From: Branchiostoma floridae
Taxonomy: Eukaryota > Chordata > Leptocardii > Amphioxiformes > Branchiostomatidae
Assembly: GCF_000003815.2 (NCBI RefSeq)
Contig: NC_049980.1
Span: forward strand, 20,852,813-20,916,812
Reading direction: 5' to 3'
DNA: 64,000 nucleotides
The notes under the pieces were generated by a model. It saw only the letters and a list, made by a program, of their open reading frames with translations. It was not told the origin of the DNA and did no database searches. Within the stretch, counting starts at the first letter, position 1; each line of letters begins with the position of its first letter. A program made the position numbers and the translations under genes. This document shows, one piece after another, positions 1 to 64,000 of the stretch.

Positions 1-173
1 TACGAAACAAGTCGGAAGAAGTAGCACAAGAGAACATAGCGAAGACTACATACCTGTTAGAAATGCCCTGTAAATTATCAAACTCTAATGTGCATGTTTG
101 TGCTGTGTTGCTTGAAAGGGTATTGGCTGACTGCTGTGCAGTTAGGTTCCGTCTTGTTTATGTATGTATGTAC

Positions 174-204
<31 letters not shown>

Positions 205-3200
205 TTCGCAGATGTTACTTGCGTCATCACCTACCGCTCAGACTGCAGTGAATGTAGAAGTGATCGCTACCTGTGGCGCTACTATATGACAAACCTGCCG
301 AAACCCTCGCACTCCCGTCCAATATGTCCGTGGCGTTTGTTGGCAGCAAAATTAGAAACATTGTCTCCTTGTAGAAGCAATGTATCATAGGAGTTGCATT
401 GGAGTGTTGCATGGAGGTTCGACATAATAAATTAGTTTTATGTAACATCTTTGTTGACATAGTGTTTTGTGTGTAATGGTTGTGATATCTTTACAGATCT
501 AAACAATGCCAATGTTTATTTTGAACAACAGCTACCAGAGAGGAGTGGGGTGAACTTGTGACTATGGTAACAGCTTTACGCGGAAAAGGCACGCTGGTAA
601 TCGTGAAGGATAGAGTGGAAACTCTGCATTAGTTAGAATCGCATTAACAGCGTCGTAATGTTGAGACTCCTGCAGACTGGCGACGGCTGAAATCATTCCT
701 TCTGTGAGTAATTCGTGCCAATCTTCCCCCGGGGAGCGGGAAATAAAACCCGTAAAGCCTTGTAATGATTCTGTTAAACCACACATTCTCACGACCATAA
801 CGTGCATAATTACACCGCGCACACCTCGTGCATACAAAACAGGGAACGCTGCAGCACCCGTACTCGTATGTTTGGTACATGGCTCCATCGTTTCTGGTTA
901 AAGCTCATTCTTCATTCAGATTTAATCTAAAATACAGTCAGGTGACAAAGTATAAATCGTCCCTCGGAAGTACTCTATACTACGCCGTATTTCTTCGTTT
1001 GTTATCTGATACGTGGAGAAAGGTGCAAAACGGCGGTGATATGATTATTCAATGACGTTGTTATTTTATCATGAATGTATCAATGCTGCACTTCTATCCC
1101 TCGTTCCGTTGTACATCGATACAGCACTCTACCAGATACAAGAGACAGCTGGTTTCGCAGAAACAATCCTCCGAGCTCCGAATGTTATGACGATTGTGCA
1201 TTTGCGCTTACACCTGTGATATTTCAATCCACCCACTTTGTGAAATTGCTTCCATTTCCTTAAACATGGCAATTACGGAATGTACGACCGTTTTCGGTTT
1301 ATGTGTTTCACTCAGATTAGACACCGTGTGAAATTGAGATTAATTGACCTTTTCAATGAGTATTCCAGGGAAAATTGTTTAAAATCATAAACTAAACTGC
1401 GCGGGGTGTCCTGGAGGATTTGGGTACCAATCAATTATCCACGCAACAGACAAGAGGCGCCATTGTTATACATACATAATGCACATCTCCAACTTTGTAA
1501 CCTTCCAACACAATTAATTATTTGTACTCCGCAGCGCGCTCAGCATACGGCAGCTAATAGGGCATGCCCGTATGGTTCTTAAACAATACAATAGGATGTG
1601 GTAAATGATTGATTAGCGAAGAACGGCTCGTAAGCACCTGACGGTAAATATCGGAGCCATGAATGGGGAGGGCCATAGACCAGGACCGCAATGAATGGAT
1701 ATCATCGATGATGATGTTTTCATCTTCATTATATTCTATGCAATTTCTCGTCGTAAATCATGGGATAAAAGGTGAATTATATGTGTCGTCGAGCATTTAT
1801 TCATTTCTTGTGGAAATTGAGTTGCTGTTGGTAATAAAACGTACAGTTCGTTTTATTAAGAACCATAAGAACCAATTAACCCTAAAATGTACTGGTCTAA
1901 GGAGACGCGAAGTCGTACATTCTAAACAGTTAAGCTTAGCAAACTTGAGTTAGTCCTACATGTAGCAGAAAAATGCTGTGTTTCCGGTCCTTATGGTCTG
2001 TATTCTCTGATTGTTTGCTCCTGTTTATGTTGTGGGTTTCACATTTCGGCCGATGTGTCCACCAAAACACTTTATCAGAGTTAAAACTGAAATGCATCTG
2101 GGACTGGTATCTTCAACATCACATTGTAATTGTATAGATATACAACGAGAACACACATGTTTAGACTTGATATGTGATTTCTACTAAATATAGCGTTTAT
2201 AGAATTGTTTTAAATCAAGAAATCAATTTGGAATTTATGTACAATGAGAAAAGGACATGAACACGTTCACGGTAAAGCGTCGACACTCTAACCTGTCCAA
2301 GTGCTGAAACGCTGTTGCTGTGTCTCGAGAACCTCTCCAGCATTTCGTCACAAGCACTCTAATTGGTTGATTTTGCTGAAAATGATCAATACTAACAACC
2401 GAGCTGATAAAAACAAATCGTGATTTTCTTAAACACATTGTCAGTCAGGTGTACGTGTATTCCGGTTGCTAAATACGTACAAAAGATAGATGGGGCAACA
2501 AAATGCCGCAATTTCCATTTTATTTTCAGAACTGTATACGCGGCTTCGTGCATCATCGTGAATGCATGTCGACTTATGAGGACTTACGTTTGGTCGCGCA
2601 AATCAGTATGTTACTAGGATCTGTACAAAATCTTACCCCTGGATCAACTTCGATTTATGAAGAACTCTTCAAAATTCACGACATTTCAATCTATTGGAAA
2701 TGGCATTGAATTCTGCTCTTGATGACGACGCCTACATTTTTCCCACCACACATCGCTTCCTCCTCGGGCCGTGGGACTTCTGACATGTAAAAGGTGAGAG
2801 CTGTGGAGACTTGGGCGCTGTGTTGAACATGCTGAGTCGTGGGTTCGTGCGATAACGTCTCACGTTGACTACAATATTACCCGGATCTTTCTGTGCACGA
2901 CTTCATCTACATAAACTCGGGGATGTAACGTTTTCGTGTGCGTGTGCAGTGGCCCCACATTCAGCGGCAAGGTTCAATAACACGCTGCATTTCTCGTCTT
3001 CCATTTGTTAGGCGAGACGGGCCGCCGGCGATCGCCTACTTTATTGCTCTCGCTCATAAAACTATGCAGAACGAAATGGCAATGAATAGAAGCACTCGGC
3101 TCGGAATACAAATATCAAACCAAGATATACACAGATTCCTTTTGAGAATTGTACAGCAACAAAACGACTCTTGTTTTCTTTTCCATGTTGTCCACCGTGA

Positions 3201-6200
3201 GTAGTTAGTGTTTGCCATACCCCAAGGCTGAACGTTTTTATCGGATAATTACCTGTATGAAGCAGCAGCCCTCCAGACTTTCCATATTTAGTTGTCAACC
3301 TGATTCGCTTGAAGGACCGTCTTTGTGATTACCAGTTCGATATGTTAATTTTCTTCCACAAAGCGATCAGTAAGTGCGATTGTCGCTTGTCGATCAGGAT
3401 GAGAATACTGAAGATAGACCCTCATGTATTAATAAAATCTATTATTGATCTACAGTTTAAATTATTGCGTTTACAGGAAATCCTATGATTGTGAAGTCAG
3501 TGGTGGTTAAAAGGCTATCGGGCGTTTGGCATTTGGAATAGCTTGAAGGAACTAGGCGGTAGAGCGGCTCTGTTGGGCTGACTGTTCGCCCTCCGCTCGC
3601 AGAACGCCCGCCGAGTTATTCACGACCAAACTCCCACAGATGTCAGGGGGATAAATAATACATGTTTTAATAGAGATAAAAGGATGATGGAAAATCGATT
3701 GCCTCCGCGACATGGTGCGTAATCACCATTGTCGGAGAAACCTTACACGCCGAACGGGCGCTTAACTCACCCACTTGCGCTGACTGCGATCCTGCCGAAT
3801 AGGAGGCCATGTTCAAATTACACGCACAGAAATTACTCACGAATCATGTACCCTCGTACGGAAAAGTGTGGGTCTAAAACGTTACAATCTTAACAAACGC
3901 ACTTCTGCTTTAGGTTTGGAAGACTGTGGGCCATGGAGAGATCTTTGGAGATGCTGCCAGCGCTTGGGCGAAGCCTTAGAGGATGTTAGAGAAACTGCTC
4001 ATCGCACAAATTCATTTTGGCACGCAGCCCCTCAAAGCATGTTGTATGGTCCGTAAAGTACGGAGCTTATGAATTAAAACGTAACGAGTCCATCACGTGC
4101 ATGGCCATGAACGTAATACAGAGGGCATGTCGATTTCAATGTTATCTCTCCTGCCCTGATCAATAGTCAGGTCGGGTATGGTTCTGTTGGTTGGTGTCTT
4201 CCTTACTGAACTTCCCAGTCCGTATCTTGGGGCGCCCAGCTCGTGTGTTTGATAAGCGGTGTGGGGGAGCCGCGATGGCCTGCGGTGATTCTCTTGAAAG
4301 GCTGCATTTGATGGGCTGACGCGTAATCGAATTGTGAATTTCGGTGGCGATGTAAATGGGCTGGCGGGTGCCGGGGGCCAGACCGGGAAGCTGACCTGAA
4401 TACAGAAGCATCTTCACAGATATCGGATAGAAAGACGTCATTATACAGGCGATTTTACCTAATGTTTGTACGGGAACATAAACTAGAGCGAAACAGCAAC
4501 CATTCAAGGATATAGTGTATTGGTTCGAATCGCCTGAGAACGATTACTTCTGATTAAGTCAGTAACATGTTTATAACTCAATCTTTATCACACTTTTCTC
4601 TAATGTTATCTAAAGAAATCCATCATATCGTAAGATAATGAAATTGTACTATTCTCATGTTACTCCCTTTAACGACTTCATGTTGTACAATAAGGTGGAG
4701 GGTCACGCCCGCTGAAGTACAAGATCACTAAAACGTGACAGGAAAAGTCCATGTGACAGGAATATAAAATGAAGTCTTAGAAACAACCGCATCCTTGTGA
4801 CGATGATATGTCGAACGCCAGAGCCTTTGTGACAGGACGTCCGTTCAAATTCAGGGTAGCTTAGGAAAAAGCTTTCCTCGGCACGTTTGCTGCCGCCAAG
4901 CGGGCGGGCTGTGCGCGTAGAATGGTGCAGTCTTGAGTTAGTTATCACTCTTCAAAGGTATCACATTTCTCAATGCTGGCCTCACGATGGCTGTTATTAC
5001 TAGAGAATTGCTGCACGGTGCATTTTCCTCACCACAGCCGATTTCATTAGTTGTCTGGAGTTTACCAATAGCTACCGCCTTACTGTACAGGTCCAGTGGC
5101 GGAGGTTTTGTTGGAACCGGCTTGTTCCCTCACAACGGAACACTTTGTTGTACCTGGTTTACTTTTCTAAAAATGTTACAAACTAGAAAAAGCAACATGA
5201 GGGCGCAAAATTCCATCACTGTGTCTAGATAAAACATTAAGGCACGTCAGTCCAAAACACAGCAACTCAACAACTAACAACTGTCTAATGCTCTCGATGA
5301 TATCGCCTTGACTTGTTATCAAACAGATTAAGTAATGTTAGTTACGACAGCAAAATATCGTAGACTCGCAGGGTCGCGCAGTCTAATATTGGTATCGTAG
5401 ACTTAATGCCATGAACCACCACTATTCTCTAATAGGTACTACTCTTGGCCTGCATGTATCCCCCTGAACACTACCTGAATGTTTAGGTACCTGAACACAA
5501 CAAAATGTCTCCTGGTCCAATTGCAATCTGAATGAAAACTTGTTCTAAGATCTACAAAAAAAGCCTCCCTTGCAATTGTGCCAAGGCCACCGCCCAAACT
5601 TGTAAAGATCGATTCACGACAAACCGTCAACTATTAAACCGACGGTCACTGAATTCTAAGCTACATGTCCAAGATTATGATATATGACAGAAATCCAGCA
5701 ATCGTATCCAGCACAAGTTCCAGGTCACAGATATGCATACGGTCACAGACGATTTTATTACCTTTTCTCCCTCCCTCTAGTGATTGGGACCGTTGGTGTC
5801 AAGTGACAGCGGTAGAAGTAATATCGGAAACCCGGAAAATTTTCAGTGAAATTTTGTCCTCTGCGACGTCGATCCTACGTGATCCGAATACGATTCTCAT
5901 CAGCACAAATTGATTTAGCAAGGAAATGTGAAGTGATCTTCTCTTTGTATGTCTATATCTTTTTTTTCTGCTCGAATTATAAATTTGCACGGCAACGAAT
6001 GATTGTAGTTGAATTAAAAAAGCGCGCGGTGACGGCTAATGTGGGGGTTTGGGAAAACCAATTTCAGTGAATCACAAACGTCGAGGTTTTATCGGGAAGA
6101 CCTCTTGCCCCTATAGACAAAACCAGCAGAAAGTTGGCGCCGAAGCTTATGGGTTCTCTCGTTCCCATCATTCGTCACTGTCTGCCATGTTCATAGCCAC

Positions 6201-9200
6201 AATCACACCACTATGTTACCCCATCGATTGGAGGCGATTCGTAATGCTATCCGAGATTTCTGTCCAATTCTAAACCATCCGGCTCTCTTGAAACCGTACA
6301 CACTGAAAAGAAACAAGTTAACAAAAAATTTGGCTACGTTACAACCGATCCATACCAACCGAAATATTGAATATTCTATTTGCAAAGCGTTGAAGCGTTA
6401 CCGTCTGAAAGAAATAATTCAATAATTCAAAATCTTTATATAGCGTTATATAAGATTCGATGACTCAGTGTCTTATCTGAAAATGTTATCACGAGGTGAG
6501 GTCTTCTTTTTCACTCTCTTCGCTTTAACGATTGACACAAAGAAATTCAAGCCGATCATCTCTCTTTCGGTTGTATTGAAATTATGACATCGATCGGCGG
6601 GGGAGACGGATTGAATTTGTGAGGGTTAGTTACGTGGTTGAATCGTCTTCGTGACAATCTTCCGACTTAGTTGCCGTATCAGGCGCTGACCCATTTTAAA
6701 ATGTGGAGGAAAATCAATTCCCGAGGAATCCAATATTTTATCCGCTCTCTCACAGCTGGCGTATGAGAAGCATTCCCAACGTACTTATAATGAGGGGCGT
6801 GTCGTCTGGACTAAGGCCCTACCTGGATCAATCTCACATCGTCACGCGGTAAATCGTACTGAAGGCCAAGGGCACCTTCATCACAAAATAGAATCAAGAT
6901 CTAACATCCGGGGCTCGTTACTAAACCGCCATTACTAACTTTGGGGAAATTCCTTATAATTAGTTGCCAAATCTCTTGCAGTTTTGTAAGACGTTTAGTA
7001 TCTTTTTTCTTATCTCATCCATAGGGCAATGAAGCAGGTGCTTTTGAAAAATTTGCTATTTTCGCGTCCACCGAAAAGAGTATCTATGACTTATCCTTGC
7101 ACATGTACATCTTAGGACATATTGCACCATTCCTACTGTGTACTCATTTTCACTGACATACTGACAACATCCGTGTCCTACACAGAAAGAATATGTTACA
7201 TGTAAAACAAAAAGATTAGTAAACATGCATGATTTGAAATTTATCACAAAGACGGATAATATTATGCATTTAAGCACTGTAGTTAAGATAGAGGAAAGTA
7301 TATATGCCTTTTTTTCTTTGCACATACATTAGATGTTCTAAAATAGAATGGGAAGTGACGTCACAGTTTGCTCTACTAGATCTTAGAAGAATCAGTGAGA
7401 TGTTTGTGTTGAGGTCGAGCACAAAGTATACCAGAAGAGACTTTGCTATTCATTTGTCATCAACAGATTGTGTATACATTAATTGATAAAATAATGGAAA
7501 TGGGGATTAATTGACGTATCACCAACTTGTCTCATTTACATTTACATTTCTGTTATTCATTTTGTATTTATGTGTTTTGACATTGGCTTTTTACTCTTAA
7601 ACTGCTTGAAACAATTGTTTATTAACATATCTTATGCAATTACTATGCATGTATCGATGCTACGTTTAATAAATGAGGTATTCAACACTTGTCATTTAAT
7701 CATTTTTATAAATACATGTGTCTGATTAGATAAATGTGTTTACATCGAATGAAGAGCATATTGAGTGATTGCATAGCGTACATTTATATCACACAAACCG
7801 CAAGAATTATGAAAATAATGGAAACGGCGTATAGATATATAAACCAGAGTGCAACCGCCTTCTGTCTTCCAGACACATTTGACCCATGGCCAATGTCACG
7901 TCTCTGGAAGGTCACGTGTTACAACTGGCGGGTCAGTTTAATCGGACGACAGACACTTCGGTTGAAACGTCATTGTGGAAAGTCTTTTTTCCTTATGATG
8001 GAGGAGGGGGCAAAGGTGGTGAAGTTTCATTCCCAATTGTTTTCTGAAGAGTTATATTTGTCGACTTGTGGGGAAAATGTTGATAAAAGATTACAATCTC
8101 CTAATGTACTGAATGTCCAACTGACCATGGGTACATACACACATGTACATAAAATTTATATGGCTTAATTTTCTACCAGCTTGTAATGAGGTCACGAACG
8201 GAATGGGTCACTGACAACAGAAACTCAATACGTACATAAGTGTGTCAGGCGGGCCCGGAAATCCATGCTTGTGCAGGGCCAAGTGTCAAGGCTAGCCGTG
8301 TCAAAGGTCGAACCCAAACATATGCAGTAATGGTAAATCTTTTACAGTTCACTTTTAAGACCGATACCTTGCTTTTGTGTTTCTGATTTGAAAACACGCA
8401 TTCTGAGAAGACAGCCTGTTTTACTTCATAACGCACTGTGTGAACACTTCCCAAAGTGTTGTTCTAATGCCAGACGTTGTTGGACAAGAACAAGGGCGAT
8501 TTATCTTGTTTTACTCCGATGTAAACATTTGTATCACAACTGAGGGATGAGGCTGTGGTGCAAGAAGGAAATTTCATGTACTGTATACGTAACCCGGGGT
8601 ATTTCTGCCACAGACAGATAGACAATAAAATTTTGTCACAGAATGACAGACGAAAGGACAATGGCACCGTGTGGCTGATTACGTTATAGGTATTGTGCTG
8701 AATTAACATTGAACTCATTTTTCTTGGTGCGAAGTTTTTCTCTTGTGTGCAAAGGTTAGGTAAACTCTGAGAAAAGGAGGCCGGTAGATTTCAGGGCTGC
8801 TTGCTCTGTGGGTCAGACGGCGTTAGTGGGGGGATCCCCGCACGGCGGACGTGACGGATGTGTCCGCAGACGCGGGCTGACAGGCGCAGGGGCAGGGCTG
8901 TGTGGACGGGAATCATGTCGGACAGCGGGATTGGGTTATCGAACACGTCAGGGTGTCATCATGGCTTTCACTGTCACTGACAGGAACTCTGAGAGCTTCA
9001 CTTTGGGCAGCGGGAGAGGGTGTCCGATTTAGATATCATTTACCCTCCAAAACAAAACCGATCATGGAGAAGCAATTCACTCTAGATGTGATTTCAGACG
9101 AAACACAACACACAAGTATGCGCCAGTGCGTTTTACGCTATGGCTGCGTGCTATGGAGGAAGTTTTTGGCCAGGACCCTTTTGTAATAATCTTCCATCAT

Positions 9201-12200
9201 CCGTTTTGAGTCAGACTGAGCAACCAGAGCCCGATTGTCCCGGTATGAAGCGCGTGACGATAGCCTCTTGCAGAATACGGTACACACTTTGAAGTCTTTC
9301 AAGGCGCTATTTATAGATCAGAAATGAGATGAGCACTGACACGTTTTTCGTAAAAAGGTAAAAAAAAAAAACACTTCATGGCCATATCAATGGCGACCTT
9401 CAAATCGTTGCCATTCCAGGACGGAAAAGGCCTGTCTTTCATATCCACTGTTTGAAACCTCTGGCCTCTCCAGTGCCATTGTATGTTAGCCCTTGTAAAC
9501 TAACTAGGATGATACCCAGGCTAGCATGAAGGTGCCCTAGGTTTGATATGCAAGTCAGGACCTTTGGAGACCCGTGCATCTCCCCATCGCGCGCCATTAA
9601 GTAAGGATTCATTAGCAGGGTAAACAGTGATTCGTCTCCCTGTGGAGACTGATTACCGGACAGGACGAGAAGCCAGGTTAGAGCATTATGGGCTTGCAAC
9701 GGATTCCCCGGATGTAGCTGATGATCACGGGTGAAAAGATAGTACCATTAGGAACTTCACAGCATCTGTAACAGCAGCGGTGCTATGAGAATATAAGACC
9801 AGAGTTCTTCTACCTCCTCCATACCACTTGTGCATATCTCGTGATGATTGATACACCCACTTCAGTTCATGAGAAAGTCTCAGCTCTCATTGTGCAAGTC
9901 GAAATTGCCAAGTCTCACCCATCTGAATACCCGTCTCTCCTCATACCAGGGTCACTTCATGTACCGAACCGGGGGCCGGTTTACGAAAATGAATAAGAAG
10001 TATATATTAAAAAAATGCACGAAAATGTGGTCGAGGATATTTTCTTAACTGTTTTGTGTGTTTTGTTGTCTTTTAAATCATACAGTGCTCGTTCCTGCAA
10101 ACTGCCCGGTCGGGCCCCGGGTTGGAAATGAGACCGCAGTATAACACGTGTTATGCGTTCTCATAATCCAACACTTCAGGTGTTAGATTAACGTTCACAG
10201 CTTAATGTTGCATTTAGGCTTGGATATTCACCATAGTCCTGAATATCATTCTTACTTTATAACGTTTCCTTTTGTTTTTCATGTTCACTGTTAGTAGTAA
10301 TGAAATGTAGACCGAGAGTTTTTCATGTAGTTTCATGACATAGTCTGCTGTCGGTATTTATTTGTCTTTGTCCATGTGAATCCTGGAAAGTAATACCGGG
10401 CTGCCGTACATGGTTATTCAGGTCGGCATGCGGGCTGGCCGGGCGCACGCCCCAGCCTCGTGCCTCGGGAAAAGCGCTCAACGCATCATAGCTCCGCGCT
10501 TTTATGCATGAAACTCCATTCCCCAAATGCCTTTAAAAAGATCGGCTCGGTCGTAATGGAAGCGTTTCAGTGGCCGCCCCCACGCGCGCTGCAAGTGTAA
10601 ACTTGATTAGGTTTCCGTGCGCGCTGCTCCCGACACACGCAAAGCGCTACCGCCCTGCGGACATTAGATCATTGTCTGCTGCAATAAAGACATGTCTACT
10701 CTCAGGAAGACCGGATAAACCGACACAATGCAGAGATTCTCCATCCATATTTGCTCGCGAATCAATATGTTTTCCACCGTGCGACAGTATGACCGGTATG
10801 ACGGGTAGAAGTGATTTCCCCAGTCCACAGGACTGAGACCGCCGAGTAGATGACCGGATGGATAAGAACATCGATCGGACCTTAGCTGGCCATGCAATCC
10901 AATCATCCCGTCTCCCAGGTCCTCAGTCTTGTGAACACATGGTAAAAACATCAAAACTGGTGCTGAGTTTTCCACACTAGGCAAACTAGCCATGGGAAGT
11001 TAGAGAGTGGATGCTGTTGATGACATCACGACTTATACCACGGTCACATTTCCAAACTGGGGCCTGGCCTGGCTCTCTGTCACGTCAGAACGAAAATAGA
11101 CGAGTATACTAGTATCAAGAAATATTCACAAATTATGTTCCTTTTTTAATGTTCTGTGTGCTTTGTTCTCCCCTGTTTCACTTTTTATTCCCGCAAACTG
11201 CCGCGGACGCATTATGGAAACATGCCCCTGGCTTACATTACACGATTGTTTAGATGTGCTTTGGAAAGTGAACAGCGACACTTTGAACAGTGATCCCTCT
11301 CACAAATACTGGGTTTTCATCTAAATCATTTAGCACAGATTGTGTTTGGCATTATCAAGACAAGATCTGAATTCATGCCTCACACAGCTCGTGACCCGCC
11401 GGTCCGCCCGGCCTAAACCTTTAATGGATCCGCCTGTCCTGGAGCAGGGAGATTTACAGGTTAACGGACTGATAAATTTATAAAGTTGGACAGGTGCACA
11501 TCGGTCTTGTAAGGTGTTACTGGGGTCAGAGAGAGGTGCAGTCAGATGTACCTAGGTTCAAAACGGTAGCACAAGACACTGTATCGTGAACGAAAGGCAC
11601 TTGCTAAGCGCCATCGATCTCGTTCAAATGCCAATTCAGAATTGCATGCATTTCCAGGTTCAAAAAGCCTACTGTCAGTAGTAGCATTTGACAGATGCAC
11701 GCTTGCTAAAAGCCGTGAGAGTGGTGTGTGTATTACCGAGTAGAACACTTACACCTCATCCTTGCGCCATTTTACCTGGAGTTTGTGGGTACAAGGGATG
11801 AATCGTTAATCCCTCAAATGCCCCGATCGATCGTTCTTTCCCCCTAGCTGCCATTTTGCTACGTGGACAGCTTTCCCCATTACCCCACGCCGCGCACGTA
11901 TAACAAAGCCGCCTTGTCAATCACTGACCCGCTACAGTTGCGAGACATGCACGGCATAGAGACAACTTCTCCCCGATGGGATTTGGCTGGCTTCCGTGGC
12001 CTCCGTGACTCCGACTGTTACTGCCTTTTTTTATTGGGAAAATGGCGGTGTTGAATTCGCACAGCGGGATAGTTCTACCGTGGGGCGAAGTGGCGCATTC
12101 AGTCCACATCGCGTGTCCGCCAAGATTGATGCTCCCCGCTCCTACCCGCTGGAACTAACTCCTCTCGCGCTCATCAATCCTCAGTCTAATGCGTGACAGA

Positions 12201-14069
12201 CACAGTTGCAACCATAATATTTCTCACTCGTTCCCATCCGTCACTTCCCAGATGTTAATATAGAGCAGATAGGCCTTTTCACACAAAACCTGTCATGTTC
12301 GATCGGCGTATCGAATGTCTTACAGCGGCAGTGGTAAAGCGCACGGGGAGGAAAATCATATCGTGTTACCGACTGAACAGGAGAGCAGTAGTTGGCCAAT
12401 TTATTTAACCTACGGGCTCCTTTTCAGGTTAAATAGGCCGTGCGTCTTACGGGCGCTGCTGTACAAGGGAGTAATGTGCCCTGAAGAAATCGCTTCAATA
12501 CCACTCAGGGTCAGGCGTTGGTTATATAAAAATGGAAAAGCATCTCCTGGAATTCTGGAGGCCAACTGTGAACTTAGAAAGTGAATGAAAACTGGTGTCA
12601 TCCTCCAGCTACATGTCTTAATGACATAACTCACCTCATGAGACAAGAGGACGCCAATCATTTAGCACTAATTTGGGGTCCTATTCACTAAATCGCAAAA
12701 TTCATATTTCTAGAACCATAGAACCATAAGAGGGCATCAAGTTCTGATTAGAAATTATCACTTCCTCATGTTTTCCAATGTGGAACATTGATACCATGTA
12801 GACTAGTAGGTTATTGCGCTAGTCAATGTAATTTCCTCGCGTGGCAGATTAGCCGTCTTGCCGCGATGAAACGCCGCTGTTGGAAAGCGGATCTAATCTA
12901 CCTAAGACTCTGTGCCATTAGGAGGTTCTGATAGCTCAGGTTTAGGCACGTTTGAGTTGCTTTGTGCTAAAGCATGGCGTTCCCCGTGAAGGGGTAATGA
13001 CGTTAGTGTGTGAGCGGTAAGTGGTGTTTCAGCACCAAGGACAGGGATCACGCCAGCACAAGTGTTAAAACCTCCGCTCACGCACAGTCCAACAGCGGAC
13101 AAGCACACGCTATGTCAACACACTCCCTCTTAAAAAGCGCATATAAGTTAATCACCCGGGTACAGTTCACATACACGTACTGGTGTTACTAAGGGACTCA
13201 TAGTGGTCAATGTTCGGTCAGACGGACACTCCGCGAAGGGCAATGTGGTGACACTGAGTCACATAGCACACCAAATGGCCAGAAAATCATTTAATCTGCA
13301 ATGGGCTGTAGGAGGTTAAAACTGGTCGTCGTGCTGGGAATACTGAACAGCGCGCTGGTCATCATCCACTGACGACAGAGCAGCACCCCATCTCCTCCAT
13401 CAGTTATTACGGCCAGCAGAGCGCAGATCACTCGGTGTTCAGGCCGAATTAATCTGGCGTGGCGCCAACGAGCCTGCAGAGGGGACATCTAGAGGTCCTC
13501 TCGCCGACGTTGTGACAACGTGCGGAGTAACTTAACGTTCTTCAAGACAAAGCTGAGGGCTTTGTGGAGTGGTGATTCATACTGCATATCTGTAGCTCAC
13601 ATGTCCTCAACTCGTATGGATGTAACATATTTTACCCGGTTTGACGTGCGGAAACGAAGGGTTAGTGAGGGGGTTACTGGGTTATACAAAACATTTTTGA
13701 AAGTAGAAATGGTTTCAAACCTCGAATCACTACGGATAATTAACTTTTAATAGATGCTAAATTGTGTGCGATTAAGATGAAAGAGATGACATGCGCGTCG
13801 CCCAATTACATAGAAAAAACTGTAATGTATGACGCGGTCAGGTAACGACTTGTTACGACTTCATTGCTCATTCTGCTGTGTCGCTGGATATATCTTATTT
13901 CAATCAATGCTTTGTAAAACAAAGGGTATGACTAAGGACAACACGTATCTGATTCTTTATCTGTTATGAGATCTAATTTTTGCATGTGGTGACCTCTGGT
14001 ACCTCTACGTTAGGCATATATCCATTCCAGAATCGTTCTTACCTTTTTGATGATTTCTACAAAGCCTTT
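1..14069. other. Non-coding stretch, no gene recognised
   Basis: I found no open frame here with a recognisable domain. The longest frames are about 145 codons or less, overlap on both strands and lack protein-family character. No tRNA or rRNA was recognised. The stretch is AT-leaning with a few GC-richer patches (about 8810-8960, 10410-10640 and 11860-12180) that could be regulatory, but nothing in the sequence proves this. Confidence 0.6.
157..200. repeat. (TATG)n microsatellite
   Basis: A run of TATG/TGTA tetranucleotides with one interruption (TACG) near position 171. Simple repeat. Confidence 0.9.
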
Positions 14070-14081
14070 GACTTTTACAGT
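14070..14081. repeat. Target-site duplication, left copy, of the LINE
   Basis: GACTTTTACAGT occurs here and again at 16162-16173, exactly flanking the reverse-transcriptase element. Bases on either side of the two copies differ. The last T could also be counted as the first base of the pentanucleotide tail. Confidence 0.85.
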
Positions 14082-14103
14082 TCAGTTCAGTTCAGTTCAG
14101 TTC
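14078..14103 (-). repeat. (TTCAG)n 3' tail of the LINE
   Basis: Five units of TTCAG on the plus strand (CTGAA on the element strand). The tail overlaps the last codons and stop of the RT frame, so the element has almost no 3' UTR. Short tandem-repeat tails of this kind are characteristic of RTE-type LINEs. Confidence 0.85.
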
Positions 14104-16161
14104 ATCCTTTTCTGGTGACGCTATGAAGTTCTTCCATACGACCCTGTCGCGCATGACAGACAGGAGGTCTCCGTCTTTGAGGCCAACATCTTCCTCAATC
14201 ACCCTCTTAAGGGTCAGGGATGGTCGGCCACGTCTTCTCTTCTCGTCGGGCCGCCAGAGACGAACCCTACCGGCCATCTCGTCGTGACGCATCACATGAC
14301 CAGCAAGGGCCAGGCGTCGGTCGCGAATGACTCTAGTAATCCGTGGCAGACCGTTGTAAAGCTGTGTGTTAGAGGTGTGACTCTTCCAGTCAACATCCAA
14401 GGTGGCACGGAGAAGCCGGGTATAGTTCCCGTCGAGTTTCTTGCACAGGGTTTTAGTTAAAGACCAAGAGTCAGACCCGTAGAGCAAAATAGACTCAACA
14501 CTCGATTTGAAGACTTTGATCTTGGTGGTATTTTGAATTGGAGCCTTCCACACCTTCCTGAGGGAATGGGATGCTCCCCATGCTAGTCTGATACGGTGAC
14601 TGACGTCATGGGCTGAATTGGAGAAGCTTCCGAGATACTTAAAGTCGCTGACTTGCTCTATGACAGTTCCATCACTTGCTTTTAAGACCTGAGGGTCGAC
14701 AGGGGGGTTGATGTGCATGACCATGGTCTTAGACGCATTTAGGAGTAGACCAATCTCCTGGGTGGCAGACTCTACACGGTGTAGAAAGACTTGTGCAGCA
14801 CGGATAGTATCTTCAAGCAGGCAGATGTCATCCGCGAAGTCTAAATCCGGCAAAACCACAGCTGGGTGACGCGAGCTCTGTCTTCTCCTCAGAGTGAGGC
14901 CGTCGTTGGTATTGACAGCCTTGCGCAGTGCATAGTCCAATGCAACAATGAAGAGAAATGGGGCAAGGGGATCACCCTGCAGGACACCAGTATTGATGTT
15001 GAAGGTGTCAGTTTCACCTTCAGGGGTGAGGACTGTAGCGATGGTGTCGGCGTACATTACCCTGATTGCGTCGACTATAGGCGTGGGCACACCATAGGCT
15101 GCAAGGATCTTGAACATTGTGATGCGGTTGATCGAATCAAACGCCTTTTTGAAGTCGATGAAAATGAGCACTGCCTCTTTTTGGTGGTTCTGCACCTCTT
15201 CAACGATTCGGCGTAGGGCCAGGATTTGAGCTGACGTTGAGCGTGAGGGACGAAAGCCGTTCTGATTGGGGCGTAAGAGCTTATCAACAACTGGCCTAAT
15301 TCTGTTGAGCAGAAGGCGGTTGTACACTTTTGCGGCTATCTGAGTGAGGGATATGCCCCTGTAGTTGTCAGGAAGGGTAAGGTTTCCCTTCTTTGGGACT
15401 GGGACTATACCAGACAATCCCCACTCATCCGGCCTGTTTCCAGAAAGAGTTTGATTGCAAAAGTTGGTTAGGAACTGCCTAGCTTTGGGAAGTTGCCACA
15501 CTTCTAATGGCAGGCCGTCCAGTCCCGGGGCTTTTCCGGCTTTCATTTGCTTCAGAGCTATGTCAACTTCACCCTGAGTGAAGGGATCGCAGCTAATGTT
15601 GTAGTTAGTGTCAAATACTGGGGTGATCGGAACTCCAGTGGAGCTGGACTGAGGGACATCATTGTTAAGGAGCTTGGAGAAGTGATTTTTCCAGGTGTTG
15701 AGTCTGTCTTCTCCCTGGATAAAGATCACGCCTGATCTTTTACCAGATAGCTCGCGCACTAGCTTCCATGCTCTCAGATGCTCTGGGGCTGAGCTTGCTT
15801 CGAAAGTCTGAAGTGTCTTAATGATTCTATCTTCTTCACATCTATCGTAAGTCTTTTTAAGCTGGATCTGGGCAGTTTGAACATCTTTAGTGGACGAACG
15901 AAGGGTAGCCCGGCGTGCAATCGACACTTGAATGGTATCTACTGGATCAGGGTCACGAGGTGGTTTCCGTGGAAGCCTCTTGCTGCCTACTTTGTTACAG
16001 ATTTCTACAAAAGAAGAGTAGGATTTCTGCTGATCTGGTAGATTAGCATACGTATGGGCAATGTCATCATCAATTGTGCTTGCAAGCTCGTGGTCTTCTC
16101 TTAAAGCTCGCCAATACAACTTAGTGCGTGACATGGTTTTGGGCTTACGGACACGGACACA
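14082..16161 (-). mobile_element. 5'-truncated non-LTR retrotransposon (LINE, RTE-like)
   Basis: About 2.08 kb of LINE lies on the minus strand between two copies of a 12-bp direct repeat. Its 3' end, at the low coordinates, is a short pentanucleotide repeat rather than poly-A, with essentially no 3' UTR, as in RTE-type LINEs. The 5' end stops just downstream of where an apurinic-type endonuclease domain would end, so the endonuclease is missing. This is the usual 5' truncation from incomplete target-primed reverse transcription. The intact ORF and exact duplication suggest a fairly recent insertion. The clade is inferred from the tail and overall RT sequence and is not certain. Confidence 0.88.
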
Positions 16162-16194
16162 GACTTTTACAGTAGCTTGTAATTCTAAAGACAT
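14092..16194 (-). CDS. LINE reverse transcriptase, endonuclease domain lost
   Basis: A 700-codon open frame encoding a non-LTR reverse transcriptase. Visible landmarks are the fingers motif around residue 300 (NGFRPSRSTSAQ), motif A with its catalytic Asp near residue 348 (FIDFKKAFDS), the GVLQGDPLAPFLF block near 410, and the catalytic FADD box near 453. The C-terminal part (about 630-690) has GHVMRHDEMAGR and RRRGRPSLTLKR, typical of RTE/CR1-like ORF ends. Full-length ORFs of this kind are near 1000 residues with an N-terminal endonuclease, which is absent here. The ATG lies outside the element: residues 1-7 come from host flank, residues 8-11 from the target duplication, and element sequence starts at residue 12. 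The stop codon falls inside the terminal repeat. Probably not expressed as a functional transposition protein. Confidence 0.9.
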   Translation of the reverse strand: MSLELQATVKVCVRVRKPKTMSRTKLYWRALREDHELASTIDDDIAHTYANLPDQQKSYSSFVEICNKVGSKRLPRKPPRDPDPVDTIQVSIARRATLRSSTKDVQTAQIQLKKTYDRCEEDRIIKTLQTFEASSAPEHLRAWKLVRELSGKRSGVIFIQGEDRLNTWKNHFSKLLNNDVPQSSSTGVPITPVFDTNYNISCDPFTQGEVDIALKQMKAGKAPGLDGLPLEVWQLPKARQFLTNFCNQTLSGNRPDEWGLSGIVPVPKKGNLTLPDNYRGISLTQIAAKVYNRLLLNRIRPVVDKLLRPNQNGFRPSRSTSAQILALRRIVEEVQNHQKEAVLIFIDFKKAFDSINRITMFKILAAYGVPTPIVDAIRVMYADTIATVLTPEGETDTFNINTGVLQGDPLAPFLFIVALDYALRKAVNTNDGLTLRRRQSSRHPAVVLPDLDFADDICLLEDTIRAAQVFLHRVESATQEIGLLLNASKTMVMHINPPVDPQVLKASDGTVIEQVSDFKYLGSFSNSAHDVSHRIRLAWGASHSLRKVWKAPIQNTTKIKVFKSSVESILLYGSDSWSLTKTLCKKLDGNYTRLLRATLDVDWKSHTSNTQLYNGLPRITRVIRDRRLALAGHVMRHDEMAGRVRLWRPDEKRRRGRPSLTLKRVIEEDVGLKDGDLLSVMRDRVVWKNFIASPEKDELN
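16162..16173. repeat. Target-site duplication, right copy, of the LINE
   Basis: Exact second copy of the 12-bp sequence at 14070-14081, marking the truncated 5' end of the element. Confidence 0.85.
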
Positions 16195-18935
16195 TGAACG
16201 GTCAGCTTAGGTACTTAAAAAAAAGGCAGTCCATAACACCTGAGGATATTGCTATAGCAGCTGTTTGTACCATGCAGCAAAGACGATAGAACATTAAGGT
16301 TTCTGAAATGAGTTGGTGTAGAAGACTGATCGAAAGGAAACAAAGCATTGCACTTTTGTTGGGAACGTGTTTAGCTCTAGCAAGGTCTTAAAGGAGCCTC
16401 TGATCACAGTATGGAAACAGCTGTCGCAGATGAGGTACAGACTGTAAGACTATGAGAGAAAGTCTCAAAAGGCCTTTTAAGACTTTTACCATTTCAAGAA
16501 GCTTTCATTTTAAGAAGAAGGGCTGCTGGCGGTTTGTTTGATAGGATAAATGCACAGTGTCAGCTGGAAACCGCTCTGCTCATTGCACCGGAGGCGAGGT
16601 GAGGAATACACGCGCACTGCTCTAAACCATCAATGTAATGGACACATGTGTGGCTTCCTACGACAAATGTCAGCGAACTAAGCGCGAATCATATAGCTTT
16701 AGCAGATTTTTTAAACCGAAACGCTACTGCTGCCTGGTTTCCTCTCGACGACCTCAGAATTAATCGCATTCTCTGTGACACACAGTTGGGATTTTACTTG
16801 CCTCTTTGGTTGCTTTTTGAGTCAGAAATTCTGCTGGCGTTTTCTCTCAGGCTCTACCCTCCGCCCATACGATTGTGGTCGAACGTGATCAGCATAGACA
16901 GCAACGGCAAATTGGCCCGGGGGTAATGTGATGAGGCGCTCCTGGTAAACCCCAGGGATTCACCGACCACCGCCTGGCAATTAGTCCGCAAACACCGTCT
17001 TTGGAATTAATATTCTGCTGGTGGCGGCGGCGGGGAACGGGAGGTCTGTTTAAACCCCTCGCCCAGCTGAAAACGTACGGACTCCCAATTCGTCGCGAGC
17101 ATGTAAAGAAAACAAAAGAACATATTCTTCATCCAGAAACAACTGCTCTACACTAACAGCTTTGTATTTTTTACGTATTCTAGACAAAATCGAATCGTAG
17201 CGAAGCTAGTATCTTTCTGAAAAAGGAATATCTGGAAGAAAATTACAACTTAGGTATAAATGTGTAATAATCTATTTTTTTTCTTCTTTTTTTTACCACG
17301 CAGCAAAATATTGCCCAAAGTATATTCTGTATATTTGTGATACAAGGAACGTTCCTCGATGATCACAATACAAAGTATCATTTTTAAGTCGTATTCATTT
17401 TTCCAAATGAGGTTCAAAGTGCAGGCTGAGTTCTATCTATTTGATATTCTGGCGGTAATACAATATCAGATGTGGAATCGCATTGAAAAATTGAAAAAAA
17501 TAAATACATATCACCAATGAGGGGTAACACGAGACCAAATTAGCTCTTTGGATCTGTAACCACAGACCTACAATCATCTTCGGTTTTAGAATGTGAGTCA
17601 CAATAAGAAGGATAGCCCAGCGGTACCTTTGTTTGGTACAAGCCCACCAGCTGTGCTCTCATCAGTCTCTCGCGTTCCCCCATTATCTGATGCACGTCCT
17701 TTAGAGACGTATTATTTCGAGGGTCTCTTTGATATCGAGTTATGTCGAAATGAAGGTCGGACAGGCTGATTCTTCCGATTACGCGGGACCACTACTGACA
17801 GGATATTACGTTCATCTCGCCCTTTTGACCACAACGTGGGTGAATGTGAGGAGAATGGCCAAAGCTTAAAGCGCAATGAAGAAGAGAGCGTTACAGAAGT
17901 CGGTATGATATAGTGACGTCCACACGGCAGCTCACTCCGTGAAATACCCATTGAATGTCTAGGTATACTACCAATGATTTTAAGTACCTAGTGTAGCAAT
18001 GATATTTAAGGTATGACCATTGGGCTCAGTAAACTGATATGATGCACATATTTGTGTGACAGCCAAGCCGAGAGGAATTTTGTAGATTCTTATCGGACAT
18101 TTTCGACCCATTTTTAAGCAAACGTTGTCAGCCCTGTTTGTTATGTGCCAGTTATCTCCGTAGCTATAGATAGCCTGAGTGCCATCCTAGTTAGTTTTCG
18201 GCGGCTACATTCCCCTCGCTAACTAGTTGACTACCTGGGAGCCGAGGAAAATTAACTAGGACGTTACCCAAGCTATGGCAATGATAGCAAAAAGGCAACA
18301 TTCACTAGAAAGCTAACGCAAGCTTTGATAGGTTTAGAGCATCTTCCAGGTACAGGTAACGTGTGAAATACTCCATAGTAGTCCCTACTGTAGGATTATG
18401 ATATGTATAAACTGGCATAACTACTTCCTTTGTTTATCATATATGTGTTTGTAATAACCGTGAATACTGGTAAAATGGCGAGTGCCTTACTATAACCTCC
18501 CTACCCGGTTTGCAACGCAAGCTGGCGTGAAATATTTGGTAGTGCGTTAACTTCATATAATTGGCTAATTTGAATCAATCATTCTCTGTGACCCCCGGTT
18601 GACGGGACGAGGAGTAATGACTGATGGTGCGTGTCATCCGCCGGGAGGCCTGCAGACAAATCAACATGGAGGCAGAGATGATATTGGCTCCCTGCTCCCA
18701 CAGGCAGCGGCGGATTTAAAAGATGAAATCTCCCAGGGCACTAGCAGGATGTACATCATTGCTGCCGCGCTGGCTGAGGCTCACGGCCAGCAGCATATCT
18801 TCAAATGAGGCGATCTATATAACACTGGATTACATTATTTCTATGTTGCCCATCAAGCACTTTGAATGTAGCGAGGTGGTTCTTATATTGTCTTTTTACA
18901 CAATAATATATTATAACTAGAGTTCGGCGACCTCA
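16195..18935. other. Non-coding stretch, no gene recognised
   Basis: No coding sequence recognised. A GC-rich block around 16900-17060 with several AATTA/GTTTAAAC-like motifs and a second block at 18585-18810 stand out from AT-rich surroundings. Confidence 0.5.
18585..18810. promoter_or_regulatory. Candidate conserved non-coding block
   Basis: A compositionally distinct, non-repetitive block rich in CAG/GGCAG words and GATA/AATC-type core motifs, set between AT-rich flanks. It is open for 69 codons on the plus strand but shows no protein similarity that I recognise. Developmental genes such as ZNF608/609 often sit in gene deserts with regulatory blocks, which is the only reason for this call. 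Confidence 0.15.
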
Positions 18936-18937
18936 TA

Positions 18938-19994
18938 CCTCCATGAAATTTTAGAGCTTTCGTAAATTTCATGCAATTGACTAACAAATTAACATAATTT
19001 ATGCATGGTGTTGTTCATCATTGATTAACGTACACATGTCACAATTATAAAATTCCCATTATTAATGATAAAGTGGTTTTGCAATTTTTACATAAATTAT
19101 GCAAATAAGTTCCTCATTACCATATTTGGTATCTGCTTATATTCCACCTATCATAATTAACATGTGTTACATGTATTGAGGTCCAGTTATTGAAAACAAT
19201 GGAACTATACAATTTCCTCATTAATTATGCAAATTAAGTCCTCATTTGCATAACATGCATATCATTATGAACATCTTTACCTAAGCTACCTGCATGCTTA
19301 CAATGCAGGCAATCCGTCGTTCCTTTCTGCAGTTATCCTCTTTGGAGTGTCTTGACAAAAACACCCCTGCAGTTCCACAATTAAATGTTAGGGGGCTGAA
19401 ACTTGCCCCACTTGTTTATGGCACTAAAAGCTATCTATCACCTAAATGTCAAGACCATAGCATGTCTGAAACAAGAGATACATTGAAAAAACTGCTATGA
19501 TAGAATATTCTCATTAATTATGCAAATGTGCTCCTATTTTGCATAATTAGTATTTCATTTTGTACAACATTGTCTGAGGTACCTACATACCAAAAATGAT
19601 GAAAATCCGTTGTTCCCTTCTTGAGTTATCCTCTTCAGAAGTTTTTGACAAAAATGCCCCTGCTATCCCAAAACTAAACGCTAGGGGGCCCAAACTTATG
19701 TTATTTCTTCCTGAGCACAAGAGCTATCTAATACTAAAAAATCGTGACCATAGCATGTTCAGAACACCGAGATAGCAAAACCGGAAGTTGCGCTGCAGTA
19801 CCAAGGGGAGCCGCTAGGGGGCCCAAAATCTAATCATTTCCAGCTTTCATCACACACTACCAACACACCAAGTATGAAACCAATCCATCCAACCGTTCTT
19901 GAGTTATTTTGTTTACACACACACACACACACAAACACACAGACAGACACACAAACGCAGGGTAAAATATAACCTCCATGACATTTCATGGAGG
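18938..19994. mobile_element. Non-autonomous inverted-repeat element, TA-flanked
   Basis: The left end CCTCCATGAAAT and right end ATTTCATGGAGG are perfect 12-bp inverted repeats, each bordered by TA (18936-18937 and 19995-19996). This fits a TA-targeting DNA transposon derivative. The interior has no ORF. It holds two related modules of about 290 bp (around 19220-19500 and 19515-19800), each with a TTAATTATGCAAAT-like start and a CTAGGGGGC/TTAGGGGGC block. A CA microsatellite follows, then a terminal hairpin (19972-19995). A diverged relative lies at 32170-32591. The superfamily is not determined. Confidence 0.7.
19914..19955. repeat. (CA)n microsatellite inside the TA-flanked element
   Basis: Interrupted ACAC/ACAA/CAGA run just upstream of the terminal hairpin of the 18938-19994 element. 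Confidence 0.9.
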
Positions 19995-19996
19995 TA

Positions 19997-22900
19997 ACTA
20001 TCTTACTAGGCCTCTTAAAGCAAAGCAACACTTGTGCCATTTTCATCCAGGGCTCAGTGAACGTTTACGATGGTCGGTCATTATTCCAAGGAGAGGAAGG
20101 GCACTCCTTCTGAAAGGTCATCAGTAGTAACGTAACATATATTTTGTGCTAATGCATTCATTACATATGCATCTTCTTGAAAGTAATTCTTGAAACCATC
20201 CCCCACAGATACCCTGGTTTGATACAGTACAGCAAGGGCTTGACAAGGGATGCAGTTTTACTGCAATGCGGTAGCAACAATGTTCCTATCCTAGTAAAGG
20301 TCACTCCACAAGTACTCCAAAAATCATCCTAACTACGCAGTTCTATGTCAGAAACCACTCACTGGTGTCGATCGACGCGATATTCAGATACATAGATTCA
20401 ATATAAACATATACCACGCGTATCAAGGAACCACCACCATCAAAAAGCATATAGAAAGTCGTACGTAGTCGAATTTTCCCTTTTAGGTAAATCATAGTTG
20501 TCATTCGTATCTCTGAAGGATCTCGTCGGATTGGAAATTTTACAGTTTGTTCCAAAAATACAGAGTAGATGACAACGACATGTACTAAACATGGGATGGG
20601 ATAGATAGCAGACTTGGTTAAATGGTGTAGCTATGGTATTCTGGAATACACACGTTCAGATCAGGTTTCCAGCTGAATTTAGAGTTGTGTCTTACGGAAC
20701 TCCTGTTGACTTGCCATAATCTAAAATGCGATTACACAAGAAATGCGTCATATGTTACAAGTTTTTCCGAAAAAATCTTGCGGTTGGCTCCATCCTGAGA
20801 GCCATGAAAAGCTACACACTTATATGTGATCTTTCAAAAGCAATAAATTATGTTGTCATATTAGAGAATAGTCTCTGCACAAGCCTAGCGTGGCACCCTG
20901 GGCTTTCAAATGTAATATGTGTGGATGGAAGGCAATTAAGAAAGGTGTAATGTTCACTTTCCTCAAGGGAGCCCTGAAGAAGCTATTTCAAGACGTTAGA
21001 GTGTCGGCAATGGATTTTGAATTGACGCTTGATGGAATCCAAGGGCAAGGTATGGTTTCTTAGTTCTAGTATTGATGTTTCCGGGAGTTTCTAGCCGGTG
21101 GGTATGATGGAGCAGTTATTACAAGTTTTGTTGTATCAAATTATGATAAGCACAAGTATGGTTAATGTGAAACGCTTTAGAATGATTGAATCAAAACAAA
21201 GGCAAAGCAGTTCATCTATGTTTTATTGGACGCATTTACGTCTCTTTGCATTAATTGATACAGATTGTTAAGTGTCAATTATTTCTCGTTTTTCATTGTT
21301 TTATGCCTTCGGTTATCTACCTGTCACCAATTACCAAAATTCTCCCCCCCCCCCCAAAAAAAAAATAGACGCAAAATTGTCAGATACCGGTGTGGAATCT
21401 ACCTCTGAGTTCGGAAGGACATTCGCCGATCGAGAACTTTTTCGTCTGACGACATTCACCTCACACAAGACGTTGCCTGGCGTCAGAAACTCTCATCTAG
21501 TTTGTCAGCATTAACTCTTACTTACATTAAGACTGGAAAGAACTTAGATGTCAATTACACATGTCAAACCCGTCTGGAAGAATCTGTCAGCACTGTTACC
21601 CTGACGAGTTGTATGAATGTACCAATGGGAGTGGAGGGTAGAGGTTGAGGGTAGTTCATACTGAGAGCGAGCGTCTCCGTGTTATCAGTAGGCTTTGTCA
21701 CACAGTTTGATTAATGAGTGCAGGATACGTGTGGAGTCAATGACTTATTAAGACGTTTCGTGAATACCGATATCTGGCCAAAGGGTGCCATATACATAGC
21801 AACGCCTTTGTGTGTCTTTACAATATTTCTAATTCAATTTAAGATATCGTTTTATATTGGACTTGTGTAATACGTCTGCTTATTTTATGGTTCAGTTGTT
21901 GTAATTTTGACCAAGCACTTCAGTCCGTTTATCATCACTTTATGTATTAAAAAAACAGCAGGCCCTTTCGCCTGCTCACGCACGACAGCTTTGCATCTAC
22001 AGGAAAGCTATATCGGACATAAAAGCATTTGTATGCCCGTTTATGGGCGCATTGTTATCGGGGCTTTTCCTGGATAAGAGAGCGTTGAAAAACGGCCTGC
22101 TACAATTTAGCTCAATCGTGACGACGTTACAGAAAGGTAAATGCCAAAACCTTAAGGCCAGGGGAGGCAGGTATGCGGAACGACTTTTCTGTTCAGTCGC
22201 TCGGAATCGTTACGAGACATTAAACTTTACCTCTCCCCTCACATCACATATATCGTAGGCGCTCTACATGTTCTCAGACCCGCAACGTTAGGGGCGTTAG
22301 ATATCACGGAACTCACATGGTAAAAATGATATAGAGTACATAGAGTATGACAATCTTTATATTTATAAGGCATTGCAGTTAAACATTATTACTATCATTA
22401 TTATGCAGGAAGGCTAATGACAAGTGACAAAATCAGAATTCACATTAGCAGGAAGTGAAAATTGAAAGTTTTTAATCTCCTGTAACATTTTACATTTGTT
22501 ATTGTTGTTGTTGTTGGTGGGTGTGACTACTTTGTAGGATGTGGAAAATGAATTGTCCCAGGTTTGCGTCATAAGTGAGTTTTGTGATTTATTTATTTTT
22601 GGTAAACATATCTCCTTATTGTAGAAACAACGAGGTGTCTATGATAGTTATGCCGGTGCTCCTTCAGACCTTATTCATTAGCAAGTCAATAAAATGTCTA
22701 TAGTCGATTCAGTTTAATATGATAACTGTTGTAATTCTTTTAAATGTGTTGATTTTCCCCGATATTTCTATTAGAACAATACAAGAAACGCCTGAAAGTT
22801 TCAAGAGCTGTATAACTGACTGAGAATTGCACTAACAGTTTCAGTCCCTCTCCTACTCTACGACCATTCTCAGCCACCTCCTTCTACTCCTTTTAAATGT

Positions 22901-23775
22901 CTTAATCTACAGAGTTATAAATCTGTACATGTTGGTATCTTCATTTGAAAGACAAACCATATTCGCCAGGACAGAAAGGATTTGTATGTCATGGAGACCC
23001 ACAGCGTCTGTTAAACGTGCCAGTTTTCCCTTTTACAGGAAAAATACCAATGTCAATAGGCCAATTTTGAGAGTGATTTGGCACATAGCTTTGCCTTTGA
23101 ATGGCGTTTCGAAAGAGATGGAGCACAATGATTTGACGTTATTTTTACACTGGGCGGTAGTACATAGCAAGATAGGACACTATAGATTGTATATAATATA
23201 GGGTAGATGGCGCCAAATGCTCGGTTTGACGATATCCTGGCTGTGAAGTTATCTGCGAAAGCGGGACCAGCTTTGTGCGAATTGATCGAACAGCAGAAAG
23301 GATCACTATTAAGCTCAACCAGAGGGAGATTTCCCTGGCGTACGGCTCGGACGTTGTTAGAATTGCAAACTTGACCAAAGTAACGGTCGCTACTCTTGAG
23401 AAATAAAGAACGTGGGGATTCTGCAGCCACAAGAATCGTCCGCTGCATCTGGGTTGTTCTTGGCAATCGATCAGAACACGGGGTTAAACATAGATCAATA
23501 TACAAGCTTACCACACGGGTTTGCCGCCGCTGTCTGTGGAGAGGAATGGCCAGGAAAGAACCCTTTTCGTGTGACGTGTTGACAAATAACGTGCTAATTT
23601 TAAATATTTTCTGTACACGTGAAATGTCCGCTGCCTGTTATCGTCTCTTTTCTCTACGAACAGTTGCCTATTGGGGGCAAGAAGAAGATTGCCACATTAG
23701 GTTAGGTTCATTCTCGCACTTTTATAGTCCACTGTCATACATGTATGGAAAAGGTTTAGGTATCATATACGCGCT
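19997..23775. other. Non-coding stretch, no gene recognised
   Basis: No gene recognised. The only distinct feature is a homopolymer pair, 12 C then 10 A, at 21344-21365. Short frames at 22929-23514 on both strands overlap each other and have no domain signature. Confidence 0.5.
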
Positions 23776-23830
23776 TTTCTGTTCTTTTGTTTTACTTTTA
23801 TCTGCTCACTCACTGCTTTACTTGCCTTTG
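23776..23830. repeat. 55-bp flanking direct repeat X, left copy
   Basis: These 55 bases recur without a mismatch at 31356-31410, exactly outside the YR retroelement. Sequence beyond both copies differs. The simplest reading is a target-site duplication made at insertion, but 55 bp is far longer than usual and YR elements are not known for target duplications. See findings. Confidence 0.9.
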
Positions 23831-24095
23831 AGACAAGAATTCAACTGACACACTTGGCATCTTTGGCGGAAAAACAGGTATATTGTCAAGATTGGCATAC
23901 AGAATGGAAAAAACATAGAATCATTACATAAATATGTATCATTCTCAATATTTGGCAACACGCCAAATGGTTACCATGACAACGGTTCCATATATCTCGT
24001 GAAAAGGTTTTTCGTATAAAGGTCACATGCCAATCATACAAGTTTACGAACATTATAAGATTTCCAACATAATTTGAGTACTGGTTTACCACCAC
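23831..24095 (-). repeat. Repeat Y, terminal copy (3' end of the YR element)
   Basis: 265 bp identical to 29784-30048. It lies about 1 kb downstream of the recombinase stop. It contains a perfect 7-bp inverted repeat with 5-bp spacer (ATTTGGC-AACAC-GCCAAAT, 23950-23968) and an RFX X-box-like palindrome GTTACCATGACAAC (23970-23983). Either could be a binding site, but neither role is shown. As a terminal repeat it probably supplies transcript-end and recombination-site functions. Confidence 0.9.
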
Positions 24096-25101
24096 TTAAA
24101 CGTTAAAAACGTTAAAAACAAGAAATGTTCAATAAACTGAAATGTGGCGAAGGTGAACAAACAAAACGTCTGAGCTAGTTTCTATACAACAGTCTGAAAC
24201 GACTTTTTAGGTGCGATGCTGAAATATTGACGTAATGCAAATGTTGCCTAGGATCTGTAGAGTATTGTAGGGTACGTTTAGAGAAAAATACTGGCATATT
24301 ATGAAAGTAACCTGAGCAGCATGGCTGTAACTTAGACTAACAGTGTCGATCGCTTTATTTATAAATCTAACTTCGTATCCTTGAGTATTGTAAACTATCT
24401 GTTTTTTCCCTATACAGCGTTAGCATAAAATTGTTTACCGTAAAGTGACATGGAGTGACACCTGGTAATACATTTCGCTACGGAGCAACGACAGAAAGAA
24501 AAGTTTCTATTGAGTTAGCATACATTTATGTGCTGTAGGGTAGTATGGAATTACGCAAGGTAATACATTCATAACTGGGAGACTACTCAGGGACTAAGAA
24601 TCAACAAATCTACTTATTATAAGAGTATAGCTATGCTATCCAGTTTGGTTTAGAAAACAAACAAACCTGTACTAGTCAGCTGTTATTATCAGAACTAAGG
24701 TAACTCACCGTATACCGGCATAAAAGCCGCACTGGCCAGGTGTTCAATACAGGCATGGAGCTAGCTATTGCTATCATAACCTTGAGCAGGGCACCCTAAA
24801 CGTTGTATTCCAATGTAGCTTGGTTTAGGATGCAAGCAGGGAACTTACTGTTGTTATCGAACTCTGGGTAACTCACCCTGTTCAAATGTTGTAGTTGATC
24901 AGACATATGGGTAACACACCATGTATCAAGGCTGTAGGGTAACTCACCCTATGTAGGGGTTTCAGTCTAAAGTTGATAATTCTTATTGGTGAGGTTGAGT
25001 AGGTATCAACCTATTGTGCCGTTAGCCGATTATACCCGTTTAAGGGTCTATTAGGGATCTTTTTCAGCTGTTCAAGTACGAACCAGGTGCCTTCTATGGA
25101 G
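24096..25101 (-). other. 3' non-coding region of the Gag-RT-YR cassette
   Basis: About 1 kb between the recombinase stop and terminal repeat Y, with no ORF. It has four copies of a GGTAACTCACC-like motif (24697, 24866, 24909 and 24937; the core GGGT...ACCC is itself a short inverted repeat) and a CGTTAAAAA repeat at 24100-24119. Confidence 0.6.
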
Positions 25102-25986
25102 TTAAGTGCGAATATATTTTTTAAATGCATCTGAGGCCCATCTCCCTAGTAGCCGAAGGTTCGAATCCGAAACCCCCTGCAAAGCTGCTTGCGTAGCAGC
25201 TCCAATTCGGAAGGAATGCGAGGTGTATTTTTGTGGATCGAGTTTGACTTGCAGGACACAGGCTCTTAATGCCTTGGCAAAGTTATCGCTGGTAACAGGG
25301 CAACCATCCCTACGTTGGAACAGGTACCCCGGGTTCCTTCCCCGTAGTTGGAGGTACTTAGCAAGGCTTACCACCGGGCAGTGCGGACTTTCTGGGTGTG
25401 GTTGGATCTGGATGGTGGATTGGGCTGAAGGACTGCTGTGTTTGTACGTCTTAAACTGTACCAAGAAGGAAGTTAGGCCACTATTAGAGTCCAGATTACC
25501 CCTGAGGTCCGCTAAGGTCAGAGTGTGTTGGGAAGAATTAGTTACCGTTACTTCGCTTATGCGAGCTAAAGAGTAGAACATAAACGTGAACATTGCCTCA
25601 TACAGGCACTGATTGTAGTACGTGGTCTTTATGAACTTCAAGGCATCAATCAATTGGGAAAGAATAGGAGGCGTTATGGGCAACCTTCCGTCGGGTACGT
25701 GGTTCTTTTGTATTGAGTGCATCAACTTGCGAACGACGAAAGTAGAAGTGGGGTCTTGTAGATTTTGGATTTTGTGAATGAAACCTATAGCTGAAAGTTT
25801 AGATGCTATCGACGCTGGGGCAAATCCCTTACTATGTAAGTAGGAAATAAACTGGCATACTATAGGCTCTGGAATAGGGGGCTTGATATTGGCTGTACAG
25901 TGGATTTCAAGGCTGAATTGACGGAAATGCTGCCACGCCAGGCGATAAGCTGAGATTGTAGAAGGTGCTAAGGATTGAACAAGCAA
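25102..25986 (-). CDS. Tyrosine recombinase of the YR retrotransposon
   Basis: Integrase of the lambda/Cre-like tyrosine recombinase fold, expected to insert a circular DNA copy of the element. The N-terminal core-binding-like part (about 1-110) includes LAPSTISAYRLAWQHF. The catalytic part shows Arg in SLARISEV (about 143), a candidate Lys in QFKTYKH (about 180), HSFRIGAAT giving the H-x-x-R pair (about 257), GRWASDAF, and the nucleophile Tyr in FKKYIRT (about 290) just before the stop. The catalytic set is therefore complete. The listed start codon is TTG, not ATG. The frame stays open upstream through QQLNRLVDN into the RT C-terminus, in the -1 frame relative to RT, so translation probably comes by frameshift or from a fused protein. 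The true N-terminus is uncertain. Confidence 0.92.
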   Translation of the reverse strand: MLVQSLAPSTISAYRLAWQHFRQFSLEIHCTANIKPPIPEPIVCQFISYLHSKGFAPASIASKLSAIGFIHKIQNLQDPTSTFVVRKLMHSIQKNHVPDGRLPITPPILSQLIDALKFIKTTYYNQCLYEAMFTFMFYSLARISEVTVTNSSQHTLTLADLRGNLDSNSGLTSFLVQFKTYKHSSPSAQSTIQIQPHPESPHCPVVSLAKYLQLRGRNPGYLFQRRDGCPVTSDNFAKALRACVLQVKLDPQKYTSHSFRIGAATQAALQGVSDSNLRLLGRWASDAFKKYIRT

Positions 25987-25994
25987 GTTGTCGA

Positions 25995-27539
25995 CTAGTC
26001 GATTAAGCTGCTGGGCAGGAGATGGGGAGGCACCCTGACCGGATGAGTTGCCATGTGTGGGTATTTCCTGCGGAACCGCTCTACCTGTAGGCGAGATAGA
26101 CAGTCAGCCATCGTGTTATGTGTTCCCGGTATGTGCTCAGCTCGACATCTAATATTTCGGCGGAGGCTTATAAGAACAAATCTTCGAACCAAGGGCATTA
26201 TCCTGGGGTTCCGTGACGTCTGTTTATTGATTATGTGCACCAGGGCAAGGTTGTCAGTGTGTAACAAAATACTTTGGTTCGCCCATTCCTTGCCCCAGAT
26301 ATGGAAAGCCAGCACAATTGGATAAAATTCTAATATTGTAATATTCGTCGAGTGTAGTGCCTGTGGCCAAGCTCCGTAAAGCCATTCTGTGCCATAAACT
26401 GCGCCATAACCTAACGATCCTGCTGCATCTGTATACAGGTTTAACGTGGAGTCCGTAGTAAATTGGTCGTCAACAAAGAAGGATTTTCCATTAAAGGTGT
26501 CAAGGAAATGACCCCACATTTGTAAGTCAAGCCTTACCCCACTGTTGATGTGAATAGGGCCTGTTTTGTATGTCCTATTCCTGGTTAGATCAATCAATCT
26601 TCTTAAGAAAGCGCGCCCTGGCACAACTACTTGACATACGTGATTGAGTAGTCCGACAAGGGACTGCACTTGTTTTAAGGAAACTGAGGAGCGCAGGAGG
26701 AATTCTTGAATAGTTTCTTTGCACTTTTGTAATTTGTCAATGGGCAATCTCGCCTCTATCAATCTTGTGTCGAGTTCTATGCCTAGAAATGACATAGTCG
26801 TATCTGGGTAGTAGGTTTTTTCCTCCGAAAGAGGAACCCCTACTTCCTGACACATATTGCTAAATGCTACCAAGTCTCGTTCGCAAGATGAGTATGCGTG
26901 GTTTGCGAACAAGAAATCGTCTAATATGTGGGTAGGGAAGCGTATATTGAGTTTGTTTACCGCTATCCACTCAAGGGCCGAACTAATAGCCTCAAAAATT
27001 GAACAAGATATTGAAGCTCCCATTGGCAGGCATCGATCATAATAGAAACCATTGTCTAAATAGAATCCTAATAGGTGGTGGTCGTTAGGATGTATGGGGA
27101 CAATACGAAAGGCTGATTCCACATCCGTTTTTGCTAGAAAACATCCTGGTCCTAGCAATTTTATGTGTCGGATAGCATTGTCTATATTGGCATAAGAAAC
27201 CGAGGATAGCTCTTTAGGAATACCGTTATTCACTGCTTTCCCCGGGGGATGCGACAAGTCATGTATTATCCGATACTTTCCTGGGGCTTTTTTGGGAACC
27301 GCATAAATGGGAGAAATGAATAGGTTCGGAAATGGTTTATCTGCGAATGGACCCACTATACGTCCTTGTTCCAGTTCAGACTGAAGTTTCTCAAAAATAA
27401 TTGGAAGTTGTGCTGGATTGGGGGACATGACTTTGGAAGGAAAGTAATTTCGAGGTCCAAAATACTCCAATGGAAATCCATAGGTAAAGCCTTTGATGAT
27501 GTAATCTTTTTCCCTGTCGGGGTACCCTTCTAGAAACAA
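25995..27539 (-). CDS. Reverse transcriptase / RNase H of the YR retrotransposon
   Basis: DIRS/Ngaro-type polymerase that would copy element RNA to DNA. From N to C: a LEGYPDRE...GFTYGFPLEY region, RT motifs YAVPKKAPGKYRIIHDLS and FLAKTDVESAFR (catalytic Asp), LPMGAS, and the catalytic HILDDFLF box (about 206). RNase H follows, with LYTDAAGSLGYGAVYG (about 368), ILEFYPIVLA (Glu), LLHTDNLALV (about 430) and NTMADCLSR (about 480), so the D-E-D-D set is present. No protease domain is visible. The start shown is TTG. The same frame is open about 60 codons further upstream, overlapping the end of Gag in the +1 frame and including TPVIAKKLSLFLEGYPD, so RT is most likely made by frameshifting from Gag. 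It overlaps the recombinase frame at its 3' end. Confidence 0.93.
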   Translation of the reverse strand: MFLEGYPDREKDYIIKGFTYGFPLEYFGPRNYFPSKVMSPNPAQLPIIFEKLQSELEQGRIVGPFADKPFPNLFISPIYAVPKKAPGKYRIIHDLSHPPGKAVNNGIPKELSSVSYANIDNAIRHIKLLGPGCFLAKTDVESAFRIVPIHPNDHHLLGFYLDNGFYYDRCLPMGASISCSIFEAISSALEWIAVNKLNIRFPTHILDDFLFANHAYSSCERDLVAFSNMCQEVGVPLSEEKTYYPDTTMSFLGIELDTRLIEARLPIDKLQKCKETIQEFLLRSSVSLKQVQSLVGLLNHVCQVVVPGRAFLRRLIDLTRNRTYKTGPIHINSGVRLDLQMWGHFLDTFNGKSFFVDDQFTTDSTLNLYTDAAGSLGYGAVYGTEWLYGAWPQALHSTNITILEFYPIVLAFHIWGKEWANQSILLHTDNLALVHIINKQTSRNPRIMPLVRRFVLISLRRNIRCRAEHIPGTHNTMADCLSRLQVERFRRKYPHMATHPVRVPPHLLPSSLID

Positions 27540-27549
27540 ACTAAGCTTC

Positions 27550-28761
27550 TTAGCGATTACGGGTGTTGTTATTTCTGAGCTGAGCCTTCTTGGGGCAGTT
27601 GGGCTCCTTGTGTGGCCCTGAACAGGTGGGGCAGGAGTGCTTGTAAGGGCAACCTGTCGTGGAGCACTGGCCTCCGGGGAGGTGATATTGAAAGCAGTAG
27701 CCTCTGGGTATTTTGTTGGTCTTGGGAAAGGAGGGCTTGGGGGAAGAAGATGCTATAGCTAGTGCCAAGCTACTGAAGGCATCAACGTACAGCTGCGGAT
27801 GTGGGACATCCCATGGTAGGTTTGGGTTGATCTGTCTTAGCTGTCTGAAGTACATATCGTACTTACCCCACTGCGCACCTCGGTCTGCCATGGATCGGAT
27901 CAAGTACCCGTAAGAGATTAACTGGGTACTGCGCAGAACATGCTTCTGGACATAGATATACTGGTAAATCGCGAATGCGTTTGACCATTGTGCTAAGGAA
28001 AGGGAGTTCTTACTGTCCTCTACATTGTTTGCCACCGTCAAAGTTGGGAGTCCTGCTAATGGTTCCAGGTTGATGTTGAATTGCGCTTTGGGACGATGAG
28101 TTGGCAATAAGTGTTTGAATTCCACATATTTATCTAGCCAAATTTTCTCCTTCGTTGGTTCTGGTATTCCAGTGTCCAGAGGTAAGTGAACTCCCGTTTT
28201 ATAGAGCTCACCGCTAAGGACAGATTCTATGGCAGGAGTCCCAACTACTGACGCTGGTTGGTTAAGAGCGGAGGCATTAACTGTCTTAGTAAGAGAGGAT
28301 GTACCTAGAATGCTGGAAGCCAGGGTCGAGCCTAGGCCTGGCATCTGGGCGTTTGGGTTGATGGACGGAAGAGATGGGGGCTGAGGATCCAGTGCCCCAC
28401 TTGTGGTAGCTATTGGCAACACGCCAGGGGTATCGGTTACATGGGTTACAGTCACTGAGCTAGGAGAGGTGTTAAGACCTACAAGTCCTGCTGACCCTCC
28501 GTCTGTTGGTAACGCACCTGGAGTCTGGGGGTCACTGGAATTTGTAGAGTTCAGTTTGTTCGCTATCTGCGTAGTAACTTGTTGCAAGTCCTCTAGTTGC
28601 TTTTGTAGAAACTTCATTGTCAGCTTGGGTTTATCCGGAGCCTTGCGAGTAGGTTGCGGGGGTGCATCCTCTGGAGATGGCTGATCTCCTCGCTCCGTCG
28701 GGGACGGATCATCCCCGGCTTCCGGCCTCGCTGCTTTGCGTGCCTTCTTCCTTGGAGGCAT
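27550..28761 (-). CDS. Gag-like protein of the YR retrotransposon
   Basis: A 403-residue structural protein, expected to package element RNA. It starts at an ATG followed by a basic PPRKKARKAARP segment that could be a nuclear-localisation signal. A Pro-rich acidic stretch comes next, then a probable short coiled coil (about 47-72, MKFLQKQLEDLQQVTTQIAN), a low-complexity Ser/Thr/Pro linker to about 180, and a helical capsid-like region (about 190-345) with YGYLIRSMADRGAQWGKYD. The C-terminus holds a CCCH-type cluster (C-x9-C-x4-C-x3-H, from about 357) followed by a zinc knuckle C-x2-C-x3-H-x4-C, as in other DIRS/Ngaro Gag proteins. It ends in TAA, with the RT frame already open in +1. The long leader upstream carries the palindrome array and repeat Z1. 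Confidence 0.85.
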   Translation of the reverse strand: MPPRKKARKAARPEAGDDPSPTERGDQPSPEDAPPQPTRKAPDKPKLTMKFLQKQLEDLQQVTTQIANKLNSTNSSDPQTPGALPTDGGSAGLVGLNTSPSSVTVTHVTDTPGVLPIATTSGALDPQPPSLPSINPNAQMPGLGSTLASSILGTSSLTKTVNASALNQPASVVGTPAIESVLSGELYKTGVHLPLDTGIPEPTKEKIWLDKYVEFKHLLPTHRPKAQFNINLEPLAGLPTLTVANNVEDSKNSLSLAQWSNAFAIYQYIYVQKHVLRSTQLISYGYLIRSMADRGAQWGKYDMYFRQLRQINPNLPWDVPHPQLYVDAFSSLALAIASSSPKPSFPKTNKIPRGYCFQYHLPGGQCSTTGCPYKHSCPTCSGPHKEPNCPKKAQLRNNNTRNR

Positions 28762-28995
28762 TACTGGGGCTCGACAATAGTAAAGCGTTAAGACAGTGAG
28801 CAGAGTAATACATCAGGACAAATTTTGTATGCATGATGACACATTCCTAGTTATATCGATTGTATTGGAGTGTCATGCCGGGTATCTGAGAAATGCGGTA
28901 TAACGGTGAAAAAGCAAACCGTCAGATACAAAGGTTATTTAAGTCACTGTGGTTCTTGGACAACCCGCCCCGACAAAGCCATGCACCAAATAAAT

Positions 28996-29326
28996 CACAT
29001 GTACGGACAGGTACAGTAACGGTACCCCGACAAAATCATGTGATAAAACAAGCAGTTACTTGTGAACCACGCATGTACGGACAGGTACCCTGTTAGTACC
29101 CCGACAAAGTCATGCGTTAAATAATCACATGTACGGACAGGTACCCGGCCCGTACCCCGACAAGATCATGTGAATCAAACAATTGCTTGTGAACAAAGAT
29201 CATGTGATATAAACAAGCAATTGACGCATGTACGGACAGGTATCTTCCTAGTACCCCGACAAAATCATGCGTAAATAGCCACAAGTATGGACAGGTACAC
29301 TAAACGGTACCTGGACAAAGTGATAT
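28996..29326 (-). repeat. Array of 47-bp palindromic repeats in the Gag leader
   Basis: Five units of 47 bp: 28996-29042, 29070-29116, 29126-29172, 29225-29271 and a weaker 29280-29326. A decayed sixth half ends near 28986. Each has outer arms (CACATG...CATGTG or CGCATG...CATGCG), an inner pair GGTAC...GTACC, and GGACA/CCGACA motifs between. Arm types alternate and change together on both sides. Units form dimers joined by 8-10 nt AT-rich linkers. The array lies between repeat Z1 and the Gag start, so it would be 5' leader RNA or a DNA site. Function unknown. Confidence 0.9.
29180..29223. repeat. 11-bp perfect inverted repeat between palindrome dimers
   Basis: CAATTGCTTGT (29180-29190) and ACAAGCAATTG (29213-29223) are perfect reverse complements around a 22-nt loop containing CATGTG. 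A related CAAGCAGTTACTTGTG sits in the spacer at 29049-29064. Confidence 0.8.
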
Positions 29327-29568
29327 GTATACCAACATCTGTTTGGGAACAGACATTGATATTAGTCCAACGACTTTCCTATAAATTGATATCCACATGA
29401 AGGTACATCTGCGGTATTGTTTGTTGTGAATTTGAATTATGCGTAAACTTTGAATGAAGATCTGAAATTTGTGCTTGAGTACATATAGGTGAAATGAAAA
29501 ACAAAGCACAAAAGAAAGGCAACAAATGTTGTCGACGTTCTGGCTTTTCTATAGGGGTTGGGTGTGGG

Positions 29569-29729
29569 GGGAAATGCAAACACAGCCGCTCAGTAAACGG
29601 CGTGTTTTGACTGACCTGTCAAGCTCAGAACATATTCCCGCCTTTCCTCGTAGCCAATGGGAATCGAATGAACACGTGAACAGGGCATGGTGACTGGGAA
29701 CGTCTCCGAATCCGGCTTAAGCTGTATTT
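29569..29729 (-). repeat. Repeat Z, internal copy (likely promoter of the Gag cassette)
   Basis: 161 bp identical to 31198-31358. On the coding (minus) strand it carries, in order, an E-box CACGTG (29673-29678), an inverted CCAAT box (29654-29658) and GGCGGGAA, a good E2F-type site (29635-29642). This arrangement and its position about 0.8 kb upstream of Gag make it a likely promoter, which is an inference. Confidence 0.85.
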
Positions 29730-29783
29730 TCATTTCATGAAAAGCCCCTTATGCCTACTTCTCCGACCGATATAAGGACAGGG
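29730..29783. other. 54-nt spacer J between Z1 and Y'
   Basis: Single-copy sequence in the internal junction Z1-J-Y'. It has no similarity to the 55-bp flanking repeat X but is almost the same length as the X segment that would separate Z2 from Y in an excised circle (52 nt). It may be a relic of an earlier host site. Confidence 0.6.
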
Positions 29784-30048
29784 AGACAAGAATTCAACTG
29801 ACACACTTGGCATCTTTGGCGGAAAAACAGGTATATTGTCAAGATTGGCATACAGAATGGAAAAAACATAGAATCATTACATAAATATGTATCATTCTCA
29901 ATATTTGGCAACACGCCAAATGGTTACCATGACAACGGTTCCATATATCTCGTGAAAAGGTTTTTCGTATAAAGGTCACATGCCAATCATACAAGTTTAC
30001 GAACATTATAAGATTTCCAACATAATTTGAGTACTGGTTTACCACCAC
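29784..30048 (-). repeat. Repeat Y', internal copy (end of the SGNH cassette)
   Basis: 265 bp identical to 23831-24095, including the ATTTGGC/GCCAAAT inverted repeat (29903-29921) and the X-box-like motif (29923-29936). It lies about 310 bp downstream of the SGNH stop. The intervening 30049-30359 is ORF-free 3' non-coding sequence. Confidence 0.9.
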
Positions 30049-30359
30049 CAAAAGCCATCGCGCCTAACAAGTGGCAGGGGAAATCTGACTGCAAAACCCT
30101 CCTGTCTATTAGTCCGCCAAAGAGCCAATCAGGCAATAAGGGGCTAAGAAGTGTAGGGTGAGGGAATGTAAATGAATAGCCTTGCTTTCTGACTGATAAA
30201 CGAGTATTAAAACATTTGAAGATTTCGTTAGTTTTCAAAAATGTCGCCAAATATCAAGTTACTTTTGTTCTACTCACCGCGTGTTGAGGGGCCAGGGCGA
30301 GGGGGGTGGGGGGTGATTCAATGTATAAATGTCCAATTGAAAATGTATTTTAGAGGGAA

Positions 30360-30956
30360 TTAAATGCCCTTTGTTGCTGTTAAGGCCCCCCTGATGGACT
30401 TGAAGTGAAGATACATCCCGTAAGGGGACAGGTGGTGTCCGTCTTTTGCAAAATATTCTGGGCAATGCCTATTAACAAGGCGGACATGTGCCCATGTAGA
30501 CATGTGAGGAGTGTTGGCCACCTCATGTCTCAAAGCGTCAAGGTACCTACCTAGGCACTGATTGTACGGTATGTTTGGTGGGTTAAATACCCGTGGGAGA
30601 GGTTCTCCAACAATGATATGTCTGGCATTAGCCCGGTTTCTGATTACACTTGCCATACCAACTATGCGTAAAGCCACTATCTCAGGCTCCCAGAAGAGCT
30701 CACACAGATCATTGGACCCTAACTCAAGGTAGACATCATCCACGGTTGGCAGGGCCTTACACATTTGGTCGAAGTTCGAAACTTTGCCGCCAGACAAGGA
30801 CATCCATTTTACATCGGTGTTTTCCAACCAAAAATCTCTACTCACTACCCGGCCTGATGCTGATTCGGTTCTGCTTTCAACAAAAGCATCCAGTCTGCGT
30901 ATGAACGAGTGCCCTATGATTAGTATTCGTCTTTTTCTGTGACCAACTTCTGCCAT
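30360..30956 (-). CDS. SGNH/GDSL-like hydrolase carried by the retroelement
   Basis: A 198-residue single-domain protein of the SGNH hydrolase superfamily. Block I is ILIIGHSFIRRL with the nucleophile Ser (about 18), GHS replacing the usual GDS. The oxyanion Gly is probably in SLSGGKVSNF (about 55). Block III is LELGSNDL with the Asn (about 83). Block V is DGHHLSPYG with the Asp-x-x-His pair (about 171-174). All four signature residues are present, so it is probably catalytic; the substrate is unknown and an acyl ester is likely. There is no signal peptide, so it would be intracellular. The ATG has a good context (GACATGG). It sits in its own cassette bounded by Z2 and Y', upstream of the Gag cassette and on the same strand. 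Related domains occur in some Ngaro-like elements as I recall. Its role in transposition is not known. Confidence 0.85.
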   Translation of the reverse strand: MAEVGHRKRRILIIGHSFIRRLDAFVESRTESASGRVVSRDFWLENTDVKWMSLSGGKVSNFDQMCKALPTVDDVYLELGSNDLCELFWEPEIVALRIVGMASVIRNRANARHIIVGEPLPRVFNPPNIPYNQCLGRYLDALRHEVANTPHMSTWAHVRLVNRHCPEYFAKDGHHLSPYGMYLHFKSIRGALTATKGI

Positions 30957-31197
30957 GTCGTACTAAGAATCAAAAGCAACGCCTACTGTAAGAGTTTAGC
31001 AACAAGAGAACAACCGAACTTCTGGGGGCCCCGTCACAGCTGCACAAAGCAGCGACAAAAAACTGGAAATAGAGACGACTCACCGTCTTTGCCAGAGATT
31101 CCGACCGGGAATAATCAGTCAAGAGTGTAGTCTCAAAGCAGAATACAGAGGGGGCAGAAATTGCCAACGCAAAGGATGCCAGAACGGAAAATGCAAC

Positions 31198-31358
31198 GGG
31201 AAATGCAAACACAGCCGCTCAGTAAACGGCGTGTTTTGACTGACCTGTCAAGCTCAGAACATATTCCCGCCTTTCCTCGTAGCCAATGGGAATCGAATGA
31301 ACACGTGAACAGGGCATGGTGACTGGGAACGTCTCCGAATCCGGCTTAAGCTGTATTT
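31198..31358 (-). repeat. Repeat Z, terminal copy (5' end of the YR element)
   Basis: 161 bp identical to 29569-29729, with the same E-box (31302-31307), CCAAT (31283-31287) and E2F-like site (31264-31271). It is about 240 bp upstream of the SGNH start codon, so it is probably that ORF's promoter. Its last three T bases overlap repeat X. Confidence 0.85.
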
Positions 31359-31410
31359 CTGTTCTTTTGTTTTACTTTTATCTGCTCACTCACTGCTTTA
31401 CTTGCCTTTG
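31356..31410. repeat. 55-bp flanking direct repeat X, right copy
   Basis: Identical to 23776-23830 and directly outside repeat Z2. The predicted empty site is one copy of X joining the sequence before 23776 to that after 31410. Confidence 0.9.
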
Positions 31411-32169
31411 CCGTGCTGCGGCAGATATCCTGTTGGAACATTGACCGGTGGTTTTTCTTCTCCCTGCTGCCTGGTGAAATTGATAGCAGTTTGCACGGGA
31501 ATAGCGTCGGTCAATTTATCGTGGGTGCGGTTAATCAGTCGTGATGAAGAGCTGCTCCGGTAGAGCCGCGGTCATTATTGTCCGCTGGGAGCGGCATTAA
31601 GGCGAGAGGAATGGTAGCAATTTCCACGATGGGTGAATATCGACCCGACAGATTTCTGGAGGCCATTTTCTCTTTCTGCCTACTAAGGCCTGGGGGCACC
31701 TTGCAATGCCACAAGGCGCTCAGCGACGGCAGAAGTACATATTTCACTACTAGCAATCCGGCATTTGCCAGGATACTCGCTTTTCGGCTGTACCTTCTAC
31801 CTCGTTTGTCACAAAATGAACTGTTCCCAAATCCTCCAACATCAGTTCGAAAATGTGCTAACGTTTCCAAATTAACCACTTAAGTAACCACTCTTACAAG
31901 CAACAAACCATTCTTCCCTATTTCCTTGTTAAACACGGACATGACCTTAACGAATCACTCTCATTTCTCGGCTCTATTTCTTAATATATAATGGTATAAA
32001 GCTCCATAAACCTGCAAAGTCGTTCTAGATATAAAATGTCAACGTCTTTATTTGCATAAATTACATCGGATGATCATGTTCTTCACCAAAATAACAGTTG
32101 TCCAAAGCATGACAGTCATAACTTAAACAAAGAAGTCTCTTCTAGCATTTTCTGACGATACTCGTACAT
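31411..32169. other. Non-coding stretch, no gene recognised
   Basis: Overlapping open frames of about 100 codons at 31535-31883 on both strands lack domain character. A non-repetitive, GC-richer block (31430-31700) directly beside the retroelement could be a regulatory block, but this is unproven. Confidence 0.45.
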
Positions 32170-32591
32170 ACAAATAGTTTATTAAATGTCCTCATTGATT
32201 ATACAGATCAATTCTGATTTTCATAATCATACCAATCATTACAAAAGCTACCTACACACCAAACGTCATAACGATCCGTTAACCCCTTCATGAGTTATTG
32301 TTCTTTAAAACTCCAACCAAAACCGGCATCTGCAGTTTTAAAAAAGCGTTAGGGGGCCCAAAAATCACATCTAGACTACGCGAAGAGATATCTATCACTC
32401 AAAAAAAAAGGACACCAGCATGTCCAAAATACGAGATGGCAAAACCAGAAGTTCTACTGCAGTACCTTAACAAGCCACCGGGGTCCCAAAACAAATCATT
32501 TCGAGCTCTCATCAAGTCCTTCCCACATACCAACTAGCAAAACATATCCATAAACATAAAGGCTACCATAACCTTCTTGGCGAAGGTAATG
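32170..32591. mobile_element. Diverged copy of the TA-flanked element, right part
   Basis: It shares with 18938-19994 the order TCCTCATT...CATAAT, a CACACCAAA...GATCCGTT block, a CTGCAGTTTTAAAAAAGCGTTAGGGGGCCCAAA-like core, and GAGATGGCAAAACCAGAAGTT...CTGCAGTACC. It ends in a hairpin ACCTTC-TTGGC-GAAGGT (32571-32587) followed by TA. No clear left terminal repeat was found, so it is probably 5'-degraded. Same orientation as the first copy. Confidence 0.65.
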
Positions 32592-32636
32592 AATTCCGAG
32601 ACTATTAACAATATGTTCCTGTCCTGCCCATTTTCT

Positions 32637-32915
32637 TTGACAGGATTCTCCTGTCAATAAGATTTTTTTTATATAATTGACAGGATGTGCCTGGCAATAA
32701 TACGTTTGGGCACAATTGACAGGATGCTCTCGTCAATAAGATATTTTCCGTATTATTGATAGAACGTTCCTTTGGATAATTGTGGCACTTAAGACAGGAC
32801 GTCCTGTCAATGCGAATGTTTGCATAAGTGGGAGGATGCTCCCTTTGATAATATTTTGCCACTTGTGACAAGATGTTCATTTTGCTCTATTGACAGGATA
32901 CCCTGTAGCAAAGCC
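32637..32915. repeat. Palindromic minisatellite, about 39-bp period
   Basis: About eight diverged units start near 32637, 32676, 32715, 32755, 32791, 32827, 32864 and 32889. Each contains a palindrome of the form TTGACAGGAT-n-CCTGTCAATAA separated by AT-rich spacer. The first, fifth and eighth keep GACAGGA...TCCTGTC best. It has no coding potential. Confidence 0.8.
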
Positions 32916-33215
32916 GAAACAAATTGATGAAAATGCCATAGTATACATTTTTGTATGGTAAGGCTCAAAATTTGTACTGCAAAGTTGGATTTTGTAGGTG
33001 AAACTATAATTATCGGAAACATGCACCGTTTCCAGAGCATCTGTGCTGCAGCTTTCAATACATCCAACCCTACACTGCAGCACGGCACGATGCCACAATG
33101 TGGTATTAAAGATTTGGCACCGGCATAACGTGTCTGATGGACAAGTTGTAAGCCCATTTGCAAAGTGTCTGTGAATCATTGCAGCAGAAAGACCTTTCTC
33201 TTCCACTAAGATGAT

Positions 33216-33224
33216 GCTTCCACC
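33216..33224. repeat. 9-bp target duplication of the 33225 MITE
   Basis: GCTTCCACC here and again at 33389-33397, immediately flanking perfect inverted repeats. Confidence 0.85.
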
Positions 33225-33388
33225 TAGCCTGGGTACCATCCGGATAGTAGTTCGCTCCTACGTTCGCTTCTGCTATCCACAGTGAAGCGACTGTATATAG
33301 TGTATAGTGAATGTCAGAGCTAGAAGCGACTGTATATAGTATATAATGAACGCCGGAGCGAACTACTTTCCGGATGGTACCCAGGCTA
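33225..33388. mobile_element. 164-bp MITE with 34-bp inverted repeats
   Basis: The left end TAGCCTGGGTACCATCCGGA and the reverse complement of the right end match at 33 of 34 positions. The centre has two direct copies of an AGAAGCGACTGTATATAGT-like segment. It has no ORF. The 9-bp target duplication suggests mobilisation by a Mutator-like or similar transposase, which is inferred from duplication length only. Confidence 0.85.
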
Positions 33389-33397
33389 GCTTCCACC

Positions 33398-36300
33398 CGT
33401 ATCAAGTATAGATCTAGGTTCTCCAATATTTCAAGATAATTGTAATATCGACTTTCCATCGCTGTACGTAGCAGGCAAATCTTAGAGCTAGTTCCTGAAA
33501 TAGATGGCTGTTTTCATGATCAGGTTGATTCTTCATTCTTATTTGTGTCTTTACTACCCTGACAACTTAGAGAAATATTTTTGGAAGTTCATTCTTCCCA
33601 CCGCAGCCAATAAATGCGGTAGCCAATAACCCTTCTGCAATAGGTGCCACCCGCCTTTTCACCCGTGATGCCCGGCTCTTCTTGTCTCTCTCTAATATTG
33701 TCAGTCCGCTAGTCATAAAGCATTAATGATATTCTACATAGTCGATAGGAAAGAAAAATCGCTCCATCTTGGAATCGGACATCATTCTGTTAAGCAAACC
33801 GATTTCATTTGAAGTCTCATGACAGAGAACCATCCCTGCTGCCTGTTCGGTGGAGATATGGATCCTAAATTTTATTGATCACCGCCCAGGGTAGCTTAGA
33901 TGGCACATCGGCTGCATTCGGAACCTTAACTCAACACCATGACGTAACCTTATGGCTCCTCTTAACCAAACGTCTTCCTCACATTGCTAATGTTGCTGTT
34001 GCTGTTACAGCTATTGTTGTTGTTATGAATGTGAAGCCCCGGGAGTCGTCCCCGGAGGAGTGTGACGCTCCCTGCACCACGGCGGTGACGGATGTGTGGC
34101 CTGCCGCCAGAGATGATTCCTGGCGCCGGCCACATTGATCACGAACCGTGCGACAGCTAACCTTATCAACTCGCCGTAATTCCCCCTGTTTTTACATTCA
34201 TCGGGCCGAGGAGGGGAATTGAAACAGCCATTACTGGGCGAGGTATCCCGGAAAGGCAGATCTCGCCGGTCTGGGTGAGCATATCAAATGGTAGCACACG
34301 GTGCTCCACGGTACAAGCGTTTGTTTCAAAGGCTCAGCTAAATCACACTGGCAGAGCACTCAAAAAATACTTTCTAGTCGTAGTGACTTCACCTTTCCAT
34401 TCATCCCTGGTGTATTTTAAATCATGTACCACCAAAGAGTGGAGTGAGGTTTATTCACTGTGACATGGAAGAACAGGAAACAATGATGAAACGACTTACA
34501 GTCGACTGCTAAATGTTGAATTACCGTCAATCTGCAATGACGGGCTCCTCTCTTATCCCTGTAGCTCTAAAGACTGATATTGCAGGTAATTAACATAATA
34601 CAGAACTGTTTCCAAAAACCTAGCTGCGGTTAAAGAAATACACACCTGCGGGTGTACGAAAGCAACGTTAGAGAAGAGAAAAAGACCTGATATGATGGAA
34701 CTCAAAGATGCAACAACAAGAAATTGAAAACTGTTGATTATAAGCATAAACTTAAATCTACAAAAAGTAAGTTGTTTGATACAACTTAACTGCTACTTTA
34801 TATTCCGTGAGGATGTTCATCGATCCGGCCAGTTGCTCCGGGCAATTTAAGCACAACATCAACCGACATTCATCCCACCTACAGTGACTGCGCCTGACTA
34901 CGTAAACATTTTCTCCTGTTTCTATATAAAACGCAGAAAAACTATTCCTATAACTTACATTGGCACATCGATATCGTGCGTAAATCTGACAACAACGGCG
35001 CTGCAGTCATCATTCGAATATATCATGCTCCCCCGGGAGTGCTTCAATTTGTTCCCATCCATGCTGCGGCAATGATATCACTGGACAGAAATCAGTCGAT
35101 GAGTTGGAGCGCCCGAGGGACTTTATCACATTACTGCCAGCATGGCGTGCAGTCGTCGCTACCTCCTTTCCAAATGTCTAATTATTCGGTAATGAATTAG
35201 GGTGGAAACTTAATGCAGACTTGATCCCGGTGTGTTTTATCTTGTTTTTGATGTAAAACGACAAGTTATTAGTCACTCAACGAACGCTCAATCACTGTTT
35301 ATATACCTAAACGAGTGTTTCATTTTCCTTGTTCTGATAACGCCAATAAGAAATATTACCTTGTTTGAACGAATCAAATAAAACGCGATGTCTTCGTGGG
35401 GCAACTTGCTCCACGCCTTATCAGTATATTAGTAATCACACAAGTATTGTGAGCTGTATATTCAATGATAATGGTTTAGTATTGCTAACAGTGTGACACG
35501 AAAATATTTTAAGAAAATGGAATTTTCATAAGTCGGTTACATGAAGTTCCATGCCATCTTTTAAACGTTGAGCCTTGGGCATTCTTACAAAGTTTCTTCG
35601 CATTAGTTTTAGAATGACATCGCCTAGATCTAACGATGTTACACATATGATGGAGTGTTCATTGGATAACGAGTGACAAGAGCTGGCGGCAACCATTTGT
35701 ACCCCTCTATCCCAGAGGGAAAACTTATCGTACCAACTCCGTCATATTATACGGCCACGACCAAAACTGTCGTAAATTCCCCACGGGAACGCCAGCCGCA
35801 ACATGTATTACTGCTACTGCCGTAAATCACCACAGTCATGATGCGTGTGTGTCTTCGTGGTGTCGTACATCAGCTCACCTGCGGACTGTCAGGGTTGTTC
35901 GTCACACGTTCCTATGAAGCGTGTCTTGACGATTTTACACGCTTTTGAAGGACACGTAATCATGCTAATGGACACCGCAACATCGCAAAATTTGAATGTA
36001 TCGTTGAACGTGAGCTTGACTTCCAACGCTATATGGTATGTCCATATGCAGAAATCACCAAAATGTCTTGGATTTTATTTCCGTGAGATCTCGAGTATAT
36101 TCAGCTACTAACCTAGAATACATTCGTCGTTCTGAACATTGATATCAGCAAGGAGCTTTTATCGTTGATATCAGGTCCCCATGTTGATTGATAACGATGA
36201 TAATGTGCCGCATACGTGGCTCCCACTCATCCAAATTCTGTGCAGATCTTCTCACTAACTTTGTCAGTGAAGTACAGGCAATTGGTAGTATTGCCAGGGA

Positions 36301-39300
36301 CGCCATTTTCACAATTCAAACCATTATTGACTAGGGGGCACAGCCTTGGCATTGCTGCAGATAACCGGTAGTTTGTCACCTCTCCTCTCCCTTCCTCTGC
36401 TATGATGTGATTATGTCGGGGTGGTGGTGGTGACGATCATGATGTCAGCGGCGCTTTGACGTATGGCGTGACATTTCCAGGCTGTCTGGGCTGTTTTAGG
36501 CAGCCACTGGGTCCAATAAGCTCCAAGCCCCGGCGACGTTCCAGTTACCTTCACGACTTCTGTAAGATGAGATACGCTGAAGGGGCGTTTCAGGATGTCA
36601 TCGTTTCCTTCACAGCGATGATTAGAAGTCAGGTTCAGTCGGCTATTCATGACATATGATTGAGTGAGGGTACCAACTTTTATGATTGATGTCACAAATG
36701 TGCTTCTTTGTGTGTATTTGATAGAGAAATCGAAGAGACGAGAAACAAAACTGTGTTCCAACGCAACTGTCACGGTTTTCGGGTTCCTGTGCTTCAGTCT
36801 TCGTCATGTCCGAATGACCAATCTGCCCTTCACCCGTGAAGCCTACCTGTAGCCTAGGATACACCTTAGAGTAGTCGTATCTGATCAACTCGAGGGAGGC
36901 AGTGGCATTGTGGATATCGTAACGTTGTGAAACATATTCAGCACCAATGTCAGCACCAAGGCCAGCACCGAATACAGGAAACAGTATATAGTGCGCCACT
37001 AATTGTACAAAGGAACGTCACAAAAAAGAACTGGCCACAATAGAATTTTGTAGTGTTTAAGTGTTAACGCACGTTTTATTGTACATTTAGTCCATTTTGG
37101 TTCTGCTCATTGTGTGTTTGTTTGTTTGTTTGTTTGTTTACATCGCTTTCACCACAACTATTATCAGCTATGTATCTGTAGGGTTACACATTCTACGCAC
37201 GTAACATCGTGCCGATATTCTACATTGTTCTGTTACACCTCCAATTTTCTGAGGAGCACATCGTAATTACAGATGAAAACTGCATTGTAATCAATGGCCA
37301 TACTAGTGCTTGTCGACTGTGATTTGTCCACAGGCATATCTTGCGTTAAATTACATTTGCAATTCAAGAGCCGAGCCGAGGAGAGGACTGTATAATTAAC
37401 TGTTGTCCCGTTTCGTGTGCGCTGTACAGAGTGGTGATCACTTTCCAGGACTTTCCTGTATATGCCTGATTGAATTTAGGTAAGAGGGGATGTATATATA
37501 TATATATACGTCTGGTGTTGTTACGTTGTACTGCAGTTCCCTCTCATTTCGTCTGTGCGGTATGCATATTCAAATGCTTCCTTCCTTTTGAATTAGCTTC
37601 ATACATTCAAATGATCTAAACGTCATAAACGTATGAAATACAGATCTCCGTTGACATTGATGTGCGTACAAATAATTGTTGTCATACACATCACAGACGA
37701 CATTTACAGCGGTCCGTCGGCCAATTGCTGCTACATACGTTCCAATAAACGTATCAGTGCTGTGTTACGCTTGCGTCACTACGGGATTCGAAAGATACTT
37801 AAGAATTTCAAAGATAAAGAACGAATTTTCTTACTTTTTGTGTATTTTGTCGTGTTCTAAGTCACACTTTTTCGTATTACGCAATATCTAAATTATAAAC
37901 AATCGGAGCAAATAACGAAACAGTGACGCAGTGAACGAACCACGCAGTGACGCAAGCCTGACGCAAGTGCAGTGACATACAACCTTTAGACTGCCTTTTT
38001 TTCGTCAACCGAAAAGTCCTCCTATCGACTGATGTATTCACAACCATGTTTATGGCATAATCCAGGGTAGGGACTTGCTGTAGAGTAAGCTTGTCAGTGA
38101 AAATGACGGTACATTAATTGTAATGTGTTGCGAAACTGTGTAGTCTAAAAGCGCCATTTTCTATAGAGATGAGCTACTGTTTGTGCTATCGTTCCTTTCT
38201 CGTTAATAAATCGCGTCCGCGGGTCGTACGAAGTAGGCACCAGCGCAACTCAGCTTAATATCAGGCCCACATTTGCGGCTAAAATCCTCTGCCATGATCT
38301 CATAAGGTGGTGTGGTGGGTTGGGGTCAGGGGCGTTTTAGAGGCCAAATAAGATGGATGAATCCGCCCCCAAACTGGCTGCCGTAGATTGATGTTTAGTT
38401 TTACCGATAAAGCGCGGCTGCGCTACCAGCTCAGCCTCATGAAAACTTCATTTCCCGCCGAGACGGCGCTCCATGCCGGTCGCGACGCCAGGTAATGCGC
38501 GAACATGAAATCCAATTTTCGTACAGGCTCGTCCATAACTCTCAATCCAGAAAGGAACTATTTCTTCCTGCCGACGGAACACATGGGACTTGTAAAACGT
38601 GGGTAGGGGGCGGGATGAATGCATCAATGGACGGAATTAATGAGCTAAACGGCGGTGTGATATTTCTCTATTGCATACATCGTCAGGTAGATATCGATAT
38701 CGAGTCTACCGTCGTTGGGGGTAAATGCAATGGATGGATGAAAGGAAGGCCGTATAGATTGAAGATCCGGGCAAAGTTTGGAGTTTATAGTGTCGTGAAG
38801 ATAAACCGTTGAGGAAGTTTGGGATAGTGATTTGCTGTATCCTGATCAAATTATGGTACGTTTCTTCGGATATTAGAGTTTCTTTCCAACAACCGATAAT
38901 CTCTGTCACCTGATTACATTTCGATTCCTATCAGACATCTTTCAAAGAAAACTTCTTTGTCCTATGATCTACCATCTTAATGAAATTATCTTCGGATGTA
39001 GGCTTCTTCGTTTGGAATAACCGAGCCTATCAATGAAATAAACATTTAGCTAATACCCATTAAGCTAATGTAATCGAGATAATCTCAACAGGGTTGTTAA
39101 TGACTTGTTTAGACATTGTCTTTGCTGGCAAAATGTTATATAAAGATACCTGATAGCCCAAGATAAAATGTACATACGATTAATCCAAATAAACCATACC
39201 AATGGGTCTAACATATTCTCCAGGCATTTTCGTACGCTATAATGCTGACAACGCTTGGGGATGAATATAAAACGGATGGCTTGCGTGTATCTGGTTGTTG

Positions 39301-40757
39301 CAGAAGCCAAACCGGAATCATCACTCGGGGCGCACGGAATTGGAAAACAAAAATCGATACTCAGGGCCGCACATCTGGAAGATTGTTACGTGGACTCTTG
39401 GCCAATTGTTATGTCTGCAGAGAGTTGTCTTGGGCCTTTTTATTGTTAACATATCCAATGAATATGTAAACACATTATACTGATATTTATCTATACCCAA
39501 TTAAAGAATGGCAATGCCATTGGACACAATAGTAAAGTGATATAAAAATGGGATTAAACCGCACGTTACATGTTGCAGTGTACAGCCGTTGGTGTCACAA
39601 TGGTGTGCATGTTTGATACGTTAGTCTGATTGTGTGGCCTATTGGTACCAGGGGTGCACGCATTGTAGGTTTGGCTGCTTACCATAAAGGTGCTGCGAGC
39701 CATCGTGAATTGCAAGTCGCGCTACGTAACGTTACATGGTATGCACATATAAATGTCGCCAGTACAACGCTCAGTAGCTAGGCCATATATCTTGGCGCAT
39801 CACAGTCGTTATCTATGCATCGTTAAAACCGAGCGATTCTCCATCTCCATTTTATAGTGCCCTGTATGCGACGCCGGAAACATCCATAACACATCTCTAT
39901 CGCCTATCCGTGCAGAAAAATGGGAACATGGCGATTGAAATGTAATCACAGCGACGTTTTATGAATGTGTGAGTGAACGTTTCCGATCCATTCTGCAAAC
40001 ACATCTTCGACCCGCCATCGACCGGTGGACGTGCGAGAACCACTCTGTACAATAAGGCTTATACATTATATGTATGGCCCCCGCTTTATGGTGAATGGTT
40101 CAGCGGGTGGAGATTTGGTTTAATTGCGTTTTACTACACCAGCTTTTATTACTCTGTGACAGAGGGTAATCTCTGATGACAGAGCATTGTTGTTGTCCAA
40201 TGTGATGAGTGTTCCCATCTGTATCTGTATGTTCCCTTTGCCGCATTCGTATGTAGTTTGGCATGTCGTCTGCACGAAGTTGCGGGATGATGCACATGAT
40301 TTTTTCCCGGTAGCTGTTTTTACAATCGATGTAATAATTTCAGAAATCACCCCTATATTCCTGGTATTGTGGAACAGGCCATGTGGTTTGGGGGTTTGGG
40401 AATTAGCTTACCTCCAGGCAGATATGGGGTTATGTGTTCTCTAATGTTGATAAACAGCAAGTAAATACTTTTTTCTCGTAAGATATCAGTAATATTAGCA
40501 AGCCTTCGTTTTCTTTCCTGTTCGTCGTTATTGGTCTGTCTGGGACTGTCCATATCATCGGTATAATGTATATAGTTGCGACTGATGCGGCGGAAACCAT
40601 AAATACGTCACGGAGTATGTTATTTACGGTCACGTGTTGGATTTTACTTTCTTCCTTTTGCTATTACTAGTATGTTGACGAGTCGTACGGTCAGACTGGT
40701 GCTTTGAAGTAGACAAACAACAGCAATAGATGCAAATGTCTGAAGAACCGACCGGCT
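33398..40757. other. Non-coding stretch, no gene recognised
   Basis: No coding sequence recognised in 7.4 kb. Simple repeats are (TTTG)n at 37115-37140 and (TA)n at 37492-37508. GC-richer, non-repetitive blocks at about 34020-34270 and 38320-38480 may be regulatory. Confidence 0.5.
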
Positions 40758-40766
40758 CATTCACTC

Positions 40767-40963
40767 TACTCTCCAAGCAGAGGTTAGGCTCCGGCTATTT
40801 TTTCCCCGTTTTTATCGGGCTTTATTATTTTGTATTGTATCTTGTATTGTCAAAGCTAACTGGCTGGCGTACTTCATGAAAAATGACAACAAAGAAAGCC
40901 CGATAAAAACGACTAAGAAAACGTTAAAAAAACAGCCGGACTCTAACCTCTGCTTGGAAGGTA
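40767..40963. mobile_element. MULE-like MITE, copy 1
   Basis: About 197 bp. The left arm starts TACTCTCCAAGCAGAGG TTAGGCTCCGGCT and the right arm is its near reverse complement (AGCCGGACTCTAACC TCTGCTTGGAAGGTA). Inner arms pair ATCGGGCTTT with AAAGCCCGAT. The flanks (ATTCACTC and ACTCACTC) look like an imperfect target duplication. No ORF. Confidence 0.85.
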
Positions 40964-41086
40964 ACTCACTCCTCGGGCCCAGAATTGCCGCCTATGTGTC
41001 ATGTGTGTAGATTGCAGGTTTGTGTAACTCGGGCAGGTCGGGGAAATGTGCGCAAATAAGCTCTCCTACATATTGTTATCTCGCAA

Positions 41087-41298
41087 TACTCTCCAAGCAG
41101 AGGTTAGGCTCCGGCTGTTTTTTAACGTTTTTTAGTCATTTTTATCGGGCTTTCTATTTTGTCATTTTTTTTCGCTGTGTCCGGCCTAACCTGTTAGGTT
41201 TTGACACAGCAAGATATAATACAAAATAGAAAGCCCGATAAAAACGACTAAAAAAACGTTAAAAAAACAGCCTGAGCCTAACCTCTGCTTGGAGAGTA
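41087..41298. mobile_element. MULE-like MITE, copy 2, with exact 9-bp target duplication
   Basis: 212 bp with long, almost fully folding inverted arms (over 75 bp each) beginning TACTCTCCAAGCAGAGG. It is flanked by ATCTCGCAA at 41078-41086 and 41299-41307. The centre has a further palindrome (GCTGTGTC...GACACAGC). It is only 123 bp from copy 1. Long inverted repeats and a 9-bp duplication are typical of Mutator-like elements. Confidence 0.9.
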
Positions 41299-41307
41299 AT
41301 CTCGCAA

Positions 41308-44300
41308 CCGCTAAAGGACGACTGTGACGAAACTGACCTTGTCTTCTTTGCATAATTCAGCTTCTGTTGGACTCTGACGGGCACGTTACCACCGGTAGCT
41401 ATCTTGCGAGAACACGAACCCGAGACGGCAGGCGCTATAGACTTCCTCAGTGATAGAGCCAAATCCTCATCGACTGACCGAACTGCCTACTAGTACTACG
41501 ATAATCTTTTTCTTCAGCTATAAACTATAACTCCTTAGGTCCCCATGGGTCTGATGGATACATGACAGAAAAGCATTGGAAGATTCCAATCAGTATGCTT
41601 CCACATATAGTACATGCGTACCAGTTCCACGGTATGGGTTTGTTAGGCGACCGTGGTTTTCCGACTTGTGTTTTATTCACCGGGAAGCCGGAGACAGAAT
41701 TACAATCACACCACTCCTGTGGATTAGTGGTTACTAAAGACCATGGAAGTTGCCATGTGATTTTGAATATGTAAAACATCATGGCAAACAGTTCGACCTT
41801 TTTCCGCAGCCGACGGTAACATCAGAACCATTGCATTTACCTCGGGATATTTTCCTAGGTAATCTCATACCAACGTTCCCGGCCTGATGTGTCATGGTGT
41901 GGGTATGTGTTATTCAGCTGAAGTAGTCATTGCTCATATAGTGTTCACAGGAAACCAGAAACTGGGGAGCCATGAAACACAGTATATTCTCTTTCCTCCT
42001 TTAGGCATAGGAAAAAAGGTAAAGAAATATTCAATATTGTTTACCTGGATGTCGAACCTTCAGGGAAATGATTATGTTCCATTTCTGATCTCCTGGAGGA
42101 AATTGAAACATACTTTAGCAAAAATATTCCATAACTCCAATGAAGGTTTATCATAGCTAGAGCTTTACATAGAAATCTTTATTGACACGACAAAAGTACA
42201 GAGAGCCAAGCTTGTAATAGCACACATAGGGAAATTTCAGAATCCCCTTACACTTCCCCCCACAGCCACAGCTACAGGCTACAGCACGGCACCGACTCGT
42301 CATCCCGCTGCACAGACCCTGGATGAACCGTCTGACGCAGCGGCCAATCAGAGACCGCCATTTCTGTTTTCTGGGCCGTGACTGGTTGATGTTATCAGGG
42401 GAAGTCAGACTGCGCCGCGCGGCGCTCCGGGCGGTCAATTATCCGTCAGCCATGATGAGTGTCAAGGCACTGCACGACGGAAGATCACCACCGATGGTGC
42501 TACCGTAGAACAATGAAAAATCTTCATCAAGGTATTGAGTCGAAATCTAATCACAAAGACGATCAAGTGCGGAATGGCGACATTTTCATACTCCATCCAT
42601 CTTTCAATCAACAACACAGGAATTACAATTGACTATCTACACCCCATGCCTTGAAAACATAAAATGGACTGTCCCCAGCGAAAGCCTCTAAATTAACCCT
42701 GGGTCAGGAAGCTTTTACTGCCCGATTCCGAACACAGGTCACATTCTGACATGTGTGCGGTGGACTTCTGGAGATAGTCGCCCGTAAACAGTTAAACACC
42801 CAACTAGACATTTGCTAGCGAACGTAGAGACTTTTCATTTCTTGCTTTTCCTTCATTTCTTGCCAAAACATTGCCTGTCGAATTTCCGGAATGTCAGATT
42901 TAGATTTTTCCATACATTTTCAGCTTCCAATGATCATGCCACAACATTCCTTGAGTTTATGTAATAAATTATTACTATTAATTCACCAGACTCGTCTGTA
43001 TCGATTTTCATAATCTTCGTCTTGTATCACACTTTACATCATTGCATGGATTGTTTCTTCACGGTCAAAAGCATTCCCCCTTTCCTATCATGGCCAGTTT
43101 GTGTTTGTTTGTGTGAGCGGCCCAAACCTACTTCCAGCTTAAGTAAAGTGCTACAGCATCCCCCATCGAAAACAAATCACGACCATTGCATGGGTAGAAC
43201 ATGCGGCACCGGAAGTTCTGCTGCAAAATTAGAAGTCAAGGCTTGTGGTAATTCTCAGCGGACGTAAAACCGTTTATGCTCTACTTTATACCTGACGTAT
43301 AATCAATATCTGTCTGACGCATTATGTAGGAACGGCATTTCAAATCGTCATTCCACCATAATCTGTATTAGTAGAGAATGTACACTATATGACCGCTGAT
43401 ATGAGAATATTAAAATATATGCGGTTAGGTAGTGGTGTAATGGATATTGATGTAGCGTACTCCAGTATGTACTTTGCTTATCAGTCTTAATTCTGCTGAA
43501 GCTGTGTTCATAGCGTAAGCTCGAGCAATGGTTCGTAATTCACATATGGCCGTGCAATAACGAATTACCCGGTTGAAGATTTGATGACATGTTTATGCAT
43601 TATTCCCTCCCTCTCCCACCCCCAATACTTTCCCAGTGCACTTTGGGCCTGTCAACTGTGCCCTGAAACAATTGAAGGGTCCTGGGGGACAACCTACGTT
43701 GGTTGCAGTGGAATTCAAAAGCGTAATCTTTGCAAAGTGGCATCGCTAGCTCCCAGCCCCGATTAATCAATATGGCAATCACATGCAATCTGCGCCATTT
43801 TGCGTGGTCCTATTTGTTGGAGGTCGAGCGAGAAACTCGCCCCAGTGACAGGCCAGAGGCGGTGTATTATCAAACATGGGCCCGGTGGAGGGAGGGACGT
43901 ATGTGTTTGTGCACAACGACGCTTACTCCACGATTGGTAAATAGGCAGAAATGAATAAAAACGAACAATAGCCGTCCTCCTCCCGATATCAAAAATTTGC
44001 ATGGAACCTGTAAGTATAGTAATGTATAAAGGCGTCAGCGTTCAAATTTGATTTTAGCTGTGCTTCTGACAAGTATTATCACCTCTAGTCGTAAATGGTA
44101 TGACGCAACAACCAGTAATGATGCCTGATGATGATGGGCATCATTTCCTGAGTAAGTAACTGAATTCATGAAGTGTTAAAGAATGAAATGTGTTGATAAA
44201 CTTGGTGTAGGAAAAGGACGAGCAACTGGAAATCACAACACTGCTGTCGAGAAACCCTTTCACGGGAGCCTCACGACTACTAACCCCACAAATCTGCCTC

Positions 44301-46286
44301 GTTGTGTGAGTTATTCTCCAATGAGAAGTGATGGAGCCGATTGGCCTGTACTGTGTTATCCCCGGGATTCATCCCTCAGACTCACTGCGATCAGTCATGT
44401 CGTTGGTTAATGAATGCGAGTCACGAACACGGTACAAGCACGCCATCCTGGTATTTATCAACGACTGCACGCCAGATAAAGTCGCCTATTTACAGTAGCA
44501 CACACACAAATCTATTCCTATGTTTAATAGGTTTTGTTGACCTTCTACAGCATCTGGCATTTTCTATGTAACATTTTTGAGACACAAGTTTGGTTTCAAA
44601 GGCGTTTAATGCGATAAAGACTATATCATTTTTTTGCTGTCTTTTCCTCTGTCTAAGGGTACATGTACATTATTTTTTGGGTGTAGCTAGTAATTAAACG
44701 ATAGCGCAGCCTAGCATAGTGGAACGGGTAACTTGGGTGTATAGAATCGGAATTCGTAATTTTATGAAAATAGAAGAGGGGAAGTTCGGCATTTGATCAA
44801 AACGTTGACTTTTGTGTGAGCATCGCTGATTCGTCACCCTCTAAAGCTACCTATGTGGTCGCCATTCCAAGAAAATGAATGACATTCGTCGAATGGTGAG
44901 CAGAGGTGAAGCACTTTTAATCTCCAAGCAGATGTTGGTGTGAAAGGTCGGAGGCGAAGTGCATGTTACCGTAGTATGAAGTTGGAGGGGTTTATATTCC
45001 AGCTGACTTTATACGGGCTGGTTTTGTTCTATCGTCGGTGATCTTTGTTAATCTTCATATAGAGATATAGGTGCATACTAGCAGGGTCCGTGGTCTGTGT
45101 TTTGTAAACGTGTTTTGACTTATTGCGTGCTGTTGTCTACTGGCTGTATTGCTGAAGGGTTTGATCGTTTGCCGTCCTGCTTTAGAGACCTCTCAGATTA
45201 CAGTACAGATTCTGTGGATGCTTCACACACTGAAGCTACAGCCATGTCTCGTGAAAACGTCGTATGTCTGTTTTGTTATAACACCATGCTCCAAGAAAGG
45301 GAGATGCCGACCCGTGTACCCCCAGAAGCTCGTGACATGGTCCCGAGAATATCTCAGCTGGAGTTCTGCCGCCTATTCCTCGGTCCCGGGGTGACCTGGG
45401 GCCGCTCCTGTTGCCTGGGTCCCCCTGACCTGATCGCGGCATGACGCCTGACCCATCGTCAGGCCCAACAAAAATAAATTTGCAGAGCTTGTCAGCATCG
45501 CCGTGGAGCCATCACTCACTCCAGCTGAGACGGGGGCAACCGTTGTTGCTTCACGCTGGTGTGTTACTGTGCACGTAAGGGGTGGAGCACGAAACATGAA
45601 ATATTCGTGTTCAACTTGAGAGGACTGGTATACTGGAATGCAAAATTGTATTCTAAGACGGGATGGAAAAAGACTTATTTGAATAAATGATTCTTTTTAT
45701 TGTACTGAGGTATATTTCTCAGGTCATGGTCTCCTAAGAAAGTGCTGACACTGTGACAGAAACAGAAAACTTTTTAGAGATCTTTGTAGTTGCTAGAAAC
45801 ATCCCTGGCGAATCATACGTATATATTTCTATAAGCTCAAACAGATATTTCCTAACACAAATGCACGGCCTTTGTTTGATTGGTGTGGCCTGAACAGATG
45901 AGGAAAACAAGTGTGTTGAAAAAGGAACCCACCAGTGGTCTCGTAACCCCAGCTCGGTAGATGGACATGATCAAAGCCGTTGCAGTATCAACACCATTTC
46001 TTTGTGCTGGATCGTTTTCCAACAACATGCTAGTCGCCAACACACTGCCACGCGATTGCGTGCTTTCATCAACCTCAGCCAGTGCTGACGAGGTTTTCAC
46101 ATACTGCTACTATCATATCCTGGGCTACTTCATTTATAAAGATGGCTTCACGTTGACACATATTCCACTAGAAGGCCATCTCGCTGCGATCTCGCTACGA
46201 CCTGGATTCGCTTTGTGTAACCCTTCACTCCATAATTGGAATATCATGCAAAATGAGAAAGCATGACTGAAAAGAAAAGACCCCCC

Positions 46287-46344
<58 letters not shown>

Positions 46345-46615
46345 GAATAGAATATTCGTTTTTATCTATAAACCCGTTGAAAGATCTGCCAGATAGGTTG
46401 TGGAGCGAAATGGGGGTGATACAAAATTGTGATATATACTTGCAGCCTTCGTGGTATGTTATTACTTATATGTACGTACTTAGAATGTGCAATTTGAACC
46501 AAATGTAGTACGGAATCGGCGATCTTTATCTATATCTGAAGGGTCATGATAAGATACCTAGTTTTTTCGCAACTTACGTCTGTTTTATGATTAGTACGTA
46601 CAGCTTTTGATTAGT
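41308..46615. other. Non-coding stretch, no gene recognised
   Basis: No supported gene. A GC-richer block at 42230-42460 contains a GGCCAATCAG CCAAT box. A (CA)26 microsatellite lies at 46291-46342. Confidence 0.5.
46291..46342. repeat. (CA)26 microsatellite
   Basis: Uninterrupted CA dinucleotides. Likely length-polymorphic. Confidence 0.95.
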
Positions 46616-46624
46616 AACTAGATC

Positions 46625-47010
46625 TGTACTCTCCAAGCAGAGGTTAGGCTCCGACTGTTTTTTTTTCTCGTTTTTTATGCGTTTTTATCTTTTTATCCGG
46701 CTTTCTATTTTGTTCCGTTTTATTTATATCTCGCGGCTAGGCTTGTCTCTATCAGACTGACTACGCTGGCTATTATAGGGAGAATAAATTTGCCAGGGGA
46801 GTTTTGCTACCAGAGGAGTTGGCCGGTTGCGCAACGGAGGGGGAAACATTTACTCTTCCGGCCAATTTCTCGATGTTTTTGCCGAATTGTACGCGCCCCG
46901 CACCCCCGTAGGAAGTACTTCGGGCTGGCCGCGAGACAAACCAAAAGCCCTCCCTAAAAACGTCCAGAAATGCCAGGGCCTAAAACGGTCTAACCTCTGC
47001 TTGAAGAGCA
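46625..47010. mobile_element. MULE-like MITE family, copy 3, long internal variant
   Basis: 386 bp flanked by AACTAGATC at 46616-46624 and 47011-47019. The left arm matches copies 1 and 2 (TACTCTCCAAGCAGAGG TTAGGCTCCG). The right arm ends GGTCTAACCTCTGCTTGAAGAGCA. The interior differs from copies 1 and 2 (unique sequence 46730-46980), so this is a distinct, larger subfamily or one that captured other DNA. Confidence 0.8.
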
Positions 47011-47906
47011 AACTAGATCGGCATAATCGTTCGACGCACAGCTGTAATGAAAACACCCAGAGGTCGAGCTTTTGACATTGTATAATCTCCCGGCAGCACA
47101 ATTAGTTCTTTTAATGTTTAATTTCATGAACACTGAGCTCACTAAGTTTATAGTAAGAGGTTTCTTACATCATATCTAAAACTTGCTCCTATTCTATATT
47201 TACAACTTTCTTGGGTAACTAACAACAGACGGGGAAATTTGCGATAAGGGATTTTCTAGCTGAAATTGACATTGAATGATCGTCCCTGCTGTTTTTTGAT
47301 GATGAATATGTAAACACGGGCTGAACATTCTATCGTCAGAAACAAGCCGATGAAATTCGCTCGACACACTCGTACATTTGGAACGAACGTCAAACGATGA
47401 TACCGTAGGTACACATCCGGTGATCAAGATTTCCAGAATACTCAAAGTGGTTGTAATAATTCAAGAGCACCAGAAATGCATGTATGAACACCACAAAACG
47501 AGAGGGAACACACACGGCGCATATAAAGAAGATCAATAAACAACCAGGGAAACTACTATAACAGGATCTAACAATGGGATTTAAGCGCCACCAACTGACC
47601 AGTCAGTTGTTCTCGCTTGAACCCCACCGTTACTCTACTATACTTATTATCACTTATGACTTGCATTTTAGATACAACTGTTTCCTAACAATTCAAACGA
47701 CTATATATAAATGAAAGAAACTTTATCCCCGCCCTCTATTACGATGGAGGGCCCATCCTGTTCATTGATTTGGGCGCATGCCACTGGCCTGTGGCACGAC
47801 TGATCCCAGGGAATCAGTGGCCTGGAATATGTTGCGAGCAAGGAATAACAGTGTGGGCGGGAAGGATGCTGATTTCGTCATTCTATTCACGTAGGCAAGT
47901 CCCCGG

Positions 47907-47928
47907 TACTCTCCAAGCAGAGGTTTGG
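47907..47928. mobile_element. Solitary end of the same MITE family
   Basis: TACTCTCCAAGCAGAGGTTT matches the family end and then diverges. No partner end was found nearby, so it is either a truncated copy or a much longer element with the other end unrecognised. Confidence 0.55.
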
Positions 47929-48107
47929 CGGCATGACTAGCTCAGCTTGTTTGACAGTCGTCAATGTCTACTGTAGTACTGGGAGAGCAATCCATCCAAT
48001 GTCTACTGACAGAGACATGGTCCCGGACTCCCGGACGTAAATCGTGAATTGTGCAGTTGGGGTGGGCATCGGTTCAGTGTCACCTGTACAAAACCGTTTT
48101 TTTTTCT

Positions 48108-48215
48108 TGTTGGACCGGTCCGGACCTGAAAAAAATCAGTGGACCAGACCTGGACCTGATCCTCTGGACCTGGACCGTACCTGGACCTGGACGTACCTGA
48201 ACCTGAATCTTAACC
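48108..48215. repeat. Degenerate GGACCTGGACC-type repeat
   Basis: About 12 imperfect copies of a 6-bp unit close to TGGACC, with one T-rich/A-rich interruption. Confidence 0.7.
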
Positions 48216-50238
48216 CATCCTTATTGTGCAGTATTTGATGTGGCGACTTCACGCTCCGATAGCCGTGTATGGTACACATGAAAGAACTACTACTAGGTAG
48301 CCATGTTTCGAAGCCAGGTACATTACATAGCCAGATCTATGATTTGTATTTCAAGCCGAGTAGGTCATATCTAAGTAAATGTGAGGGTATAAGACTGTAT
48401 TGTTTCTTGACTGCCTGCCTTGCTTCTCTGACAATTGCGTACGTCAGAAAACGTTATGGTCTTTTACCCGAACATCTGCTTGATGATTAGGATACCAGAA
48501 CTTCAGAAGACATTCACACGAGGAAGCAGTTTTACTTCTGATCTGAGTTCAGTTGTATACGGCCGGAGCAGAGGCCAGCACCTGCGAGAGGTAATTATTT
48601 GCTGGTTTCCATCGTAAATACCAATTGTGTTGTAATTCCAAAACACCAACAGAAGTGAAATGTTATGTATTACATGAAACCAGGCGCCTGTTAGTGTTAC
48701 CGCCAAGCGCTAGCACTCATCATCATTCAAAGTTTGAATTGTACATTCTTTATATATCGTTCTTTATATCTGAATGAAGGTTACATTTACTTTTGTTCCC
48801 AATTTCCTCCTTTATTTATGTTTTTATATCAAATTGATACTTCTTGATTCATGTTATCTAGATCTATGTAGGGTGTAATGAATTATTATTTGATACGTGA
48901 TTATTGCTATCATTCGTTTGTTTATCATTGTCATTGCTCGATGTGTCAAGTTTGCACTTATCTACTAATTAGCGAATATGAAATCATTATGCCTTCCTTT
49001 ATGCCTGTTATTTATGTATGTTTTGTGAATCGCATATCACACATAGACACACGATGACATGGCCTTAACTAACCGGCTAAACAACGATATCAGGGATGTT
49101 TTTGTAACGATGTTCTATCTAACCTTGGGTCACCTCGTCCAAGGGCACATCCGTTTTTCACTCTACCCCAGCCAGTGATGTGGAGTGCAGGCGGCAATGT
49201 GGTTAAATAACGTTCTCGGCCTTTACCTTTACCTGAACCTTTGCTTGGTCATATCCTCATGCCAAACTTCCTTTAAAACCAATTGCGAAATGCCAAACAT
49301 TAGGGTTCATTCACAAAACATTATGAGGAGCGTGAATATACATTGTGCCGGCACGGACTGAAGAAAAACCTATATTCAGGTCCTTTGAAAAAAATCATTC
49401 ATGTTAGCTACATATACTTGCATTTATTCTATATTATAAAGGCTCAAGTACTACGTACACAGGTATGCCAGAAAAATACTTTGCTGGGGCAAGGACATTC
49501 CTTGGTTGAGGTGACTTCTATTAGTATTATGTTACGGTTTTTGTTTCAGCTAGGTAGGGTGAAAAGGTTCGAGTCAGTAGCTAGAAACTCTTTCCCCGCA
49601 TAGAAACTGGTTACACCAGTAAATGGATAATGCTAGTTATTTACTCAACGGGATATCGCCATGATAAGAACACTTCGGCGAGAAAAATAGAATACAACAC
49701 AACATGCTTGGTTGTTGTACCCTCCGGGCCATGCCATTTGTGCTGATCCTAGCACTGCAACTATACTGCAGCATTCATTAGAGTGACGTCCGGGCAGATG
49801 TAGGATCACTTACCGTTCCCTACGGTGACGTCCGCTCTGAAATTTCTGGTGATTGTTACATCGTGCACATATCTGTTTCAAGCTGTCGAGATATTAGATT
49901 TAGACTACCTTGTATTTATGCTCTTTCTAATCAATTGGCTAACATTATTCCCCACCTCTAATTTTTAATGATGACAGCCTCTTCGTTTAGCCCAATAACC
50001 AAGGAAGTCTATCTAACTTCCTTGCAATAACTTAATGACCGGTCTATCACGTTTTTCATGTAATTTGCATAACGATGAGGAGCTCATAACAATGGCATAT
50101 GTAGCTTGTATAAACCAATTAGTCGATAAGGCACCGATACTATTAGGTAAATTGATGGATATAATACAATGTTTCCCTTGAATGAAATTATAACTCTATG
50201 GTCGTCTACTATGGTTGTGTCCTAATCTACCGTAGGTG

Positions 50239-50297
50239 GAATATATGAAATAAAAAGGGTAAGAGAAAGAATATATGAAATAAAAAGGGTAAGAAAT
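50239..50297. repeat. 30-bp tandem duplication
   Basis: Two consecutive copies of a GAATATATGAAATAAAAAGG-containing unit, starting at 50239 and 50269. Confidence 0.85.
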
Positions 50298-51509
50298 AGT
50301 ATTCATGTTCTTTTCCCAGAAAGAGTTATAATCTTCCACCACCAGGGCCAGACCACCACCACCTTCTTCGGGATCCCTCACCGGCGCATGACAGGGTGAG
50401 AAGGGATTACTGGTAACACGGCCTCTCTCACTAATCCAGCCCCATTTTTCAGCCGTCTGCTGTTGTTTCTGGGTTGCTGTGGAGCCCGTGTGACCTGTGT
50501 GCTCAGGAGCTTGTAGTGTTGGGCAAGGCAAACAAAACGTTAAATAGGGATCAACATTGTTGTCAAAAAACTAGGATCAAACACAGGTCAGTGACGCGGC
50601 AGGCAATGAGGCACGGTCACCGTACATGACCCTTCGCCTGTAGGCTTGTAATGAAAATGTATAAAATGATATCTACTCTCGTTCACCTTTCTTTCTAGTT
50701 GACTACCTTCCGTTAATGATAAGTGTACATGGGATCCTCGCGCCATTGAAGCGTAGAACAAACCTAGCCTTAGGAATTGACAAAAAAATAACTACTAGTA
50801 CCAGAGAAAAGTCGGGGTATTCAGAAATACAGCAACTGATGAGCAGCCATGGTCATGATTTCCATGGTCTGGTAAGAGGGAACAAAACAAACCCACCTTC
50901 CACTATTAGCAAGTACCGATACGTTGCATATGGAAATGGGGTGTAACATTTCAGAGTTGAAAACACTTGAATGAATATTTGCCTTGTGGCGGTTCGAACG
51001 TAGTGGCTGATGAACCAAGGAGGTTTAAATACCCGCCTGTGACTATGATTAATTTTCTCTCTGGTGAGAAAAGCCGAGGATGTTTACAGAATCTAAAACC
51101 CAGAGGGTTTTGACACAATGAGTGCACAAAATGCCTTCCTGTGGGCCGTTCCGCTACGCAATGCCATTCTGCCCCGAGTGATTTCGCTCAGGTAGCTGCA
51201 CTCAGACAAATTTGCTCATACTCTTTCCGCATCCAACATCCCTGAGCCGAAACAAAAAAATGTAATTTCTGAGTCACCGACCTGTCCCCTGCACCCACTA
51301 TGTTTATATGTATGTATGAGAACCATGGCGTTTACTGCTGCAAACATACTAGGTAGTAGATTGTCCAGATCGTCTTGAAGCTATTTGTAGAATCAATTTA
51401 CTGAGGAGGACGCTGCCTTCTTTCTACATTGGAATTGCTTCTACAGGACATTTTTGCGTACACGATCAGAATAGCACACCTACACTGGGTGGTCGATCAT
51501 CCCTAATCA

Positions 51510-51632
51510 CCCCCCCCCCCCCCCCCCCGGGGNNNNNNNNNNNNNNNNNNNNNNNNNNNNNNNNNNNNNNNNNNNNNNNNNNNNNNNNNNNNNNNNNNNN
51601 NNNNNNNNNNNNNNNNNNNNNNNNNNNNNNNN
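51510..51632. other. Poly-C run and 100-N assembly gap
   Basis: Nineteen C, four G, then exactly 100 N (51533-51632). The gap size is a placeholder, and the homopolymer probably stopped assembly. Confidence 0.98.
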
Positions 51633-54600
51633 TCGGAAAGCGAAAAGCTGTGCCAGCGGGTACTACGGACAGATGATGGAAGCAATGCTAATCCAGCATG
51701 TTTCCTTTTATTCCTTGTTAAATGAATGATTCGTAATATGTACAAATATATCCGTTTCAATTTTCAACGTTTGCATGGCCAAGTTCCCCTATCCCCCCGT
51801 GCTGTTTGTACGGAACAATGATAAAATGTTTGTGCGGAACAATGATAAAATGTTTCCCATACGATGTATTGTACACAAATTGCTAATTCACTCAATCATA
51901 GTCAGAGCGCACTCTATAACCTCCATATACCATTGAAATTTTCCACCGTGGAAAAATCAATAATGACTGATGAATGCATTTTGCTGCATAACGTGATAAA
52001 ATGGTACATTATTATGAAGGATAATGTTATATTGACTCAAATCAGCTCTGTGACATCTTTTTTCACAATAACGTTTTGAGACCTTATTTGATTTTTGCAA
52101 ATTTGGAAGACATTCCATTTATGGAAAGCACTATTCCAGTGATATGGTATTTCGTACAACATAACGGGGCTACCGTGATCACGGTGATGTGCAAAATTGT
52201 TCTCTCGCCGTCTTGAGTGGATTGAATCTAAATACATGATGTAGTCCGTATTGGCAGGTCACGTAGGGTGCACAGGGCGGTCTGTTTCAACCTTCCGATG
52301 GTCCAAAATAATCCCTAAGATGGGGTAATATTTCTTAAACCAGTGTGAAAACGATATTTCAACAGCAAAAACGTCATTGATGCATAACTATCGTAATATG
52401 TCAGGGTATTGGAGAAAATGCTACGCGGAGAGGGAAGAGAGGAGAGCCAAGAAATCCAGACAGTAAAGTGAGTACAGCGGCAGTAACAATCTGATTGATT
52501 GATCTGGGGCACACACATCTGCATACAAGCAAGAGTAGCGCTGGAGACGAGCTTTAATATTTATTAAACTGGAGTTATGACTGACCAAGGGGGTTAAAAG
52601 GGGGGGGACTGACCTTGTGCAAGAAAAAATACTAGTACTGATGGCATTGTCATGGTGGGCGACTAATTTGTTGATTCAAGGAATGACGTCTATGCTTCCT
52701 ATTAAACCAACATTGCACAGTAGCAAACGTTTTTTTTCGAATCTCTATGAACTGTCGCGTTTAACACTTTAACAATGATCCCTTTTTATATAAAACGACC
52801 TTGGATGGAGGGATGTGTGCTCCTCCCCCTCTACCATGACTACTACTAGTGTTTCCCATTCCGAATATATTAACACGGTGAAAAACGGGTGGCTGCGTTT
52901 CGTCTTCTATGAGCTCATGCCTCTGCTTTATATAACCATTGCACCATATACAGGATAACTCCTTCTGATGCTGATATTTCTATGGCCTTCTACCGTGAGG
53001 ATATTCCCAAACGATACTGAACTAACGTTACGAGTACATTGTGTGTAGAAATCGATGTTGATGTTGATGTTTAGTACATATTATCAATTCAATAGTGAAT
53101 CAAACCTAAATGATAGAACAAAATGGCGATCATCCTTTTCTTTGGCCCTTGGCTTTGTCGACTTTGTCCATGACCCCCGATTGAGTACATCCGCTTTAGC
53201 CTTGTCTCGGAATGAAGAGCCACATCAGACCACAGTTCTTTGTTCGGCTCCGTTCCGGCGTCTAACACGAAACAAACAGCGATTTTGGTACATGTCGGCA
53301 GAGGTACATACTACCAAGGAGCTTGATACTACATAGTCCTTTTTTTCTAACACAGTGCTCACTGGCCTTGTTGACGTCACAGAAATGCATGTCACAGAGC
53401 TGAGGGATTATTTTGTACGATAAGGCTCCGCCACATCCATACATGTATAGCATTTCATTCGACCATGGAGAGTCGGCACAATGGGTGCTCCTCAGGGAAT
53501 GCTTCAGCAGACATTTCATGGCAAATCTACAAATCCTCGAACCTCTAGTCACTGTTCGCCGAACTCCTTGTGGTTTTGATTAAACTGAGAAACCGTTCCT
53601 GACAAGAGCCACCTGGCCAATCCTCCTACGTCACGATACAGTGGCGTGAAACCACATTTTCTGCGGGAATAACCGGCAGGAAACAAGGCTGGAGTTTTTG
53701 TCCCCAAGGCAACCACGTAGTGTAGTTTTCAGACTCATGACAAGAGCGTCTTATCGGGGCACAGAAATACCCATTATAAACTTCTAGACTGAGATTCCCT
53801 TTGTCAGTTTGTGAACAATTGTACAAAATGTGCGGCGGGCTTGTTGGTCTGCTATTGTATGGTTTTCAGTAGTCCATGATCCAAGCAATAACAGGTCTCT
53901 GACATGGTGTTACATGATACACGGCCTAACATCCTCTGCCCGCATTCTATTTTACGGCTGAGGCCTGAACCGATAAAATACGACACAGCATCCATGGAGC
54001 CGTACCACCCCCCACCCCCCGTGTACTGGACTAGCCCATTATATCGTCGTAAAACTGGCAAAAAGGAAAACAGGAACAATGATATAAGCATAAAGCTGTA
54101 CTAGGCACCTTGGTGAAAATTGCATGCGTTTGAAGGGGCAGACAAGCGAACATCCTCACCGCATGCAGTCAAATGTTTGGGCGTAATCTGATAGGCCGAC
54201 AGGCCAGGCGAGAATTTCGACAGGCGCAACCGAATCACCTCTCGTCCTCTCCAGCCATTTCAGGCGTCTCGCCAGAAACTGTGTTGTTTTTCATCACGGT
54301 AAAAAGACGTGCTACACAAAGACTGGGGGACTACAAAGAAGCAAAATGGGTAATCCTCCTCTGTCCATGTCTGAATAGAGGAGCTCACAGAGCAACATTG
54401 TCGTCAAAACTAAATCAGTAACGTTAAAAAACTCTTTGATTACATGGAGCGAGGGAGGATGTGCTATGCCTATGTACTATGAGTATAGTATAATGTTTAC
54501 CAAAAGCGTAAGTCTGTACTGATTCGTCGCACAGGGCATGATTTTTTCTCCGTTCCGTGGAGACAGTTCTGGTTTCCCCCCTGCTATCGTGTTTTCTGCA

Positions 54601-54699
54601 CACACTCCAACAAGGTCCCCAGGATAGAGTTTACCTCATGCGGAAATGATTCATTGTTATCATGTGGACTCAGTGTGTGGCATACCACAAACGAGCAGT

Positions 54700-54748
54700 G
54701 ACCAATCAGATCGCGTAGTTTCCTGTTTCTAGCCCGCTGATTGGTCAA
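54700..54748 (+). promoter_or_regulatory. Paired inverted CCAAT boxes, possible ZNF608/609 promoter
   Basis: TGACCAATCAG (54699-54709) and CTGATTGGTCA (54738-54748) are perfect 11-bp reverse complements, each an NF-Y-type CCAAT box, about 38 bp apart. They lie about 5.7 kb upstream of the first coding exon. Promoter function is inferred. Confidence 0.35.
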
Positions 54749-54849
54749 TAGCTCCCCGCAGGCTCTTAGGCAGTGTCAACATTCCCGGATGATTTTATTA
54801 ATGGCATAATTTATGTTTGCCCAAGGGTTGAAAGGAAATCGGAACAAAA

Positions 54850-55374
54850 GCACTGCTGAACGGACTCTTTGAAAGCACACTTAGTGGCGATTTGCACAGT
54901 GAGCAGAGCACGAGTGGGGACAGTTGTTCACTGTGGCTTCGTGGGCGCAGCTATTCCTGTTTTCACGGGGACCATCCTATGCGCCTGCATGCTGTGTTGA
55001 AGAAGACTGCTTGCTGTGGGCACTGTACGTGATTACCTCCAGGCTCGCAACTGTTGTGTGACTGTAACCAAACTGTACCCAGTCTTTTCATGTAAAACTG
55101 CACCCAAGAAGACAGTACAGCGTTGACTGTTGTGTAGTTTTATCGCGTAGTGGGTGAGACGGAGGTTTTACCGTCTGTTTAGTGCAGCGCCTGGAACAAA
55201 GAACCACGCCGTCCTGTTCACGGCGAGGCCCGCGTTGTTGTCTGTTTGCATTTGGATCAAAAAGCAGACCGGAGACTTTGTGAGTGGAATACAAATCGTG
55301 CACGACTCAACCCTGTGCTGCTGGGACTACCACACCGCGTACAAAACGTTTCACACAAGATCTATTGCATCAAG
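54850..55374 (+). other. Possible non-coding first exon
   Basis: GC-richer sequence downstream of the CCAAT pair ending in a strong splice donor, CAAG|GTATGT at 55374/55375. It could be the 5' UTR exon of the gene at 60498. The start is not defined and no transcript evidence is available. Confidence 0.25.
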
Positions 55375-58300
55375 GTATGTCTTCTCTTAAACTAGTGTAA
55401 TCCTAAATTCTATCCAAGCACTCCCAGGGCTGATACTGTATGCTGTCTGTGACAGCTGTTGGCTGGCACTGTCAAAAGGGGAACGCCTAGAGGCCAAAAA
55501 TTTGGAGGGGGGAAGCTCAAATGCCTGGTGTACACAGGATAGGGAATGCTGTTGTGTGACATACCAGCCTTTGTGCATTCTCTGCACTTCCTTGGTTGTC
55601 GTCACAGCATTTACGTTGGTTCGTATAAAAGCAAGAGCAAGGAGATGATAAAACCAGACGTTAGTTTTCAAAGCAGGGATTTTACAAAGAGTTTGCCCAA
55701 GGACAGATTTATCCCCCACGCTGCTCTTGCCCCGTCTTTCCTGTGGATGTATCAGTTTTCAGGGCACAAGATGCTGCAGGGATTATGGATCTGTTCGGGC
55801 AAAATCCTCACGCACTGGTTTATAGATTCCCTTGATGTCATTCACACATTTTCGTGCTAACACGGTCGAAACAAAGCCCCACGGGGCGTCCCATCATCTG
55901 ATAAATTTCAAGGGACTGCGGAATTGATTACGAGTTTGTCATGGAGAAATTATTCCCGAGTCTTTTTTATTCCGGCCGAATCAGTTGCTATTTCCTGTCT
56001 TTGTTCGCTGTACCATGACGAAGTTGGCTCGCCTTTTCTATCGTCTGACCGTGTGTGAATGCTATCGATCTCTCGCCTTGCCAGCGCCACAAAGCACATC
56101 TCAAATAGAACCGTCAGAGGATCAGCAGGTCACCCGATACCGTGACCTCTGGAGCCCATGTGTAACAGACGGGGGAATGTGTGTTCTGCATTGGCAGCCG
56201 TGTTTGTTCTCGCAAGTGTTGTGTGAGTCGGGAGTAGTGTGGTCGCCTTTTGTATACATACACATTGTGCTACACGGGGCGGACGCGGGTTTAAGTTGCT
56301 GGCTCTACTGTTGACACGGAGGTGGTCTGAGGGGACGCAGTATATATCTGTCTGACAGCGTCCACCTGGAAGTCTAATCGGGACCAACTCACACTCCATC
56401 GGGTTTAACAGTCTACAGAGGTAAACAAATGAAAGGGGAAGTCTACTTTCTCCTGTCACATTAGGGGAGCAAGGTGGCATTCGTAGATTTTGTTTTACGG
56501 GGTGGGAAGACTCGCAACAGAACCACACAAACTGCCACGAGTACAGTCACAAAACGTAAATTGTCCCCCGCGCTTTGTACACAGACTCCCTGGGGAGATA
56601 AAGCGCGTTGTATTCTCCCCCGAGAGGCCCACTTCAATTTCCCCCAAACTCCTACGATTAGGGAAGCCGTCACGAGTGTTTCCTACCAACAAATGAAAGC
56701 TGCTATGCCCCCTGTGCCTACTGCCCTGTGCCAAACTCGGCTGCTGCCATGAAACGTAACGTTATGCCCCATTTGAACATAGGAACAAAAATATTGGCAC
56801 AGAAAGCATCTTCTGAGAGAAAATTGACTTTTACCATTGACAATTCTTCTTTCCGCCTGGTTTACTTCACAGACACTCTCAGCAACGTTCTCAAATATAG
56901 TGTAACTGGTTCACATCAATGATCAAGCATCCAGAGAGACCCATGAAGCGGGAATTGGAATGGTCGCCCGTGTATAGGCTATTGTATCCGCTAGATTTAT
57001 GAGGAGAAAGGCACGTTTGGACCTCTGGCATTTCTGCAAGACCGCCAACACTTATTCAATTCGACATAACGTTATATGTAGCACAGAATGTTTTTGTTTG
57101 TCTTAAAAACCACTGAATGTTTTAAATTGCGGACGTGTTGTGTCACTGAAAGCACAGTCATTATCAGGTAATCCCATCTTGCTGGCGTTCTTTTCTCGCT
57201 TGTTGACGTTTATCTGGGACGACTTAACAATCTTTTCCCCAAACAGATGATTCTAAGAAGGCAAGTCCCTTGTTTCCATAGTGGATTCTTTAGTACATCT
57301 GCGTGTCTTTTTCCAAAATCGTGATAGCACAGCACAGTGCAGGGTCATGCAAGCAGCCAGCTGGCGGAATTTTGGTTGGTCTCAGCTCAACTCGAGCGTG
57401 TCAAGACTGGCTATTCAGTTTCCTCACAAGGCAACCAGCACTCGTCAGTCCTATTCTAAATTCAGACGTGTCAAAAGCTGGGCAAAAGAAGCCAAGGTTC
57501 TAGCAAAGAAGTAACGGTTAGTTACTTGTCTCTCACTTGCACGTTCATCATTAGCAGGGGAGGAGCACTGTTTTTTCTCATTTGTTTTTAACAAATGTAA
57601 ATTTCATTAAAATTATAACGTTACCTAATTAACACACATTCATAGCGATAGAAAAGAGAAGCAGAAAATAAAAGCAGACAAACGGAATGTCTGTGTTTAG
57701 ATATGTGATGTTGGTCCAAACAACCACACGACGTTTTATGTAGGGCTCCTGCCATGTTTTTCAAGGTCCTTGGTCTATTATCACGATCGGTTGAGAGGAA
57801 AACAATGCATGTAAACGCTTTTATACAGGTCTTTTGACATGGCCATAAAGAAGTCAGTGGGACTCGATTATTTTTCACACCAATCAAAATCAAAACTCGA
57901 TTAGAAACGTACAAAGTGCAGTGTGTTAACCTCCTTGTTTTTATGGATTATCAGATTTCTATGAGGGCAAGAATGTGGACTATTTTACTCACACCCGTTT
58001 CGTGCCAACTACGTGTAAAACCTTGAGCCGCTGGGTATCGGAGAGAACAATGCCTCTCGCTCCGGGGTGAATGACTCAGTAATTTGCCCGCGAAATAGGG
58101 AGGGCTTATCTCTCCAACGTCGTTAATCGATCCGAGTCAACAGGGGTGACGTCACTGTTGTCGTTTCACAGTAAAATGTGTAAAAAGAAAAGGTCTGGTT
58201 GGTGAATACCGCCCCCCTCCCCTCGATGTTACTAAATGCGTTTATTACCCCCACGGCAGTTCTGTTTTGTACGACTATTGTGGTGAAAAGAATATTTTCA

Positions 58301-60411
58301 GACGATGTTGTAATCCGAGTAGAATGATTTCCATGTGGATGACGTGGATAGATGGCGGACAGATTCCCTTGGCTCTCCACTGTACTTGCCCAGTGGGAGG
58401 TCGACCGTCGACGGTTAGAACAAGTAATTCAATTTTCCTGTAATGTTACAGGCATAACGTTATGATGTATATGATCAGTACAGTTCAAACCAGTCCGGTA
58501 GGAGAACAGGTCTGAGAAAAATGTCGCATGTTTACATTTTCAAGATCTGGATTAGCAGGAGGGTCAAAGCGAATATGAAATGGATTCAACTGTTCGGAGT
58601 GCAGGTTACAGTCTGATTCTCAGAACTACTCATTGTAACGTTAACTCTAACTACCGAGACCATATTTTACCGCTCCACGTTATCACTTAAACCAAAGAAG
58701 TTTTTATAGCTCAAACAAAAATTCACTACCAGGAGAACGGAAGAATACCAAACACGGGGCAGCTGGTGTCTTCTAAAGATGCTATCTAATAATCTATTAA
58801 TAATCTAAACTAAAGTAAAGGCATTGAGATTGATATCATTATCAACATTTGTTACAAACGTACGCAGGGTGTACGCAGATCTACAATCCATCTTTGTGAA
58901 TTTTAAATGAAAACGCTGCTGTCAATTTGCCCCAAATATACATTTTTATTTAAGAAAAACAAAAAGTTCACCATAGCAAATGCATTTAAATTGGAAAGAA
59001 ATTTAAACGGGATTTTTTTTTTCCTTTTACAAGGTAGACTGGATTGTAGTGCCGATTATACAGTAATCACCGTGGGACATTGTAATAATTACATCAAATG
59101 TTAATCATAAAAAATGATAATTATGTGACTTTATTTGGGTCCACAATGTTGTTACCGTTAGCTATTCATGTGGTCCTAAAAATGAACAGCTAATGTAGTT
59201 CATTTTGTTCATCACCTAGATCTAACATTTTTTAGATGAAACCGTTTTATTCATTGAAACGGATAATTTAATTGATTGCTCAGTACGAGGCCATATTTCC
59301 CATATCGATATTGATTTGATTTTAATAATTGATTCCAAGAACAAGAGTAGCAAGAACAAAGAGATTAATCCCACATTAAGTCAAGTAATGTTCATTAGAA
59401 GTTGTTCTGTGTTTATTGACATCGTGAAGTTTATTTTTGTAGCAGCGACACATTGAACGATGGATGTAAAATTCATTTAGTTGTAAAACACAGAAATGAT
59501 TTGGCATGGCCTAATCTAGCAGACAGCCTGCTTTACGTAAATAGGGTGGTGATAATTGGCAGCCAATTGAGTAGGGCTTTAGAAAGCTGAGAGGACCGGC
59601 ACGACCGAGTGATCAGTGTGTCACGCACCAGCGGAAGTGTTCGCGGGTTGGCTGGACATTTGAGGTGACAGCAGGGGGGAACAAGCCAGCCTGGTGGAAA
59701 CAAAGAACCACGGGCACTCTCTGTTATCGGACGGCAAGATTTCCCGGTTTTGCCGAGAAATTAGACTGGTAGCGCGAGGCATACGGCGGAGTTGGGATCA
59801 CTGGAACACGGTGGATGTCTAAACTGTGCGACATTTGCGTGTGGGTTGCGTGAATTTTGGGTATGCTTGATATGTTCACCATTTTTAATCAGTAACCCGG
59901 ACGGAATGGGGGGGGGGGTATTAGAAATCAGGTCACGTAGGATTATGACATATTCTTGGTAGGATCATGTGTTACAAAGGCTGCTAGGTTTAGAAGGGCT
60001 ATATTCGGTGGCAGTTATATTAACGTGTCGTTTGTTAACCTTTAGCAGGATGGAACAGTTATGTGATGAAATTGTAGCCGCAGTAGCATACCACTTGTCT
60101 GTGTCTCCATTTATATTGTCCTTCGTGCTCAAATGGGCGACCAGGCAAAGTGGTTGATTGATCGGTGTTGTCATGTGGTGTTTGACTAATTCCCGCCACA
60201 TGGTAACTCCTGGCAGGCTTAGCATTCATGTCCAGACTTTTCCCTGTCATGGGGGAGCTTCTGGGCTGAATACAGAATATCAGGCTCGCTGACACCACGC
60301 CAACACACGTTTCTCTAGTTTGTGTTATTATGTCTCGCATCATGGACGTCATGTGGAGAAAATCTTAACGTCTGAAATGGCATGTCTTTGTTTGTGTTTG
60401 CTCCCGTCCAG
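55375..60411 (+). other. Probable intron or upstream region of the ZNF608/609 gene
   Basis: No supported coding sequence. It ends in a pyrimidine/TG-rich tract and a CAG acceptor at 60409-60411. Whether it is intron depends on the upstream exon being real. A poly-G run lies near 59906-59917. Confidence 0.35.
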
Positions 60412-60497
60412 GGGTGAGAAGCCGGGCGAGAGGGTGCAGGCTCCTCCTGCTGAGCTCGATGTGGGGGCCGGGGAAGCTCGGGAGTTCCTGAGGGAAG
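60412..60497 (+). other. 5' UTR part of the first coding exon
   Basis: Follows a plausible acceptor (TTTGCTCCCGTCCAG). It contains an in-frame TGA at 60489-60491 just before the ATG, so the coding frame cannot start further upstream. Confidence 0.5.
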
Positions 60498-61217
60498 ATG
60501 GCAGCAGTACTCGGGACCCAGGAACACGGCTTGTACGATAGCGGAGACGAGTGGGAAGTCGGGGTCGGCGACCTCATCATCGATTTGGACGCAGATTTGG
60601 AAAAAGATCGCCAGCGAGCCGAGGAGGAGAAAATTATGGTCCCACCTTCTCCTCAAAAGGTGGCCAACAACAAAAGTCCAGCTGCAGGAAAGGACATCAA
60701 AATGAAGGTGAAACGCAGCAAGGGAGTCAACGGGGCAAAAACATACAGTATAAGTGATCTAAATATAGGGAAGAAAGATGGAGATGCTCAGTACGATTTT
60801 GATGGGGCCGGTTCAAATTATTTCACACCTTCCAGTAAAACTGGAAAGGGTTCCTTGGGGGAGGAGAAATCAGGAAAATCGAACAAAGGGGGGAGTCATC
60901 ACAAAAGTAAAACCTCAGACAAAAGCAGCAGTAGTAGTGGGAGTGGGAAAGGATCATCTTCAAGTGGAGGATCCAATTCACACCAGGGGAGTTCGGATGT
61001 TGGTGGAGGTTCAGGTTGTGGCAGCGGCAACAGTGGAAACGATGGCCAGGACGGTAATGATAAGAACAGGAAAAAGGACGACAGGCCCTCGTCTTCCAAG
61101 GGAAAAGGTTCTGCATCTGAGAAAAGTGAGAAGAAAAAGGATACTGACAAGTCGGGTGAATCAGGATCTAGTGCCAAGACAAAGGGCAAGAAGAGCAAGG
61201 CAGACAAAGCTGAAAAG
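60498..61217 (+). CDS. ZNF608/ZNF609-family protein, N-terminal coding exon (partial)
   Basis: 240 codons of a much larger nuclear zinc-finger protein; later exons lie beyond the window. Residues about 13-36 ([20 protein letters not shown] then DLEKDRQ) match the N-terminal signature of vertebrate ZNF608 and ZNF609, proteins linked to transcriptional control and cohesin loading. The vertebrate form reads [20 protein letters not shown]. The rest is Ser/Gly/Lys-rich low complexity (about 115-240), as in the family, with many basic KSK/KKK clusters that would favour nuclear location. The ATG has a strong context (AAGATGG) and an in-frame stop 9 bases upstream. The exon ends GAAAAG|GTAAAT at 61217, a good donor in phase 0. 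The open frame runs a further 15 codons into the intron and should not be counted. The single C2H2 finger of the family is not in this exon. One ancestral gene is expected in invertebrates. Confidence 0.87.
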
Positions 61218-64000
61218 GTAAATGTTTCTGTTTTATGTTTAAATTTCTCTAACATGGCAACTTAAACTTAAAGCTTATGTGTTGAAATCAAGTCTGCTGC
61301 TTAACTACAGTCACATTTATGACAAAAAAAGAAACAGTGTTGGCTTTTGTCACCCAACACTTTGTGGACACCTGAAATGTGCCTTGTGAAGTGACTGTGA
61401 AGCCCAACAGTAAATAGATCAGGCCTTGGCTACACATGTAGGAGTACTCTGTGTACTCAAAATTTCCATCTGGTCAGTGTTTGGCTGAAATAATTCTTCA
61501 CTCCACAGGAAGGGACATTGTATTTTGTAACATTACACATGTATTTTGAGGGGGGCTAGCATTTCATTTGCTCAGATTAGATAGAATAGGTTTTGTTTTT
61601 TAAGTCCCTGGATTAATGCTTCAAATCATAGGTATCGCAGAAAAACAGGATATTGTTTGGATTGGATAAAGATATTCTGGATTGTTATCTGTTTGAGTGT
61701 TTCATACAGAAATATCCTTTACCCCGATTCTTTGGGGGTGTTGCAGCCCAAGAGTCTAGCAGTACACCACAGCTGGATATAATAAAGTATGCAGCCAGTA
61801 TTATGTAGCTATAGCATGCTCTGAAAACTCCAGCCCTGTGACAGCTGACCTTCTACACCTCCCTTGTTATGCAAACCTTGGAGTACAAACACATTAGTCA
61901 TTACTACTGGGCTGCTGATAAACAATGGCAGGCGAGCAAAAACTGGATTCTTCTGTCTCCTCCCCCCAAAAGTGCCCTAGTCCATTTCATTTCCCTACCT
62001 TAACAACAAACCCTACCTTACTCACAGTAACTCAATATTTCAACAGTTGTTATCCAGCACTCTGAAAAGATACATCTGCTCTGACCTTGTATAAGAGAAA
62101 AAACCTTGGCTGCCATTCTGGGTGCAAATAGCTGTGTTTGAAACCTGTAACAGCTGGGCAGAGGCCGCAGCTATCACAGGATGTAGGCTTTGTTTTTTCT
62201 GTGCAGATATAGGATATGGATAGAAAGTTCTGGTATGTCATCAGTGGTATTTTTCGCTTCACCCCACAGGAACTGTTGTCAATCAATGAAAGATAAGGAA
62301 CAGTGTCCTGAAATATATGAGCCCATTTTGTAGATAAGGAAAGGTGTGAAAGGGTCATTCACATGCCGCTATTGTTTGGTTTGAGTCTGGTAACTCAGAA
62401 ACAATGCGAAGCACACCTTTGTTGGTAGGTACAAGGAGAATGTCGTTTGTAACCGACCTACCCATACAGAAGTAGCAGTAGCCATTTGCATCATGTTACT
62501 AGTATGTTGATATATTGCACAAACCACTAGTATCAATAATCATGAATCCATGATAGTGTTTCTAGTCTCCCACTAGTCGCCTCTGTCCCCTCCCCGATCT
62601 ATTTATATTGAAATTTGAATTGTCATTTTTCATGTAGATCTATCTAAGGACTTCAACGTCCTTGCTTTATCCAAGGAGGTTAAAAAAGAACCTCCTTGCT
62701 TTATCAAATCAACCTCCTTGGTCAAATCTAGTTGAAACTGGTTGTTCTTCAGACAGAGTAAATGTAACACAGACCAATCTTTAAAAAAACAAACAACAAC
62801 ATTGTCTTCATCAAATTCTTGCTGTTGTGTTCTGCTGGCCTTTTCAATATACTACAGCTGTAAACTGGTTCCCCTGGTGGATGTCTGACCCCTGACCTCA
62901 AATGTGTACCCTGTGAAAGGAACCATGTTGTGTGCTCACCAACCAAAACAATGGTTCGAACAGAATTGTCCACCATTTGCTGAAATAACAACTGCCAGTA
63001 TGGGTTTGGGGAATCCTGAATCGTGACAATGTTTTTTTCAGGTCGTGATATACAAAATAAACAGCCAGTCACTGAACCACTCAGCCGCAAGACAAATCAG
63101 AGTCATGAATATACAGGATAGCATTGTGTGAAAAGTAGGGTTGGCAGTTATTTGTTAGTAGTGTAAGATATTTGGTCCAGACCCTGCAAATACATTATGT
63201 GTATTATTATTATATTCAGTACCATCATGGTAGAGTGCAAGAGGCTAATCATTGGTTCCCGTTGCAATCATGATCCCTGTAAAAGTGTAAGTAATAGTTG
63301 TTGTGATGTATTGACAGGGCTTGTTTAATGCTTTTCTGCTGAGCTTGCTTGGAAAGCTCCCAAAACCATCACTGATTTATTTTTATTACAGAAAGGAATT
63401 CAGTATACCTACATTACAGCTACATAACAGAACAAGAAAAACAATTACATAGTACACACATATTACAAAATATCCAAGCTTTATATGCCCCAAAAGTAAA
63501 GTCTACATTCTCTGGCCTAATGTTTTTTACCACTGGTAATTTGGAATACCCCATCACAGTGATCTTAACTACCTAAATAAATACAATGAAGTATTCATGA
63601 TGATACCCAGTTTTAGGATGAAATGTTTCAACATTCATTCATAATTTATCCTCTTATTAGATTATATTCTAGGTTGCATAAAAAACAACAGTCATGATTA
63701 AGAAGTTATCTTCATGTATTATAATCAGATTTTTCTCACAATGATTATAAGAAATTGAAACCATTTGTATATCACTGCCATCATGCAGGTGCATTATGAT
63801 TTGGTCCAACATGAATTTTGTGTGTAGTCATAGTTGTATGATATCCTGGTTTGTATCCTGGTATGTACAGGCTGTACTTGTGGTATTTTGTTGCCATGTT
63901 CTTTATACAAAATGCACTTTCAAATAGTACTACTTATGATAAGGTTTAAAGCACACTGCTAAAAGTGAATGGTTTTGTTCTGTGGGGGAAAGTCTAAATT
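61218..64000 (+). other. Intron 3' of the first ZNF608/609 coding exon
   Basis: Begins at GTAAAT and shows no further recognisable exon to the window end. The AT-rich sequence is consistent with a long intron. It contains a foldback at 62672-62698. Confidence 0.7.
62672..62698. repeat. 10-bp foldback (CAAGGAGGTT/AACCTCCTTG)
   Basis: Perfect 10-bp arms around a 7-nt loop, with a third AACCTCCTTGG at 62720-62730. Similar CAAGGAGGTT also occurs at 51017-51026, suggesting ends of an old MITE family. Confidence 0.6.

What the first reader, a model, noticed from the sequence alone, without database searches (positions are those of the whole stretch)
23776..31410. Two-cassette YR retrotransposon: both gene blocks carry the same start (Z) and end (Y) repeats
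In coding direction the element is Z2-SGNH-Y'-J-Z1-Gag-RT-YR-Y. Canonical Ngaro-type split direct repeats, as I know them, put all the pol genes in one segment and leave the A2-B2 segment short and non-coding. Here the hydrolase occupies one segment and Gag/RT/YR the other, each with its own complete set of ends. It resembles a bipartite genome fixed in tandem: two transcription units that could be replicated or recombined apart. All repeat pairs are identical (265 and 161 bp), so the layout is recent or gene-converted.
Basis: partly seen in the sequence, partly recalled or inferred. Interest (0 to 1): 0.82.

Follow-up and report, generated by a model that had tools for sequence, protein, structure and literature searches.

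The report
Two-cassette tyrosine-recombinase retrotransposon with hydrolase first
A family of jumping genes in this animal genome carries a separate hydrolase gene cassette in front of its own copying genes, each cassette bounded by the same pair of end repeats, and at least two related families share this unusual layout, so it is a stable variant of a known element type rather than an accident.

Summary
The layout is real and no chance tandem. On the minus strand the element reads A1-[SGNH hydrolase]-B1.A2-[Gag, RT/RNase H, YR]-B2. The genome search found 8 copies in this order and none in the textbook order A1-ORFs-B1A2-B2. Sister families with RT about 60-75% identical share it. In 17 of 68 RT loci a hydrolase lies upstream on the same strand; in one it lies 8 kb downstream of an RT fragment; in 50 none was found.

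Only the window copy has lost that end at its right terminus; a 51-bp copy of its left flank replaces it, mimicking a target duplication.

A sister family has one precise A-Gag-RT-YR-B copy and two candidates. No hydrolase-only copy was proven.

Best reading: a Ngaro-type element whose stored circle junction lies 5' of gag; a new variant of a known kind. A 2008 amphioxus paper noted one Ngaro-like element with a "distinct" repeat arrangement.

The parts
31198..31358 (-). [not shown]
   Evidence: 100% identical to A2; of 7 other copies 5 have the same AAA left end, 1 has altered first bases, 1 is truncated
30360..30956 (-). SGNH/GDSL-type hydrolase ORF, 198 aa, GHS / G / GSND / DGHH blocks
   Evidence: Pfam Lipase_GDSL_2 4e-6, below cut-off; all 4 aligned loci match it and keep S17, G56, N82, D83, D172, H175
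29730..30048 (-).
   Evidence: same 319 bp at the right end of 7 of 7 other copies
29569..29729 (-). [not shown]
   Evidence: the role is inferred
28968..29351 (-). leader between A2 and Gag with 4 imperfect ~52-bp palindromic repeats
   Evidence: family D3; the stretch is present in all 8 copies
27550..28761 (-). Gag-like ORF (first ATG at 28761), Cys/His-rich C-terminus
   Evidence: no Pfam match; relatives
25995..27752 (-). reverse transcriptase / RNase H ORF
   Evidence: RVT_1 8e-12, RVT_3 0.0035 (below cut-off), no methyltransferase match
25102..26103 (-). tyrosine recombinase ORF (HSFR ... KKYIR)
   Evidence: Phage_integrase 9.5e-6, below cut-off; phmmer to Cre family 5e-4
23830..24095 (-). 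B2 repeat, truncated: first 266 bp only, last 53 bp (J) missing
23776..23829 (-). copy of the left flank (51 bp plus AAA) standing in place of J at the right end
   Evidence: 55-bp perfect direct repeat with 31356-31410; absent in the 7 other copies
31359..31410 (-). left flank next to A1, taken as the original of that copied stretch

Best explanation
It is a Ngaro-type tyrosine-recombinase retrotransposon in which the internal B1.A2 junction (a stored copy of the circle junction) lies between a 5' hydrolase cassette and Gag-RT-YR, instead of after YR. Proposed working: A carries the promoter and the left end; B carries the right end. A transcript starting inside A1 and running through B1.A2 to the 3' end lacks the outermost bases of A1 and B2. 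Reverse transcription restores them from the intact B1.A2 copy. The recombinase then joins the B-AAA-A junction to a target AAA, without duplicating the target. A2 gives a second promoter in front of Gag-RT-YR. Shown: anatomy, copy number, constant order, AAA ends without target duplication, conservation in sister families, one precise single-cassette copy in one of them. Inferred: promoters, RNAs, priming, circle, hydrolase role.
For: All 16 A matches form 8 pairs, 1622-1630 bp apart, with the hydrolase between them; one of the 16 is a 30-bp remnant. A ninth, 5'-truncated copy shows only the end of RT and B2. Left ends read AAA-TACAGC in 6 of 8 copies. Right ends read ATGA-AAA in 7 of 8. The internal junction ATGA-AAA-TACAGC is intact in 8 of 8. 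No left-right flank repeat was found in 6 of 7 other copies; L015's right flank was too short to test. Loci L033 and L034 have complete A1-SGNH-B1A2-Gag-RT-YR-B2, and L036, L032 and L039 show parts of it. Hydrolase upstream of RT in 17 of 68 RT loci. CCAAT motifs lie in A in the 3 families where A was read. In one copy (L015) A1 starts 14 bases after the A of a TCAGTC initiator-like motif.
Against: No RNA, cDNA or protein data. A canonical poly(A) hexamer is absent from B in the window family, though present in B of three others. L010 and L011 share 36 bp of left flank, so at least one new copy kept host sequence outside A1, which a strict 'ends rebuilt from B1.A2' model does not predict. L031 lacks a stored junction. 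If the circle has two identical junctions, both permutations should arise, yet only one is seen. Several close RT relatives (for example C5:3.56M, C33, C8:8.85M) have no hydrolase match within 12 kb and were not read.
Confidence: 0.72

Rival explanations
1. Circular permutation origin: the ancestor was A1-Gag-RT-YR-B1A2-SGNH-B2. One circle integrated through its stored junction instead of its end junction, giving A-SGNH-BA-Gag-RT-YR-B, and that form bred true. This is an origin story compatible with the best explanation.
For: Both orders are the same circle; the observed order follows from one integration at the other junction (inference). In Xenopus Ngaro the hydrolase follows YR (PMC9210276, passages).
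Against: No copy with the reverse permutation among 8 window-family copies or among the 17 RT loci with a hydrolase close upstream. In Xenopus all reading frames overlap, so the hydrolase seems to precede B1A2 there and an intermediate is still missing.
Confidence: 0.4
2. Composite of two mobile units: a hydrolase cassette (A-SGNH-B) and an autonomous cassette (A-Gag-RT-YR-B) that can each move and are held in tandem, a segmented genome.
For: Each cassette has A at its start and B at its end in the complete copies. Precise single-cassette copy L031, and candidates at C6:21.75M and C8:0.40M, in the L033 family. L031's A is identical to that of L033 while the other two are 96% identical to it, which suggests at least two separate losses.
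Against: No proven hydrolase-only copy (L038 has a stop and no B or second A was recognised in the 2.3 kb read; L039 has A on both sides). No solo A or B in the window family. Recombination between A1 and A2 in place would also leave A-Gag-RT-YR-B.
Confidence: 0.15
3. Chance tandem insertion or assembly join at one locus.
For: The window copy does have an odd right end with a 55-bp duplicated flank.
Against: 8 of 8 copies, on five contigs, share the order, with flanks unrelated except for two pairs; divergent families share it.
Confidence: 0.01
4. The element makes ~55-bp target-site duplications (reading of the 55-bp outer repeat taken alone).
For: A perfect 55-bp repeat abuts both ends of the window copy, about as long as J.
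Against: None of 7 other copies has it. The 51 bp replace the 53-bp end of B in register with the AAA crossover, which fits branch migration and repair, or another copying event at integration.
Confidence: 0.03

Closest known systems
Ngaro retrotransposons with split direct repeats (Xenopus DIRS-53_XT; Cafeteria Ngaro types 1-4; DrNgaro1 by recall)
   Same: Gag, RT/RNase H, YR in this order, no methyltransferase match, A and B split direct repeats, some with an SGNH hydrolase ORF (PMC9210276, PMC8547959: passages seen).
   Different: Published order is A1-[ORFs]-B1A2B2 with the hydrolase after YR. Here B1A2 lies before gag and the hydrolase has its own A-B bounded cassette at the 5' end.
Ngaro-like element beside the amphioxus VCBP2/5 cluster (BMC Genetics 2008, PMC2632668, passages)
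   Same: Ngaro-like, three ORFs, split direct repeats whose arrangement the authors call distinct from other amphioxus and invertebrate copies.
   Different: The passages do not say what the arrangement is and mention no hydrolase.
PAT-like elements, nematode versus echinoderm form (PMC4157794, passages)
   Same: Precedent that the internal A2/B1 block can sit at different places in related elements.
   Different: DIRS group with methyltransferase; no hydrolase mentioned; the block is between MT and YR in the nematode form, not upstream of gag.
VIPER / SIRE of trypanosomes (PMC6681497, passages)
   Same: The A2-B2 segment of VIPER also exists as a separate unit (SIRE), like a single cassette.
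   Different: SIRE is the truncated A2-B2 piece; here the separate unit found is the Gag-RT-YR cassette.
DIRS1-like elements (PMC3266345, passages)
   Same: Three-base circular junction shared with the target, no target duplication.
   Different: Inverted terminal repeats and internal complementary regions instead of split direct repeats.

Membership tests
Ngaro | Gag, RT/RNase H and tyrosine recombinase ORFs on one strand | tested here: met
   Gag by position only
Ngaro | no methyltransferase domain | tested here: met
   no such Pfam match up to E 1 in 4 proteins
Ngaro | split direct repeats A1 ... B1A2 ... B2 | tested here: met
   all four repeats complete in 5 of 8 copies; A1 lacks its first 2 bases in L012, is truncated in L015, and B2 is truncated in the window copy
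Ngaro | internal B1A2 downstream of YR | tested here: not met
   B1A2 lies upstream of Gag in 8 of 8 copies and in L033, L034, L036
Ngaro | recombinase-type insertion, short shared junction, no target duplication | tested here: met
   AAA at right end of 7 of 8 and left end of 6 of 8; no flank duplication in 6 of 6 other copies testable; window copy aberrant
Ngaro | RT phylogeny inside the Ngaro clade | not tested
   no reference Ngaro proteins at hand
Ngaro of amphibians | SGNH hydrolase ORF after YR | tested here: not met
   ORF present but 5' of Gag
PAT / DIRS1-like | methyltransferase domain | tested here: not met

The most novel reading that the evidence does not exclude
A long-lived lineage of retrotransposons with a bipartite genome: two self-bounded cassettes (hydrolase; Gag-RT-YR) that share ends and promoters, travel as one two-junction molecule, and can segregate, the autonomous cassette being able to integrate alone.
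Probability: 0.2. Interest if true: 0.75.

Novelty: new variant of a known kind. Interest (0 to 1): 0.55.

Why it matters
How elements with split direct repeats replicate is inferred, not shown. Here the stored junction sits near the opposite end of the genome, and the copies show only one permutation: under equal use of two identical circle junctions, 8 of 8 would have a chance of 2 x (1/2)^8 = 0.008. That argues that the intermediate does not offer both junctions equally, which can be tested. The conserved hydrolase with its own cassette, and its absence from a single-cassette copy, make its role testable too.

Tried and rejected
Rejected: chance tandem or assembly join; 55-bp target duplication as a family rule; J as an independent spacer or coupling sequence (held until). 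C17:11.80M looked like a solo hydrolase cassette, but L036 shows A1-SGNH-B1A2-Gag, its further part lying in or beyond an assembly gap. C8:0.389M has no A at the usual place (L037); its single A lies 9.2 kb upstream of RT.

Led nowhere: scans of viral contigs and prokaryote genomes; PDB searches with the hydrolase; its single-sequence fold (mean pLDDT 42, not used). L035 (RT 39%, no hydrolase) has a 304-bp repeat before Gag and after YR but no second pair, so its class is open. In one search dS of the hydrolase between families could not be computed in 5 of 6 pairs by NG86 (saturated) and YN00 failed in all 6, so no selection estimate is claimed.

Not done: empty-site search, source of the 36-bp shared flank, neighbourhood of VCBP genes, B-repeat search in the L033 family (all unanswered), RT tree. 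The 14 flank stretches fetched were not analysed. Of 40 hydrolase loci without an RT match only 4 were read.
Full report
What is in the window. On the minus strand, between 31410 and 23776, lie in coding order: a 161-bp repeat (A1), a 198-aa SGNH-type hydrolase ORF, a repeat (B1), a second copy of A (A2), a leader with palindromic repeats, Gag, RT/RNase H, YR and a second copy of B. A1 and A2 are identical. The first 266 bp of the two B copies are identical. Pfam supports RT above its cut-off; the hydrolase and recombinase matches are significant but below the curated cut-offs. The recombinase also matches Cre-family chains weakly, including the HxxR and Tyr region. The hydrolase keeps the S, G, N and H blocks in the four loci aligned; the block names are from recall.

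The rest of the genome. The assembly holding the window (513 Mb, 431 contigs, no name given) answered 5 searches. The A repeat has 16 matches, which form 8 pairs 1622-1630 bp apart; one of the 16 is a 30-bp remnant. All 8 copies, on five contigs, have the hydrolase between the two A repeats and Gag-RT-YR after the second. The B repeat has 17 matches: two in each of the 8 copies, plus one in a ninth copy in which only the end of RT and B were matched. No solo A or B and no copy in textbook order was seen; the tool calls its counts lower bounds. Flanks of up to 0.95 kb are unrelated among copies apart from two pairs: 36 bp shared by two copies, and a local repeat in two others. Within-copy repeats differ at 2 of 1155 (A) and 4 of 2499 (B) positions, so the insertions are young. 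All four ORFs are uninterrupted in 4 of 8 copies; the hydrolase ORF is uninterrupted in 8 of 8 and its protein identical in 7 of 8.

What J and the 55-bp repeat are. In the 7 other copies the right end is Y followed by J, then AAA and host DNA. So J is the last 53 bp of a 319-bp B repeat, and B1 abuts A2 at ATGA-AAA-TACAGC. Left ends read AAA-TACAGC in 6 of 8 copies; one reads ATA there and one is truncated inside A. The other copies carry no target duplication (6 of 7 testable). The window copy alone lacks J at the right. In its place stands a 51-bp copy of the left flank, in register with the AAA crossover. I read this as a one-off exchange or repair during integration; an assembly error is not excluded. 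Two other oddities also point to imperfectly rebuilt ends: two copies share exactly 36 bp of left flank before diverging, and one copy starts at base 132 of A, 14 bases after the A of a TCAGTC motif.

Relatives. An RT search gave 77 matches, merged to 68 loci (75 of 283 candidates were scored). A hydrolase search gave 65 matches, merged to 58 loci. In 17 RT loci a hydrolase lies upstream on the same strand within 5 kb: 8 window-family copies and 9 others. In one it lies 8.1 kb downstream of an RT fragment, on the same strand; this was not read. In 50 RT loci none was found within 12 kb; many of these are about 30% identical to the query, but some are close relatives (for example C5:3.56M at 60%, C33 at 66%) and were not read. 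In 40 hydrolase loci no RT was found; of these I read four (L036, L038-L040). Of the relatives fetched, L033 and L034 have complete A1-SGNH-B1A2-Gag-RT-YR-B2 with 100% identical repeats. L036 has it up to an assembly gap, L032 has SGNH-B1 and B2 without a found A1, L039 has SGNH between two A-like repeats, and L040 shows no repeats of the kind tested in 2 kb. B ends in an inverted repeat next to the crossover (for example TTTTCAT-GAA-ATGAAAA and TTTTCGT-GAA-ACGAAAA); the pairing is read by eye.

Single cassettes. L031 is 99.5% identical to L033 over 5.7 kb, but begins with a single A and ends at B, with unrelated DNA on both sides: A-Gag-RT-YR-B with precise ends. The A repeat of that family has 21 matches: 5 pairs, 4 full-length singles and 7 partial matches. 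Besides L031, two singles have RT downstream and no hydrolase match (2.2 and 9.2 kb away; not fetched whole). The fourth is L038, A-SGNH with a stop and no second A in the 2.3 kb read. Loss by recombination between A1 and A2, and integration of a single-cassette molecule, both fit.

How it probably works. By the model for DIRS-1 (reviewed in PMC5633606, passages), the RNA lacks terminal bases, an internal copy restores them, and the recombinase integrates a circle. Here A has CCAAT motifs in three families and B has a poly(A)-type hexamer in three of four, not in the window family. These are short motifs and weak evidence. A read-through RNA from A1 would carry both cassettes and the intact B1.A2. 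A2 could drive Gag-RT-YR. The role of the hydrolase is unknown; conservation of its catalytic blocks across families suggests it is used.

Literature. Published Ngaro elements are A1-[ORFs]-B1A2B2, with the hydrolase of amphibians after YR (PMC8547959, PMC9210276; passages; also PMC3783388, passages). The internal block can move in PAT elements (PMC4157794, passages). PMC2632668 (passages) reports a Ngaro-like element at the amphioxus VCBP2/5 cluster whose split repeats are arranged differently from others, without details in the passages I saw. In the listings (20 of 35; 20 of 29; 9 of 9; 9 of 9; 25 of 61) I saw no title or abstract opening that describes a hydrolase cassette upstream of gag. 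Subscription papers, including Goodwin and Poulter 2004 (not held), were not seen, so novelty in print is not established.

Noticed in passing
L010 (C7) and L011 (C5), left flanks: Two insertions on different contigs share exactly 36 bp of host sequence just outside A1, then diverge; looks like carry-over of 5' flank from a source copy.
   Followed up: partly
L015 (C2:16.13M): A1 is truncated to its last 30 bp, starting 14 bases after the A of an initiator-like TCAGTC motif; YR carries an insertion of about 0.9 kb.
   Followed up: partly
window 28968-29351: Array of about 52-bp imperfect palindromic repeats in the leader between A2 and Gag; L033 and L034 also have tandem repeats between A2 and Gag, relation not tested.
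   Followed up: no
window 14092-16206, minus strand: 704-aa ORF with a reverse transcriptase domain (RVT_1 1e-35), probably a LINE.
   Followed up: partly
window 60492-61265, plus strand: 257-aa ORF without Pfam match; its start resembles ZNF608/609 proteins (recalled, not tested).
   Followed up: partly
window 33224-33389: Inverted repeat, 42-nt arms, 93% complementary, possibly a small transposon.
   Followed up: no
L013 left flank and L014 right flank: Related local repeats flank two insertions on opposite sides, a possible target preference.
   Followed up: no
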